Shown: positions 1 through 55,374 of the stretch, piece by piece
Numbering within the stretch: position 1 is the stretch's first letter
How the letters are laid out: each line of letters opens with the position of its first letter
NCBI GenBank assembly: GCA_025056895.1
Contig: JANWVJ010000006.1
Coordinates: forward strand, 1-55,374
DNA from: Thermoflexales bacterium
Lineage (GTDB): Bacteria > Chloroflexota > Anaerolineae > J036 > Brachytrichaceae
Direction of reading: 5' to 3'
Length of the DNA stretch: 55,374 bases
Notes under the pieces: model-generated
What the model was told of the DNA's origin: nothing
Databases searched by the model: none
What the model saw: only the letters and a program-made list of their open reading frames with translations
Program-made: the position numbers and the translations under genes

Positions 1-1
1 G

Positions 2-115
2 GGGTTCCGTTTCGTCAGCGTGCAGTCCGACCTGCGTTATTTGAGCGATGCAGCGCAAGCCGTCCTTACCGAAATGAAACAACGCTCCACCCAAGCGCAG
101 GCCGGCCCCTACTGA
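2..115 (+). CDS. C-terminal end of a possible HpcH/HpaI-type aldolase (partial)
   Basis: Only the last 37 codons are inside the window; the reading frame is open from the left edge to a TGA. The tail reads GFRFVSVQSDLRYL followed by an alanine-rich helix. That resembles the end of HpcH/HpaI (2-oxo-3-deoxy acid) aldolases, where a 'G-x-x-F-x-x-x-x-x-D-x-x-x-L' strand precedes the last helix. The next gene starts 16 bases downstream in the same direction, so the two may share a transcript. The fragment is too short for certainty and the family call is an inference. Confidence 0.45.
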   Translation, partial: GFRFVSVQSDLRYLSDAAQAVLTEMKQRSTQAQAGPY

Positions 116-131
116 ACACTAAGCACATCGT

Positions 132-2219
132 ATGATGAGCGTTCTTCTCGGCATCGACACCGGTGGCACCTATACCGACGCCGTCTTGTTCAATGAGTCG
201 CACGGTGTATTGGCATCGGCCAAGGCGCTCACCACCAAGCAGGACCTTTCCATCGGCATCCGCAACGCCATCGACGGCGTATTGCGACAGCACCGCGCCG
301 AGATCAGCCTGGTCTCCATTTCGACTACGCTGGCCACCAACGCCTTGGTCGAAGGGCAAGGCAGTTCAATCGCCTTGTTGCTCATCGGTTATCCGCCGGA
401 CACGCTGGAGCAGGCCGGCCTGCGCCAGGCGCTCGGCAACGATCCGATCGTGTTCGTCGCCGGCGGCCATGACGTATATGGGGATGAGCAACAGCCCCTT
501 GACCTGGCAGCGGCTCGGCAAGCCATCATGGCGTGTGCGCCGCGCGCAGCAGCATTTGCCATCTCCGGCTACTTCAGCGTGCGCAACCCGGCTCATGAAC
601 TGGCGGTGCGTGACCTGGTGCACGCGTTAACCGGCCTGCCGGTCACCTGCGGCCACGAGCTGACGCGCAACCTGAATGCGCCGCGCCGCGCGTTGACGGC
701 TGCACTGAACGCGCGGTTGATTCCCCTCGTGCAACAGTTGATCCTTGCCGTGCGCGCCATTCTCGCCGAGCGGCGCATCGGGGCCCCCTTGATGGTCGTC
801 AAAGGAGATGGCTCGTTGATGTCGGCCGAGATGGCCTTGCAACGACCGGTAGAAACGATCTTATCCGGCCCGGCAGCCAGTGTCGTAGGCGCGCGCTACC
901 TTTCCGGCCAGGCCGACGTATTTGTGATCGATATGGGCGGCACAACCAGCGACATTGCTCTGTTGCGCAACGGCCGGCCTGTGCTCAACTCTGCCGGCGC
1001 AGTCGTGGGCGGCTGGCAAACCATGGTTGAAGCGGTGGCCGTGCATACGTTCGGGTTGGGCGGCGACAGTGAAGTGCGCCTTGAAGAAAGCGGTGACCTC
1101 CTCATCGGCCCGCGCCGCATCACACCGTTGAGCCTGTTGGCGCATCACCATCCGCACGTGATCGAGATTCTGCGCACCCAAGCACATCAGCCAACCTCAG
1201 ACAGCCCAGATCATCTCCGCTACAACGCTCAGTTCGTGTTTCCAGTGCGCGCGCCGGCAGCAAGCCGAGAAAAGCTGGGCGCAGAAGAAAGCACCATCTG
1301 GCGCGCACTGGAGCGGGGCATTATGCCGTTGACCGAACTGTTGAACAATCCCCGCACTGCATACTTCCAACGCCGCGCATTGATGCATTTGGTCGAACGT
1401 GGCCTGGCCGGCCTGAGTGGGTTCACGCCAACCGACTCCGCCCACGTGCTGGGTCTTCAATCCGATTGGTCTGTGGAAGCGGCCCGACTTGGCGCAGAAA
1501 TCTGGGCCAGGCGAGCGGAGCTAACAAGAAGACGTGTGACCGATGGCTCCGATTTCAGTCGGCAGGTGCTGCGCCAAGTCGTGTTGCAGGCCGGCCGCGC
1601 GCTGGTGTCGGTGGCGCTGGCCGAGATGAAGGTTATCCCCGAGACGACTAATCCCCTATCCGATCGGCCGGCCCTGCGCCGCGTGTTGATCGACTCGGCG
1701 CTCGAACCGAGTGCAGAGAACGACCTCGCCTGCAATACATCGATTGAGAACAACGAGACATTATTACAGGTGAGTCTGACCCTGCAACGCCCTTTGGTGG
1801 CAATTGGCGCGCCGGCGCCAACCTATTTGCCCTCGGTGGCGAAGCAACTCAGCACGCGCGTGTGCATCCCTGAACATGCCGGCGTTGCCAACGCGGTCGG
1901 TGCGGTAGTCGGGGGAATCGTACAAACTGCACGCGCCATCGTCCGGCCGTTGGAAAGGGCCGGTTACCGCGCTCATCTGCCAAATGGGATGCACACCCTG
2001 CCCACGCTCGAAGAAGCGGTGGCTTTAGCGGAACACATCACGGCAGAGCTGGCCGAAGCGCAAGCCAAACAAGCCGGCGCAGTCCACGTCACAGTCGAGA
2101 CACGTCGCCACGATCACATCGCGCGTGTCAAGCGCGACGAAGACCTATACGAAGACACGTTCCTGGAAAGCGAGATCGTTTCCACCGCTATCGGGCGACC
2201 TCGCTTGGCAGGTGAGTGA
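132..2219 (+). CDS. Hydantoinase/oxoprolinase family protein (HyuA type)
   Basis: A 695-residue protein of the HyuA/N-methylhydantoinase A family, the ATP-using subunit that opens cyclic amides such as hydantoins or 5-oxoproline in the cytoplasm. The N-terminus carries the acetate-kinase/Hsp70-like phosphate-binding loop (GIDTGGTYTDAVLF, about residues 7-20). A second phosphate-binding motif lies near residue 265 (VIDMGGTTSDIAL), preceded by a conserved GDGSLM...ILSGPAASV stretch. Length fits the family. Normally a HyuB partner is encoded next door; here the next gene is an unrelated esterase that overlaps the stop codon region, so the partner is elsewhere or this is a stand-alone member. ATG codons at 132 and 135 are equally possible starts. 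The exact substrate cannot be told from sequence. Confidence 0.85.
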   Translation: MMSVLLGIDTGGTYTDAVLFNESHGVLASAKALTTKQDLSIGIRNAIDGVLRQHRAEISLVSISTTLATNALVEGQGSSIALLLIGYPPDTLEQAGLRQALGNDPIVFVAGGHDVYGDEQQPLDLAAARQAIMACAPRAAAFAISGYFSVRNPAHELAVRDLVHALTGLPVTCGHELTRNLNAPRRALTAALNARLIPLVQQLILAVRAILAERRIGAPLMVVKGDGSLMSAEMALQRPVETILSGPAASVVGARYLSGQADVFVIDMGGTTSDIALLRNGRPVLNSAGAVVGGWQTMVEAVAVHTFGLGGDSEVRLEESGDLLIGPRRITPLSLLAHHHPHVIEILRTQAHQPTSDSPDHLRYNAQFVFPVRAPAASREKLGAEESTIWRALERGIMPLTELLNNPRTAYFQRRALMHLVERGLAGLSGFTPTDSAHVLGLQSDWSVEAARLGAEIWARRAELTRRRVTDGSDFSRQVLRQVVLQAGRALVSVALAEMKVIPETTNPLSDRPALRRVLIDSALEPSAENDLACNTSIENNETLLQVSLTLQRPLVAIGAPAPTYLPSVAKQLSTRVCIPEHAGVANAVGAVVGGIVQTARAIVRPLERAGYRAHLPNGMHTLPTLEEAVALAEHITAELAEAQAKQAGAVHVTVETRRHDHIARVKRDEDLYEDTFLESEIVSTAIGRPRLAGE

Positions 2220-2221
2220 AG

Positions 2222-3064
2222 ATGAGTGAATCAAGAATGAGAGCGGGTATGGCGGGCTGGATAACCGGCTTGATTGCATTGACGGCAGCATGTGGGATGC
2301 ACATCGCATCTACACAGCTCACCTCCGCAGCCGAAGCAAACAACCGACGTCCGCCGCGCATGATGGTCGCGCTGGTGTTCGGGCAATCGAATGCTGCCAA
2401 CTTTGGCGAGACGCGCCATACGGCCGGCCCGAACGTACACGTGCTGCACAAAGGTCGGCTGTATCGCGCCCGCGATCCGCTGCGCGGCGCAAATGGAGAA
2501 GGCGGGAGTGTGTGGACACGCCTAGGCGATAAACTGATCGCCGAAGGGTTGTTCGACACCGTGATCTTTGTGCCGGCTGCTGTCGGCGGCACAGAAATTG
2601 CACGTTGGACGCCCGACGGCGACTTGTTCCCGCTTGTTGAACGCGCGATCGAGGACGTGCATCGCCGCAAACTGAAATTCACCCATCTCCTGTGGCACCA
2701 AGGCGAATCAGACGCCATGCTGCGCACACACCCCGGCGAGTACCAACGGCTCTTTCGCGCCATGTTAGCCGGCATCCGCAGTCGCGGTGTGGATGCGCCG
2801 ATTTTCGTAGCAGCCGCTACGCGCTGCGGGCAATACCCGGTGAATGAAGACATCCACTGGGCGCAACGCAATTTGGTCAGCCCTTCGGTCGGCATTCTGG
2901 CCGGCCCCGACACCGATCTGCTGGATGAAACCTTTCGCTATGATGGCTGCCACTTTTCAAAGCAAGGGCTGGAAGCCCACGCTCAGATGTGGCTGGAGCA
3001 CATCAAGGCACACTTGCCGGCAGACTGGATGCCGACACCGGCTCCCCCCGCCCCTAAGCCATAG
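2222..3064 (+). CDS. Exported SGNH-type carbohydrate acetylesterase (SASA-like)
   Basis: A 280-residue protein of the sialate O-acetylesterase (SASA)/SGNH hydrolase group, which removes acetyl groups from sugars. It has a hydrophobic N-terminal segment (about residues 8-32) that looks like a signal peptide or anchor. It then shows the family blocks: GQSNA with the candidate nucleophile serine near residue 55, LWHQGESDA near residue 155, and DGCHF near residue 241, which holds the probable catalytic Asp/His pair. A GTG at 2216 overlaps the upstream TGA, but the ATG two codons later is the more natural start. The gene ends convergently with rlmN and overlaps its last 11 bases. Likely exported and acting on acetylated polysaccharide; the substrate is an inference. 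Confidence 0.75.
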   Translation: MSESRMRAGMAGWITGLIALTAACGMHIASTQLTSAAEANNRRPPRMMVALVFGQSNAANFGETRHTAGPNVHVLHKGRLYRARDPLRGANGEGGSVWTRLGDKLIAEGLFDTVIFVPAAVGGTEIARWTPDGDLFPLVERAIEDVHRRKLKFTHLLWHQGESDAMLRTHPGEYQRLFRAMLAGIRSRGVDAPIFVAAATRCGQYPVNEDIHWAQRNLVSPSVGILAGPDTDLLDETFRYDGCHFSKQGLEAHAQMWLEHIKAHLPADWMPTPAPPAPKP

Positions 3065-4172
3065 CAGCCGGTTCGCCGTCGGGAGAGACGGCCGCTTTGA
3101 GCTGCCCACAGCCGGCGTGAATGTCGATGCCGCGCCGCACGCGAATGGTGTTGGGGATGCCGGCCTCGGCCAAGATGGCGCTGAAATGGCGGGCGCGCTC
3201 CCGATCCGTGGCACGGCCGGCGTAGCCGGCGGTCGGGTTCAACGGTATCATGTTGACGTGGATCATGTTGCGGCCCTCTTGCTGAGGGTCATGAATCGAA
3301 CGGATGAACTTGACCAGCAGACGCGCCTGTTCCACCGTATCATTCACACCGTCAATCAAGGCCCATTCAAAACTAACCCGCCGATTGGTCTTGCGAATAT
3401 ATTCTCGCGTGGCCAGCGCAAGGTCTTTGAGAGGATATCGCTTGTTCAGGGGCACGAGCTGATTGCGCAACTCGTCGTTCGCGGCGTGGAGCGAGATCGC
3501 CAAATTGACCTGCAACGCTTCTTCCGCAAAACGACGGATGCCGGGCACGATCCCAACAGTCGAAACAGTGATGCGCCGCGCCCCTAACCCAAAGCCGCCG
3601 GCGCTTTGCGGCTCGGTCAGTCGTCGAATCGCTTCCAGCACGTTGTTGTAGTTGGCGAACGGCTCGCCCATGCCCATGAACACCACGTTGGACAAGCGAT
3701 CGACAGCCGACTGATGGCGCATCGCACGCGCCACCCACAGCACCTGCTCGATGATCTCGCCGGCGCGCAGATTACGCACAAAGCCCATCTGACCGGTGGC
3801 GCAAAATGCGCAGTCCATCGCGCAACCGGCCTGCGACGAGATGCACGCCGTGCGACGAATCCCGTCGTACTCCATGAGCACTGTTTCGATCTCACTGCCG
3901 TCGGGCAAGCGTAACAACCACTTGCGCGTCCAACCGTCGCTTGAAAAGTGCTCGGCAACGGGGATCAGCCGGCCCAGAGCATAGTGCGCGCTCAGTTGTG
4001 CGCGCAGCGTTTTACTCAAATCGGTCATCTCATCGATGTGCGCGACAAATTGTTGGTACAGCCAGCGACGAATCTGCTTTGCGTGAAAGGCCGGCTGCCC
4101 CCACGCGGCAAGTTGGTCGGCCAACTGGTCGGCTGTGAGGTCATAGAGCGAAGTGGGAATCGTTGTGGACAT
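3054..4172 (-). CDS. rlmN: 23S rRNA (adenine2503-C2)-methyltransferase RlmN
   Basis: A 372-residue radical SAM methyltransferase that methylates C2 of A2503 in 23S rRNA and A37 of some tRNAs. The [4Fe-4S] motif CxxxCxxC is clear (GCAMDCAFCATGQMGF, cysteines near residues 116, 120 and 123). It is preceded by the ACISSQAG block typical of RlmN/Cfr. The GMGEPFANYNNV SAM-binding block and the C-terminal IHAGCGQL with the methyl-carrying cysteine are all present, so the enzyme looks functional. ATG at 4172 is preferred over a TTG nine bases upstream. It is divergent from the CBS-domain gene, with a 40-base spacer that must hold both promoters, and convergent with the acetylesterase. Confidence 0.95.
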   Translation of the reverse strand: MSTTIPTSLYDLTADQLADQLAAWGQPAFHAKQIRRWLYQQFVAHIDEMTDLSKTLRAQLSAHYALGRLIPVAEHFSSDGWTRKWLLRLPDGSEIETVLMEYDGIRRTACISSQAGCAMDCAFCATGQMGFVRNLRAGEIIEQVLWVARAMRHQSAVDRLSNVVFMGMGEPFANYNNVLEAIRRLTEPQSAGGFGLGARRITVSTVGIVPGIRRFAEEALQVNLAISLHAANDELRNQLVPLNKRYPLKDLALATREYIRKTNRRVSFEWALIDGVNDTVEQARLLVKFIRSIHDPQQEGRNMIHVNMIPLNPTAGYAGRATDRERARHFSAILAEAGIPNTIRVRRGIDIHAGCGQLKAAVSPDGEPAAMA

Positions 4173-4212
4173 GCTCGGCAATCTTACCCCAGTCTGTGTA
4201 TCATTTACGATA

Positions 4213-4623
4213 ATGAACCCGATCTACGTTCGAGAGGTGATGCATCAGGGCGTGGTGAGTTGCAGCCCCGATACAACGATTCGCGATGCAGCCCGCGCTA
4301 TGGTCAAAGCCGGCGTGCGCGCCTTGGTGGTGACCGATGACGCGTGTGGCTTGGTGGGCATTGTCTCGCAGACCGATCTGGTGAATGCAACGCTCGTTCA
4401 TCCCAACGTGCATTACTGGGATGGTGTGCGCGTGCGCGATGTGATGACGTCGCCGGTGGCGACAGTAACGCCTGAAACCAAACTGGAAGACGCAGCCCGC
4501 ATGTTGGTTGAGAAACGAATTCATCGCTTGGTGGTCGTCTCGGAAGATGATCCGTGCAAGCCGGTGGGCATGTTATCGATGGGGGATATCGTGCGCGACC
4601 TGATCTTAAGTCCTGATGAATAA
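4213..4623 (+). CDS. Stand-alone two-CBS-domain protein
   Basis: A 136-residue protein made almost entirely of two CBS domains: about residues 5-58 (VREVMHQG ... VGIVSQTDL) and 73-130 (VRDVMTSP ... VGMLSMGDI). CBS pairs bind adenine nucleotides and act as energy or ligand sensors; stand-alone ones usually regulate another protein, which cannot be identified here. The frame extends back to an ATG at 4153, but that would overlap the rlmN start and add 20 residues with no CBS character, so the ATG at 4213 is chosen. The stop overlaps the start of the next gene (ATGAATAA), suggesting translational coupling. Confidence 0.85.
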   Translation: MNPIYVREVMHQGVVSCSPDTTIRDAARAMVKAGVRALVVTDDACGLVGIVSQTDLVNATLVHPNVHYWDGVRVRDVMTSPVATVTPETKLEDAARMLVEKRIHRLVVVSEDDPCKPVGMLSMGDIVRDLILSPDE

Positions 4624-5521
4624 GAGTAAGCCGGCTCGATGGGCCGGTTGGCTGTGGGCAGCCACCCTGCTGGCCGCCTGTAACGCATTCGCCGAGCCAG
4701 ACCGTTCTCCTGATCGTCCCATTTCGGTCTCGCCTCCACCGGCAACGTTGATTGCCCCGCCGGCCGGAACAAGTCTGCCCTCTTCTACGCTGTCGCCGCT
4801 TGACACAACGACGAGCGTGTATCCAACCGAATGGCGCGAGGTTCACCCCGGCGTCTACTTTCGGCTGAGCAGCGTTGCCGTCGGAGAGTGGATGGATCGG
4901 TTAGCATTGCTGCGCATCGACCCAGCGCGCGCCGAGTTCCGCGTGCGCTACGCGCCCGATATGCCGCAAACGGTGCGCGATTGGCACATGCAAACCCTGA
5001 TCACCGAAGGCGCTGTGGCCGTCATCAACGCCGGCTTCTTCAACGCCAACAACGAGAACACCGGACTACTGATCACCGATGGGCAAACCCACGGGCAGAG
5101 CTACCGTGGCTTTGGAGGCATGTTCTTCATCCAGGAAGGACGGCCTTCTTTGATTTGGTTGGCGGAACAGCCCTATCAACCTGACTCGCACATCACTCAG
5201 GCGGTGCAAAGTTTCCCGATGCTGGTGCGCGCCGGCCGGGCGCTCGACGGCGTGCCGAACAGCGGCCGGCCCAGCCGACGCAGCTTTGTGGGCATCGATC
5301 GGCAAGGCTGGGTCATACTGGGGGTGACCACCATGCCGATTTGGAGCCTCACGGCGCTGGCGGACTACTTAGCCGGCGCGTCCGACCTGGCGCTCGACAG
5401 CGCGCTCAACCTAGACGGCGGCGGATCGGCCGGCATGTGGGTCAGGGGTGTAGCGGATGGGTTATTGGTGAACTCGATCGATCCGGTGCCGGCGGTGATC
5501 GTTGTTATTCCACGCCGATGA
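4616..5521 (+). CDS. Phosphodiester glycosidase family (DUF2233) lipoprotein
   Basis: A 301-residue exported protein of the NAGPA-like phosphodiester glycosidase family (DUF2233). These enzymes cleave sugar-1-phosphodiester bonds or act on exopolysaccharide and envelope glycans. The N-terminus is a lipoprotein signal ending in LLAAC (cysteine near residue 22), followed by a Pro/Ser/Thr-rich linker. The family core is visible: AVAVINAGFFN near residue 140, the GLLITDGQ block, RSFVGID, and the C-terminal LNLDGGGSAGMW strand. It begins inside the last codons of the CBS gene, so expression is probably coupled. It overlaps the convergent rsmD by 17 bases. Substrate unknown. Confidence 0.8.
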   Translation: MNKSKPARWAGWLWAATLLAACNAFAEPDRSPDRPISVSPPPATLIAPPAGTSLPSSTLSPLDTTTSVYPTEWREVHPGVYFRLSSVAVGEWMDRLALLRIDPARAEFRVRYAPDMPQTVRDWHMQTLITEGAVAVINAGFFNANNENTGLLITDGQTHGQSYRGFGGMFFIQEGRPSLIWLAEQPYQPDSHITQAVQSFPMLVRAGRALDGVPNSGRPSRRSFVGIDRQGWVILGVTTMPIWSLTALADYLAGASDLALDSALNLDGGGSAGMWVRGVADGLLVNSIDPVPAVIVVIPRR

Positions 5522-6128
5522 GATCACTGCCTTCATTCTCCTCGTCAAGCCGGGTGTCGTCTACCGCCGAGGAAAACTCGCTGCGCCGCTCGTAAAAACA
5601 CAACATTGTCGCGCCGTAGCGCCGCCGATCAACCAACTCCAGTGTTTGCAAAGTCAGCTCGTGATACTCACGCGGGTGAATTTGCACGATCACTGCGCCG
5701 CCATCGGCCAGCCAGTCGGGGTTGCTGTCGATCGCAGCGACGGCGCGCTCCCACAAGCCCTGATACTGCGGCGGGGCAACGTAGATGAAGTCATAGCGTG
5801 CATTGGCCGGCGCGCGCAAAAACTGAAAGGCGTCTTGACGGATCACTGTCGCGCCTGCTTCAAGCTGCGTGACGGCAAGGTTTTGCCGGATGGTCTTAAT
5901 CGCCAGCGGCTCGATGTCTAAAAATGTGCTGTGCGCTGCGCCGCGACTGAGCGCCTCGATGCCGATGGCGCCCGTACCGGCAAACAGGTCCAGCCAGCTT
6001 GAACCGCGCACGTCATCGCCGAGGATGTTGAACACGGCTTGCTTCACGCGATCGGTGACCGGTCGCGTGAGATTGCCGGGCACGCTGCGCAGCCGGCGGC
6101 CTTTGGCGCGTCCTGTGTTGATGCGCAT
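5505..6128 (-). CDS. rsmD: 16S rRNA (guanine966-N2)-methyltransferase RsmD-like
   Basis: A 207-residue Rossmann-fold methyltransferase matching RsmD: RITNG-like start (MRINTGRAKGRRL), TRPVTDRVKQAVFN, SAM-binding DLFAGTGAIGIEAL near residue 50, and FLDIEP. Catalytic motif IV is APPQY instead of the usual DPPY/DPPF, a departure discussed in the findings. The open frame extends far upstream, but that part is the wrong frame of the phosphatase gene. The ATG at 6128 follows the phosphatase stop as TGAGATG; an ATG at 6143 is the alternative. The gene closes a leftward group with the phosphatase and the membrane protein. Confidence 0.85.
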   Translation of the reverse strand: MRINTGRAKGRRLRSVPGNLTRPVTDRVKQAVFNILGDDVRGSSWLDLFAGTGAIGIEALSRGAAHSTFLDIEPLAIKTIRQNLAVTQLEAGATVIRQDAFQFLRAPANARYDFIYVAPPQYQGLWERAVAAIDSNPDWLADGGAVIVQIHPREYHELTLQTLELVDRRRYGATMLCFYERRSEFSSAVDDTRLDEENEGSDLIGVE

Positions 6129-6129
6129 C

Positions 6130-6696
6130 TCAAACGGGCACATGAGCCGGCGGCGCAGCCACCACCGGCTTGAACACCAAGTCGAGCGTCCAACCTGTTC
6201 CGCTTGTTGCACCTTCGATGGCGCTGCGTCGGGCGTGCCAAATACCGGCGGTGGGAAGATGGTTCCCATTTGGGTAAATGTGGCGAGACAGATCGAGCCG
6301 GCCTTCAGATAGCGCCAATAACATCGCCTTGATGGGCGACCCATGCGACACCAGCACAATCGCCGATACAGTTTCTTGCTCCAGGTGCGCGAGAAAGGCG
6401 CGCATACGCGCTTGCACGTCGTCAAAGGTCTCTTCACGACGGTGCTCGGCCAGCGCCTCGACAACCACCGCCGGCAAGCCGGTCTCTGCGCCGATCAAGG
6501 CCGCAGTAGCCTGCGCACGGTCAAGGGGAGAGGTGTACAAACGCTGGACGCCCCGACTGGCCAAATACATGCCGGCCAGCCGCGCTTCGGCGCGACCGAC
6601 TTCCGAGAGCGGCGGGCCGGGTGGACGATCGTATGCGATTCCCGTGTTCAACAACGGGTGACCGTGGCGCACCAGGTATAGATCCGTGACGAGCAT
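6130..6696 (-). CDS. Histidine phosphatase family protein (phosphoglycerate mutase-like)
   Basis: A 188-residue member of the histidine phosphatase (branch 1) superfamily. The phosphate-accepting histidine lies in LYLVRHGHP near residue 10, and the second catalytic histidine in VLVSHGSPIK near residue 146. Members include phosphoglycerate mutases, alpha-ribazole phosphatase and SixA-like enzymes; nothing here picks one of them. ATG at 6696 is chosen because it puts the RHG motif at the usual distance from the N-terminus; the longer frame has no family character. The gene ends one base before the rsmD start. Confidence 0.85.
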   Translation of the reverse strand: MLVTDLYLVRHGHPLLNTGIAYDRPPGPPLSEVGRAEARLAGMYLASRGVQRLYTSPLDRAQATAALIGAETGLPAVVVEALAEHRREETFDDVQARMRAFLAHLEQETVSAIVLVSHGSPIKAMLLALSEGRLDLSRHIYPNGNHLPTAGIWHARRSAIEGATSGTGWTLDLVFKPVVAAPPAHVPV

Positions 6697-6731
6697 AGCG
6701 AGATTTCCAGCGGACAGTGTTATAGTGTGCG

Positions 6732-7184
6732 CTATTCTAGCCGGCATGTCTCTGCGGCGGACACCCATCGTCCATCTTGCCGGACGTAGCAGCGGCAATA
6801 GACCGAGTCCGGCTCGAAGTACAGGCCATCGTTCCACTTGAGATAGCGCACTTGGGTGCGAACGCATTGCGCGCGAGCAGCTTCGGTTGCATTATCGATC
6901 GGCGATGAGACGGACCAGGCCAGGCCGCTGCGAGAGCGGCCTTCACGGATAACCCACAGGCGCGTTTCACGAAACGGATCGCCGGCATTCAACACGATCT
7001 CCTCACTCAACAACAGATAAAACACTAAGCCAAACACCAGCGGCAGGCCGAGCGCCAACACGGTCACACAGCCGATACCGGCGCGAGCTGCCCACTTGCG
7101 CGCCGGCGATTCGGACGCGGATATTGTGTCCACCGTAGAAGCGGGCGCGGCTGGCGCAACGCTCAATGGATCATCATTCCCCAT
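6732..7184 (-). CDS. Small single-pass membrane protein of unknown function
   Basis: I do not recognise this 150-residue protein. A polar, Ser/Ala/Pro-rich N-terminal tail of about 30 residues is followed by one strong hydrophobic helix (about 36-60, GCVTVLALGLPLVFGLVFYLLL). After it comes an outside domain of about 90 residues with four cysteines, two of them close together (YCRCYV), which could form disulfides. It starts about 45 bases from the divergent tRNA-Leu and stands 35 bases before the phosphatase in the same direction, so it may be cotranscribed with phosphatase and rsmD. Codon use looks like that of its neighbours. Confidence 0.6.
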   Translation of the reverse strand: MGNDDPLSVAPAAPASTVDTISASESPARKWAARAGIGCVTVLALGLPLVFGLVFYLLLSEEIVLNAGDPFRETRLWVIREGRSRSGLAWSVSSPIDNATEAARAQCVRTQVRYLKWNDGLYFEPDSVYCRCYVRQDGRWVSAAETCRLE

Positions 7185-7197
7185 GCAAAGGGCATAG

Positions 7198-7203
7198 TAT
7201 AAT
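7198..7203 (+). promoter_or_regulatory. Probable -10 box of the tRNA-Leu promoter
   Basis: A perfect TATAAT lies 26 bases upstream of the mature tRNA-Leu 5' end, the spacing expected for a tRNA leader. No convincing -35 box is visible about 17 bases further up. Confidence 0.5.
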
Positions 7204-7229
7204 CGGCGTGCTTCCGTTCAGAGGCGGAC

Positions 7230-7311
7230 GGGGATGTGTCGAAACTGGCAGACGAGCATGACTTAGGATCATGTGGCGCAAGCCGTGTGGGTTCGAGTCC
7301 CACCATCCCCA
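7230..7311 (+). tRNA. tRNA-Leu (anticodon UAG)
   Basis: A complete class II tRNA. The acceptor stem GGGGATG pairs with CATCCCC. The anticodon stem CATGA/TCATG encloses the loop CTTAGGA with anticodon TAG at 7264-7266. A long variable arm follows, then the T arm GTGGG-TTCGAGT-CCCAC. The discriminator base is A, which is usual for leucine tRNAs. The 3' CCA is not encoded (the genome reads ATG after CCCC). It sits just before trigger factor in the same direction. Confidence 0.95.
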
Positions 7312-7353
7312 TGCCCAATGACAGACAACGAGCAACCAACAGAAAGAACCGAC

Positions 7354-7390
7354 CTCAGCACTCAACACTCAGAACTCAGCACTCAGCACT
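7354..7390 (+). repeat. Decayed heptanucleotide tandem repeat upstream of tig
   Basis: Five consecutive 7-base units, CTCAGCA, CTCAACA, CTCAGAA, CTCAGCA and CTCAGCA, plus CT. The block ends 8 bases before the trigger factor ATG. No spacers, so not CRISPR. It resembles the repeat block inside the glyA-gcvT fusion and, in position, the octamer block before leuB. Confidence 0.8.
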
Positions 7391-7398
7391 GAATTCCT

Positions 7399-8724
7399 AT
7401 GGACGTTCAAGTAGAACACCTTGATACACACGAAGCACGCCTGACGATCACGGTGCCGAACGAGATGGTAGATCGGGCACGGCGGGATGTAGCGCGCAAA
7501 CTCTCCAAAGACGTACGCATTCCGGGCTTTCGACCCGGCAACGCGCCACTCAACCTGGTGATTGCGACAGTTGGCCAGCAAGCGTTTGCCGCCGAGTTGG
7601 CGAATGAACTGGCCGGCAAGGTATACAGCCAAGCCCTGGAGCAAGCCGGCATTGATCCGTACAGCGCCGGCCAATTGGAAGACTTCAAAAGCGATCCCAC
7701 GCAGCTCATCGTGCGCGTGCCGCTTGAGCCGGTAGTCGATTTGAAAGACTATCGCTCGGTGCGCCTGCCCGCGCCGGTTGTCGAAGTGAGCGATGAGGAA
7801 ATCGAGACTCAGTTGCAGTATTTGCGCGAGGATCACGCTATCGTCCAGGCGGTTGAACGGCCGGCGCAACTTGGAGACATGGTCGAAGCGGTGATCGTCG
7901 GCACAGTCGACGGCAACCAAATCCTATCTGATAAGCGTCGCACCATCCTGCTTGATCCCGAACGGATGGGCATTCCCGCGTTGGTCGATCCTCTGATCGG
8001 CATGTCGGCCGGCGAGCATAAAGACTGCACCATCACCTTGCCGGATGACTTTGAGGAGGAGTTTTTGCGCGGCAAGGAAGTTCAGTTGTCTATCGATGTT
8101 CATCGTGTCAGCAGCCGGACGCTGCCCGAGATCAACGATGAGCTGGCTCAGACCGTAGGACAGTTCCAGACATTGACCGAACTGCGTGAAGATGTGCGCC
8201 GGCGCCTCCTAGAGCGCAAACAACGGCAGGCGGATCAAGAATACGCCGCGCAAGTGCTGGACGCCTTCACCAACCTATCTACTATTTCTTACCCGCCGGC
8301 GTTTATCGAAGATCGGCTGGCCGACGCTTTGGCCGACTTCAAAGAGGACGTGAAACGCAGCGATGGACTGCCGTTTGAGGAGTGGCTGAAACTGGAGAAC
8401 AAGACAGAAGAGCAAGTCAAGGAAGAACTGCGCCCTCAAACAGAGGCTCGCGCCCGACGTGGGCTAGTGATGCGTGAATTCGCCCGCGCGGAAAAGATCG
8501 CCGTGTCGGACACCGAGATCGCCGCCGAGGTCGAGCGCCAGATGCAGGTGTTCGGGGTGGACAACAAGCAGATTCGACGCTTTTTGCAAGACAAGCAGCG
8601 CGTTCGATCGCTAGAAAGCGACATTCTCTCCAACAAGATCATGCGGCGCATGGTTGAGATTGCAAAAGGTCTGGCAGATGGCCAAAGCAATCCACAAGTC
8701 GAAGCAGTTGAAGCTACCGGATAG
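7399..8724 (+). CDS. tig: Trigger factor (ribosome-bound chaperone, peptidyl-prolyl isomerase)
   Basis: A 441-residue trigger factor, the first chaperone met by nascent chains at the ribosome tunnel. The N-terminal ribosome-binding domain is evident with the signature IPGFRPGNAP near residue 40, a slight variant of the GFRxGKxP loop. The middle FKBP-like region is about residues 150-240 (LGDMVEAVIVG ... LRGKEVQLSIDVHRV). The C-terminal helical cradle contains FIEDRLADALADF. Length is normal. The ATG follows a repeat block and has no strong ribosome-binding site. clpP follows about 80 bases later, the usual tig-clpP order; clpX is not next. Confidence 0.93.
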   Translation: MDVQVEHLDTHEARLTITVPNEMVDRARRDVARKLSKDVRIPGFRPGNAPLNLVIATVGQQAFAAELANELAGKVYSQALEQAGIDPYSAGQLEDFKSDPTQLIVRVPLEPVVDLKDYRSVRLPAPVVEVSDEEIETQLQYLREDHAIVQAVERPAQLGDMVEAVIVGTVDGNQILSDKRRTILLDPERMGIPALVDPLIGMSAGEHKDCTITLPDDFEEEFLRGKEVQLSIDVHRVSSRTLPEINDELAQTVGQFQTLTELREDVRRRLLERKQRQADQEYAAQVLDAFTNLSTISYPPAFIEDRLADALADFKEDVKRSDGLPFEEWLKLENKTEEQVKEELRPQTEARARRGLVMREFARAEKIAVSDTEIAAEVERQMQVFGVDNKQIRRFLQDKQRVRSLESDILSNKIMRRMVEIAKGLADGQSNPQVEAVEATG

Positions 8725-8803
8725 GAGAATCTAACGCCCAACTAATATTGCCGGCCGATCATGCTTTCATTCTCAAACGCATGTTTTGAACACGAGGTGC
8801 AAG

Positions 8804-9496
8804 GTGAATCCGATTTTGTCTCAATCTGCGCCACAAGCAACCCCAACAGGACAGTTGCCCCAATCAGTCATCCCGATGGTGATCGAGACCAGCGGGCGCG
8901 GCGAGCGCGCATACGATATCTACTCGCTGCTGCTTAAAGAGCGCATCGTCTTCTTGGGTACGCCGATCAACGATCAAGTAGCCAACCTGATCGTGGCGCA
9001 ACTGCTGTTTCTAGACCGTGAAGACAGCGAGCGCGACATCTGGTTCTACATCAACTCGCCCGGGGGGCAGGTCAGCTCCGGTCTGGCAATCTATGACACC
9101 ATGCAAATGGTGAACGCCCCGATCAACACGGTGGCCGTGGGCATGACGGCCAGCTTTGGGACGATTTTGTTGATGGCAGGCAGCAAGGGACGGCGCTATG
9201 CCCTGCCCCACGCGACCATCCATCTGCATCAACCGTTGGGGGGCGTACAAGGTCAGGCATCGGACATCGAAATTGAGGCGCGCGAAATCTTGCGCTTGAA
9301 GGCGCTGCTCAACAACATCATTGTCAAGCACACGAATATCCCACCCGACCAGGTTGAGCGATATACCGACCGCGACTTTTACATGACTGCCGAACGCGCT
9401 AAAGAACTTGGCGTGATCGACGCCGTGGCCGAGATGAATCAGACTAAGGTTAAGTCGTTGAATCCTGTCCCAGAGCCGGCAGCGCCGACTTTGTGA
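8804..9496 (+). CDS. clpP: ATP-dependent Clp protease proteolytic subunit ClpP
   Basis: A serine protease subunit that forms the 14-mer Clp chamber. The catalytic triad is in place: serine in GMTASFGT (near residue 117), histidine in HLHQPLGG (25 residues later, as in E. coli ClpP) and aspartate in YTDRDFYM. The oxyanion-side block YINSPGG is intact. The nucleophile context GMTAS differs from the common GQAAS. The start is uncertain. GTG at 8804 follows GAGGTG closely and gives 230 residues with a short propeptide-like leader; TTG at 8786 or the internal ATG before [10 protein letters not shown] are alternatives. A strong terminator follows. Confidence 0.92.
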
Positions 9497-9547
9497 GCAC
9501 GCACTCGGTCGAATACGCTCGACCGTCTATGCACACGCACATACACG

Positions 9548-9584
9548 CTGCTCCCGCGCTTGCTTCGCGCGGGAGCAGTCTTTT
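9548..9584 (+). terminator. Rho-independent terminator after clpP
   Basis: A perfect 12-base-pair GC-rich stem (CTGCTCCCGCGC / GCGCGGGAGCAG) with a 7-base loop, followed by TCTTTT, 50 bases after the clpP stop. It separates the tig-clpP unit from the convergent glyA-gcvT gene. The reverse strand lacks a T run, so it acts mainly rightwards. Confidence 0.88.
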
Positions 9585-9625
9585 CAGCATCTTGGTGGGC
9601 TGGGTGATTAGAAGCAAGGGCTGCT

Positions 9626-12600
9626 TCACTTCTTCTTCGGGAAGCGGCTAAGTACGGTAGCCGGCTCCGGCACAATCGTTCGACTGCCCAGCGGCGCGTG
9701 GGGGGAGAGCGGAGCCGGCGGGCGCTCCGGCAACGCCAACACACCGATGGCCATCCCTTCTTTGGCATTCAACGCAGCATCCACCATCGCCATGCCCAGC
9801 AAGTACCCCTCGCCATCAGGCGCGCACGAGGTGACGGCGCCGATCACGCGGCCGCGCGCATCGACAATCGGATCGCCTTGCTTGGGCGGGCGCACGCCTT
9901 TCTCATTCATGCGGAACCGCACCAACTTGGTATTCGCCTGGGCCGCTTTCTCGTAGTAGGCGCGCTTGCCGATGAAGAAAGGTTTATACGCTTTGACGTA
10001 GCCGCCAAACCCGATGTGATAGGGCGCCAAGTTGAGCGGGCCGGCCAGTTCATGGCCGTATAACGGCAAGCCGGCTTCGGTGCGCGTCGAGTCGCGCGCG
10101 GCCAGGCCGGCTGGTTGCACTCCCAGGTCGGCGCCGGCCTCCAGGATACGCCGCCAGAGCAACGGAGCATGTTCGGGATGGACAAAGAGCTCATACCCCA
10201 CTTCCTCGCCGGTGTAGCCGGTGCGCGAGATGAACACATCCAAGCCGGCCAGTGTGGCGCGCATCACGCCGGTGCGAGGCAATGCGTGCAGCGCGCGGCG
10301 CGCCCCGTCATCGGCGAGCAATGCCAACAGGGTCGGCAAAGCAGCCGGGCCTTGCAACGCGATATCCACGCGCCGATCTGCTCCGCTGTCCGGGTGGCGC
10401 AGATCGCGCAACGTACAATGCGGCGCGCACACGGCCGGCCAGAGCGGATCAATTACGGCGCGGCTTTCGTTCACCGACGTCAGCCAAGCCCAATCCTTGT
10501 CGTTGTTGGCTGCATTGACGACAATCAGATATCGCTCCGCTTCCACCCGATAGATCATGACATCGTCGATCACATCTCCTTGCGGGTCGAGCAGGTACGT
10601 GTATTGTGAACCGCCTACCTGGATATCGTGCACATCGTTGGTGGAAACCAAATCGAGGAACAGGGCGGCGTTCGGCCCACACGCTTCTAGAACACCCATG
10701 TGACTGACATCAAACAGGCCGGCAGTTTGGCGCACAGCTCTGTGCTCTTCGGCAGCCGAGGTGTACCATACCGGCATCTCCCAACCGCCAAACGGCACCA
10801 TCCGCGCGCCCAGCGCCTTATGCGTCTCATACAACGCCGTGCGGCGCAATACTCCGCCGTCCCCTGTCGTCTGTACTCTATCGTCTGGACTTTGTGTTCG
10901 GTGTTGTGTGCCTTGTGCTGTGTGTTCTATGTTCTGTGCTCTGTGCTCTGTGATGTGTCGTCTGCCGATGAAGTAAGGCTTGTGCAAGGCGACGCTGGCC
11001 GCATCGAAGGCGGCGGGCAATTGCGCAACGTCGAAGCCGGCAGCGCTGGTGACTTTGACCACAACCGGCCCCGGCAGCTTGGCATGGACATCGTGATCGT
11101 CAAACTGCACATAGCCGTCGGACAGAGCGCGCAGCCAGCGCGCCACACGCTCGATCTTGTCTGCCGGCACTGCCAACCGATAAGTCGAGCCGGTGTTCAA
11201 AATGATCGCTGGCGACATCGGGCTGCCGTCGCGCTCCAAGAGCCAAACAGGCTGAGTTTCTCCAACGGCCAACGCCGCTATGTCACCGGTCAAAGCCAGT
11301 TGAAGAAATGCGCGGGCGTGTGAGCCGGCGATCTCCAGCGCGCGCAAGCCGGAGGCCGGCAACGGTTCAACCGGCCTGACGCTGGTCCACACATGCGGAT
11401 AATCCTCAGGGGGCACGTCGGCGTCCACAGCGGCCTTTTCACACAGCCGGCTGATGCGCGCAGCGCCGTCGAGCAAGGCATCGAAATCCACTTTGGCGCG
11501 ATAGGTCGTGGCGCGGGCGCTGGTCAAAGTAAACGGCTTGGCGGTCTTCAGAATCTGCGCCACCACGGCGGCAATCTCACGCATATCCTCTTCGTTTAGG
11601 CCACGCTGAGTGACCCAGGGCGTGCCAAAGCGCAACGCGCTGGGACGTGTGGCATCACGGTCACCTGGAATGGTGTTGCGGTTGCACACAATGTTAGCCA
11701 GATCGAGGATGCGGGCAGCCCCGTCGCCCATCAACGGCACGCCATTCAGCGGCGGCACAACCGTCTTGCAATCGACCAAGACCATGTGGGTGTTGGTGCC
11801 GCCATGCACCACCCGTAGGCCGTTGTCGGCAAAAGCTTGGGCCAGCGCCTGGGCATTGACCACGATCTGATGTTGCAAGCGACGGAATTGCTCGGTGCGC
11901 GCCAGCTTAAACGCAACGGCTATGCCGGCGATTTTGTTCATGTGCGGCCCGCCTTGCTCGCCGGGGAATACGGCGCGATCAATTTTGCGCGCCAATTCTG
12001 GGTCGGTCGTCACGATGACCGCGCCGCGCGGGCCGAGCAGCGTCTTGTGCGTGGTGAAGGTGGTGACATCCGCAACGCCGACCGGGTTCGGATACACGCC
12101 GGCAATGGCGAGGCCGGCCACGTGCGAGATATCGGCCATGAGATAAGCTCCGCAGGCGTCGGCAATTTCACGGAACTTGTGAAAATCGGGCGCCCAGGGA
12201 TAAGAGGTGTAGCCGGCAATGATCATCTTCGGCTTCTCGCGCAGCGCGATTTCTCGGATTCGGTCGTAATCGAGCAACTCGGTCTTCTCGTCCACTTCAT
12301 AGAACACCATGCGATGATGCTTGCCGCTGTGGTTAACTGGGCTGCCGTGCGACAGATGGCCACCGTGCAACAGGTTCAATCCCATCACCGTATCGCCCTC
12401 GTTGACCAGCGCCTCATAGACAGCGGTGTTGGCAACTGCGCCGGCCAGTGGTTGCACATTCAGGTAAATCTGATGTGGCGACAGGCCGGGGGGGCAAATG
12501 GCCTCTGCACCGCGCCGCTTACACAACTCTTCAATCAGATTGCAGTACTCGACGCCCTTGTAATAGCGCCGATCGGCGTACCGGCGGTAGAACGCCAACT

Positions 12601-12838
12601 GCAAGTCATAGTCCAAAATCTCGGCCTCGGATAAGCCGTGCATATCCGGATGCGCATAGCCTTCAGCGTACAAATTTTGAAACACCGATCCTTCGGCTTC
12701 GCGTACAGCAGCCGGCGCGCTGGACTCGCTGGGAATCATGATCAGCTTGGCAAACTGGCGGGCGTGTTCGTGTTGAATCAGTTCGGCGACTTCGGGATCA
12801 ACCGTAGCAAGGTCGCCGCGCGTGAGATAGTCGGTCAC
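9626..12838 (-). CDS. glyA-gcvT: Serine hydroxymethyltransferase fused to glycine cleavage T-protein (GlyA-GcvT)
   Basis: A 1070-residue fusion of two one-carbon enzymes. Residues about 1-440 are serine hydroxymethyltransferase, with the PLP-binding lysine in TTFTTHKTLLGPRG near residue 263. Residues about 440-625 hold a weaker T-protein-like module ending in KPYFIGRR. Residues about 630-660 are a low-complexity linker encoded by heptanucleotide repeats. Residues about 662-1060 are a full aminomethyltransferase (MVPFGGWEMPVWY, SHMGV, RTGYTGEEVGYE, YKPFFIGKRAYY). Together they would exchange serine/glycine and handle the methylene-tetrahydrofolate of glycine cleavage; GcvH and GcvP are not in the window. 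GTG at 12838 is chosen because GAGGAG lies about 10 bases upstream; the longer frame from 12898 overlaps a likely -10 box (TACAAT on this strand at 12894-12889). Confidence 0.92.
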   Translation of the reverse strand: MTDYLTRGDLATVDPEVAELIQHEHARQFAKLIMIPSESSAPAAVREAEGSVFQNLYAEGYAHPDMHGLSEAEILDYDLQLAFYRRYADRRYYKGVEYCNLIEELCKRRGAEAICPPGLSPHQIYLNVQPLAGAVANTAVYEALVNEGDTVMGLNLLHGGHLSHGSPVNHSGKHHRMVFYEVDEKTELLDYDRIREIALREKPKMIIAGYTSYPWAPDFHKFREIADACGAYLMADISHVAGLAIAGVYPNPVGVADVTTFTTHKTLLGPRGAVIVTTDPELARKIDRAVFPGEQGGPHMNKIAGIAVAFKLARTEQFRRLQHQIVVNAQALAQAFADNGLRVVHGGTNTHMVLVDCKTVVPPLNGVPLMGDGAARILDLANIVCNRNTIPGDRDATRPSALRFGTPWVTQRGLNEEDMREIAAVVAQILKTAKPFTLTSARATTYRAKVDFDALLDGAARISRLCEKAAVDADVPPEDYPHVWTSVRPVEPLPASGLRALEIAGSHARAFLQLALTGDIAALAVGETQPVWLLERDGSPMSPAIILNTGSTYRLAVPADKIERVARWLRALSDGYVQFDDHDVHAKLPGPVVVKVTSAAGFDVAQLPAAFDAASVALHKPYFIGRRHITEHRAQNIEHTAQGTQHRTQSPDDRVQTTGDGGVLRRTALYETHKALGARMVPFGGWEMPVWYTSAAEEHRAVRQTAGLFDVSHMGVLEACGPNAALFLDLVSTNDVHDIQVGGSQYTYLLDPQGDVIDDVMIYRVEAERYLIVVNAANNDKDWAWLTSVNESRAVIDPLWPAVCAPHCTLRDLRHPDSGADRRVDIALQGPAALPTLLALLADDGARRALHALPRTGVMRATLAGLDVFISRTGYTGEEVGYELFVHPEHAPLLWRRILEAGADLGVQPAGLAARDSTRTEAGLPLYGHELAGPLNLAPYHIGFGGYVKAYKPFFIGKRAYYEKAAQANTKLVRFRMNEKGVRPPKQGDPIVDARGRVIGAVTSCAPDGEGYLLGMAMVDAALNAKEGMAIGVLALPERPPAPLSPHAPLGSRTIVPEPATVLSRFPKKK
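10861..10951 (-). repeat. Heptanucleotide repeat array encoding the GlyA-GcvT linker
   Basis: On the coding strand, 13 consecutive 7-base units follow each other without a gap. They run from ACAGAGC, ACAGAGC, ACAGAAC and ATAGAAC through ACACAGC and ACAAGGC to ACAGACG and ACAGGGG. Because 7 is not a multiple of 3, the array is read in all three phases and gives a 7-residue peptide period (EHRAQNI, EHTAQGT, QHRTQSP, DDRVQTT). Units decay away from the GlyA side. Confidence 0.85.
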
Positions 12839-12940
12839 AGGTTGATTGCTCCTCGCAGAATTGAGACTGTGATTACAAAGCGCGGCGGATTGTAGCATCG
12901 AGCGGCGCCAGGCCGGAGCGTCGCAAAGATGCGTGAGCGA

Positions 12941-14083
12941 TTACACGGCGCGCACATAGGCTGCTTGAGCCGCGCGTATGGCTGTATCAAGATCGTCCCA
13001 CAGATCATCAACATCTTCAATGCCGACGCTCAGCCGCAACAACGTGGGGGGCAAATGCTCCTGGCCCGGGATGGCTGCGCGGCGCTCCATCGTGGATTCA
13101 ACCGCGCCCAAGCTAGTGGCATGTCGAATCAGTTTCACGGTGCGGCACACGGCGTCGGCGAGCGTAGCATCGCCGTGCAGGTCAAATGAGATGATCGTTC
13201 CAAAGCCGTTCAGCACACGGCGAGCGACCAGGTGCGTGGGATGGGACGGCAAGCCGGGATAACGCACCCGCGCAACCAGAGGATGCTTTTCAAGACGCTC
13301 GGCAAGCGTCATCGCATTGTGTTGTGCACGCTGCAACCGCAAGGCCAGGGTACGCGCGCCGCGCAAGGCCAGAAAAGCCTCGAGCGCGCCCGGCGTCGCG
13401 CCGGCCAGGGTGCGCGATTGCAGCAGCGCACGACTCAGCGCCTCGTCGCGCGTGACCGCAACGCCCATCAACAAATCCGAATGACCGCCGATAAACTTGG
13501 TAGCGGATTGCAATGAAACCGTTGCACCGAAATCCAACGGGCGCTGATTCAAGGGCGTGGCAAACGTATTATCGACAGCCAGAATCGCGCCGGGTTTGCG
13601 CGGGGCAGCACAAATCGTCGGCAGATCGGCCACAGCCAACAACGGGTTGGACGGGGATTCGAGCCAGATCAGATCGGCTTCTGCACAAGCGCGCACCCAG
13701 GCCGGCGTGTCCTCTACCGGCAAACGGCGCACCGTCCAGCGCCCGCGCGTTGCGCCGGCCGCAGCCAGGCCGGCCACGCCCTGGTAGCAATCAGCGGGCA
13801 AGACCACCTGCGCGCCGGCCGGCAATTGATCGAACACGGCTGCGATGGCTGCCATGCCCGAAGCAAACGTCACGGCCTTGCCGGCTTCCAAGCCGCCGAG
13901 CAGTTCTTCCAAGGCTTCCCAGGTTGGCGTGCCATCGCCGCGCGCATAGCCGCGTTGTTGGCCGAGAATAAAGTTGGATGCAGGAATAAGTGGAACATTC
14001 AAGGGGGCGCCGGCTTCTGCAGAGCGGCCGGCTGCCACCAGCCACGATTCGAACTTAAGATGACTGAATGCTTGGTGATCCAT
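12941..14083 (-). CDS. PLP-dependent Cys/Met metabolism enzyme (cystathionine gamma-synthase/lyase-like)
   Basis: A 380-residue fold-type I PLP enzyme of the trans-sulfuration family. Visible signatures are the aromatic/PLP loop YARGDGTPTWEALEE (a variant of YxRxxNPT), FASGMAAI, DNTFATPLNQRPLDFGA, and the Schiff-base lysine in SATKFIGGHSD near residue 197. LSVGIEDVDDLWDDL lies near the end. The family covers cystathionine gamma-synthase, gamma-lyase and methionine gamma-lyase; sequence alone does not settle which. NPT is replaced by DGT in the substrate loop, which may affect specificity. It stands about 100 bases upstream of glyA-gcvT in the same direction, so a shared serine/cysteine/methionine role is possible. 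Confidence 0.85.
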   Translation of the reverse strand: MDHQAFSHLKFESWLVAAGRSAEAGAPLNVPLIPASNFILGQQRGYARGDGTPTWEALEELLGGLEAGKAVTFASGMAAIAAVFDQLPAGAQVVLPADCYQGVAGLAAAGATRGRWTVRRLPVEDTPAWVRACAEADLIWLESPSNPLLAVADLPTICAAPRKPGAILAVDNTFATPLNQRPLDFGATVSLQSATKFIGGHSDLLMGVAVTRDEALSRALLQSRTLAGATPGALEAFLALRGARTLALRLQRAQHNAMTLAERLEKHPLVARVRYPGLPSHPTHLVARRVLNGFGTIISFDLHGDATLADAVCRTVKLIRHATSLGAVESTMERRAAIPGQEHLPPTLLRLSVGIEDVDDLWDDLDTAIRAAQAAYVRAV

Positions 14084-14092
14084 GCGCTTGTG

Positions 14093-15175
14093 TCACGACC
14101 AGCGTCGACCTTCATCGAGCATGGCCAAATAGTTGTCAAGGGGGATGTAGTTGGCGACACTGTTGCCGGTGCCCAGGCAGTAGCCGCCGCCGGGTTGACA
14201 GACGGCTAGCGTTTCGCGCACACGTCGGCGCACTTGTTCTGTGTCGGCGCGGCACAGAAAATCGACATCGATACCGCCCAGCACGGCGATTGCATCGCCA
14301 TAGCGCTGCTTGGCCAGTGTGACCGGCTCGATCACGTCCTCGAAGGAATGTCGGGCGTCTATTCGCACATCGTGGATCAAGTCGGGCATGATGGCTTCCA
14401 GTTTGCCGCACGAGTGGAGCAGATAAGGCCGCCCGGCTTCGTGGGCCATCTGCGCCATCACCCTATGGCCGGGCAACACGAACTCGCGCAAGTCGTTTGG
14501 GCTGATGAGCGTCCCATTCTTAAAGCCCATGTCATCACTGCCAAGCACGGCTTTCACACGGCTGAACTGGAGTACGCGCTCTAGCGCCGCTCGATAAAGC
14601 TCGACCAGGCGTTCAGCAATCGCCCGCACCAGGTCACGTTGATCGTACAAGGCATAGCACAATGTCTCGTAGCCCATTAACCAGGTGAGCATTTCAGCAA
14701 AATGGGCAAAACCGAACGCCACCACACACATGTCGTCGGGCAGGTTGCGTTCGTACCATTCCAGAGCACAGGTCGTCACCTGATTGGGATCAGGCCAGGG
14801 ATAGGTTTCGTACTCGGCCCAGGTTGTAATCGGGCCAGTGTGCTCTTCGATATACGCACGACCATCACCGCGTTTTAAGGTTGCCGTATCTTCGGCTACG
14901 CTGCGCTTGAGCGGCATGTCCAGGTTTTCCACACCACACATCACATAGTCATAGCCCAGGAAACGCTGAAGACGAATACGCCGGCGCAGCTCGAAGTGCG
15001 GATCGCCGCGATCTAAACCATCGGCCAGATCAAATCTCCAGCAAATTGCCTCTTGCACCTCGATATCGATGAACGGTTCGATGAGATGCACACGCTGCGG
15101 CGTCCCTTTCCGCAGGATACAATCGACAAAGGCAGACCAATCCGGCCGAATTTCACGGGAAAAGGGTCTCTGCAT
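14093..15175 (-). CDS. Uroporphyrinogen decarboxylase (URO-D) family protein, probably not HemE
   Basis: A 360-residue TIM-barrel protein of the URO-D superfamily, which includes HemE and corrinoid/CoM methyltransferases (MtaA, CmuA). Family blocks seen are LGSDDMGFKNGTLISPNDLREFVLPGH near residue 225, LLHSCGKLEAIMPDLI near residue 270, LGGIDVDFLC, and the C-terminal PGGGYCLGTGNSVANYIPLDNYLAML. The HSCGK cysteine and histidine match methyltransferase-type members rather than haem-making HemE, and the N-terminal active-site loop of HemE is missing. ATG at 15175 follows the DUF1349 stop by 13 bases, so the two genes are likely cotranscribed. Such URO-D genes are common beside sugar genes in this kind of bacterium; the reaction is unknown. 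Confidence 0.78.
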   Translation of the reverse strand: MQRPFSREIRPDWSAFVDCILRKGTPQRVHLIEPFIDIEVQEAICWRFDLADGLDRGDPHFELRRRIRLQRFLGYDYVMCGVENLDMPLKRSVAEDTATLKRGDGRAYIEEHTGPITTWAEYETYPWPDPNQVTTCALEWYERNLPDDMCVVAFGFAHFAEMLTWLMGYETLCYALYDQRDLVRAIAERLVELYRAALERVLQFSRVKAVLGSDDMGFKNGTLISPNDLREFVLPGHRVMAQMAHEAGRPYLLHSCGKLEAIMPDLIHDVRIDARHSFEDVIEPVTLAKQRYGDAIAVLGGIDVDFLCRADTEQVRRRVRETLAVCQPGGGYCLGTGNSVANYIPLDNYLAMLDEGRRWS

Positions 15176-15188
15176 GTGTTCTTTACAG

Positions 15189-15803
15189 TCACACGCCGGC
15201 GCGCAGATGTTTGATGGCGCGATGCTCAATCGAGAAGTGCAAGAAATCAACGGTTGCAGCCGGACCGACCGGGCACTGCGCCACCAAGCCAACCTTAAGC
15301 GTGTGTGGCACCGGCAAGGCGAACAACCGCACCATGCGCCACTGTTTGCGGTCGAGAGAATAGTGCATAGCAAACACGTTGCCGACGCGGGCGATTTGCA
15401 ACCAGACATCAGGCACGGTCAGATCAACGCCGTTGGCATCGTCGGAGACACCATGGGTGACCACGCTGACGATAGCTGTGCTGGGCAAATCGGTGCTTTC
15501 GTAACAGAGCTTGGCCCAGTGCTGCTGATCGTAACGCACCATGAGCGCGCCGGCATCCCAGGTGTGGGCAAAGTGAGGGCGAACATACGCCTGCGCCACA
15601 AAGTCGCCTTGCACGGCCATCCAAAGAAAGGGAGCTGAATCTTTGGTGTGCGAGCCAAGCGGGTCTTGAAAGTAATCGGTTTGCGCCGGTGTAACAACAC
15701 GCAAACCACCCTCTGGAATCACAAGGCACTGGGCAGGCTCGTTCTGCCAGATAAGCCCCCGCGCTTCAAGCTCGTTGGATGAGACCATGTGCAGCAAATT
15801 CAC
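15189..15803 (-). CDS. DUF1349 (concanavalin-like beta-sandwich) protein
   Basis: A 204-residue protein of the DUF1349 family, a LamG-like beta-sandwich with features such as DAGALMVRYDQQHWAKLCYE, DVWLQIARVGNVFAMHYSLD and WRMVRLF. Members are thought to bind or act on carbohydrate, but no enzymatic role is established to my knowledge. There is no signal peptide. The start is decided by a strong ribosome-binding site: AGGAGG lies six bases before GTG at 15803, while the ATG at 15788 and the upstream ATG at 15896 have none. It leads a two-gene unit with the URO-D gene and is divergent from the aminotransferase-like gene. Confidence 0.78.
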   Translation of the reverse strand: MNLLHMVSSNELEARGLIWQNEPAQCLVIPEGGLRVVTPAQTDYFQDPLGSHTKDSAPFLWMAVQGDFVAQAYVRPHFAHTWDAGALMVRYDQQHWAKLCYESTDLPSTAIVSVVTHGVSDDANGVDLTVPDVWLQIARVGNVFAMHYSLDRKQWRMVRLFALPVPHTLKVGLVAQCPVGPAATVDFLHFSIEHRAIKHLRAGV

Positions 15804-15946
15804 GTTGCGCCTCCTGTCATGCACAATGTGCAAACGCATCTTACGCGAGTTTGCAGGGCTGTCAATCGAAACATCAGCAAGACAATCGGCAAACACCAGA
15901 TAGGGCTGATTGTCAGCCTAGTGCTTCTGCGAGACAATGCAGGCAG

Positions 15947-17362
15947 ATGGAGATCAAGACTGATTACGGGTTCAAAGAGTTCCTATCTCGTTATCCGACC
16001 TACGCAGACACATCCATCTTGGACGAGATGCGCACCAACGAGTACGCACGACTGGACGCCGGCAAGCACGTCTATCTCGACTACACCGGCGGGAGCCTGT
16101 ACGCCGACTGCCAACTGCGCGAGCACATGGCCTTGCTGCGCGGTGGCGTGTTCGGCAACCCGCACTCTGCCAACCCCGCTTCGCGCGCGATGACCGAGCT
16201 GGTAGAACATGCGCGGCAGTACGTGCTGCGCTATTTCAACGCCTCGCCGCAAGAATACGTCGCCATCTTCACTGCCAATGCCAGCGGTGCGCTCAAACTG
16301 GTGGGCGAGTCATATCCATTCAGCAACCGAAGTTGCTACGTGCTGACCTTCGACAATCACAATTCAGTCAACGGCATCCGCGAATTTGCGCGGGCAAAAG
16401 GTGCGCGCATCACCTATCTGCCGGTCGGCCTGCCCGACATGCGCGCAGATAATGGCATGGTGATCGATGCGCTGAAACGGCTGCAGGGTGGCGGAGACAA
16501 TTTGTTTGCCTATCCGGCTCAATCCAACTTCTCCGGCGTACAGCATCCGCTGGAGTGGATCGAACAGGCGCACGCCTACGGCTGGGACGTGCTGTTGGAT
16601 GCGGCGGCCTTCACACCGACCAATCGACTTGACCTCAGCCAGGTTCATCCTGACTTTGTGTCGCTGTCGTTCTACAAAATCTTCGGCTACCCCACCGGCG
16701 TGGGGTGTTTGCTGGCGCGACGAATGGCTTTACAGAAGCTGCGCCGACCGTGGTTTGCCGGGGGCACCATCACCGTCGCGTCGGTGCAAGGCGACAAGTA
16801 TTACCTAGGCGAAGGCGAGATGGCCTTCGAAGACGGCACGCTGAACTACCTCACGCTGCCGGCGGTCGAGATCGGGCTAAAGCACATTGAGTCGATCGGC
16901 ATCGATACCATCCACGAGCGAGTGCGCTGTCTGACCGGCTGGGTGATCGAGAACCTGCTCGCGCTGCGGCACCACAACGGCAAGCCGGTGGCGCGCCTGT
17001 ATGGGCCGGCTAACACCGAACGGCGCGGCGGCACCATTACTTTCAACTTTTACGGGCCAGATGGGCGCGCCATCGATCATCGCCTGGTGGAGCAAAAAGC
17101 GAATGCGGCCAATATCTCCCTGCGCACCGGCTGCTTCTGTAACCCGGGCGGGGGCGAGATCGCGTTGGGACTTGAAGCGCAAGAGTTGGCTGCCTGTTTC
17201 CGCCAACCCGGTCATGAACATCGCCTGACATTAGAGGACTTCCGGCTGTGCATCGATGGCAAAAGCTCCGGCGCTGTGCGCGCCTCGCTGGGTATCGTCA
17301 GCAATTTCGAGGACGCACAGCACTTCCTGCGCTTTGCCGAACAGATGCGCGACACCGCCTGA
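15947..17362 (+). CDS. Class V aminotransferase-fold protein (cysteine desulfurase/MoCo sulfurase-like)
   Basis: A 471-residue PLP enzyme of the class V aminotransferase fold. The PLP lysine is in SLSFYKIFGYPTGVG near residue 243, preceded by the aspartate of DAAAFTPTNRLDL. A conserved cysteine pair in SLRTGCFCNPGGGE near residue 394 matches the RxGCFCNPG motif of molybdenum-cofactor sulfurases (MOCOS/ABA3 N-terminal domain). So sulfur mobilisation from cysteine is plausible. No MOSC domain is attached, and no Moco gene is nearby, so the acceptor is unknown. ATG at 15947 is chosen because upstream sequence in frame has no family character. A GH3 gene follows 75 bases later. Confidence 0.82.
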   Translation: MEIKTDYGFKEFLSRYPTYADTSILDEMRTNEYARLDAGKHVYLDYTGGSLYADCQLREHMALLRGGVFGNPHSANPASRAMTELVEHARQYVLRYFNASPQEYVAIFTANASGALKLVGESYPFSNRSCYVLTFDNHNSVNGIREFARAKGARITYLPVGLPDMRADNGMVIDALKRLQGGGDNLFAYPAQSNFSGVQHPLEWIEQAHAYGWDVLLDAAAFTPTNRLDLSQVHPDFVSLSFYKIFGYPTGVGCLLARRMALQKLRRPWFAGGTITVASVQGDKYYLGEGEMAFEDGTLNYLTLPAVEIGLKHIESIGIDTIHERVRCLTGWVIENLLALRHHNGKPVARLYGPANTERRGGTITFNFYGPDGRAIDHRLVEQKANAANISLRTGCFCNPGGGEIALGLEAQELAACFRQPGHEHRLTLEDFRLCIDGKSSGAVRASLGIVSNFEDAQHFLRFAEQMRDTA

Positions 17363-17409
17363 CACCATAAGCGCGTTGTCTTGAGCTGAGTCGGTCACTT
17401 ATCTCAGCT

Positions 17410-17422
17410 TGTTGTCACAACA
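17410..17422 (+). promoter_or_regulatory. Short palindrome before the GH3 gene, possible operator
   Basis: TGTTGT-C-ACAACA is a perfect 6-1-6 palindrome ending just before the AGGAG ribosome-binding site of the GH3 gene. A 7-base-pair stem (AGCTGAG/CTCAGCT, 17384-17409) lies directly upstream. Position and symmetry suit a repressor site; no regulator is identified. Confidence 0.35.
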
Positions 17423-17437
17423 CCAGGAGATTCGCAC

Positions 17438-19717
17438 ATGGATGAAGACACCATCATCGCGCAGATGACTCTAGATGAGAAAGCTGCGTTGTGCACCGGC
17501 GAGAGCATGTGGACGACCACGCCGCTGGAACGGCTGGGAGTCCCTCGCCTGACGATGTCGGACGGGCCACACGGCGTGCGACGGGTGCCGGATATGCACG
17601 CGATTACGGCAGAGAGCTTGCCGGCTACCTGCTTCCCCACTGCTTCTTGCTTGGCGGCTACCTGGAACGTGGACCTCATCTATGCCGTCGGCCAAGCCCT
17701 AGGCAGAGAAGCCGCCGCTCTGGGTGTGGACGTGTTGCTGGGCCCCGGCGTCAACATGAAGCGCACGCCCTTGTGTGGGCGCAACTTCGAATACTACTCC
17801 GAAGACCCCTACTTGGCCGGCCGGATGGCTGTCGCCTTCATCAACGGACTCCAGAGCATTGGTGTGGGGGCATCGTTGAAGCACTTTGCGGCTAACAATC
17901 AAGAGTATCAGCGCTTTAGCATCAGCGCCGTCGTGGATGAGCGGACGTTGCGAGAAATCTACCTGCCGGCCTTCGAGATGGCCGTCCAAGAAGCCCGCCC
18001 GTGGACGGTGATGTGCGCGTATAACAAATTGAACGGGATCTACTGCTCCGAGCATCACGAACTGCTGACCGATATCCTGAAGAAAGAGTGGGGATTCGAG
18101 GGAGTTGTTGTATCGGATTGGGGCGCCGTGCATGATCGGGTCAAAGCACTGCAAGCCGGCCTCGATCTGGAGATGCCAGGCCCTCAGCCGCAGCGCACCC
18201 AAGCAGTCGTGCAGGCCGTGCGCAACGGCGCGCTGGACGAAGCAGTGCTAGATGAGGCGGTGCGGCGCATCTTGAAGATCGTCTTCAAGGCCGCTCAGGT
18301 TGCCAAAGGTGGCGCGTTCGATCAGGCCGCGCACCACACCCTGGCCCGTAGCGCGGCGGGCGAGGGCATCGTGCTGCTGAAGAACACCGGCGTGTTACCG
18401 CTGCGCACCGTCCAACGCATCGCCGTGATCGGGCGCGCCGCCAAAGAGCCGCACTTTCAAGGCGGCGGCAGCTCGCACGTCCATCCAACACAAGTCGATA
18501 TTCCATTCGACGCGTTGCAACAGTTGGCCGGCCAAGTGTTGGCCGGCAACACACACCTAACCTACCGAGAAGGCTATCCGGCCACACCGACCTTTGATCA
18601 AGCCTTGATTGACGAGGCCGTTCAAGCCGCCAAAGAGGCCGATGTGGCGCTGGTCTTTGCTGCTTTGCCGGGCTTCAAAGAGTCCGAAGGGTATGATCGA
18701 GCCGATCTCGATCTCACACCGCAACAAGTGGCGCTGATCAAAGCGGTCTGCGCCGTTCAGCCCCAGACGGTGGTCATTTTGAACAACGGCTCGGCAGTAG
18801 CGATGAATGAATTGATTGACGGCGCAGCGGCAGTGTTGGAAGCGTGGATGATGGGACAAGCCGGCGGGGGAGCAATCGCCGATGTAGTGTTCGGCGTCGT
18901 CAACCCATCCGGCAAACTAGCCGAGACCTTTCCACTCAAACTGAGTGACACACCGGCCTTCCTGAACTTCCCCGGCGAGAACGGCCAAGTGCGCTATGGA
19001 GAAGGGTTGTTCATTGGCTATCGTTACTACGACGCCACCGACAGGGCTGTACTGTTCCCATTTGGTCACGGGTTGAGCTATACCACCTTTGCCTACAGCA
19101 ACCCGCGTCTATCGGCCGGCGAGATCAGCGACAGGGACAGTCTGACTGTCTCGGTGGATGTGACCAACACCGGCCAGATGGCCGGCAAAGAAGTGGTGCA
19201 AGTGTATGTGCACGATCGAGAGTCCAGCTTGAAGCGTCCCTACAAAGAGTTGAAAGGGTTCGCCAAAGTCGCGTTGGAGCCGGGCGAAACCAAGACGGTC
19301 TCCATCACGTTGGACTTCCGCGCGTTCGCCTTCTATCACCCGGGCTACAAACAATGGATCGCCGAAGATGGCGCATTCGACATCTTGATCGGCGCATCGG
19401 CAACCGACATTCGTTGCACGCAAACGGTGACTTTGCGCGCAACCCGTGAATTGCCCTGCTTGCTGAATCGCGAATCGACAGTGCGCGAGTGGTTGAACGA
19501 CCAACATGGTCGGCGCGTGTTTGAACCGATCTACCAAAACATGCGCGCGCAACTGACAAGCGATCAGATCGGAATGGACATGATGGGCTTCATGATGGAG
19601 ATGCCGTTAGCAAGCGTGCTGTACTTCCAGCAAAAAGACCTGCCCAAGCCGGCAGAGGAGTTGTTGGAGGAATTGTTGCACCAGGCACACGCTGCATCCA
19701 GCTCATCAGGGTCTTGA
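17438..19717 (+). CDS. Glycoside hydrolase family 3 beta-glucosidase-like enzyme
   Basis: A 759-residue GH3 enzyme, usually releasing glucose (sometimes xylose) from the non-reducing end of beta-linked oligosaccharides. The N-terminal (alpha/beta)8 barrel contains SDGPHGVR, GPGVNMKRTPLCGRNFEYY, the KHFAANNQE substrate block, and the nucleophile aspartate in VVSDWGAVHD (residue 227). The second domain has GGGSSHVHP near residue 348. The C-terminal fibronectin III-like domain (about 580-650) carries VDVTNTGQMAGKEVVQVYV and the LKGFAKVAL block. No signal peptide is seen, so it probably works in the cytoplasm on imported oligosaccharides. A clear AGGAG site lies eight bases before the ATG. Confidence 0.9.
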   Translation: MDEDTIIAQMTLDEKAALCTGESMWTTTPLERLGVPRLTMSDGPHGVRRVPDMHAITAESLPATCFPTASCLAATWNVDLIYAVGQALGREAAALGVDVLLGPGVNMKRTPLCGRNFEYYSEDPYLAGRMAVAFINGLQSIGVGASLKHFAANNQEYQRFSISAVVDERTLREIYLPAFEMAVQEARPWTVMCAYNKLNGIYCSEHHELLTDILKKEWGFEGVVVSDWGAVHDRVKALQAGLDLEMPGPQPQRTQAVVQAVRNGALDEAVLDEAVRRILKIVFKAAQVAKGGAFDQAAHHTLARSAAGEGIVLLKNTGVLPLRTVQRIAVIGRAAKEPHFQGGGSSHVHPTQVDIPFDALQQLAGQVLAGNTHLTYREGYPATPTFDQALIDEAVQAAKEADVALVFAALPGFKESEGYDRADLDLTPQQVALIKAVCAVQPQTVVILNNGSAVAMNELIDGAAAVLEAWMMGQAGGGAIADVVFGVVNPSGKLAETFPLKLSDTPAFLNFPGENGQVRYGEGLFIGYRYYDATDRAVLFPFGHGLSYTTFAYSNPRLSAGEISDRDSLTVSVDVTNTGQMAGKEVVQVYVHDRESSLKRPYKELKGFAKVALEPGETKTVSITLDFRAFAFYHPGYKQWIAEDGAFDILIGASATDIRCTQTVTLRATRELPCLLNRESTVREWLNDQHGRRVFEPIYQNMRAQLTSDQIGMDMMGFMMEMPLASVLYFQQKDLPKPAEELLEELLHQAHAASSSSGS

Positions 19718-19730
19718 AGATTCGAGACTC

Positions 19731-20654
19731 TTAAAGATTCCGACCAGAGGCAGGAGCAGGGCGACGCAGCATGCGCTCGGCCCAGCCGGCAATACGTTCA
19801 GCGATCGCCGCCACGATCTCGTCCGGCACGCCGTTCGGAACGACCGACTTCGGGCGGTAGTCGCACGGCTCATTCACATAGTCCACCACTTGCCAAACAT
19901 GGCGATGATCGAGTGCGATCTCGGTGGAGAACACGTTCAGGCCGCACAGGCCGGCAATTTGCTGCGTCATGCCGCGCAAAACATCTAGGCCCCAGCGCGT
20001 TTCCTCATCCGGCGTGACGGGCGTTTGTTCGTGGGTGAGGTCATCTGACCAACAGGGAAAGGAAGCGCCACAGGCATAGAAGACCCGAAACCAGGCGCGG
20101 CGTTCTCCCAGGACAGCCGGCTCGACCCAAGCCGTGAGGGCTGTCTCGTCGTTTGGCCATTCCTGCCGCAAGCGCAGCACCTCTTCCCACGAGGAAATCG
20201 GTTGCAGCACACCGCTGCCGCCGGAATGAGCGCCTTTAACCGAAAAGCGCACACCGAGCGGAGCAAGATCAGGTTGGGGCACATCCGGTGCTGTGGCAAA
20301 AGAAGGCAAGACGACCAGGTGCGGCGCGCGAAGGCCGTGCGCAATGCAGGCGTAGTGCATAGCCGGCTTGCTCCAAGCACGCAACACCAGGTCATAGTCG
20401 TTCAACACGATCGGAATGCTGCGCCGTACTGCATCGACATGAGCAGCATACGCACCGCCCCAGTCCCACACGCGGTCGATGACTAAGCGTGCGCGCAACT
20501 CGCCGCTGTCTAGGCGGGCCGGCAAATCTCCCCAATCGTCGTAGTGCAGGGCCAAAGGCGAGAGGCCGCGCCGCGACAGCGCGCTGTGCAGGCAAGCAAT
20601 CCAATCGGCATCATGCTCCCAGGCCCACAGGATCAAAGCGTCGGTGGCTGTCAT
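19731..20654 (-). CDS. ATP-grasp domain protein of unknown substrate
   Basis: A 307-residue protein that looks like an ATP-grasp ligase. It has an N-terminal Rossmann-like part (ALILWAWEHDADWIACL), a central region resembling the ATP-binding beta strands (RFSVKGAHSGGSGVLQP, then ALTAWVEP), and a C-terminal metal/ATP block EIALD ... WQVVDYVNEPCDYRPKS. The last mirrors the 'VN-x-P' end of RimK-like enzymes. ATP-grasp enzymes join a carboxylate to an amine or thiol; the partner molecules cannot be told. It follows the M24 aminopeptidase by 47 bases in the same direction, so the two probably form an operon, and it ends convergently with the GH3 gene. Confidence 0.6.
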   Translation of the reverse strand: MTATDALILWAWEHDADWIACLHSALSRRGLSPLALHYDDWGDLPARLDSGELRARLVIDRVWDWGGAYAAHVDAVRRSIPIVLNDYDLVLRAWSKPAMHYACIAHGLRAPHLVVLPSFATAPDVPQPDLAPLGVRFSVKGAHSGGSGVLQPISSWEEVLRLRQEWPNDETALTAWVEPAVLGERRAWFRVFYACGASFPCWSDDLTHEQTPVTPDEETRWGLDVLRGMTQQIAGLCGLNVFSTEIALDHRHVWQVVDYVNEPCDYRPKSVVPNGVPDEIVAAIAERIAGWAERMLRRPAPASGRNL

Positions 20655-20701
20655 GTGTTGTACGAATCCGCCGCATTCAACTCAGGGCATTTCATGGCTG
20701 C

Positions 20702-21811
20702 TTACAGCACGATCAGGTCGCGGGAGAACGTGGTGAGGCTTTCGCCGCCATCTTTGGTGACCAGCACATCGTCTTCGATGCGCACCCCACCCTTGCCCTC
20801 GATATAGATGCCTGGTTCGACGGTGAACGTCATGCCCGGTTGCAGCACCGTCTTGTTGCCCTTGACGATATAGGGCGGCTCATGGCCCTCCAATCCGATG
20901 CCGTGGCCGGTGCGGTGGATGAAGTACTTGCCATAGCCGGCTTTCTCGATCACCGCGCGGGCAGCGAAATCCACTTCTTCACATGTCGCGCCGGGGCGCA
21001 CAGCCGCTCGGCCGGCCTCGTTCGCCTCGCGCACGACATGATAAATATGCTTCATCTCATCACTCGGTTCACCCACCGCAATGGTGCGAGTGATATCTGA
21101 GTTGTAATCGTCGATAGTGGCGCCAAAATCGATCACCACCAGATCCCCCTTCCGCACCGTGCGGCTGCCGGCAAAGGCATGCGGGAACGCGGCGCTCAAG
21201 CCGGTTTGCACCAGCGGAAAAGACACCAGCTCGCGCAGGTTATGGTTGAGCGACACACGCATCAGCAGGCCGGCAATGTCCAGCTCGGTCATGCCGGGCT
21301 TGATCTGGGAAATAGCCTCGGTCAGCACCCGTTCGGGCACGGCAACAGCGCGACGCATACGCGCTATTTCGTCAGCATCTTTCACCATACGCAGCTCGGC
21401 TACCAGCCGACCGGCTGGAATTAGACGGGCACGAGGTGCAGCCGTAGTGAGCAGCGACGCTTCCAACATGCGCATGTGAGTTGGCTCAAAGCCAATCGTT
21501 CTACCGTCCAGATTCAACTCGCGAGCAGCGCGGGCGAACAAATCGGCCAGATCGGAGCCATCGGGATAAGCATAAATATGCCAATCAATCGGCACCGGGC
21601 CGGTCTTGCACTTGCCCACCTCGAACTCTGGGGCGAACAACACCGGCCTCTGACTGCGATCGGCCGGTAAGAGAGCCAAAATAGGACGCTCGCTCAGATG
21701 GGCGTGAATGCCGGTGAAATAGATCAGATTCGCTCCTGGCACAATGGCAACATAATCGATGCCGGCTGCTTGCTGTAACTCTCGCAACCGGCCTAAGCGA
21801 TAAATACTCAT
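20702..21811 (-). CDS. Xaa-Pro aminopeptidase/M24 family metallopeptidase
   Basis: A 369-residue M24 peptidase. The N-terminal creatinase-like domain (about 1-125) is followed by the pita-bread catalytic domain. All five metal ligands are visible: two aspartates in DFGATIDDYNSDITRT, histidine in GHGIGLEGHEPPY, glutamate in VEPGIYIEG and glutamate in GVRIEDDVLV. It should cleave N-terminal residues before proline, or dipeptides, in the cytoplasm. ATG at 21811 is preceded by GAGGAG about nine bases upstream; the longer frame from 22003 is not family-like. It heads a probable two-gene unit with the ATP-grasp gene and is divergent from the YtxH gene across a 250-base spacer. Confidence 0.9.
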   Translation of the reverse strand: MSIYRLGRLRELQQAAGIDYVAIVPGANLIYFTGIHAHLSERPILALLPADRSQRPVLFAPEFEVGKCKTGPVPIDWHIYAYPDGSDLADLFARAARELNLDGRTIGFEPTHMRMLEASLLTTAAPRARLIPAGRLVAELRMVKDADEIARMRRAVAVPERVLTEAISQIKPGMTELDIAGLLMRVSLNHNLRELVSFPLVQTGLSAAFPHAFAGSRTVRKGDLVVIDFGATIDDYNSDITRTIAVGEPSDEMKHIYHVVREANEAGRAAVRPGATCEEVDFAARAVIEKAGYGKYFIHRTGHGIGLEGHEPPYIVKGNKTVLQPGMTFTVEPGIYIEGKGGVRIEDDVLVTKDGGESLTTFSRDLIVL

Positions 21812-22061
21812 ATCGAGAGTCTCCTCAAGTCCTCGATGCGCGCATTTGTACAGACCGTCGTGTTCGGCGCTTGGAGCAATCTGCCCGGCGCATGAACCGC
21901 CGGTCCATTCGAGATGCCGAATATAATCAGGTTCAACAACCGGCTCTGCAGCCGGACGGTTCAAACACCTTTCGCCTGCTACGAGCGGCCCAGGCAGGCA
22001 CAATGCCGATTCTAGTTCATCTCGTCACCACTGGGCCGGTGAGACGTGAAAGGAAGACGCC

Positions 22062-22292
22062 ATGACGAGCAACAAATTGTTCAGCTTTCTCAGTGGCATT
22101 CTAATAGGTGGTCTGATCGGCTCAGCAGCCGGCTTGCTTTTAGCTGCTCAGTCGGGTAAACAGTTGCAGGCCGAAATCAAACGTGAAATTGATGCTGTGC
22201 TCGAAGAAGGGCGACGGGCAGCAGCCACACGCCGTGCAGAGCTGGAGCGCCAACTGGCAGAAATGCGCGGTGATAAGCCATCTGGGGCATGA
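22062..22292 (+). CDS. YtxH-domain small membrane protein
   Basis: A 76-residue protein with an N-terminal glycine-rich transmembrane helix (LSGILIGGLIGSAAGLLLA, about 9-27) followed by a charged amphipathic helix (residues 33-70), the pattern of the YtxH family. Function is not known; family members are often linked to envelope or stress responses. Its TGA overlaps the ATG of the antiporter gene (ATGA), so the two are translationally coupled. Confidence 0.75.
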   Translation: MTSNKLFSFLSGILIGGLIGSAAGLLLAAQSGKQLQAEIKREIDAVLEEGRRAAATRRAELERQLAEMRGDKPSGA

Positions 22293-23851
22293 GTTTGGCA
22301 TGGACACCTGAGCAGATTTTGCTGGGCGCGGCCGCCTTGCTGATCATCAGCGTCATTGCCAGCAAAGCCTCTGGGCAATTAGGCGTGCCGGCGCTAGTGC
22401 TGTTCCTGGGGATCGGCATGTTGGCCGGTTCCGAGGGCGTGGGGGGGATTTACTTCGACAACGCCCAAATTGCCCAAGCCATCGGCGTAGTTGCGCTGGC
22501 ATTTATCCTCTTCTCGGGCGGCCTCGACACCAACTGGCAGAGCATCCAAGCCGTGCTGTGGGCGGGGCTGGCACTCTCGACCGTCGGCGTGGTGTTGACG
22601 GCGATGATCGTCGCCCTGTTTGTCACTTTTGTCCTCGGCTTGTCGCTGATCGAGGGCCTCTTGTTGGGCGCAATCGTCTCTTCGACGGACGCCGCCGCTG
22701 TGTTTGCTGTCCTGCGCTCTAGAGGCGTACAGCTAAAGGGCACTCTGGAACCTCTGCTGGAGCTGGAAAGCGGCAGCAACGACCCGATGGCCGTGCTGCT
22801 CACGCTAGGCTTCACCCGCTTGCTGATCGCCCCAGATACACCGTTGACGGAACTAGGGCTTTTGTTTGTAAAGCAGGCGGCGTTTGGATTAGTCGGCGGC
22901 TATGTGTTTGCGCGACTGAGCGTCATCATCATTAATCGTATCCGGCTGAGCTACGATGGACTGTATTCAGTGCTGACCATCGCCATCGTGTTGCTGAGTT
23001 ACGCTGCTACCGCAGCGGTCGGCGGTAGCGGATTCTTGGCAACATACATCACCGGCCTGGTGATGAGCCGCTACGACTTTGTACACAAGCGCAGCCTAAG
23101 ACACTTTCACGATGGGATCGCCTGGCTGATGCAGATAGCGATGTTCCTAACGCTGGGGCTGTTGGTCTTTCCTTCTCAGTTGGTTCCTATTGCCGGCGCA
23201 GCGCTTTTGATCGCAGCCGTCTTGACGCTGGTTGCGCGCCCGATTGCCGTATTTATCTCGCTGCTGCCCTTCCGCATGGGACTGCGCGCTAAGTTGCTGG
23301 TGTCGTGGGTAGGGCTGCGCGGGGCAACACCGATCGTTCTGGCAACGTTCCCCTTGCTGGCTGGCGCGCCAAACGCCAACGCGCTGTTCAACCTGGTGTT
23401 CTTTGTAGTGATCAGCTCGGTGTTGGTGCAGGGCACCACGGTGCCATTGGTCAGCCGGCTGCTGAAGGTTAATGTGCCGGCGCCATCCGGCCGCGACAAT
23501 CAACGCGAAACCCGAATCAGCGACTTCACGGCACAGTTGAACGAAGTGCATGTCGGCAGCGACTCGTCGGCTGCCGGCCGACCGATCGTGGCGCTGGCTT
23601 TACCGCCGAACGCGCTAGTGGTTCTGATCCGGCGCGGTGATGAGCAGATCATTCCCTGCGGCAGCTCGGTCATTGAGGCAGGAGATCGCTTGTTGGTGCT
23701 GGCAAACGACCGCGACTTAGCGGAGACGCGCCGCATCATCGACGACACGGGGCCGGCAAAACCCACCTCCCCTGCGACGAATCACTCTTCGACCCCGACG
23801 AAGCAAGCAGCGCCGCTCTCGGCCGGGGCGCCCCCAGAGCAGTCCACCTAA
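22289..23851 (+). CDS. Cation/proton antiporter of the CPA1 family (NhaP2/CvrA-like K+/H+)
   Basis: A 520-residue membrane protein with about 12-13 transmembrane helices over residues 8-385. It carries the CPA core motifs FSGGLDTNW, SSTDAAAVFAVL (the transport Asp of the 'TD' motif) and LELESGSNDPMAV. The loop WVGLRGATPIVLATFP is typical of NhaP-type exchangers. After the membrane part comes a regulatory RCK_C/TrkA-C domain at about 415-490 (GRPIVALALPPNALVVLIRRG ... GDRLLVLANDRDL), as in potassium/proton antiporters. The last 30 residues are Pro/Ser/Thr-rich and disordered. It probably expels K+ or Na+ in exchange for protons. Convergent with the protease gene. Confidence 0.88.
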   Translation: MSLAWTPEQILLGAAALLIISVIASKASGQLGVPALVLFLGIGMLAGSEGVGGIYFDNAQIAQAIGVVALAFILFSGGLDTNWQSIQAVLWAGLALSTVGVVLTAMIVALFVTFVLGLSLIEGLLLGAIVSSTDAAAVFAVLRSRGVQLKGTLEPLLELESGSNDPMAVLLTLGFTRLLIAPDTPLTELGLLFVKQAAFGLVGGYVFARLSVIIINRIRLSYDGLYSVLTIAIVLLSYAATAAVGGSGFLATYITGLVMSRYDFVHKRSLRHFHDGIAWLMQIAMFLTLGLLVFPSQLVPIAGAALLIAAVLTLVARPIAVFISLLPFRMGLRAKLLVSWVGLRGATPIVLATFPLLAGAPNANALFNLVFFVVISSVLVQGTTVPLVSRLLKVNVPAPSGRDNQRETRISDFTAQLNEVHVGSDSSAAGRPIVALALPPNALVVLIRRGDEQIIPCGSSVIEAGDRLLVLANDRDLAETRRIIDDTGPAKPTSPATNHSSTPTKQAAPLSAGAPPEQST

Positions 23852-23879
23852 GCAGGAAGAATGCTTATACCCTCAGTCG

Positions 23880-26015
23880 TCAGTCGGCAGCGGCGATCGT
23901 CAGACGGTAGCGCGCCGGCTGGGTTGTGATCAACGTGACCGGAGAGATGGCAATCACGGCGCGACGCGCCGGCTGACTGCGTCCCAGCGCTAGGCGCACA
24001 GTGGCAGTGTTATCAGGGGCCAGGCTGAGCCGTTCGACCTGCGCCCGACCGTCGTTACGAAATGTGATGATCTGCACGCGCCAGTGCTGAGGCAGACTGG
24101 GCGCACCCTGCGTCACGCTGCGAATGTGCGCAAAACCTTCCGCGCGCCAGCCGGCCGGTGTCGAGGCATCATCGCGCCAGCCGATCTCGGGAATTTGGAT
24201 ATTGTCAATTGCCAGTCCCTCGCGGTTGACGCCGGCATCGGTCACCAACTCGAAGCGCAGGTGTATGGTGCGACCAACGTAGCGACCGAGATCGACCGTC
24301 TCCTCAATCCAAGTCGGCGTGTCGCCGCCTCCGGATGAGCCGGTGTAGCCGCAGCCCAAATTGGCCCCGTTCGGATCAGAACGTGTGCAAGAAGGGGTTG
24401 CCTGAATCTCCCAACTTTTGCCGCCGTCGGTGGAAACACTGACATAGGCGTAGTCATAGTCACGCTCGATGCGATACCAGGCGCGAAAGCGCAATGTGGC
24501 CTCTCGCGCTTGAGTCAGATCAATCTCGCGCGTCAAACGCGGATTGCTGGCATCGGCGCGATTCGACCACCAGAACGCACCATCGGCCTCGGCAGTCGGC
24601 AAGAAGCGCACTACGCCGGCTCCTTTGAACGTCAGTTGCAGCGGCGCGTTACTGCGCAGCTCGTAGTAGTGCGTTCCGAACTGATTGATTTTGGCCTCGC
24701 GATGGAACGGAAAATCGGCGTTGTTCAGGTCAGCCTGAATCGACATCGGCGGTACATCGGTGTCGGCGTAGTTAAAGCGATTGGAGGCGTCGCCGTTGGC
24801 TTGCTGCCTGCCTAGATAGTTGGCAATCACGAAGTCGGCAAAGAGATCAGGGAACTCATACGGCTGGCCGGTATCCGGGTTCACAACACCTTGCGCTTCC
24901 AGCGTGCGCATGATGCCGGCGGTGCTGCGCTCTGGCGTGCGAGCGATTGCCCGCACGACCGAGTGGCCGAAGCGATCGTACAGATACGCCCAGAACAGAT
25001 AGGCGCCGCCGTAGTGGGCGCTGTTCTCGCCGGCGCTTGTTTCAGACCACGTGTTGAGCTGCGTCTCCGGCTTGTTCGCAAAAGCGTACACCGTGCCCAC
25101 TTCATCTGCGTAGCCGTTCAAACGCTCGGCCAGTTGCGAAGCACCTTCTTCTAGCCACAACTCTGGGGAGTGGGTTTGATTGTGGCTGATCATGTGTTGC
25201 AGTTCATGGGCCAGCGTGCTCATGTAGCTGGCGCTGCCGGGGTTGGCGCCGTTGTAGCCCGGCTCGGCATTGACTACGAACAGCTCGGCTTCATTCGAGT
25301 CGGGGCGCACCGCGCGCGGATAACCGTCTGGCGAAGAGAAATAACCGCCCACCGTAGCGCCGATGCCGGTGGCGTGCAGGATGTTCAAGCGTGGGTCGCA
25401 ATCCACGCCGGGGCGCGCTTCTTCTCCGAAGAAAGCGCGTGTGGTGGGCAAGATGCGTCGATCGAACTGTTCGGCTGCCTGGCGCAGGTTGGTTTGATTG
25501 ATGCGCGGCGCATTCGGAGATACTTCGACCCACATGTACAGATTCTGGGTCTTGTAGCGCAATTCAGCATCGATCCGGAACTGAGTGTTGGTGTCTTGAT
25601 TGCTGAGGGTGAAGGCGCGTCGAGCGCCTAGTTCGTACTCTTTGGCTGGCGTGTTGCACCTGACACGCGCTTGCGCCGGCGAGACGCCGCGAAAGCGAAC
25701 GGCCAAATCGGCCAAATCTTCTTTGGGCAGAACGATGTCTTTCAACAGCTCCAGTTGCCGCACCTGGTCAGGCGCAGGCGTGACCGACAGCAAGGCGGCC
25801 GAATCGGTCGTTGGAAGAACCGTAGAGCGACGGACGGTGTCGGTAGCCGTCGATGTGACCATCGCTGAGGGGGCGCGCGGCGGGCTTACGGCAGACAGGG
25901 CGCGCGTGATCGTCCAGGTGACGATGAACGTGCCACTACAGGTCCACGCACATAGACATGCAATCGTCAAACCGACGAGAAAGGCAACCCAGCCGTTGCG
26001 GGATTGAGCGGTCAT
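23880..26015 (-). CDS. Secreted HExxH metallopeptidase with jelly-roll C-terminal domain
   Basis: A 711-residue exported zinc peptidase. An N-terminal hydrophobic segment (about 10-35) serves as signal or anchor and is followed by a Ser/Thr-rich linker. The zinc motif is in STLAHELQHMISHNQ near residue 272, and the third ligand is probably the glutamate of LWLEEGASQLAE about 20 residues later, as in gluzincin-type M30-like and M6-like peptidases. Residues about 500-620 form a MAM/immune-inhibitor-A-like beta-sandwich (DLGRYVGRTIHLRFEL ... GLAIDNIQIPEIGW). Probably degrades extracellular protein. ATG at 26015 is preferred to the adjacent GTG. It stands 22 bases downstream of pheT on the same strand. 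Confidence 0.78.
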   Translation of the reverse strand: MTAQSRNGWVAFLVGLTIACLCAWTCSGTFIVTWTITRALSAVSPPRAPSAMVTSTATDTVRRSTVLPTTDSAALLSVTPAPDQVRQLELLKDIVLPKEDLADLAVRFRGVSPAQARVRCNTPAKEYELGARRAFTLSNQDTNTQFRIDAELRYKTQNLYMWVEVSPNAPRINQTNLRQAAEQFDRRILPTTRAFFGEEARPGVDCDPRLNILHATGIGATVGGYFSSPDGYPRAVRPDSNEAELFVVNAEPGYNGANPGSASYMSTLAHELQHMISHNQTHSPELWLEEGASQLAERLNGYADEVGTVYAFANKPETQLNTWSETSAGENSAHYGGAYLFWAYLYDRFGHSVVRAIARTPERSTAGIMRTLEAQGVVNPDTGQPYEFPDLFADFVIANYLGRQQANGDASNRFNYADTDVPPMSIQADLNNADFPFHREAKINQFGTHYYELRSNAPLQLTFKGAGVVRFLPTAEADGAFWWSNRADASNPRLTREIDLTQAREATLRFRAWYRIERDYDYAYVSVSTDGGKSWEIQATPSCTRSDPNGANLGCGYTGSSGGGDTPTWIEETVDLGRYVGRTIHLRFELVTDAGVNREGLAIDNIQIPEIGWRDDASTPAGWRAEGFAHIRSVTQGAPSLPQHWRVQIITFRNDGRAQVERLSLAPDNTATVRLALGRSQPARRAVIAISPVTLITTQPARYRLTIAAAD

Positions 26016-26037
26016 CACAACATCTCAGGGAAAGCTC

Positions 26038-28524
26038 TCAACGGCGCACCAGGCCGCCAAGCTGCCCCTCCAAGGAGCGGATAATCTTGTTGCGCACCTT
26101 CTCGGCTTCTTTGTCGGTTAGTGTGCGGTCTGGGGCGCGATACGTTAGAGCATAGGCCAAGCTCTTGCGGCCAGGGCCGATTTGCTCACCGCGAAAGACA
26201 TCAAACAAGCGCGCATCGCTGAGCAAGTGGCCACCTGCCGCGCGAATGGTGCGCTCAACGGTTTCCGCAGAAACGGACTCATCGACGATCACTGCCAGGT
26301 CTTCGTGAATAGCCGGAAAGCGCGGCACATCGACTACCTGCATGGCGCGGCGCTCGGCGGCCAGGCGCAACGCGACCAGGTCTACGTCGGCCAGTAGCAC
26401 CGGCGCGCCGGCCGGCAAATCCCATGCCTCGCGCACAAGCGGGTGCAATTCGCCAAACACTCCGACGCGCTGATCATCGATGCAAATTGCTGCGGTGCGG
26501 CCAGGCCGCCAAGTGAGATGTTCAACCGGCTCGAAGCGGGCATTGTCGATGTGTAGTCCTTTCACGAGCGCCTCGACAATGCCTTTTAGGTCGAAGAAGT
26601 CGAGCATGCGCGGCGCAGTCTGCCAGGGCAAGTCGTTCGTGCGCCGTGCGCCGCTCATGCCGATCGCCAGGCGCGGCAGTTCATCGGGCAGCACGCCCTC
26701 TTTCGACGGCAGGTACACCGCACCCAACTCGAACACGGCCACACGCGCATGATGGCGCAGATTGGATACCAGCGCCTCAATCACGTTTGCCGTCAACGTG
26801 CGTCGCATGACCACCCGCTCTGGATTGATCGGGTTTTGCAACGTGACAGAGGGGCGATCATCGGGCGAGGCGCCAGGCGCGACCATGCGGGCCTCCGTTT
26901 CACGGGTGGTCAATCGATAACTGACAATCTCTTGTAAGCCGGCGGCAACCAACAGATCGCGCACGCGCTCTTCAAACTCCAGGTCAGGAGCGCCATGCGC
27001 CGGTGGAATGGCGTCGTTGATGAGCGTAGCCGGCACACGGTCATAGCCATAGATGCGCCCTATTTCTTCGATCAAGTCGTGCACGCCTTCGACATCTAAG
27101 CGATGGGGCGGCGCGGTCACACGCAACACGGCATTGGGGGCCGTTTCCTCGATCTCAAACTCCAAGCTGCGCAGGATGCGCACGATATCCGCTTTGGGGA
27201 CGGCAACCCCTAGAGCGCGCTCGACCTGAGCCGGCGCGAGATCGATCACGACCGGCGGAACAGGGGCGGGATAGCTGTCTAGGATGCCGCGCGCAATCAC
27301 CCCGCCGGCGTACTGCTGCAAGAGCGACAAGCCGCGCTTCTGGGCCAGCATCGCTAATTCGGGATGCACACCCCGGGCAAAACGATAAGAGGCTTCGCTG
27401 TGCAAGTTATGATGGCGGGCAGTACGACGAATATTCACCCAGTTCCACGCAGCGACTTCGAACAGGATATTGCGCGTGGTAGCGGTGACCTCGCTCTCCG
27501 CGCCGCCCATGACACCGGCAATGCTCAGCGCGCGGGTCGAGTCGGCCACCACGATATCGGTCGGCAAGAGCGCGCGCTCCACGTCGTCAAGCGTCCTCAG
27601 CTTTTCGCCCGGCTCCGCCAAGCGCGTGACGATGGTCTTGCGACCAGCAGGATCAGCAGCGATAGCATCAAAATCGAACGCATGGGTGGGCTGCCCCAGC
27701 TCCAGCATGACGTAGTTCGACACGTCAACGATATTGTTGATGGGCCGCATACCGGCCAGCATCAGCCGGCGCTGCATCCAAAATGGCGATGGCTTGAGTG
27801 TGACGCCCTGGATCACGCCGATGGTGAACCGTGGATTCAGGCGAGGATCACGGATGTCGAGCGCAGTCAGTTGTTCAATTGGTGGGCCGTCGGCGGTGAA
27901 CTCCATCGAGGGATAGCGCACCGTTTGGCCGGTGATCGCCGCCACCTCGCGCGCAACACCGATGATCGACGCGCAGCGAGCGATGCTGGGCAGGATACTG
28001 ATGCTGAGCACGATATCGCCGAGGTAGTCAGCCAGCGGCACACCAACCGGAGCATCATCAGGCAGCAAGAGGATGCCTTCGTGATCGTCACTCAAACCCA
28101 GCTCTTTCTCACTGCACACCATCGAATCGTTCTTAATTCCGCGCAGAGTGGCCTCTTTGAGGGTCATGATCACGCGGCCTTCTTTGTGGCCATCGTACAG
28201 GCGGGCGCCTTTGAGCGCCAAAACGACTTTCTGGCCGGTGTCGCCGGGCTGGATATTGGGCGCACCGGTAACAACGACAATTGGCTGAGGCGCACCGTAA
28301 TCTACTGTGGCCAGGAGCAATTTGTCTGCATTGGGGTGGCGCTCGACTTTGAGCAAGCGGCCCACGAAAATCTTGTCGCGGTCCCAAACCAGATCAGCGC
28401 CGGGCAGGCCGATGTATTCGATATGTTCAACTTCCAGGCCGGCCAACGTCAAGCGTTCAGCAAGCTCTTCGATGGGCAGGGTGATCTCAACATAGTCTTT
28501 CAGCCATGAGATTGGGACTAGCAT
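26038..28524 (-). CDS. pheT: Phenylalanyl-tRNA synthetase beta subunit
   Basis: An 828-residue PheT. The order is standard: N-terminal MLVPISWLKDYVEI, EMAP-type tRNA-binding domain (IFVGRLLKVERHPNADKL), B3/B4 editing region, B5 domain, catalytic-like core (DLEFEERVRDLLVAAGLQEIVSYRLT), and the C-terminal FDX-ACB anticodon-binding domain (about 735-828, FPAIHEDLAVIVDE). It charges tRNA-Phe as an alpha2beta2 enzyme and needs PheS, which is not in the window. ATG at 28524 gives the canonical start; the longer frame adds unrelated sequence. The neighbours are unrelated. Confidence 0.95.
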   Translation of the reverse strand: MLVPISWLKDYVEITLPIEELAERLTLAGLEVEHIEYIGLPGADLVWDRDKIFVGRLLKVERHPNADKLLLATVDYGAPQPIVVVTGAPNIQPGDTGQKVVLALKGARLYDGHKEGRVIMTLKEATLRGIKNDSMVCSEKELGLSDDHEGILLLPDDAPVGVPLADYLGDIVLSISILPSIARCASIIGVAREVAAITGQTVRYPSMEFTADGPPIEQLTALDIRDPRLNPRFTIGVIQGVTLKPSPFWMQRRLMLAGMRPINNIVDVSNYVMLELGQPTHAFDFDAIAADPAGRKTIVTRLAEPGEKLRTLDDVERALLPTDIVVADSTRALSIAGVMGGAESEVTATTRNILFEVAAWNWVNIRRTARHHNLHSEASYRFARGVHPELAMLAQKRGLSLLQQYAGGVIARGILDSYPAPVPPVVIDLAPAQVERALGVAVPKADIVRILRSLEFEIEETAPNAVLRVTAPPHRLDVEGVHDLIEEIGRIYGYDRVPATLINDAIPPAHGAPDLEFEERVRDLLVAAGLQEIVSYRLTTRETEARMVAPGASPDDRPSVTLQNPINPERVVMRRTLTANVIEALVSNLRHHARVAVFELGAVYLPSKEGVLPDELPRLAIGMSGARRTNDLPWQTAPRMLDFFDLKGIVEALVKGLHIDNARFEPVEHLTWRPGRTAAICIDDQRVGVFGELHPLVREAWDLPAGAPVLLADVDLVALRLAAERRAMQVVDVPRFPAIHEDLAVIVDESVSAETVERTIRAAGGHLLSDARLFDVFRGEQIGPGRKSLAYALTYRAPDRTLTDKEAEKVRNKIIRSLEGQLGGLVRR

Positions 28525-28601
28525 AGGGCGCCAGTATACCGAAAGTGCTTCGATCAATAGAAAGATCGATTCGCGCAAGCAGGCCCTACCCCATCCAGAT
28601 A

Positions 28602-29549
28602 TCACGTGTCCCACATGTGGGCAAAGCGCGGGGCAGAAGCATGGTAAGCCTCGCTGGCAGCCTGTAACAGGGCGCGGTCTTCATCATCCATATCCCAATC
28701 GACAGCCGCAGCGTTCTGGGCAAGTTGTGCAAGAGATGAACTGCCAACAATGGCGCTGGTGATGTGGGGGCGGCGCGTCACCCAGTTGATCGCCACTTGC
28801 GCCGGCGTGACGTTGTGCTTCTCGGCAACTTGTTTAGCTGCGGCAGTGACTTGAAGCGCATGAGGCATCACTTCGGGTTTAAAGAAGACGCATTGGTTGC
28901 GCACATCGCCGGGTGGGAAGATGGTCGTTTGATCATAGCGGCCGGTCAAAATACCCTCTCCCAGCGGGCTGTACGCCAAAACGCCGACCTTGTTACGCCC
29001 GCAGTATTCAAACAAGGGCTCTTCGTATCGCCACACCAGCGCATAGGGCAATTGATTACTGGCAATGGGAAATACGCACAGTGCTTCTTCCGTTTGAGCC
29101 AAATTGAAGTTCGACACCCCGACAGCGCGTACTTTGCCTTCCTTAACCAGCTTGGCAATGGCAGCGACGGTCATGTAGTTTTCCTCTTTTGCGGAAGGCC
29201 AGTGCACTTGCAACAAATCGATGTAATCGGTGTTCAGCCGACGGAGGCTTTGTTCGCAAGATTCCCAGACCTGCTCTGGCACGGTGTATCCTTGGCTCAC
29301 TTTGGTAGCCAGCACCACGCGATCGCGCCGGCCTTTCAGCGCCTTGCCGACCACCGTTTCGGAGTAGCCGTCACCGTACAGTGGGGCTGTATCCCACAAC
29401 GTAATGCCCAAATCGAGCGCATGATGCATGATGGCAATCATGTCTGCTTCGGTTTTGCTGGTCTTGATGAATTGAGAGCTGAACTGGGCACATCCCAGAG
29501 CAATTTCAGAGACGATCAAATCTGAGGAACCGAGTTTGTTGTATCGCAT
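28602..29549 (-). CDS. Aldo/keto reductase
   Basis: A 315-residue NAD(P)H-dependent aldo/keto reductase. The catalytic tetrad is visible: Asp and Tyr in LWDTAPLYGDGYSE, Lys in VLATKVSQG and His in LLQVHWPS. The nucleotide-binding end (PHITSAIVGSSSLAQLAQN) is typical. Members reduce sugar or other aldehydes and ketones; the substrate is unknown, though sugar genes follow further right. ATG at 29549 is preferred over an in-frame GTG four codons upstream. Divergent from the regulator gene across 60 bases. Confidence 0.9.
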   Translation of the reverse strand: MRYNKLGSSDLIVSEIALGCAQFSSQFIKTSKTEADMIAIMHHALDLGITLWDTAPLYGDGYSETVVGKALKGRRDRVVLATKVSQGYTVPEQVWESCEQSLRRLNTDYIDLLQVHWPSAKEENYMTVAAIAKLVKEGKVRAVGVSNFNLAQTEEALCVFPIASNQLPYALVWRYEEPLFEYCGRNKVGVLAYSPLGEGILTGRYDQTTIFPPGDVRNQCVFFKPEVMPHALQVTAAAKQVAEKHNVTPAQVAINWVTRRPHITSAIVGSSSLAQLAQNAAAVDWDMDDEDRALLQAASEAYHASAPRFAHMWDT

Positions 29550-29609
29550 GGAGCAAGTCACAATGACACAAGTGGTGTATGCAGAGGTGGATTATAGTTT
29601 GCGCGAGCA

Positions 29610-30881
29610 ATGAGCGACTCGACTTCTCTCAGCTCGGCAGAATTGACGCGCCACATCCGCTTTGCGCTGCTGCACTTGTATGAGATCGACGTGCTGGATA
29701 GAGGGCCAGCGCGCGTGCTGGGCGGCTGGCTGGCACAATTCGGACCGACCCCAGCCGACATGCCGGCAGGCCAGCGTCTACACGATCTGCTGCTGCGCGC
29801 CATCGAGCGCATCAAGCCGGCGGGGATGCTCGACCCGAAGCTGCCAAGACATCGTCATTATCTGATTCTCAAGCGGCGCTACATCGACCGGGTGCCCTTG
29901 CCTCAGTTGGAGGCTGAGTTCAGCAGCAGCAACCGCCAGTTTCGACGCGACAATCATCGAGCGGTCGAGGAGTTGGTCGCGACGCTAGGCGAAATGTTGC
30001 CGCCAGCAAGCCAATCTTCTACGTCCTCTGAGGTTGGCTCGGATAAGACCATCGATGAGGCACCCAACGAACTGACGCCCTTTTCGCGCAGTATTGAAGC
30101 GGTGGATGTGTGGAGCGTCTTCACCGATGCTTCCAAGACGCTGGCTGCGGTAACCAATAGCGCCGGCATCACGATTCGTGTCAATGTGCAACCTGATCTG
30201 CCACCGGCAAATGCCGACCGAGCGGCATTGCGTTTGGCCTGCGTGAAGGCACTGTGGCTGGCAATCACACACTGTTCGGGCAGCGCACTGAATCTGGATA
30301 TCACTGCAAACGAGGCAGACGTCATACTGGCGTTATCTGCTTTGAGCAGCGTTGCAAGCCACGATGCGGTGTGGAACGAAACAGCTCGATTGACTGCGCT
30401 GGCCGGCGGAGAATTGCGCCTGTTGCCGGCCGGAAACGATACGCAACAAATTACTATCTGCCTGCCACGTCACCGCCAGCCGGTAGTGTTGGTGATCGAC
30501 GACGACCCAGCCATGCTGCGCATCATCGAACGATATCTGGGTTTGCAGCCGGTGCAGATCCGCGGGTGTAGGTCGAGTGAGGATGTGATCGGGACAGTCA
30601 AGAAGACCAAGCCGACAGTCGTTCTACTGGACATCCTCATGCCTCATCGGGACGGCTGGGAGGTGCTGCAAGAATTGAAGGCCGACACAGAAACCTATCA
30701 TGTAAATGTGGTCGTATGCTCAATTTGGGACGAGCGCGAGCTGGCGCTCACGCTCGGAGCAGACGCTTTCTTCCAAAAGCCGATCGATCGCACTGCGTTG
30801 TTGGAATACCTGGGGCCGTTTATGGATGCGCCGCCGGCGCCGGCAGAGCGCACCTCATCGTCTGAAGCCCGTTCTGTTTGA
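29610..30881 (+). CDS. Response-regulator protein with N-terminal HTH-like and ATPase-like regions
   Basis: A 423-residue signalling protein. The C-terminal receiver domain (about 290-410) is intact: acidic pair in VLVIDDDP, phospho-acceptor aspartate in VVLLDILMPHRDGW and lysine in FFQKPI. Residues 1-130 form a helical domain ending in a helix-turn-helix-like stretch (ILKRRYIDRVPLPQLEAEF, then SNRQFRRDNHRAVEELV) that resembles a sigma-70 region 4 fold. Residues about 165-285 look like a worn histidine-kinase ATPase domain lacking clear N and G boxes. DNA binding is likely but not certain. It is convergent with a hybrid kinase, its natural partner by location. Confidence 0.7.
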   Translation: MSDSTSLSSAELTRHIRFALLHLYEIDVLDRGPARVLGGWLAQFGPTPADMPAGQRLHDLLLRAIERIKPAGMLDPKLPRHRHYLILKRRYIDRVPLPQLEAEFSSSNRQFRRDNHRAVEELVATLGEMLPPASQSSTSSEVGSDKTIDEAPNELTPFSRSIEAVDVWSVFTDASKTLAAVTNSAGITIRVNVQPDLPPANADRAALRLACVKALWLAITHCSGSALNLDITANEADVILALSALSSVASHDAVWNETARLTALAGGELRLLPAGNDTQQITICLPRHRQPVVLVIDDDPAMLRIIERYLGLQPVQIRGCRSSEDVIGTVKKTKPTVVLLDILMPHRDGWEVLQELKADTETYHVNVVVCSIWDERELALTLGADAFFQKPIDRTALLEYLGPFMDAPPAPAERTSSSEARSV

Positions 30882-30941
30882 TTTGGATTTCGTTTGAGTT
30901 GTCTTTCAACCTACGCAAGTGTTTCCTGAAGGCAGTGCGGC

Positions 30942-33173
30942 CTACTCCAAAACTGCTTCCAGGATATTCTGCAAGCACAATACCGTTTCGCGCTGGGTAA
31001 ACGTTGCAGCGCGCGAGATACGCATCTCATAGGATTGAAGGGCTGGCGCACCGAAACGGTCCATCGCCGTCACCACAATCACTGGCAGTTCGCGATTCGA
31101 CCAGTGGCGGCGAATCTCGGCCAGCACATCCCAGCCGGAAGCGTCGCCTAGATTTAGATCAAGCAAGATCACATCGGGCATACACTCTTGCAACAAGGCC
31201 ATCACATCTGCTGCCCGCGAAACGTTGATCAGGCGCGGCGAGTTAGGCAAGCGAGAATCTCGGCCGAGAGCGAGTTCGTAGAAGCGAGCCATTTGCGCAT
31301 CGTCTTCAATCGACATGATCAGACGCGCATGAGGAGCGACAGAGAGCAGCGCAGCCGTTAGGTCGTCGCGCGTAATCGGCTTGACCAGCCATCCGTTAAT
31401 ATTCGGTGCACCGAGAGCGTCTTTGGACTGGGTTGAGCTGCCGGCCCCTTCCAACGCGCAGAAGATCAGAGCGGCGCCGGATTGACGCAAAGCATCGGTC
31501 ATTTGATCAGACAGAGCGCGCTTATCCGCCAACACCACAACGGCATCGGGCTGGTGTTGATTGAGCACGTCGAGCGCACCGGCCAACGAACTGGTGATCA
31601 CGCGACCATGATTGCCGAGCAGGCGCGCAGCAACCTGGACAACGGTCGGATCATCGGCAACTACTAGTACAAGCCGCTCGGCGCGCGCCCGGTCATAGCG
31701 CGATTGCCAGTACTCCGCGTCACGCTCTGGTTGATTGACATCGGTGAGGACAGCTGCAGGAGTGAGAGGCAAGGTGAAGAACACCGTTGTGCCCAAGCCA
31801 GGCACACCCGCGCTCTCGGCCCACATGCGTCCGCCGTGCAACTGAATGAAGAGCCGGCTGATGGCCAGGCCGAGACCAGAACTGGCTGCATCGTCGATAG
31901 TCTCACCAAAGCGGGCAAACTCCTCGAACAGACGGTGCAGATTGTCTTTGGAGATGCCGATGCCTGTGTCACGCACGCTGACCACGACTTCATCTTCGAG
32001 CCGCGCAACACGCACCGTAACGCCGCCTTGTGCCGTATAGTGGCGCGCATTGCTGAGCAGGTTCAGCAGCACTTGCCGAATGCGCACACGGTCGATCAGC
32101 ATCAGGGGGATGTCGCCCTCTGTTTCCATCTTGAGATAGAGGCCGGCATGATCAAACCAGCCATGAGTCAGGGCAACCGCCTGTTCAACCACTTCGATCA
32201 ATGAGACGCGCTCTTTCTTAAGGATAACGCGGTTGGCTTCAATCTGGGCCAGCTCCAAGACATCGTTAATCAGACCGAGCAGATGCTTGCCGGCGCGGTA
32301 GATCTCATTCACATCGGCGCGCAAGCTGGCAGGCCATTCGTGCAAGCCATACACCTCCGGCGCATTCGCCATCACTTCGCTAAAGCTGATGATGATGTTG
32401 AGCGGCGTGCGAATCTCGTGGCTGAGCATATTGGCAAAGCGCACTTTCAACTGGCGTGCCTCTTCGGCCTGCTGGCGTGCCAGGATCAACGAGGTACTGA
32501 GGCGGCTCTGACGATATAGGGCTTCATCCAGCATCTTCACCGTGTGGGCAAGTTGCCGGCGTTGATCACGCAGCTCGTCGCGGGCGCGCATGGCGTCGCT
32601 CGCGCTGTACAAAGCCATCGCGAGGCTGTCGAAGATCGGCCGCGAGGCAATCCACGCAGCAATCGTGACAGTGAACAAAGACAGGCCGGCGGGGAACACA
32701 ACAGATGACGCATCGGGCAAGCGGATTGCCAACAGGACAATCAGCACTGCGCAGCCAAGAGCGCCGCCGGCCAGCACGGCAGTGGAGGCAACCGCGCTCA
32801 CTAACACAATCCAGGGCGCAAACAGCAACAGGGACAACAGACCTGGATTAAACCAGCCTTCTAGAGCGACACAGCCGGCTAGGCCGATCAGCGCCACAGC
32901 AATCGACAAGCGCACCCGCGCACGCAGGGTCCAGCTTATACCCAGGGTGACCAATAACCCAAATAACGTCGGCCAGTACACACCCACAGCCGGCTCGCTG
33001 TTCGTTACCGTCCAACGCAAAGCAGCAATCCAGCTCAACACTGCCAACAACGCCAACAAAAAACGCTGATAGTGTTCCTGCACGTTACCCTGCTCTACTT
33101 CCAGCAAGCGCTCGAACGTTAAGAGCGGTTCACGTTCCGCACGAATTGCATCCGCAGCATTCAGTTCGGTCAT
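30942..33173 (-). CDS. Hybrid sensor histidine kinase with two C-terminal receiver-like domains
   Basis: A 743-residue membrane kinase. Five or six transmembrane helices lie at about 40-185 with no large outside domain, so it may sense the membrane or an internal signal. Then come a coiled coil, HisKA with the phospho-histidine in SHEIRTPLN near residue 251, and an HATPase domain with LLNLLSNARHYT, DTGIGIS and SSGLGLAISR. A pseudo-receiver (about 499-605) lacks a clear phospho-aspartate. The last receiver (about 615-740) keeps IEDDA and ILLDLNLGDASGW but has no KP lysine. ATG at 33173 is chosen over an upstream TTG. Confidence 0.88.
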   Translation of the reverse strand: MTELNAADAIRAEREPLLTFERLLEVEQGNVQEHYQRFLLALLAVLSWIAALRWTVTNSEPAVGVYWPTLFGLLVTLGISWTLRARVRLSIAVALIGLAGCVALEGWFNPGLLSLLLFAPWIVLVSAVASTAVLAGGALGCAVLIVLLAIRLPDASSVVFPAGLSLFTVTIAAWIASRPIFDSLAMALYSASDAMRARDELRDQRRQLAHTVKMLDEALYRQSRLSTSLILARQQAEEARQLKVRFANMLSHEIRTPLNIIISFSEVMANAPEVYGLHEWPASLRADVNEIYRAGKHLLGLINDVLELAQIEANRVILKKERVSLIEVVEQAVALTHGWFDHAGLYLKMETEGDIPLMLIDRVRIRQVLLNLLSNARHYTAQGGVTVRVARLEDEVVVSVRDTGIGISKDNLHRLFEEFARFGETIDDAASSGLGLAISRLFIQLHGGRMWAESAGVPGLGTTVFFTLPLTPAAVLTDVNQPERDAEYWQSRYDRARAERLVLVVADDPTVVQVAARLLGNHGRVITSSLAGALDVLNQHQPDAVVVLADKRALSDQMTDALRQSGAALIFCALEGAGSSTQSKDALGAPNINGWLVKPITRDDLTAALLSVAPHARLIMSIEDDAQMARFYELALGRDSRLPNSPRLINVSRAADVMALLQECMPDVILLDLNLGDASGWDVLAEIRRHWSNRELPVIVVTAMDRFGAPALQSYEMRISRAATFTQRETVLCLQNILEAVLE

Positions 33174-33217
33174 GTCCAACCTCGTATCGGCGCCAAGCAG
33201 TCACGTGCATCGTACCT

Positions 33218-33256
33218 TAAAAACACGCGCCCCACTCATTGCCAGAGTGGGGCGCG
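33218..33256 (-). terminator. Rho-independent terminator of the sugar ABC operon
   Basis: On the minus strand a perfect 12-base-pair stem (CGCGCCCCACTC/GAGTGGGGCGCG) with a 7-base loop is followed by TGTTTTTAA. It lies 30 bases after the stop of the last permease gene and keeps transcription out of the histidine kinase gene. Confidence 0.88.
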
Positions 33257-33285
33257 CTTAATGCTCTGATGCAGAGGCGGGCCGG

Positions 33286-34215
33286 TCAGCCCTTAATGGC
33301 GCCGGACATGATGCCCTGGACGATCTTGCGTTGGAAGACGAAGAACAGGATGAGCAACGGGACGGTAGCCATGACGCTGCCGGCGAACATCAAGTCGTAC
33401 ATCGGGGCGCGAATGGTAGTGCCTTTGAAGTTAGCCAGCGCAACCTGCACGGTGCGGATGTCGTTGTCCTTGAGGATCAGCGAGGACAGCACAAATTCGT
33501 TGTACACGCTCACGAAACCGAGGATTCCCAACACCACCATGCCGCCGGCCATGATCGGCATCACGATGCGTGTGACGATGGTGAACTGCGATGCGCCGTC
33601 GATTGTGGCTGAATCGATCAGCTCGTCGGGAATAGTCGAGACAATGAACTGGCGCATCATGAAAATGCCGAACGCACTGGCCGCGCCGGGAATCCAGAAC
33701 GGCAGATAGGTATTCATCCAGCCGAGCCGGCCGATCAGGATGTAGAACGGCACGAAGTTGATCGCCGTAGGCATGAGCATAGTGAGCAGTATGAAGGCGA
33801 ACAACTGATTCTTGAACGGAAATTGGCGCTTGGCAAACACATAGCCGGCCAGCGTATTGAAGAATACCTGCAATAGCACGGCCACCGTTGCCATCAGCAA
33901 GGAATTGAAGATGTATCGCAGAATGTGGAAGCGCTCCAGATTCTGGATGGTAGTCGTGACGTCGATCTTGAGAAGCAAGCGATAGGCTGTCAGCGTCGGG
34001 CCATCCGGCGGCCACAGAACCGGATACAGCCGGAATAGTTCTTCTTTCGGCATCAGCGAGCCAATCAACATCGAGTAAAAGGGGAACAGAAAGGCGATTG
34101 ATAGAAAGATCAAGAAGGCATACAGCAGACCGTAACTGATAATCTGCCGGATGTTAACGCCGCGCCTCGATCTGACAATCGGACTGGATGTGACCGGAAC
34201 GGTTGTTGTCGCCAT
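33286..34215 (-). CDS. Sugar ABC transporter permease, MalG-like
   Basis: A 309-residue CUT1-type inner-membrane permease with six predicted transmembrane helices, the first at about 28-50 (YGLLYAFLIFLSIAFLFPF). The cytoplasmic EAA loop, which contacts the ATPase, is in the region IPDELIDSATIDGASQFTIVTRIVMPIM (about residues 205-232). It pairs with the MalF-like gene upstream and the lipoprotein at the head of the operon. No ATPase gene is in this operon, so a shared MsmK/UgpC-type ATPase elsewhere is expected. ATG at 34215 follows AAGGGGA. A terminator closes the operon. Confidence 0.9.
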   Translation of the reverse strand: MATTTVPVTSSPIVRSRRGVNIRQIISYGLLYAFLIFLSIAFLFPFYSMLIGSLMPKEELFRLYPVLWPPDGPTLTAYRLLLKIDVTTTIQNLERFHILRYIFNSLLMATVAVLLQVFFNTLAGYVFAKRQFPFKNQLFAFILLTMLMPTAINFVPFYILIGRLGWMNTYLPFWIPGAASAFGIFMMRQFIVSTIPDELIDSATIDGASQFTIVTRIVMPIMAGGMVVLGILGFVSVYNEFVLSSLILKDNDIRTVQVALANFKGTTIRAPMYDLMFAGSVMATVPLLILFFVFQRKIVQGIMSGAIKG

Positions 34216-34235
34216 ACCCGTTTCCCCTTTGTACT

Positions 34236-35201
34236 CTATTGCTTGAGCTTGCCTTCGACCGTCCACCAGCCGCTCAGGAATTTCATTTGAATGAGGGTGA
34301 TGAGAAGCACGATGCCGCCGATGATGAACCCGAAACCGGCGCCTTCGCCATAACGCACCGAAGTCATCAAATCGATCATGCGCATGAACAAGGTCAGGGT
34401 AGTGCCCTCCGGCCCACCGTTGGTCAACAGCTTGACCGGCGCATACAGGTTGATCAGGCCGATCGTGGCGGTAATGATCATGAACAACATGACTGGGCGA
34501 ATCAAGGGGAGGGTGATATTGAAGAACTGCTGCGTACCGCTGGCGCCGTCGATCTCGGCAGCTTCATACAGCTCACGATCGATCGATTGCAGAGCGCCTA
34601 GAAAGATCAGCACGTTTGTGCCGATACCCATCCAGTGCAACAACAGGGTGATCGACAACTGAGCCGGGATCGTTTCGGTCAACCAGGGAATCGGCGGAAT
34701 GCCGATCTTGCCGAGCAACAAGTTCACCCAGCCGTAGTTTTTATCGAGAAGCTGCTGGAACACGATGGCGACAATGACTTGCGAAGTGACGAAGGGCAGA
34801 AAGAACAACGTGCGAAAGAAACTACGGCCAACCAGCCGTTTGGCGTTCAACATGACGGCCAAAATCAGCGCTCCCCCGAGGCCGGTCGGCAAAATCCACA
34901 ACAACATAGCCAGCGTGTTCAGTAGGGCACGTCCCAGCTCGGGGTCGGTGAACAGCAGCGTGTGGTAGTTTTGCAAGCCGACATACACCATGTCCCGCCC
35001 CGGCTGCCAGCGTGACAAGCTGAGCTGAACCCCAAAGAGCAAAGGATAGACGCCAAAAATGGCAAACAAGATGTAGAACGGGGAGATGAACAGATAATCG
35101 GTACGATGCTTCCACATGTCGCGCAGCGTGCTGCGAACATTGGAGCGGCGTCTGCTCTCTGCCTTGGCCTGTTGGGCGGGGATATGAGTAGCCTGTGCCA
35201 T
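34236..35201 (-). CDS. Sugar ABC transporter permease, MalF-like
   Basis: A 321-residue CUT1-type permease. A short cytoplasmic tail rich in Arg is followed by six transmembrane helices, the first at about 35-57 (YLFISPFYILFAIFGVYPLL). The EAA loop is in DRELYEAAEIDGASGTQQFFNITLPLI near residue 225. The large second periplasmic loop of E. coli MalF is absent, as in most CUT1 systems. ATG at 35201 has AGAGG upstream. The gene ends 20 bases before the MalG-like gene. Confidence 0.9.
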   Translation of the reverse strand: MAQATHIPAQQAKAESRRRSNVRSTLRDMWKHRTDYLFISPFYILFAIFGVYPLLFGVQLSLSRWQPGRDMVYVGLQNYHTLLFTDPELGRALLNTLAMLLWILPTGLGGALILAVMLNAKRLVGRSFFRTLFFLPFVTSQVIVAIVFQQLLDKNYGWVNLLLGKIGIPPIPWLTETIPAQLSITLLLHWMGIGTNVLIFLGALQSIDRELYEAAEIDGASGTQQFFNITLPLIRPVMLFMIITATIGLINLYAPVKLLTNGGPEGTTLTLFMRMIDLMTSVRYGEGAGFGFIIGGIVLLITLIQMKFLSGWWTVEGKLKQ

Positions 35202-35528
35202 CGTGCGCCTCTTTCAAACTCTAGCGTGCCGGCCAACGCACCTACGACGCGCCGGCACATCACAACACAGCGATAATTGTAACCACCTGCCCTGTCCATC
35301 TTGAGATGACATTCGCCTCGACCTCCACGCGCATGGTCTGGAACACAGACACCGGCCGGCACAGCAGGCAATTACAAGCCGGTTATGCGTGAACTCAATG
35401 CAACCGCCAGGATCGGCGGGCAACTTGGTCAAGCGGCCCGGCGTCCCGGCGGTTATCCATCACAAACCAGTCGAGTTGGGATCAGTGGGGCGTCAGCCGG
35501 CGCCCCACCATGCGATATACGGATCAGG
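35202..35528 (-). other. Intercistronic region between binding protein and permeases, with a stem-loop
   Basis: No gene is visible in these 327 bases. About 20 bases after the binding-protein stop is an 8-base-pair stem GTGGGGCG/CGCCCCAC (35485-35508) with an 8-base loop and no T run. It could be an mRNA-stabilising or partial termination element that lets the binding protein be made in excess over the permeases. The rest shows no obvious promoter. Confidence 0.5.
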
Positions 35529-36893
35529 TTACTTGAGCGACTCAAGCAGCTTGGCGTTCTCACTGCGCACATAGTCGCCGTACTCTTTCATGCCGTCCTT
35601 GATCGACTTTTCGCCGCGCAACATGGGCGGTACAAACTTGGCCAGCGCTCCGTAGGCGATACCGTAGCCCGGCATGCGATAGAAGTCCGTGCGCATCTGA
35701 TCCATTGCCTTCAGGATTTCGCCTGTCCAGTCCCAGCCGGCCTCAAACAGAGTCTGTTTGGCATTCTTAAACTCGGACTTGAGCCAGGGCAAATACGGCG
35801 GGATGATGCCCCAATCGCCGGTGACCTGTGCGCCTTCCATGGTGCAGAAGGTGAACTCCATGAACGCCTTCACCAGGTCGGGCTGCGGGTTGGACGCGAA
35901 CGAGACCAACGTTGCGCCGCCCCAGACATTCGTGCGCGCTTTGCTGCCGGGGTAGATCGGCACAAGTTGGTTGCGCCACTTGCCCTGCCCTTGCTCGGGC
36001 GTGGTGACTTCTGTTTGGAAGAAGCCACGCATCCAGGGCGGCGAGTATGTGCCGGCCAACTTATTCTCTTTGATGGCGGCCCAATACGGCGGCGAGAACC
36101 AACCGGCATTCAGGCCGGCGCCGGTGTCCCAGGCTTGTTTGGCATATTCCATAGCCTGCAAACCGATTTCACTGTCCACCAAGACTTGTTCGCCGGTCTC
36201 ATCGGTAAAGTTGCCGCCCAAAGAATAGAACGGCACAGCAAACATCAGGGTGCCTTGGCCGTCGAACGTCTCTTCCATCACAAACAGGCTGGCGTCGGTC
36301 TTGGACTTGACCTCTTTGGCCATCTGCAAAAACTCGTCGTATTGAATGTCTTCTTTCATCGGCCCAACGCCGGCCTGCTCCAAGAGGTCGGGGCGCCACC
36401 AGAGGTTGTTGGGGGTGATGTCGCCCGGCATGCCGTAATACTTGCCTTGATAGCGCGCCTCGGCCAGCTTAGCCGGCGCCAGTTCAGACTCATGCTTCTT
36501 GACTACGTCGGTGACATCCAGGAGGATGCCGCGCCGTGCATCGCGTTGGACGTTTGTAGCTTCTTGCCACACCATATCAGGCAAGCCACTACCGGCAGCC
36601 AATGCTGACTCAACTGCCTTGTCCCACTCGGCCATTTCCGGTTGCTCGAAGATGACCTTGGGATACTTCTTCATGAAAGCCTGGCCGGCGTCATAAATAG
36701 GGTGATCTTGATGCCCCCAAAAGACCAGCTTACCTTCCAGTTCGCCGGAAGAAGCCGGAGCAGGCGCTTCCTTAACTTCTTCGGCTGCCGGCTTGGGAGC
36801 CGGTGCAGCAGCCGGCGCGCAGGCAGCCAGCGCCGTAGCAGCGGCACCTAGACCGGCAACTTTGAGAAACTCGCGTCGAGAAACCGATTTCAT
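35529..36893 (-). CDS. Sugar ABC transporter substrate-binding lipoprotein (family 1)
   Basis: A 454-residue extracellular solute-binding protein. The N-terminus MKSVSRREFLKVAG has a twin-arginine (SRREFLK) motif, then a hydrophobic stretch ending in ALAAC, so it is probably a Tat-exported lipoprotein. A Pro/Ala/Glu linker follows to about residue 50. The mature domain starts with LVFWGHQDHPIYDAGQAFMKKYP and contains the family 1 features MAEWDKAVESALAAGSGLPDMVW. It captures a mono- or oligosaccharide for the two permeases downstream. GAGGAG lies seven bases before the ATG. The upstream region has a promoter, phased repeats and an inverted repeat. Confidence 0.9.
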   Translation of the reverse strand: MKSVSRREFLKVAGLGAAATALAACAPAAAPAPKPAAEEVKEAPAPASSGELEGKLVFWGHQDHPIYDAGQAFMKKYPKVIFEQPEMAEWDKAVESALAAGSGLPDMVWQEATNVQRDARRGILLDVTDVVKKHESELAPAKLAEARYQGKYYGMPGDITPNNLWWRPDLLEQAGVGPMKEDIQYDEFLQMAKEVKSKTDASLFVMEETFDGQGTLMFAVPFYSLGGNFTDETGEQVLVDSEIGLQAMEYAKQAWDTGAGLNAGWFSPPYWAAIKENKLAGTYSPPWMRGFFQTEVTTPEQGQGKWRNQLVPIYPGSKARTNVWGGATLVSFASNPQPDLVKAFMEFTFCTMEGAQVTGDWGIIPPYLPWLKSEFKNAKQTLFEAGWDWTGEILKAMDQMRTDFYRMPGYGIAYGALAKFVPPMLRGEKSIKDGMKEYGDYVRSENAKLLESLK

Positions 36894-36943
36894 GGCACCT
36901 CTCCTCACTGTGAAATAAAAAGAAAGCATGTCGGCATCTGTCC

Positions 36944-36973
36944 GTGTCCACTCGACAATGAGTCAACGGACAC
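36944..36973 (-). promoter_or_regulatory. Inverted repeat in the leader of the sugar ABC operon
   Basis: GTGTCCACTC, a 6-base loop, GAGT, a 4-base bulge and GGACAC: ten pairs in an interrupted palindrome, about 50 bases upstream of the binding-protein ATG and about 18 bases downstream of the -10 box. It could be a repressor site or an RNA hairpin in the leader. Confidence 0.4.
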
Positions 36974-36990
36974 CATGCCTTGTTGATCTG

Positions 36991-37020
36991 ATCTTAGCGA
37001 GTTAGAGCCGATTTTTACAA
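36991..37020 (-). promoter_or_regulatory. Candidate sigma-70 promoter of the sugar ABC operon
   Basis: On the minus strand, TTGTAA, an 18-base spacer and TAAGAT. The -10 hexamer is identical to the one before the divergent GntR gene. It lies about 100 bases upstream of the binding-protein start. Confidence 0.5.
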
Positions 37021-37026
37021 GAGGGA

Positions 37027-37053
37027 CGGCCATATTTCGGCCATAAAACGGCC
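37027..37053 (-). repeat. Three CGGCC direct repeats phased at 11 bp
   Basis: Forward strand: CGGCCATATTT, CGGCCATAAAA, CGGCC, starting at 37027, 37038 and 37049, so the units fall on the same face of the helix. They lie directly upstream of the -35 box of the sugar ABC promoter, where an activator would bind. Confidence 0.55.
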
Positions 37054-37077
37054 TGCAGAGAAGGAGCATAACTTCTG

Positions 37078-37332
37078 TCAATTCAATGGCCGCAAGGCAG
37101 GCAAGCTAGCAGCCGCAATAGACTGACCTACACGCCGGCTGCGCTCATCGGGCAACTGGATGTGGATGCGCGTTGCCAGTTCCGGGAACTCGGTGCGCAG
37201 CACCTCACTTGCCCCATCCAGAATCAATTGCCCGCCACGGCCAGAGGTACAGCGTCCCAGGATCAACACATGCTTCAAGTCGTAGAACTCCGCATACTGC
37301 GCGATGCCATAACCGAGAAAGTAGCCCATGCT
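37078..37332 (-). pseudogene. 3' part of the ROK gene, cut off by an in-frame TAG
   Basis: This 84-codon stretch continues the ROK reading frame immediately after the TAG at 37335-37333, with no shift: ...GAIQIW, stop, SMGYFLGYGIAQYAEFYDLKH... It contains the conserved ROK C-terminal strand HVLILGRCTSGRGG. Coding character is intact, with no further stop until the natural TAG/TGA-type end near the ABC operon. It has no ribosome-binding site of its own before the ATG at 37329. So it is the tail of the upstream gene, not a separate one. Either the mutation is recent, the stop is read through, or it is a base-call error. Confidence 0.75.
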
Positions 37333-38481
37333 CTACCAGATTTGAATGGCCCCCGGATGGCCGGCTTCTAGATAGCGCTGGACAAACTTGAGCTTTTCGG
37401 CGTCGGGAATGTCATCAGGAATCTGGATGCCAGCGCGTGGGGCAAGCCGAAACACGCACTGTTGAGAGAAATACGATGCACCCACGCCATGGTCGCCTGA
37501 CCATTCATCGGCCGGAGCAGCAGGGTTATAGTCCACCGGCGCAAACGCCAACTCACTCAACCAACCGGTGAGATTGCCATCGCGATCAACATATCCGGCT
37601 GCTTGACTCGACCCCATCGCGATACCCAGGACACCGTTATCATCCAGCGACATTGCGCCGGCCAGTGCTGTTACGTCGCCGTCGTTGATCACCTCCAGCG
37701 GCACGCTCAACTCGTCGGCGATGCGCAGGAACAGATTGCGCACTTGGTGAAAGCGGTCTTTAGGCACGCCGCGAAACAGAGAAGCCACCATCGGGCGATT
37801 GTTGATGATGATGCCGGCCGAGCTGCCGCCGATGGCATCTACGCGCGGGAGATGGGCCGCCGCCGATTTCAGGCCGGCCATGATCTTGCGATAGTGATAG
37901 TCAGGATCGCTGTGCTTGCGCGGCTCCCAGATCACCTCTTCGCTGTACACAGGCCGGCCATCGATGACGGCCGATGCTTTGCGGTCGGAAGCGCCCAGAT
38001 CAAAGCCGATGCGGCAACCGTCCAGATGCCGGCCCAGCGGCTTGCTCGTTTCATTGGCCGGCGGCGCTTCCTGGGGAGCGCAAACCACAACCGTGAACGG
38101 GCGCTCATAAACCTCTTCGCCCATAAAGTGATAGTCGAAGTGTCGGTCGCCGGCAGCCGAGTAGCACTGCCGAATGTGTTCGCCGATGCGGGACGAGCCA
38201 CCTACATACACTTTCCAGCCGCCGCGCTGCCACAGCAAAAACTTCACTAATCGCTCGGCATAGCGCAGATTGGCCGCAGCGCCAGAATGATCGTCCGCAA
38301 AGACAACCGTCTCATAGCGCGATACGGCACCGTCGTTGCGCTCGATGGCCAGCACAAGCGGCGCAACGGCTCCAGAAGCCAACACAGCCTGGCGAAAGGC
38401 GCGACTGGCTAGCGCAACAGGACAAAATCCCTCATCAAGAGGAGGCGTGAAACGCGGCTTAACCAGTGTCAGGTCTTCCAT
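37333..38481 (-). CDS. ROK family protein (sugar kinase/regulator type), ended early by amber codon
   Basis: A 382-codon frame that, with the following 84 codons, would make a ROK protein of 467 residues. ROK proteins are sugar kinases such as glucokinase, or repressors; no helix-turn-helix is seen here. Residues about 1-150 are an N-terminal extension unlike ordinary ROK kinases. The ATP-binding strand GFDLGASDRKASAVIDG is near residue 165, followed by GGSSAGIIINNRP and NDGDVTALAGA. The conserved CxCGxxGC zinc motif is not evident. ATG at 38481 is fixed by AAGGAG eight bases upstream. It lies between the sugar ABC operon and the divergent GntR gene, which fits a sugar kinase for the imported sugar. 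Confidence 0.72.
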   Translation of the reverse strand: MEDLTLVKPRFTPPLDEGFCPVALASRAFRQAVLASGAVAPLVLAIERNDGAVSRYETVVFADDHSGAAANLRYAERLVKFLLWQRGGWKVYVGGSSRIGEHIRQCYSAAGDRHFDYHFMGEEVYERPFTVVVCAPQEAPPANETSKPLGRHLDGCRIGFDLGASDRKASAVIDGRPVYSEEVIWEPRKHSDPDYHYRKIMAGLKSAAAHLPRVDAIGGSSAGIIINNRPMVASLFRGVPKDRFHQVRNLFLRIADELSVPLEVINDGDVTALAGAMSLDDNGVLGIAMGSSQAAGYVDRDGNLTGWLSELAFAPVDYNPAAPADEWSGDHGVGASYFSQQCVFRLAPRAGIQIPDDIPDAEKLKFVQRYLEAGHPGAIQIW

Positions 38482-38752
38482 GATCGGCTCCTTCGAGCGT
38501 TCAATAGGAAGTAGGAAGTATTGACCTGTGAGCATTGTAGGGCGCATTTCAGAAAAGGGAACATAGCGTCTCACCAGAAGCCTTTTTAAATGTGGGCGAA
38601 AGCAGCGCCTTCGTTCAGCGCCGACCTGGGTGAGCCAAACAGGAGCTGAGCAGATCAGGTAAGGAGATTGAGTCCGCTGCGCCTCGACTCGATCTGCGGC
38701 AGGCTCATTCCTATCTTGAAATGCGCGCCGGTCTTTTCGTTCGTCATCACGC

Positions 38753-38781
38753 TTGACAGCGCCGGTGTACAATGCTAAGAT
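38753..38781 (+). promoter_or_regulatory. Near-consensus sigma-70 promoter of the GntR gene
   Basis: TTGACA (38753-38758), a 17-base spacer and TAAGAT (38776-38781). It lies 54 bases upstream of the GntR start codon. This is the best promoter in the window. Confidence 0.75.
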
Positions 38782-38787
38782 CATATT

Positions 38788-38803
38788 ATCCGATTCATCG
38801 GAT
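38788..38803 (+). promoter_or_regulatory. Palindromic operator at the GntR promoter
   Basis: ATCCGAT-TC-ATCGGAT, a perfect 7-2-7 inverted repeat placed from about +1 to +16 of the GntR promoter. Binding there would block transcription, so autorepression by the GntR protein is the simple reading. Confidence 0.6.
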
Positions 38804-38835
38804 TAATTCAATCAATATAGACTGGACGGAAAGCC

Positions 38836-39627
38836 ATGCTGCTGGACAAGCTCGATTCTGACCTCGCGCGCTACATCATCGAGCGCGGATTTCGGCCCGG
38901 AGACCGGCTGCCACCACTAGAAGAGATCAGTAAAGAGCTGGAAATCAGCATTGGCAAGTTGCGTGAACAACTCGAAGTGGCGCGCAGCTTGGGTCTGGTC
39001 GATGTGCGTCCGCGCGCCGGCATCCGGCTTTCCGAGTATAGCTTCCTCCCCGCGATCCGCTTCAGTTTATTGTACGCCCTCGCTTACAATCCCGCCCATT
39101 TTGAGACATTTAGCGCCTTGCGCAATCACGTTGAATCTGCCTTCTGGGACGAGGCCGTCCATCGCTTGACGGCAGAAGATCATCGCCAGTTGCTTGCCAT
39201 CGTTGAACGAGCGTGGGCTAAGCTGGAAGGCCGGCCGATTCACATTCCACACGCCGAGCATCGCGCCCTGCACATGACGATTTTTGGCCGGCTGAACAAT
39301 CCGTTTGTGCTGGGCTTGCTGGAGGCCTACTGGGAAGCATATGAAGCTGTCGGCCTGAATGTATTTTCGGACTATGAATATCTGCGCGAAGTGTGGACGT
39401 ATCACGAGCGCATTGTGCAAGCAATCGTAGCGGGCCGGCTGGATGAAGGTCACCGCTTGTTGGTGGAACATGCTCAGCTTTTGCAGCACCGCGAGCCGGC
39501 CAGAGCCGGCGGGTCACGCGCCCGTTCCACGCGCGCGGCTGACAGCAAGACAAACGGTCGAGTCGAGCGCAAACAGGGCAATCCCGTTTCGCTCGGCGAA
39601 ACAACCCTGACCCAATCGCGTCACTAA
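38836..39627 (+). CDS. GntR family transcriptional regulator, FadR/FCD subfamily
   Basis: A 263-residue regulator. The winged helix-turn-helix is N-terminal (RGFRPGDRLPPLEEISKELEISIGKLREQL, about 17-46, then LGLVDVRPRAGIRLSEY). An all-helical FCD ligand domain spans about 70-215, with AEHRALHMTIFGRLNNP and YHERIVQAIVAGRLDEGHRLL; its histidine and aspartate side chains usually bind a metal and a carboxylate ligand. The last 45 residues are a basic, Ser/Arg-rich tail of low complexity that is not part of the family. It has its own promoter and operator. It could control itself, the ROK gene and the korAB genes that start 70 bases downstream. Confidence 0.88.
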   Translation: MLLDKLDSDLARYIIERGFRPGDRLPPLEEISKELEISIGKLREQLEVARSLGLVDVRPRAGIRLSEYSFLPAIRFSLLYALAYNPAHFETFSALRNHVESAFWDEAVHRLTAEDHRQLLAIVERAWAKLEGRPIHIPHAEHRALHMTIFGRLNNPFVLGLLEAYWEAYEAVGLNVFSDYEYLREVWTYHERIVQAIVAGRLDEGHRLLVEHAQLLQHREPARAGGSRARSTRAADSKTNGRVERKQGNPVSLGETTLTQSRH

Positions 39628-39634
39628 GCCATCG

Positions 39635-39648
39635 ACAAATTGATTTGT
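39635..39648 (+). promoter_or_regulatory. Palindrome upstream of korA, possible GntR-type site
   Basis: ACAAAT-TG-ATTTGT, a perfect 6-2-6 inverted repeat 49 bases upstream of the korA ATG. It has the same geometry (2-base centre) as the GntR operator but different sequence. Confidence 0.4.
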
Positions 39649-39696
39649 AGATCGATCAACCTACATGTGGAGTATGGAAGTGGAAGGAGAAACGAG

Positions 39697-41556
39697 ATGA
39701 TTGCTTCAGTGCAACCCAGTCAGCAGGCCGGCCTTCACGAGGAAACTCTGGCCAGCCGATCCCCAGTCGTCAACGACTTTTCGATCATGGTCGCAACCAA
39801 GAATGGTTCGGGCAGCCAAACGGCCAACACGACCTTGCTGCGCGCTCTGTTCAAGATGGGCATTCCGGTCAGCGGCAAGAACTTGTTCCCCTCCAATATC
39901 CAGGGGATGCCCACTTGGTACACGATCCGCGCGAATAAAAACGGCTTTGTGGCTCGCCGGCCACACGCTGAAATCGTCGTCACGCTCAACCCAGCAACCG
40001 CCCTCGAGGACTACCAGTCCGTGCAAAGCGGCGGGTTCTTCATGTACGCCGATGACATCAAGCTGCCGCTGAGTCGAAGCGACATCTCGCACTATCCCAT
40101 CCCGGTGAAGAAGCTGGCAACCGAGAATGAGAAGGAACCCAAGCTACGCACCTACGTGGCGAACATGGTGTACGTCGGCGCGCTGGCCCAACTGCTGGGC
40201 ATCGACTTGGCAGATATCGAAAGCGCCCTTCTCTTCCACTTCAAAGGTAAGCGCAAGCCGGTCGAGTCGAACATGAAGGTGGTGCGCCTGGCGCACGAGT
40301 GGGCAGCGGAAAACCTGATCAAGACCGATCCCTTCCGCGTAGAGCGGATGAACGCCACCGAAGGACTGATCATGATCGACGGCAACACCGCCGGCGCCCT
40401 CGGCGCGATCTACGGAGGGGTCACTTTCGCTGCCTGGTATCCGATTACACCGGCCACTGGGCTGGCCGATGCCTTGAACCACTTTTTGCCCCAACTGCGC
40501 ACGGATCCCCAAACGGGGGCGCCTACTTATGCGGTTGTCCAAGCAGAAGATGAGTTGGCCGCGTTGGGAATGGTGGTCGGGGCCGGCTGGGTCGGAGCAC
40601 GCGCGATGACTTCTACTTCGGGACCGGGCATCTCCCTGATGACAGAGTTCACCGGCCTGGCCTACTTTGCCGAAGTGCCGGCGGTCATCTGGGATGTACA
40701 ACGTGTTGGGCCGAGCACAGGCATGCCCACCCGCGTGTCGCAAGGCGACGTACTCAAGGTGTACTTCCTAGGCCACGGTGACACCAAGCATCCTTGTTAC
40801 ATTCCCGGCAACGTGAAAGAATGCTTCGAGTTCGGTTGGCGCGCCTTCGACCTGGCCGAACGTCTGCAAACCCCTGTGTTTGTGCTAAGCGATCTCGACT
40901 TGGGCATGAATCAGTGGATGAGTGAGCCGTTCGACTACCCTGACCAACCGATGGATCGCGGCAAAGTGCTGAGCGCCGAAGACTTGAAGCGTCTGGGAGG
41001 ATTCGCACGCTATCGCGATGTGGACGGCGACGGCATCGGCTATCGCACCCTGCCGGGGACCGATCATCCACTGGCGGCTTACTTTGCGCGCGGCACCGGC
41101 CACAACGAGCGCGCCCAACTCTCCGAGCGCCCCGAAGACTGGGAGAACAATATGGTTCGCCTAGCCCGCAAGTTCGAGACGGCGCGCCGGCTGATGCCGA
41201 AACCGATTGCTGAATACGTGGAAGGCGCCGAAGTGGGCATCATCAGCTATGGCTCAGCCGATCCGGCCGTGCAAGAAGCGCGCGCTATGTTAGCAGAGGC
41301 AGGCTTGAAGACCTCCTATCTGAGATTACGCGCCTTGCCTTTGGAGCAAACAACGACCGAGTTTATCGCTGCGCATCGGCGCTGCTACGTGGTGGAGCTG
41401 AACAGCGATGCCCAAATGCTGCAACTGTTGCGCCTACACGCGCCGGAGTACGCCACACGGTTGCACGCTGCCAATCATTCAGACGGCCTGCCCTTGACAG
41501 CAGAATGGATCAGCACGGCCGTTCAGGCCGGCGAAGGTTCGGCCAACCGAGCGTGA
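39697..41556 (+). CDS. korA: 2-oxoacid:ferredoxin oxidoreductase, fused gamma-alpha subunit
   Basis: A 619-residue KorA-type subunit of a 2-oxoacid (2-oxoglutarate-type) ferredoxin oxidoreductase. This cytoplasmic enzyme oxidises a 2-oxoacid with CoA and passes electrons to ferredoxin. The gamma domain is N-terminal (about 10-190, MVATKNGSGSQTANTTLL ... GMPTWYTIRANKNGFVARR). The alpha pyrimidine-binding and transketolase-like parts follow: IDGNTAGALGAIYGGVTFAAWYPITPAT near 230, VQAEDELAALGMVVGAGWVGARAMTSTSGPG near 285. ATG at 39697 follows AAGGAG by seven bases. korB follows after 40 bases. 2-oxoglutarate is the usual substrate of this type, but pyruvate or branched 2-oxoacids are possible. 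Confidence 0.9.
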   Translation: MIASVQPSQQAGLHEETLASRSPVVNDFSIMVATKNGSGSQTANTTLLRALFKMGIPVSGKNLFPSNIQGMPTWYTIRANKNGFVARRPHAEIVVTLNPATALEDYQSVQSGGFFMYADDIKLPLSRSDISHYPIPVKKLATENEKEPKLRTYVANMVYVGALAQLLGIDLADIESALLFHFKGKRKPVESNMKVVRLAHEWAAENLIKTDPFRVERMNATEGLIMIDGNTAGALGAIYGGVTFAAWYPITPATGLADALNHFLPQLRTDPQTGAPTYAVVQAEDELAALGMVVGAGWVGARAMTSTSGPGISLMTEFTGLAYFAEVPAVIWDVQRVGPSTGMPTRVSQGDVLKVYFLGHGDTKHPCYIPGNVKECFEFGWRAFDLAERLQTPVFVLSDLDLGMNQWMSEPFDYPDQPMDRGKVLSAEDLKRLGGFARYRDVDGDGIGYRTLPGTDHPLAAYFARGTGHNERAQLSERPEDWENNMVRLARKFETARRLMPKPIAEYVEGAEVGIISYGSADPAVQEARAMLAEAGLKTSYLRLRALPLEQTTTEFIAAHRRCYVVELNSDAQMLQLLRLHAPEYATRLHAANHSDGLPLTAEWISTAVQAGEGSANRA

Positions 41557-41596
41557 CATCTTCAGAACAGCACAGTACAGCCAAGGAGAAAGCGAG

Positions 41597-42631
41597 ATGG
41601 GAACAGTATCGCTTCAAAAAGTGAATGTGATCGGGTTGCAAAAGGTTGACTACAAAGGCAACGATTCAACGTTATGCGCGGGGTGCGGGCACGATTCGAT
41701 TGCCTCGCAGATCATCACTGCCTTCTACGAGATGGGGATAAAGCCGGAAAACGTGATCAAACTGAGCGGCATCGGTTGCTCCAGCAAAAGCCCGGCCTAC
41801 TTCATGAATCGCGCGTGGGGATTCAATACGTTGCATGGGCGCATGGCGGCAGTTGCGACGGGGGCACTGACTGCCAATCATCACCTGATCGGCATCGGGG
41901 TAAGCGGAGATGGCGACACCGGCAGCATCGGGCTGGGTAACTTCAAGCACATGGTGCGGCGGAACGTGCGCATGGTGTACATCATCGAGAACAACGGCGT
42001 ATATGGTTTGACCAAAGGGCAGTTTTCTGCCACAGCCGATGTGGGTCAAGAATTGAAGCACGCCGGCCGGAACGAATTACCGCCCATCGATCTATGCATG
42101 GAAGCAATCACCGCCGAGTGCGGCTTTGTGGCGCGTTCGTTCGCCGGCGACCCCAAACAAGTGGTCACCTTGATCAAGGCTGCGCTCAGCCATCGCGGCA
42201 CAGCGGTGATTGACATTATCAGCCCGTGTGTGACCTTCAACAATCACGACGACTCCACCAAGAGCTACGTGTGGGGCAAAACCAACGATGACCGCATCAA
42301 CGACTTCACCTATGTACCGCACCAGGAAGAGATCACAGTAGATTACGAAGAAGGCGAAGTCAAAGAAGTCACTCTGCATGACGGCTCGCACATTTTGCTG
42401 AAGAAGGTGGACAGCAAGCACGACCCGACCGATCGCGCAGCGGCGATCAAATTGCTAGAAGAAGCCCGTGAGAAGCAGCTTTTTATCACCGGCTTGCTGT
42501 ATGTGGACAACCGCCGGCCGAATCTGGCGGAGACGCTGCGCTTAAACGGCACGCCGCTCGTTCACGTGCCGGCTGAGCGCCTACGGCCTTCGCGCGAGTC
42601 ACTGGAAAAGATTCTCAACTCGATGAAGTAA
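41597..42631 (+). CDS. korB: 2-oxoacid:ferredoxin oxidoreductase beta subunit
   Basis: A 344-residue thiamine diphosphate-binding beta subunit. Cluster and cofactor residues are seen in TLCAGCGHDSIA near residue 26, GIGCSSKSPAYF near 60, and the ThDP/Mg motif GDGDTGSIGLGNF about 30 residues before ENNGVYGLTKGQFSAT. Histidine-rich HGRMAAVATG is present. With korA it forms a complete two-subunit enzyme. AAGGAG lies eight bases before the ATG. The C-terminal 100 residues (EEGEVKEVTLHDGSHILLKK onward) are the usual tail. A strong terminator follows, so korA-korB is a closed unit. Confidence 0.92.
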   Translation: MGTVSLQKVNVIGLQKVDYKGNDSTLCAGCGHDSIASQIITAFYEMGIKPENVIKLSGIGCSSKSPAYFMNRAWGFNTLHGRMAAVATGALTANHHLIGIGVSGDGDTGSIGLGNFKHMVRRNVRMVYIIENNGVYGLTKGQFSATADVGQELKHAGRNELPPIDLCMEAITAECGFVARSFAGDPKQVVTLIKAALSHRGTAVIDIISPCVTFNNHDDSTKSYVWGKTNDDRINDFTYVPHQEEITVDYEEGEVKEVTLHDGSHILLKKVDSKHDPTDRAAAIKLLEEAREKQLFITGLLYVDNRRPNLAETLRLNGTPLVHVPAERLRPSRESLEKILNSMK

Positions 42632-42650
42632 AGCGTTCGGCGACAGACAC

Positions 42651-42690
42651 AGAAACGCCCGAAATGGTGTGTTTCGGGCGTTTCTGTTTT
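42651..42690 (+). terminator. Rho-independent terminator after korB
   Basis: A perfect 14-base-pair stem (AGAAACGCCCGAAA/TTTCGGGCGTTTCT) with a 7-base loop, followed by GTTTT, 20 bases after the korB stop. It separates korAB from the convergent Opp operon. Confidence 0.9.
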
Positions 42691-42714
42691 AACACGGCAG
42701 GCAAACGGGCGCCG

Positions 42715-43794
42715 TCATCCTTTGCCGGCGCCGTTCGGCGAAGGGCCTATACCCCTTAAGGTCAGTTGTTCAGCCAAGTGGCATTTCACCAGTTGGCCGT
42801 CTAATTCGCGCAATTCAGGCTCCTCCACTTTGCAACGTTCTACGGCGTATTTGCAACGCGGATGAAACACGCAACCGCTGGGCAGATTGGCCAAGTCAGG
42901 CACCTCACCCACCGAGACGACGCGTTTGACATTGCGGCCACTGGTAGTGCGCGGCACAGCCGCCAACAACGCCTCGGTGTAGGGGTGACGCGGATGCGTG
43001 AGCAGCGACTCCTTGTCAGCCACCTCGACCAGCTTGCCGGCGTACATGACTGCAATCCGATCAGCCATGTAGCGCACTACGCTCATCGCATGGGTAATGA
43101 AGATGTAAGTAAGCCGGTACTCCGCCTGAAGGTCCTTAAGCAAGTTCAGAATCTGAGCCTGGATGGAGACATCGAGCGCCGACACCGGCTCGTCGGCCAC
43201 AACGAGCTTGGGCCGCACCACTAGAGCGCGGGCGATGCCGATGCGCTGGCGTTGACCGCCGCTGAAGCTATGAGGGAAACGCCGCAGATGCTCGACGCGC
43301 AAGCCCACTTGCAAAATCACTTCCGTGACGCGATCTTCCAGCTCTTTGCCTTTGGCGACATTGTTCACCAACAGCGGCTCGCCCACCGTTTCCAGCACGT
43401 TCATGCGTGGATTCAGTGACGAATAGGGGTCTTGAAAGATCATCTGGGCGTTGCGGCGAAAGGCGCGTAGCTCCTTACCCTCCAACTCATGCACCGGCAA
43501 CATGCGCTCCCCGTCGCGCAACCAAATTTCGCCGTCGGTCAGCTCATATAGGCGCAACACACAACGTCCCAGCGTCGTCTTGCCGCTGCCGCTTTCTCCC
43601 ACTACACCGAGTGTTTCACCGGGCTGGATCACCAGACTGACGCCATCCACTGCTTTAACATATCCCACCGTTCGTTTGAAAAATCCTCTTTGAACGGGGA
43701 ACCATTTGCGCAAATTCTTGATCTCGAGCAGCGATGTAGCGGAGGTCATCGGTTGGGCGGGGTCATTCATCTGCACACTTGTTTGCACACTCAC
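42715..43794 (-). CDS. Oligopeptide/oligosaccharide ABC transporter ATPase (OppF/DppF-like)
   Basis: A 359-residue ATPase, last gene of the Opp-type operon. Walker A is GESGSGKTT near residue 68, the ABC signature SFSGGQRQRIGIARAL, Walker B LVVADEPVSALDVS, and the switch histidine ITHAMSV. The C-terminal oligo/HPY domain follows: LTHPRHPYTEALLAAVP, then GCVFHPRCKYAVERC, whose cysteines are typical of this group. It pairs with the OppD-like ATPase. The start is GTG at 43794, fixed by GAGGAG nine bases upstream. Confidence 0.92.
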   Translation of the reverse strand: MSVQTSVQMNDPAQPMTSATSLLEIKNLRKWFPVQRGFFKRTVGYVKAVDGVSLVIQPGETLGVVGESGSGKTTLGRCVLRLYELTDGEIWLRDGERMLPVHELEGKELRAFRRNAQMIFQDPYSSLNPRMNVLETVGEPLLVNNVAKGKELEDRVTEVILQVGLRVEHLRRFPHSFSGGQRQRIGIARALVVRPKLVVADEPVSALDVSIQAQILNLLKDLQAEYRLTYIFITHAMSVVRYMADRIAVMYAGKLVEVADKESLLTHPRHPYTEALLAAVPRTTSGRNVKRVVSVGEVPDLANLPSGCVFHPRCKYAVERCKVEEPELRELDGQLVKCHLAEQLTLRGIGPSPNGAGKG

Positions 43795-43851
43795 GCGGTA
43801 TTTCTCCTCGGTTTAGCTGATGACGCAGCAATATCCACCAGGTCGAAGGGT

Positions 43852-44877
43852 CTATTCCTGTTTGTAGAGGAAGCAACTCACTTTATGGTTCGGACTGACT
43901 TCGATCATGGGCGGTCGGGCGGCATCGCAGATGCCGGGCATACGATGTTCGCAGCGCGTATAGAACGGACAGCCTTTGGGCAAATTGTACGGGCTGGGCA
44001 GGGTGCCGCTAATCGGCACCAAGCGGTCCTGACCGCCCTCGATTCTGGGAATCGACCGCCACAGCGCCTGAGTGTAAGGATGCAGGGGATTGTTGAAGAT
44101 TTCGCCGGTCTCAGCCTGCTCCATGACCGATCCGAGATACATCACCATGATCTCGTCGGACATTTCACTCACCACAGCAAGGTCATGGCTGATGTACATG
44201 AGCGCCATGTTGAACTCCTGCTGCAACGTAGCGATCAATTCGAGAATCTGGGCTTCGATGGTCACGTCTAGAGCAGTAGTCGGCTCGTCTGCGATCAACA
44301 AGCGTGGGTTGCACGAGAGGGCCATGGCGATCATCGCACGCTGGCGCATGCCACCGCTAAGTTGATGAGGATAGGCATCAATCAAACGCTTGGGCTGAGG
44401 AATGCCGACGCGACCGAGCAAATCAATGGTGCGCTCGCGCACCTGCTTTTTGGACAGGCCGGGCAGATGCAACTGGATGGCTTCGCCGATTTGATTGCCG
44501 ATGGTGAACAAGGGGCTGAAGGAAGTCATCGGCTCTTGGAAGATCATGGCGATCTCTTTCCAGCGCAAGGCGCGAATACGATCGCCGTGCGGATCGAGTT
44601 TGAGCATGTCGACGACTTCGCCGTTGCCATCACGGCCTAGATGCAACAAGATTTCTCCGCCGACATGCTTGGCAGGGGGTTCTGGCGCAATGCGCATGAT
44701 TGACTGGGCGGTCACGGACTTGCCGCACCCGCTTTCGCCGATCACGCCGAGCGAGCGGCCCTGTCGGATTTCAAAGCTGACGCCATCCACAGCTTTGACA
44801 ACGCCCTCATACAGGTAGAAGTACGTGCGCAGGTCACGCACTTCGATCAGCTTGTCGTTCGTTGGAGTTGTTGTCAT
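43852..44877 (-). CDS. Oligopeptide/oligosaccharide ABC transporter ATPase (OppD/DppD-like)
   Basis: A 341-residue ATPase. Walker A GESGCGKSV is near residue 43, the signature is QLSGGMRQRAMIAMAL, Walker B LLIADEPTTALDVT and the switch YISHDLAVV. The C-terminus has the oligo/HPY box NPLHPYTQALWRSIP and the cysteine group GCPFYTRCEHRMPGIC, plus a last cysteine in VSCFLY. In homologues this cysteine set can hold an iron-sulfur cluster. ATG at 44877 is the natural start; no strong ribosome-binding site is visible. It follows the OppC gene by about 60 bases. Confidence 0.92.
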   Translation of the reverse strand: MTTTPTNDKLIEVRDLRTYFYLYEGVVKAVDGVSFEIRQGRSLGVIGESGCGKSVTAQSIMRIAPEPPAKHVGGEILLHLGRDGNGEVVDMLKLDPHGDRIRALRWKEIAMIFQEPMTSFSPLFTIGNQIGEAIQLHLPGLSKKQVRERTIDLLGRVGIPQPKRLIDAYPHQLSGGMRQRAMIAMALSCNPRLLIADEPTTALDVTIEAQILELIATLQQEFNMALMYISHDLAVVSEMSDEIMVMYLGSVMEQAETGEIFNNPLHPYTQALWRSIPRIEGGQDRLVPISGTLPSPYNLPKGCPFYTRCEHRMPGICDAARPPMIEVSPNHKVSCFLYKQE

Positions 44878-44936
44878 GTTCTGGTTTCTGTATCCACCTG
44901 GGCGCCGGCTGATCGGCCGGCGATACCGGACAAACA

Positions 44937-46109
44937 CTATCTGGTGTACGGATCAGCGGCGTCGCGTAGGCCATCACCCACGAAGTTGAACAGCAGTACT
45001 GCGACGATTACAAACAGGGCGGGGATCAACAACCAAGATTGCTGCGCCACAGCGACGATATTTTGAGCGTCCTGCAACAAGACACCCCAACTAACGGCAG
45101 GCGGCTGCATCCCTAGGCCGATGAAGCTCAACGCTGTTTCGCCCAGAATGACGCCGGGAATAGAGGTCGTAATGGAGACGATGAGATGGCTGGTAAACCC
45201 AGGCAACAGATGCCGCATGATGATGCGGCTTCGGCTGGCGCCGGCAGCCTGCGCCGCGAGGGCGTAGTCTTCTTCGCGCAATTGTAAGAGCTTACCGCGC
45301 ACTACCCGCGCCAGCCCGGCCCACCCGATCACCGACAGGATGAGGGTGATAGCGAAATACGTCTGCACGGTCGGCCAGTTGCGGGGCAGCGCTGCCGACA
45401 ACGCGATCCACAGCGGCAACGTGGGAATCGACAAAAGAAAGTCGATGACGCGCTGGATGATGTCGTCAGGGAGACCGCCGAAATAACCGGAGATGCCGCC
45501 TAAGATCACCCCTAGCATAAAGCTGACCATCACACCTAACAAGCCGATGGACAGTGAGATGCGCGCTCCAAAAATCGTGCGCGAGAACAGATCACGCCCA
45601 AGCCGGTCGGTGCCGAACAGGTTGATCGGCGGATTGCCGGGACCGGTGCCGAACAAGTGTAGATCGGTGTCGATCAAGCCGGCGAACTTATACGGCTCGC
45701 CTTTGGTGAAGAACTGGATCGGGATGGGATTCGTCGTATCCGGCTCAAAAACAAACTTAAATGTCTTGGGATCGACTTTGCGTTTCACTGGGTAGATGAA
45801 GGGAGCAGTCAATCCAACCCCTTCACGGCTGAAGTAGATGACGGTAGGCGGCTTTTGTTGCAATCCTTCAAAGCGCGTCACCGGGCTGTAAGGCGCCACA
45901 AAGTCGGCGAAGATGGCAGCGATGTAAAGCAAGATCAGCAGAATACCGGCCACGACAGCGACTTTGTGTTTACGGAAGCGCCACCAGATGAGCTGGCGCT
46001 GTGTAGCGTAATAGAACCGCTCGTCCTGGGGCCGAGTTTGCTCTTCGGCCGGCTCCAAAGCAGATTCACCGGCCGGCGGTGCAGAAACTAGAGAGGGCTT
46101 GACGCTCAC
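44937..46109 (-). CDS. Opp-type ABC transporter permease, OppC-like
   Basis: A 390-residue inner-membrane permease. The N-terminal 35 residues are polar, then one helix (about 50-72), a long outside loop of about 120 residues (longer than in classical OppC), and five helices in the permease core. The EAA loop lies in REEDYALAAQAAGASRSRIIMRHLLPG near residue 275. The end ALSFIGLGMQPPAVSWGVLLQDAQN is highly typical of DppC/OppC. The start is a GTG that overlaps the OppB stop (GTGA), so translation is coupled. Confidence 0.92.
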   Translation of the reverse strand: MSVKPSLVSAPPAGESALEPAEEQTRPQDERFYYATQRQLIWWRFRKHKVAVVAGILLILLYIAAIFADFVAPYSPVTRFEGLQQKPPTVIYFSREGVGLTAPFIYPVKRKVDPKTFKFVFEPDTTNPIPIQFFTKGEPYKFAGLIDTDLHLFGTGPGNPPINLFGTDRLGRDLFSRTIFGARISLSIGLLGVMVSFMLGVILGGISGYFGGLPDDIIQRVIDFLLSIPTLPLWIALSAALPRNWPTVQTYFAITLILSVIGWAGLARVVRGKLLQLREEDYALAAQAAGASRSRIIMRHLLPGFTSHLIVSITTSIPGVILGETALSFIGLGMQPPAVSWGVLLQDAQNIVAVAQQSWLLIPALFVIVAVLLFNFVGDGLRDAADPYTR

Positions 46110-47104
46110 TTCTTCACTCCTCCGTACCGAATGCGGGGGTCCAGGGCAGCGAGCAGAATATCAGACAACAATGTGCCAATGACAGTCAACGTGCTGAGAA
46201 TCATGACGATGCTGCCGGCCAGATACATGTCTTGGGCCAGAACCGCGCGCAAGAGCAAGGGGCCAGTCGTCTGGATGCTGAGCACGATCGACACCAGCAC
46301 TTCGCCTGACACCAACCCTGGCAAAATCCAACCAACGGTGCTGACGATCGGATTGATGGCCATGCGAACGGGGTATTTGAGCAACAACTTCGTCTCAGAG
46401 AGACCTTTTGCCCGCGCCGTAATTACGTACTGCTTTTTCAGTTCGTCCAGGAGATTGGCGCGCATGACGCGGATGGTTGTGCCCGTGCTGCTCAGACCGA
46501 TAATGAACAACGGCAGAACCAAATGTTTTAACATATCGACCAGCTTTTCCCACGACCACGGTGCATCGACGTATTGGGTCGAAAAGAGGCCCAGCGGTGA
46601 AAAGCCGGTGGTAGTGAAGATGAGCCAAGCCAACACCAGCGCTACCAGAAAGCCCGGCGTGGCCAGACCGATAAAGCCGATGAACGTAAAAATGTAATCC
46701 CAGACCGAGTATTGGTGCGTGGCCGAATAAATGCCGATAGGGATCGCAATCGCCCACGACAACAACAACGAGGCAATTGAAATGGCCATCGTAAGCGGAA
46801 TGCGTTCGGCCAACAAGTCATTCACAGGCCGATTCCACTGAAAGGACCAGCCTAGATTGCCGTAAAAAAGCATATTCTCGATCCAGCGCAGATACCGCTC
46901 GTGAAGTGGCTTGTCTAAGCCGTACTGTCGTGTGAGGCGGTCGGCCTCGTCCTGTCCCAGCTCGATGCCGGACATGCGCAGGCTTTCGATCTGGAAGGTG
47001 ACCCAGTCGCCTGGCGGCAACTCGATCACGATGAAGGACACAATCGAGATCAGGAAGAGAATGGGGATCAAGGTCACGATGCGGCGAGCAATATACGCTA
47101 ACAC
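46106..47104 (-). CDS. Opp-type ABC transporter permease, OppB-like
   Basis: A 332-residue permease with six transmembrane helices. The N-terminus MLAYIARRIVTLIPILFLISIVSFIV is the standard OppB/DppB start. RQYGLDKPLHERYLRWIENML near residue 65 is the conserved outside loop block, and the EAA loop is in KKQYVITARAKGLSETKLLLKYPVRMA near residue 225. The start codon is GTG, supported by AGGAGG nine bases upstream. It follows the binding-protein gene after a strong stem-loop. Confidence 0.92.
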   Translation of the reverse strand: MLAYIARRIVTLIPILFLISIVSFIVIELPPGDWVTFQIESLRMSGIELGQDEADRLTRQYGLDKPLHERYLRWIENMLFYGNLGWSFQWNRPVNDLLAERIPLTMAISIASLLLSWAIAIPIGIYSATHQYSVWDYIFTFIGFIGLATPGFLVALVLAWLIFTTTGFSPLGLFSTQYVDAPWSWEKLVDMLKHLVLPLFIIGLSSTGTTIRVMRANLLDELKKQYVITARAKGLSETKLLLKYPVRMAINPIVSTVGWILPGLVSGEVLVSIVLSIQTTGPLLLRAVLAQDMYLAGSIVMILSTLTVIGTLLSDILLAALDPRIRYGGVKK

Positions 47105-47165
47105 CTAATGTTTCCTCCTGGAGACTGACCCTCAGCCCGAGCGAGATTGGGCCTGTGGCTAAGAC

Positions 47166-47220
47166 GAGTGGATCACTGCCGAGCTGTGCTGGCGAGCTGC
47201 GCTCGGCAGTGATCACACTC
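47166..47220 (-). promoter_or_regulatory. Large stem-loop between oppA-like and oppB-like genes
   Basis: Eighteen base pairs with one bulged base (outer arm GAGTG/CACTC, inner arm GATCACTGCCGAG/CTCGGCAGTGATC) and an 18-base loop, starting 25 bases after the binding-protein stop. No T run, so mRNA stabilisation or partial termination is more likely than full termination. Confidence 0.7.
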
Positions 47221-47244
47221 AACGGCAAGCCGTCTGGAAGCCGC

Positions 47245-49236
47245 TTAGCGATCGAACCACAGTTGCTCGCCCGCGAAGTTGCACGCGATGGCAAAGCCGG
47301 CGCTTGCCACGTTGCGCAGGTCTTTGTTGGCGATCATCGGATACTTGACCTGTTCGACGAAGTTGATGTACGGCAAGTTCTGGCGCTCCCAGGCCCGGCC
47401 TTCTTCCCACAGACGGTTGTATTCATCCGAGCCGGGGACGGTGCTCCAGCGGGTCTCATCCAGTTCGAAGGCTTTCTTGGCCCACGCCGGCGGCTCGACG
47501 CCTTCCTTGCCCTGGGTGTTGTACCAGACAGCCCACAGGCGGCCGGCGCGATCCACGTTTCCGCTTGTACCGTCATTGGCCCAGCCTTGGTCATGGCTCC
47601 ACATCACCGTGGCCTGAATCTCGTTGTTGTTCCAACGCTGGCCCCACAGCGAGGGATCGATCTGCTTGACCTGCACGTCAATCCCCACATCGCGCAGGTT
47701 GGTCTGCACAATCTCGGCCACCGGCGCCAGGTCTGGGGCGTGTGCGCCATGTTCAAGCAGAATCGTCAGCGGTTTGCCGTCCGGCCGCAGGCGAATGCCG
47801 TTGGCATCTTTCTTGTCGAGGCCGATCTCATCCAGCAGCTTATTAGCCAGCGCTACATCATACGTAGCGTTCTCCTCGCCCACCGTCGTCAAGGGCAATG
47901 AAGCATAGCCGTAGTAGATGCTGTCGATGATCTCTTGACGGTTGATGGCATGGCTGACCGCCTTGCGGAAACGGAAGTCTTGGGCGATTTGCTGCCAGAC
48001 GGTGTCCGAGTAGGTCTGGTTCAGACGCAAGCCGCTCGAATCGACGTGCATATCCAGGAGCACGACGCGGATATTGGCTTTGTCCTCATTCTCTTTGTAC
48101 AGAGGGACTTTCACCAAGGCCGTGCTCTCGCGCAGGAAGTCCACATCGCCGGTCACGACCTTCACGTTCACCATCTCCACGTTTTCCATCTGAGTGGAAA
48201 TGATCGTGTCGATGTAGGGGAGTTGCTTGCCCTCGGTGTCAACCTTGTAGTAGTAGGGATTGCGCTCGAACTTGAGGACGCCCTGATCGGCCGGCACGCC
48301 GATCCACGGGTTCAGCGCGGGATAGTTCACGCACTGCGGGTTGGTCATTTCCCAGTTCGTGCAGTCTTTCAGGTTAAACAGGTTCCACCACTCGTCGGTC
48401 AGCTTCTGCTCTTCGAGGAGAGGCTTGAGCTTCTCCATGTCCGTATAGGTGGGATGGAATTGCTTGAGGTAGTGGCTGGGGCGCAACAGCTCGGTATAGC
48501 CGCGCCATCCCTCAATAGTGATGTTGCGCAAAAAGCCGCCGTAGGGCGCGGGGAACGTGATCTTGAAGGTGAAGTCGTCGATGATCTCCAACTTGCCCGG
48601 CTCGCCGCTCGGCGAGTAGCCAGTGCGGAAGATGTTCGGCACGCCGTTTGGATACAACTTCTCGTTGCCGTAAATGTCTTCCCACACAAAGCGCACGTCT
48701 TCAGTGGTCACCGGTGTGCCGTCCGACCACTTCAAGCCCTTGCGCATGTAGAAGGTGATCTCTTTGTTGTCATTCTCGACTTTGAAATCCTTGAGGACGT
48801 TACCGCGAATACCCTGCACGCCAATGCCGGGGGCGCTCAACAGCGGCTCGTTCATCATCACGAAAATATCCGGCGCCCAGTTTGCGACGGAATGGGCGGA
48901 TCGCAGCGTACCGCCGTACTTGCCCGGCTGCCAATCCGGCAAATCGCTTTCGGGGAGCAATACGCCGGGGCCAACCACAAATGGATCTTCGGGCAGGCGC
49001 TCATCGACCGGCGGAAGTTGGCCGGCCTTCACCTTTTCGGCCAACATCGGCGATTCTTGATACTTGCCGGCGGGGGCAGCCGGTTGTTCGGCGGGGGCAG
49101 CCGGTTGTTCGGCGGGAGCGGCAGGTTGCTCGGCAGGGGCAGCCGTCGGCGCAGGAGCTTGTGCGCAGGCTGCGAACAGCATTGAGGCAGCGGCAAGCAA
49201 AACTACGGACTTAAAAAGGCGTCTTGGCTTTTTCAT
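47245..49236 (-). CDS. Opp-family ABC transporter substrate-binding lipoprotein (peptide or oligosaccharide)
   Basis: A 663-residue family 5 binding protein. The signal peptide ends in the lipobox LFAAC (cysteine near residue 24). A linker of repeated PAEQPAA units follows. The mature part has the family 5 pattern ITFYMRKGLKWSDGTPVTTEDVRFVWEDI near residue 160, KFERNPYYYKVD near 325, and FRFRKAVSHAINRQEII near 420. It is longer than OppA/DppA (about 540). The gene lies directly downstream of a beta-mannosidase; in Thermotoga several Opp-family binding proteins carry oligosaccharides, so manno-oligosaccharides are a reasonable guess. AGGAGG lies eight bases before the ATG. Confidence 0.88.
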   Translation of the reverse strand: MKKPRRLFKSVVLLAAASMLFAACAQAPAPTAAPAEQPAAPAEQPAAPAEQPAAPAGKYQESPMLAEKVKAGQLPPVDERLPEDPFVVGPGVLLPESDLPDWQPGKYGGTLRSAHSVANWAPDIFVMMNEPLLSAPGIGVQGIRGNVLKDFKVENDNKEITFYMRKGLKWSDGTPVTTEDVRFVWEDIYGNEKLYPNGVPNIFRTGYSPSGEPGKLEIIDDFTFKITFPAPYGGFLRNITIEGWRGYTELLRPSHYLKQFHPTYTDMEKLKPLLEEQKLTDEWWNLFNLKDCTNWEMTNPQCVNYPALNPWIGVPADQGVLKFERNPYYYKVDTEGKQLPYIDTIISTQMENVEMVNVKVVTGDVDFLRESTALVKVPLYKENEDKANIRVVLLDMHVDSSGLRLNQTYSDTVWQQIAQDFRFRKAVSHAINRQEIIDSIYYGYASLPLTTVGEENATYDVALANKLLDEIGLDKKDANGIRLRPDGKPLTILLEHGAHAPDLAPVAEIVQTNLRDVGIDVQVKQIDPSLWGQRWNNNEIQATVMWSHDQGWANDGTSGNVDRAGRLWAVWYNTQGKEGVEPPAWAKKAFELDETRWSTVPGSDEYNRLWEEGRAWERQNLPYINFVEQVKYPMIANKDLRNVASAGFAIACNFAGEQLWFDR
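49071..49141 (-). repeat. 21-base tandem repeat coding the lipoprotein linker
   Basis: A 21-base unit repeats a little over three times and encodes PAEQPAA repeats just after the lipid-bearing cysteine of the Opp-type binding protein. The first copies are nearly identical, the one nearest the signal peptide more diverged. Likely a flexible tether that can change length by slippage. Confidence 0.8.
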
Positions 49237-49580
49237 GCGAACTTCCTCCTCGTTTACTCGGACAGCAATTAATAGGATAACCTAGTGAATAGGATGACCC
49301 ATTTAGTTGGTATAGATATAAAAGTGATTTCCTCTCTAGACACCTCCTTAACCGCGCCACAAAGTCGATATTAGACGCACCGATATCAGACAGACTCTCC
49401 GAGGGATAGCAATGAGCAGACGCGGTTGCCTCACCGCAAACATGTTATCCAAGCTCTGATGGAATGTCAACGCAGAACACCCAAAGTCTGTTGAAACAGC
49501 AGAATAGACGGTTTGTAAAGCCCGAAACTGCAACTTGCGGCGTTAAATCTTCAAGCATTGACTTGACAATAATCGATCCC
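49237..49580 (-). other. Leader region of the Opp-type operon
   Basis: No gene in 344 bases between the beta-mannosidase and the binding protein. It is more AT-rich than its surroundings. It holds the ribosome-binding site, a 12-base direct repeat AATAGGATRACC (49271-49282 and 49288-49299), a TATA-rich stretch near 49310, and a candidate promoter around 49442-49470. The transcript leader would be about 200 bases. Confidence 0.55.
49442..49470 (-). promoter_or_regulatory. Candidate promoter of the Opp-type operon
   Basis: Minus strand TTGACA, a 17-base spacer and TAACAT. The -35 is perfect, the -10 matches four of six positions. It would start transcription about 200 bases before the binding-protein gene. 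Confidence 0.45.
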
Positions 49581-52127
49581 TCACCTATCGCTTCTCCAGA
49601 CACTGGTCAGGCCCACTTGACCGAGGTGCAAAGGGCGTCCAGAGGTAATCAATACTGTGCGAGTCTCGCCGGGCAACAGGTCAAAATAATTGTCTTCCGG
49701 CAGTGCGTCCGCCGGCAGCGTCAACTGTACGGCGTGGGCAAAGATATCGCTGCTCACAGAAGCGTGCCAGAGACGGGGGCCGGCTTTCGAGAGAGCCAGC
49801 GTCAGATTCGGTTTCAAGAGCTTCAAGTTGCGCACATCGCTCACCCGCAGCGTGGCAGGGATAATCTGCACCTCTGGCGTATTCAAGCGCGTCACGCGCG
49901 CCATCCACAGATGGGTGGCCGGATCGTGCGCTCCACGCCGAAACTCGGCTACGATGGAACGGGTCATAGGGAGCGAGAGAAAACGCGCGCGCCGCAGATC
50001 GCGCCGCTGATCGCGCGGCCGGCCATCGAGCGGCATCACGCCATATTCCAGAATACCTTTTAACACGAGCGGGGTGTCGTTGACCAAAGTTATCGTTACG
50101 CGACCCTTGGTTGTCTCGCGCAAAATCAGGCGCGCCGGAGCGAACGCACGCCGCACAAAATACCACGCCGGCTTGCGACGCAGATAGGAGTCCAGAATCG
50201 TCCAGCCCACTTCGCCCCAACAATCGGCATACATCCAGAACAATCCACCATAGCAATTCGACCGTGCGCGGAATGACTCCAACGAGTAGCCATACATCAG
50301 CCCCTGCGTCAAGCCGCTGTACAAAAAATACTCGTCCAGTGAGATCGATTCCGGATCGGCATAGTGCTTGCGGATGCCGGCGTCCACCGTATTCTTCTCG
50401 AAGGTATTGTTATGGTGTTGCCAGACAGGGCTTTGCCGATCCAAGGGCGCGCCGTCGAGATAGGCCATCACGGTTTCCTTCACAGGCGCGCCGATATAGC
50501 CATATTCAGAGATAAACAGCGCTGTGCACTTGTCGTACTCTTCAGGCGTGATGCGCTTGTTCATGTCTGGGTTCATCATGCAGTCAAACCAGTGATGGCG
50601 ATCCCCCACATCAGGCGCGTTAGGCGTCTCACCGCCGTAGGGTGAGCCGTTCCAGTAAGGAATCTCCGGGCAGTTGGCGCGCACGATAGCCGGCAGCAGA
50701 TAGTTGTACAGATACGCGCCGCTGCGCGTCTGACCATGCCACCACTCGTCGAAGGCCCAGTTGTTCTCGTTGCTGCCGCTCCACAGCGCGATGCAGGCGT
50801 GATTGCGCAAACGTTTGGTTTGATAGTCGGCTTCACGCCGCACTTCTTCGACAAACCAAGGCAGATGATCGGGATACGGGGCGCAGGCGAACATGAAGTC
50901 ATGCCAGACCAGAATACCGTAGCGATCACAGGCGTCGTAAAAGGCTTCTGGCTCGTACAATCCCCCACCCCACACCCGCAACATGTTGAAGTTGGCGCAC
51001 TGCGCCTCGCGCACAAGCTGATCGTACTTCTCAGAGGTCACCCGTGCGTACAATGTATCAGCGGGAATCCAGTTCGCGCCTTTGCAAAAGAGGTTGCGGT
51101 CGTTCACCACAAAAGCAAACCTGTCGCGGTCAATGAGGTCTATGAAGCGCAGGCCGGCTTTGACCGTGTGCACAGCCCGCTCACGTTGCGTGCGCAGTTC
51201 CACTTGAACGACGTAGCGATGCTGCGCACCCAATCCATTTGGCCACCACAGGCGTGGAGCGTTGAGATGTAGCGCGAAATCGATAAAGTTTAGGCCAGAG
51301 CGCAAGAGAACGGTTTTGCTGAGCGGGGGAAGAACCTGCCGGCGGTCGGCATCATAGAGGGTCAAGCGGAGTGTTCCCTCGCCGGTCTTGAAATAATGCA
51401 AAAAATCCACTGTGACCGTGACGCGCACATCGATCGCGCGTGTAATATCTGCATCCGGCAGACGGTGCGGCAACACGCGCACGTCGCGGATGCAGGCCGT
51501 GTTGAAGGCGCGCACCTTCACATCACCTGCGATTGCCGTAGTCGCTACGCGCGGACTCCAATCCCAACCGAACGAGTATTGCGGTTTGCGGACAAAGACG
51601 CGCCGTTGATCACCCCGTTCAGGTCGGCCATTGCCGGCTTCGGTGCTGACCGGTACACCCAGCGCAGCAAGCATGTCCGACGTCACGCCCTCCACACCAG
51701 TAGTGAGCCGCACCAGCAACGTGTTGTGGCCTCCTACATTGAGGTGCGTTTTGATGTCTGTCACAAAAGGATAGAACGCGCTCCGGTGATCACCTAAGTG
51801 GTGGCCATTCAGGAAAATCGATGCATTGGCGTCCAGACCGTTCAGCTCCAGTTCGACGGCGTCTGAGGCAAGCCAAGCCGGCTCGGTTGGGAAAATCTTA
51901 CGGAACCACCACGAGCGGTCTTCCGTCCAAGCACAATCGAAACTATTCAGACCGAGCAAGGGGTCGCGGATGCGGCCGGCCGCCATCAAGCCTTGATGGA
52001 TATCGCCGGGCACCGGCTGGGACATCCATCCTTCTGTGCGCGCCAAGACGCGTTCAGCGTCCTGAGGCAGGGTAGTCAGCGGTTCATCGATCAGCGCCCA
52101 TTCACCATTGAGAAGCGTTTCTTTCAT
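49581..52127 (-). CDS. Beta-mannosidase, glycoside hydrolase family 2
   Basis: An 848-residue GH2 enzyme of the beta-mannosidase branch, releasing mannose from beta-mannosides. The N-terminal sugar-binding jelly roll contains LNGEWALIDE, VPGDIHQGL and SWWFRKIF, typical of mannosidases. The immunoglobulin-like domain follows. The barrel has FCKGANWIPADTLYARV near 350, the acid/base glutamate in ALWSGSNENNWAF (near 454) and the nucleophile glutamate in FISEYGYIG (near 540). No signal peptide, so it is cytoplasmic and acts on imported oligosaccharide. GGAGG precedes the ATG at 52127. It lies upstream of the Opp-type importer on the same strand and is divergent from tRNA-Gly. Confidence 0.9.
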   Translation of the reverse strand: MKETLLNGEWALIDEPLTTLPQDAERVLARTEGWMSQPVPGDIHQGLMAAGRIRDPLLGLNSFDCAWTEDRSWWFRKIFPTEPAWLASDAVELELNGLDANASIFLNGHHLGDHRSAFYPFVTDIKTHLNVGGHNTLLVRLTTGVEGVTSDMLAALGVPVSTEAGNGRPERGDQRRVFVRKPQYSFGWDWSPRVATTAIAGDVKVRAFNTACIRDVRVLPHRLPDADITRAIDVRVTVTVDFLHYFKTGEGTLRLTLYDADRRQVLPPLSKTVLLRSGLNFIDFALHLNAPRLWWPNGLGAQHRYVVQVELRTQRERAVHTVKAGLRFIDLIDRDRFAFVVNDRNLFCKGANWIPADTLYARVTSEKYDQLVREAQCANFNMLRVWGGGLYEPEAFYDACDRYGILVWHDFMFACAPYPDHLPWFVEEVRREADYQTKRLRNHACIALWSGSNENNWAFDEWWHGQTRSGAYLYNYLLPAIVRANCPEIPYWNGSPYGGETPNAPDVGDRHHWFDCMMNPDMNKRITPEEYDKCTALFISEYGYIGAPVKETVMAYLDGAPLDRQSPVWQHHNNTFEKNTVDAGIRKHYADPESISLDEYFLYSGLTQGLMYGYSLESFRARSNCYGGLFWMYADCWGEVGWTILDSYLRRKPAWYFVRRAFAPARLILRETTKGRVTITLVNDTPLVLKGILEYGVMPLDGRPRDQRRDLRRARFLSLPMTRSIVAEFRRGAHDPATHLWMARVTRLNTPEVQIIPATLRVSDVRNLKLLKPNLTLALSKAGPRLWHASVSSDIFAHAVQLTLPADALPEDNYFDLLPGETRTVLITSGRPLHLGQVGLTSVWRSDR

Positions 52128-52234
52128 GCGATCCTCCGATTCGAAGAGGAAAAGACATCGGCTCGAGCGACGCGCCCTTCGACACAGAGCATGAAACAGC
52201 GGCGCCAAAAAGCAGCAACGCTGAATAATAAGGT

Positions 52235-52240
52235 TATAAT
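52235..52240 (+). promoter_or_regulatory. -10 box of the tRNA-Gly promoter
   Basis: A perfect TATAAT 19 bases before the tRNA-Gly 5' end. The -35 region is poor. Confidence 0.5.
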
Positions 52241-52259
52241 ACTCTTTCGTTGGTTCAAT

Positions 52260-52331
52260 GCGGGTGTAGCTGAGGGGTACAGCGTCTGCCTTCCAAGCAG
52301 AAGATCGCGGGTTCGAATCCCGTCGCCCGCT
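52260..52331 (+). tRNA. tRNA-Gly (anticodon UCC)
   Basis: A complete 72-base cloverleaf. The acceptor stem GCGGGTG pairs with CGCCCGC (one G-T pair). The anticodon stem TCTGC/GCAGA encloses loop CTTCCAA with anticodon TCC at 52292-52294. The T arm is CGGG-TTCGAAT-CCCG, discriminator T. CCA is not encoded. Confidence 0.96.
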
Positions 52332-52351
52332 CCTAAGAAGAATGGAGCCGT

Positions 52352-52425
52352 TGAGCAATCGGGACATTGAGCGATTGGCTCAATGGCTCAATCACTCAAT
52401 CGCCCAATCGCTGAATCACCCATTT
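52352..52425 (+). repeat. Octanucleotide repeat block between tRNA-Gly and leuB
   Basis: Units of 8 bases: TGAGCAAT, CGGGACAT and TGAGCGAT, then after TG the opposite orientation GCTCAATG, GCTCAATC, ACTCAATC, GCCCAATC, GCTGAATC and ACCCATTT. The first part is the reverse complement type of the second, so the block can fold back. It ends 7 bases before the leuB ATG. Confidence 0.75.
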
Positions 52426-52432
52426 GCCTTCC

Positions 52433-53521
52433 ATGAACCTTAAAATCACTGTCCTGGCCGGCGACGGCATCGGCCCCGAAGTCACCCGCGAAGCAATCAA
52501 CGTGCTCAAAGCCGTTGCCAAGCGTCACCATCACAAGCTGGAACTGGACTATGCCTTAATCGGCGGGATTGCTATCGACCGCGCCGGCAAGCCGTTGCCG
52601 GCAGAAACCGTCGCCGCCTGCAAAGCAGCCGATGCGGTGCTGCTGGGTGCGGTAGGCGGACCGAAATGGAGCGACCCCAGATCAAAAGTGCGCCCCGAAC
52701 AAGGACTGCTCGGCATCCGCAAGGCGTTGGGCCTGTTCGCCAACTTGCGTCCGGTGAAAGTATTCGATGCCCTGGTTGATGCGTCAACCTTAAAACCAGA
52801 AGTCGTGCGCGGGGTGGATGTGCTGATCGTGCGCGAGCTGACCGGCGGCGCATATTTTGGCAAACCGCAAGGTCAAAGCGGCCGACCGCCGGCGCGCGAA
52901 GCAGTGGACACCACCCAGTACACCGAGAAAGAGATCGCGCGCCTGATGCGCATCGCGTTCGAGCTGGCGCGCGGACGCCGGCGCAAGCTGACCTCGGTGG
53001 ACAAAGCCAACGTGCTGGCCACCTCTCGGCTGTGGCGTGCCGTTGCACATGAGGTGGCCGCCGAGTATCCCGACGTGCAATACGAAGATGTGCTGGTGGA
53101 CGCCTGCGCCATGCACCTGATTCGCGCGCCGAAGAACTATGATGTGATCGCCACCGAGAACCTGTTCGGCGACATTCTGAGCGATGAAGCGGCGATGTTG
53201 GCCGGCTCGATGGGGATGTTGCCCAGCGCCTCGCTGGGCGAGAAGCTGAACCGGCACGGCTATCGGCGCGGGCTATACGAGCCGATCCACGGCAGCGCGC
53301 CTGATATCGCCGGTCAGGGCATCGCCAACCCGCTCGCCACCATCCTCAGCGTCGCCATGATGCTGCGTTGGTCGTTTGGGTTGGAAGAAGAAGCCGCGCG
53401 TATCGAGAGCGCGGTAGAACGCGCACTCAACGACGGCCTGCGCTGTAAAGACATTGCCTCACCTGGCGCCACCGTGCTGGGCACAAAAGAAATGGGCGCA
53501 GCCGTGATCGAACGATTGTGA
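52433..53521 (+). CDS. leuB: 3-isopropylmalate dehydrogenase
   Basis: A 362-residue NAD-dependent decarboxylating dehydrogenase of leucine synthesis. [10 protein letters not shown] opens the protein; [10 protein letters not shown] and the substrate loop [16 protein letters not shown] near 95 are characteristic of LeuB rather than isocitrate dehydrogenase. [14 protein letters not shown], the catalytic lysine in [15 protein letters not shown] near 190, the metal-binding aspartates in [21 protein letters not shown], and the NAD site [22 protein letters not shown] follow. ATG at 52433 is preferred over TTG three codons upstream. No other leu gene is in the window. It follows tRNA-Gly and the octamer repeat. 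Confidence 0.94.
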
Positions 53522-53527
53522 TTCAAA

Positions 53528-53597
53528 GCGGGTTTGAGCAGCGCCATCACAACGGTGCGTCGCGCGTTACGTTGACGGCGCTGCCTTCAATACCCGC
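53528..53597. terminator. Possible shared stem-loop between leuB and the ABC ATPase gene
   Basis: Imperfect long stem: GCGGGT, TTGA and GCAGCGCC pair with GGCGCTGC, TCAA and ACCCGC, leaving a 31-base loop. It sits between two convergent genes. There is no T run, so the terminator role is uncertain. Confidence 0.35.
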
Positions 53598-53605
53598 CTG
53601 CTTCA

Positions 53606-54976
53606 TCAAGCCGGCGCGTCGGCCAGCGATTCCTCCGGCAGGCGCAAGCGATTTCTATCGGCGTCGTATTCGAATAACTCGGCGTAACGCCCCCACTCCA
53701 CCGCCGTCTCCAACTGGCGCTGGGCTTCGTCGGCCGGGAAATGTTCGTCCAGCACATCCAGAAAGAACTCGGCGTCCATTTCAGCGCGCTTCGAGCCTTT
53801 TAAGGTGTTGGCAATGAAGCGCACGAGCGGCACACGCTCCAGCGCCTGGCGGCGGAACAACTCTTTACTCTCCAGAATATCTGCCTCGACGAACGCGTGG
53901 CCGGCGGGCGTCAACGACACACGGCCGTTGTGCACTTCGGCAAAGCCCAACAGACGCGCAGCGTCCAGGAAGTGCCACAGGTCGTCGGCGTCAATGTGCA
54001 ATTCGCCGGCCAGCTCGGCGACTTCATATGCGCCGCCGCGCTCATCCACCAGCTCCAGCAAACCGCTGACTCCTCCGATGCGCGCGTGCGGCAACGGCGG
54101 GAAGCGCTTTTCCATGCGCCGGTCGATGCCGGCGACCAGTTGCTGCACGTCGGCTTCTGGGTTTGTCATCGCCAAATAGATGGCGTCTTTGATCTGCTCG
54201 TAGCCGGGCATGGTTCGTTCGCGTGGGCGGGGCAGATCGATGCGCACTTCGCCGCGCACACGACCCGGATTGGCGCCGAGAATCAGCACGCGATCGGCCA
54301 ACAACACAGCGTCATCGATGTTGTGTGTTACGAGCAAGACACTGCGGGCTGGGAAGTTGCCGGCCGCCCACAAGTCGGCCACTTCGCTGCGCAAGTTCTC
54401 GGCAGTGAGCACATCCAAACCACTGAACGGCTCGTCCATAAAGAGCAGAGACGGCTGCATGACAAACGCGCGGGCCAGACCGACGCGTTGCTTCATACCG
54501 CCCGACAGCTCTTTGGGATAGGCGCTCTCAAAGCCGTCGAGGCCGACGCGGTCGATGGCCTGCAACGCGCGTCGCCGGCGCTCTTCACGCGGCACTCCTT
54601 GCGCCTTCAGGCCCAGCTCCACGTTCTCTTGCACGGTCAGCCACGGCAACAGGGCGAAGCTCTGGAAAACCATCGCCACGTCCGGATTAGGACCTTCTAC
54701 CGGCTTGCCGCTTGAAACCACCAGGCCGCTAGAAGGCGGAATCAAGCCGGCCAGGATGCGCAGCAAGGTGCTCTTGCCGCTGCCGCTCTTGCCCAACAGG
54801 GCCACAAACTCGCCTTCGTAGATCGTCAGGTTGATGTCTTGCAACACGGTGAAGATGCCCTTGCCGTCGGGCAGATCAAACGCCTTGCACACCTTCGTTG
54901 CCTGAAGCAGCACAGGACGAGTAGCAGTGGGTGCAGCCTTCTGCATCACCGTGAGATTGATCGGTGTCGTCGCCAT
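53606..54976 (-). CDS. NitT/TauT-type ABC transporter ATPase with AAA-associated C-terminal domain
   Basis: A 456-residue ATPase. The N-terminal 260 residues resemble nitrate/sulfonate/taurine importer ATPases: Walker A GKSGSGKST near 62, FQSFALLPWLTVQENV, signature ELSGGMKQRVGLARA, Walker B LLFMDEPFSGLDV, switch LVTHNIDD. Residues about 295-440 form the AAA-associated C-terminal domain, with a winged-helix look (AYEVAELAGELHIDADDLWHFLDAARLLGFAEV) that may sense the cargo or regulate the ATPase. ATG at 54976 is chosen; the longer frame is not conserved. The permease gene lies about 45 bases upstream on the same strand. Confidence 0.9.
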   Translation of the reverse strand: MATTPINLTVMQKAAPTATRPVLLQATKVCKAFDLPDGKGIFTVLQDINLTIYEGEFVALLGKSGSGKSTLLRILAGLIPPSSGLVVSSGKPVEGPNPDVAMVFQSFALLPWLTVQENVELGLKAQGVPREERRRRALQAIDRVGLDGFESAYPKELSGGMKQRVGLARAFVMQPSLLFMDEPFSGLDVLTAENLRSEVADLWAAGNFPARSVLLVTHNIDDAVLLADRVLILGANPGRVRGEVRIDLPRPRERTMPGYEQIKDAIYLAMTNPEADVQQLVAGIDRRMEKRFPPLPHARIGGVSGLLELVDERGGAYEVAELAGELHIDADDLWHFLDAARLLGFAEVHNGRVSLTPAGHAFVEADILESKELFRRQALERVPLVRFIANTLKGSKRAEMDAEFFLDVLDEHFPADEAQRQLETAVEWGRYAELFEYDADRNRLRLPEESLADAPA

Positions 54977-55022
54977 AAGACCCTCCGTTTTCAGTTCCAG
55001 TTCTTGTGGACATGTCAACCGT

Positions 55023-55374
55023 TCATAGCCGGTAGTGCGCCTCGGCCAGCGCATACAAGCGGCGCCATACCAGACGATTTAGAGCCACTACAAACACGCA
55101 CATCATTCCCACGCCAAGGACAATTCGCGGCCAGTCGCCGATGGCAGTGGCGTCGGCGATATAGGCGCCCAGGCCGGTTGCTTTGAGGGTTGTATTTCCC
55201 CATGACACAATCTCGGCCACGATGCTGGCGTTCCACGCGCCGCCGGAGGCGGTAAGCGCGCCGGTGACCCAGGCAGGGAAAATCGCCGGCCCGATCAATG
55301 CGCGCCAGCGTTGCCGGCGATTAAGGCGCAAGTTGACGATCATCTCACGCAAGTCATTCGGGATGCTCTGCGCG
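55023..55374 (-). CDS. ABC transporter permease (anion type), partial
   Basis: The last 117 codons of an inner-membrane permease; the frame stays open to the window edge, so the 5' part is missing. The visible part has the end of the EAA-type loop (QSIPNDLREMIVNLRLNRRQRW), then two helices around GPAIFPAWVTGALTASGGAWNASIVAEI and IVLGVGMMCVFVVALNRLVW. The 'GGAWNASIVAE' block is typical of the duplicated-permease anion transport family that goes with ATPases carrying the AAA-associated domain. The cargo is not known. Confidence 0.82.
   Translation of the reverse strand, partial: AQSIPNDLREMIVNLRLNRRQRWRALIGPAIFPAWVTGALTASGGAWNASIVAEIVSWGNTTLKATGLGAYIADATAIGDWPRIVLGVGMMCVFVVALNRLVWRRLYALAEAHYRL

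Follow-up and report, generated by a model that had tools for sequence, protein, structure and literature searches.

The ROK-like gene on the minus strand of the window (the whole 55,374-nucleotide stretch of Thermoflexales bacterium DNA analysed here) is interrupted by an in-frame amber codon, TAG, at 37333–37335, which probably marks a gene recently turned into a pseudogene by a nonsense change, or an allele of the sampled strain, and not special decoding of the stop. One transition would have produced the nonsense codon in a dispensable gene for a sugar-kinase-like protein of the ROK fold, located beside an intact sugar ABC-transport operon, and RF1 would end translation at codon 383. This reading takes the TAG base to be real rather than an assembly error, and the substrate of the protein is presumed to be a sugar. 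Recent loss of the kinase was one of four options given in the initial annotation; it is now the best supported of them, as the stop is unique, selection acted on the tail behind it until very recently, and the gene is deleted in a genus mate.

Layout of the interrupted gene and comparison with its relatives

The ROK-like frame comprises 467 codons and extends from ATG 38481 to its original terminator, TGA, at 37080–37078. Translation most likely starts at ATG 38481, which has an AAGGAG six bases upstream, and not at 38784, where the frame has its first ATG; ATG 38481 is also close to the point where the alignment of the relatives begins. The gene body upstream of the TAG (37336–38481, 382 codons) ends with GAIQIW, and the TAG (codon 383) is followed by SMGYFLGYGIAQY at the beginning of a tail of exactly 84 conserved sense codons (37332–37081), which contains the GRCTSGRGG segment and codes for the C-terminal helices of the ROK fold. 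Coordinates and frame confirm the position of the TAG between these two segments and the 84 in-frame codons after it, as well as the location of the conserved ILGRCTSGRGG segment in the tail, all of which had been noted initially. The TAG is the sole defect of the gene; a second stop or a frameshift was not found in it.

Searches for homologues, first in 60 related genomes and afterwards in 396 from the class, identified the gene in 73 genomes, that of the window included. An internal stop occurs in the window’s genome only and in none of the 72 other gene-bearing genomes of the class. In 33 distinct relatives, the column of the TAG is variable, with Gln (19), Glu (8), Arg (5) and Lys (1). All 33 have a sense codon at this place, ruling out that the relatives end at the same TAG. 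The nearest relative, G001, which belongs to the same genus, has CAG at this position, one transition away from TAG, in agreement with the single base change proposed in the initial annotation. Against G001, the tail reaches 91% amino-acid identity and the body 82%, and the invariant residues of the family include G-R-x-T-S-G-x-G-G in the tail and a C-terminal G-Q...A-A-A-S-L-P. The idea that the tail is an unrelated downstream reading frame is rejected by the alignment with the relatives. The absence of internal stops from the 72 other genomes, together with the higher identity of the tail than of the body, indicates that an in-frame TAG followed by a conserved tail is more than chance.

Fold of the predicted protein

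Searches of Pfam and NCBIfam with the window’s own protein alone yielded nothing useful, and the ROK model PF00480 did not match this copy even at an E value of 1, whereas a weak match was obtained for 8 of 12 family members (best E value, 4.2e-07). In the PDB, a family profile picked up a ROK regulator with an E value of 0.06. A structure model of the read-through protein, calculated from an alignment with 11 relatives (pLDDT 86, pTM 0.88), gave top Foldseek matches which were all ROK proteins, with E values of about 1e-17, comprising glucokinases, ManNAc and GlcNAc kinases, and Mlc-type regulators; TM scores normalised by target were about 0.7 (2qm1, 3vgk). The earlier designation as a ROK gene is borne out for the fold; the window’s own copy has no direct Pfam ROK match, and kinase activity and substrate are putative.

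Besides the fold, the protein shares with the ROK family (PF00480: glucokinases, ManNAc/GlcNAc kinases, Mlc/NagC-type regulators) a phosphate-loop-like FDLGASD and a catalytic-type ND. It differs in that the CxCGxxGCxE zinc motif and ExGH are absent, with WSGDxGxG and ELAF at the aligned places (ELAF where ROK proteins have ELGH), and in that about 150 residues precede the ROK fold. This N-terminal region is conserved in the protein encoded by 37078–38481 and its relatives, and no Pfam or NCBIfam model covering it was found. The protein is best called a remote member of the ROK fold, probably sugar-kinase-like, with an extra N-terminal region.

According to the structure model, the TAG falls inside a helix (residues 381–402). 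Truncation would remove strand 409–413 and the last helices, that is, the rest of the C-lobe, and with them the conserved GRxTSGxGG segment. As the ROK-type ATPase fold would be left without its end, the 382-residue product should be inactive.

Selection on the tail and loss of the gene within the genus

Selection was assessed with a joint codon model of body and tail, the ω values of which are rough, as synonymous sites are near saturation. On the window branch, ω was 0.088 for the body and 0.036 for the tail; for the tail, a value of 0.1 was rejected (2ΔlnL 4.8), and a value of 1.0 strongly so (33.6), indicating that the gene kept its function over almost all of this branch. From the upper bound, we roughly estimate that no more than about 5% of the branch lacked constraint. 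Strong purifying selection on the tail along the branch implies that the stop is either very recent or not real. An older pseudogene is rejected, given the strong constraint and the lack of further lesions. The body value did not differ significantly from the background, and a branch test for relaxation likewise gave no significant difference between window branch and background (2ΔlnL 1.1). In pairwise comparison with G001, ω of the ROK-like gene (0.075) was above the values of the transporter genes (0.025–0.032) and similar to that of a neighbouring sensor kinase (0.083).

The next gene on the same strand (35529–36893) codes for a sugar-type extracellular solute-binding protein (SBP_bac_1/8), 92% identical in G001 and G002, and is followed by two genes for ABC permeases (BPD_transp_1) at 34236–35201 and 33286–34266. 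All three are intact, and their order is kept in G001. The genus mate G002, the genome of which is 99% complete, also retains this transport operon (binding protein, 91–92% identity; permeases, 87–89%). Of the ROK-like gene, only the last 20 or so codons (DVRSRRVDQSVAAASLPALG and the stop codon; L097, 8604–8660, contig C27) remain in G002 upstream of the intact binding-protein gene. The leader between this relic and the binding-protein gene aligns to that of G001, with 79% identity over 234 bases including the relic. Upstream of the relic, a different gene is located on the other strand; still further upstream, fragments similar to the sialidase-like region neighbouring the gene in G001 were observed. 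The ROK-like gene was not found in the other genomes of the family examined. The relic beside the retained operon indicates that another member of the genus has lost the gene but kept the transport genes, and the reduction of the gene to about 20 codons next to a preserved sugar-transport operon means that loss is tolerated in G002.

On the other side of the ROK-like gene, the window (38836–42631, plus strand) contains a divergent GntR/FCD regulator gene and genes of 2-oxoacid:ferredoxin oxidoreductase subunits. These were not found in the upstream regions fetched from G001 or G002, so synteny breaks at the ROK-like gene. Elsewhere in the window, a single frame of 1090 residues (9626–12898, minus strand) combines serine hydroxymethyltransferase (residues 106–445) with glycine-cleavage T-protein (residues 689–954), an apparent GlyA-GcvT fusion.

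The interrupted gene resembles recent bacterial nonsense pseudogenes in its single in-frame stop, the intact frame on both sides, the intact orthologues, and the loss within the genus. Counting against a pseudogene are the presence of one lesion only and the lack, as yet, of any positive sign of relaxed selection. Relaxed selection marks older pseudogenes, and a very recent one need not show it. That no relaxation was detected is expected if the stop is very recent, and equally expected under a sequencing or binning error; with one lesion and no measurable relaxation, sequence alone cannot separate a recent nonsense pseudogene from a base error. The main rival, to which we assign a distinctly lower probability and which was also among the initial options, is such an error in the consensus, in which the base was miscalled, or a minority-strain or chimeric base entered the contig, and the gene of the organism is intact. 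An otherwise pristine gene with a conserved tail under purifying selection would agree with it, as would the nature of the source genome, a 3.29-Mb draft of 315 contigs and 87% completeness which fits a metagenome bin, and an error at a base one transition from the nearest relative fits the sequence nearly as well as a nonsense change. Yet the draft is not visibly error-rich, with no internal stop in 167 family-domain matches (80 ABC-ATPase, 57 permease and 30 response-regulator), and the stop hits a gene which a genus mate has lost, as a real event would. No paper on premature stops in metagenome bins turned up in a literature search.

Decoding of the amber codon

Amber suppression and programmed read-through had also been proposed for this site in the initial annotation, and the results contradict both. 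Within the limits of the 87% complete draft, PylS is absent, and no tRNA with a CUA anticodon, i.e., none reading UAG, is among the 38 tRNAs found (ARAGORN types), whereas RF1 is present as an intact prfA (521 bits). The tRNA-Leu at 7230–7311 (plus strand) has the anticodon UAG, which is easily misread; it decodes the Leu codon CUA, not the stop, and is rejected as an amber suppressor. TAG serves as a normal terminator in the window, namely of the trigger factor gene and of the permease gene two genes downstream of the ROK-like gene, where it falls exactly at the end of the relatives’ proteins. Searching the genome for other genes with an internal stop gave none in the 167 domain matches. A change of the genetic code is rejected on these grounds, and recoding is not supported by the sequence data. 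An in-frame UAG continued by conserved coding sequence is shared with known UAG recoding (pyrrolysine; UAG reassignment), but the state of PylS, RF1, other genes and terminators described above is not. In an alternative-code screen (PMC8629427), Chloroflexi are mentioned only for contamination by UGA-recoding contigs.

Programmed read-through appears unlikely, because the stop is not shared by relatives and a stem-loop is missing after it: predicted folding of the RNA past the TAG was worse than in 200 of 200 shuffles (z = +3.7), and no Rfam element matched there. The same observations, together with the presence of RF1, the absence of PylS, the lack of a CUA anticodon among the 38 tRNAs and the use of TAG to end neighbouring genes, make it improbable that UAG is read through at a tolerated low level, by near-cognate decoding or by a missed suppressor tRNA, yielding some full-length protein, despite a conserved tail that continues the frame and the chance that a tRNA gene is missing from the draft. 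Termination at the TAG and reinitiation at the ATG one codon on (TAG AGC ATG), resulting in a two-piece protein, is very unlikely: an in-frame ATG is indeed found three bases past the stop, but this Met is an ordinary one, common to the intact relatives (SMG), a clear ribosome-binding site just before it is lacking, the break would lie inside the modelled helix, and the gene is split at this place in no relative examined. Just as hard to credit is a suppressor tRNA, overlooked owing to the incompleteness of the draft, that reads UAG at this one site at a useful level and so preserves the full-length kinase-like protein. Neither read-through nor reinitiation has any positive sign in its favour.

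A recent nonsense change would mean that an accessory gene of a sugar operon has been caught as its loss begins, an event of little importance beyond the source genome. Among the species of the genus, one has retained the gene, a second, provided the base is real, has only now broken it, and in a third it is deleted. The case also provides a useful negative against reading TAG as amber recoding in this lineage.
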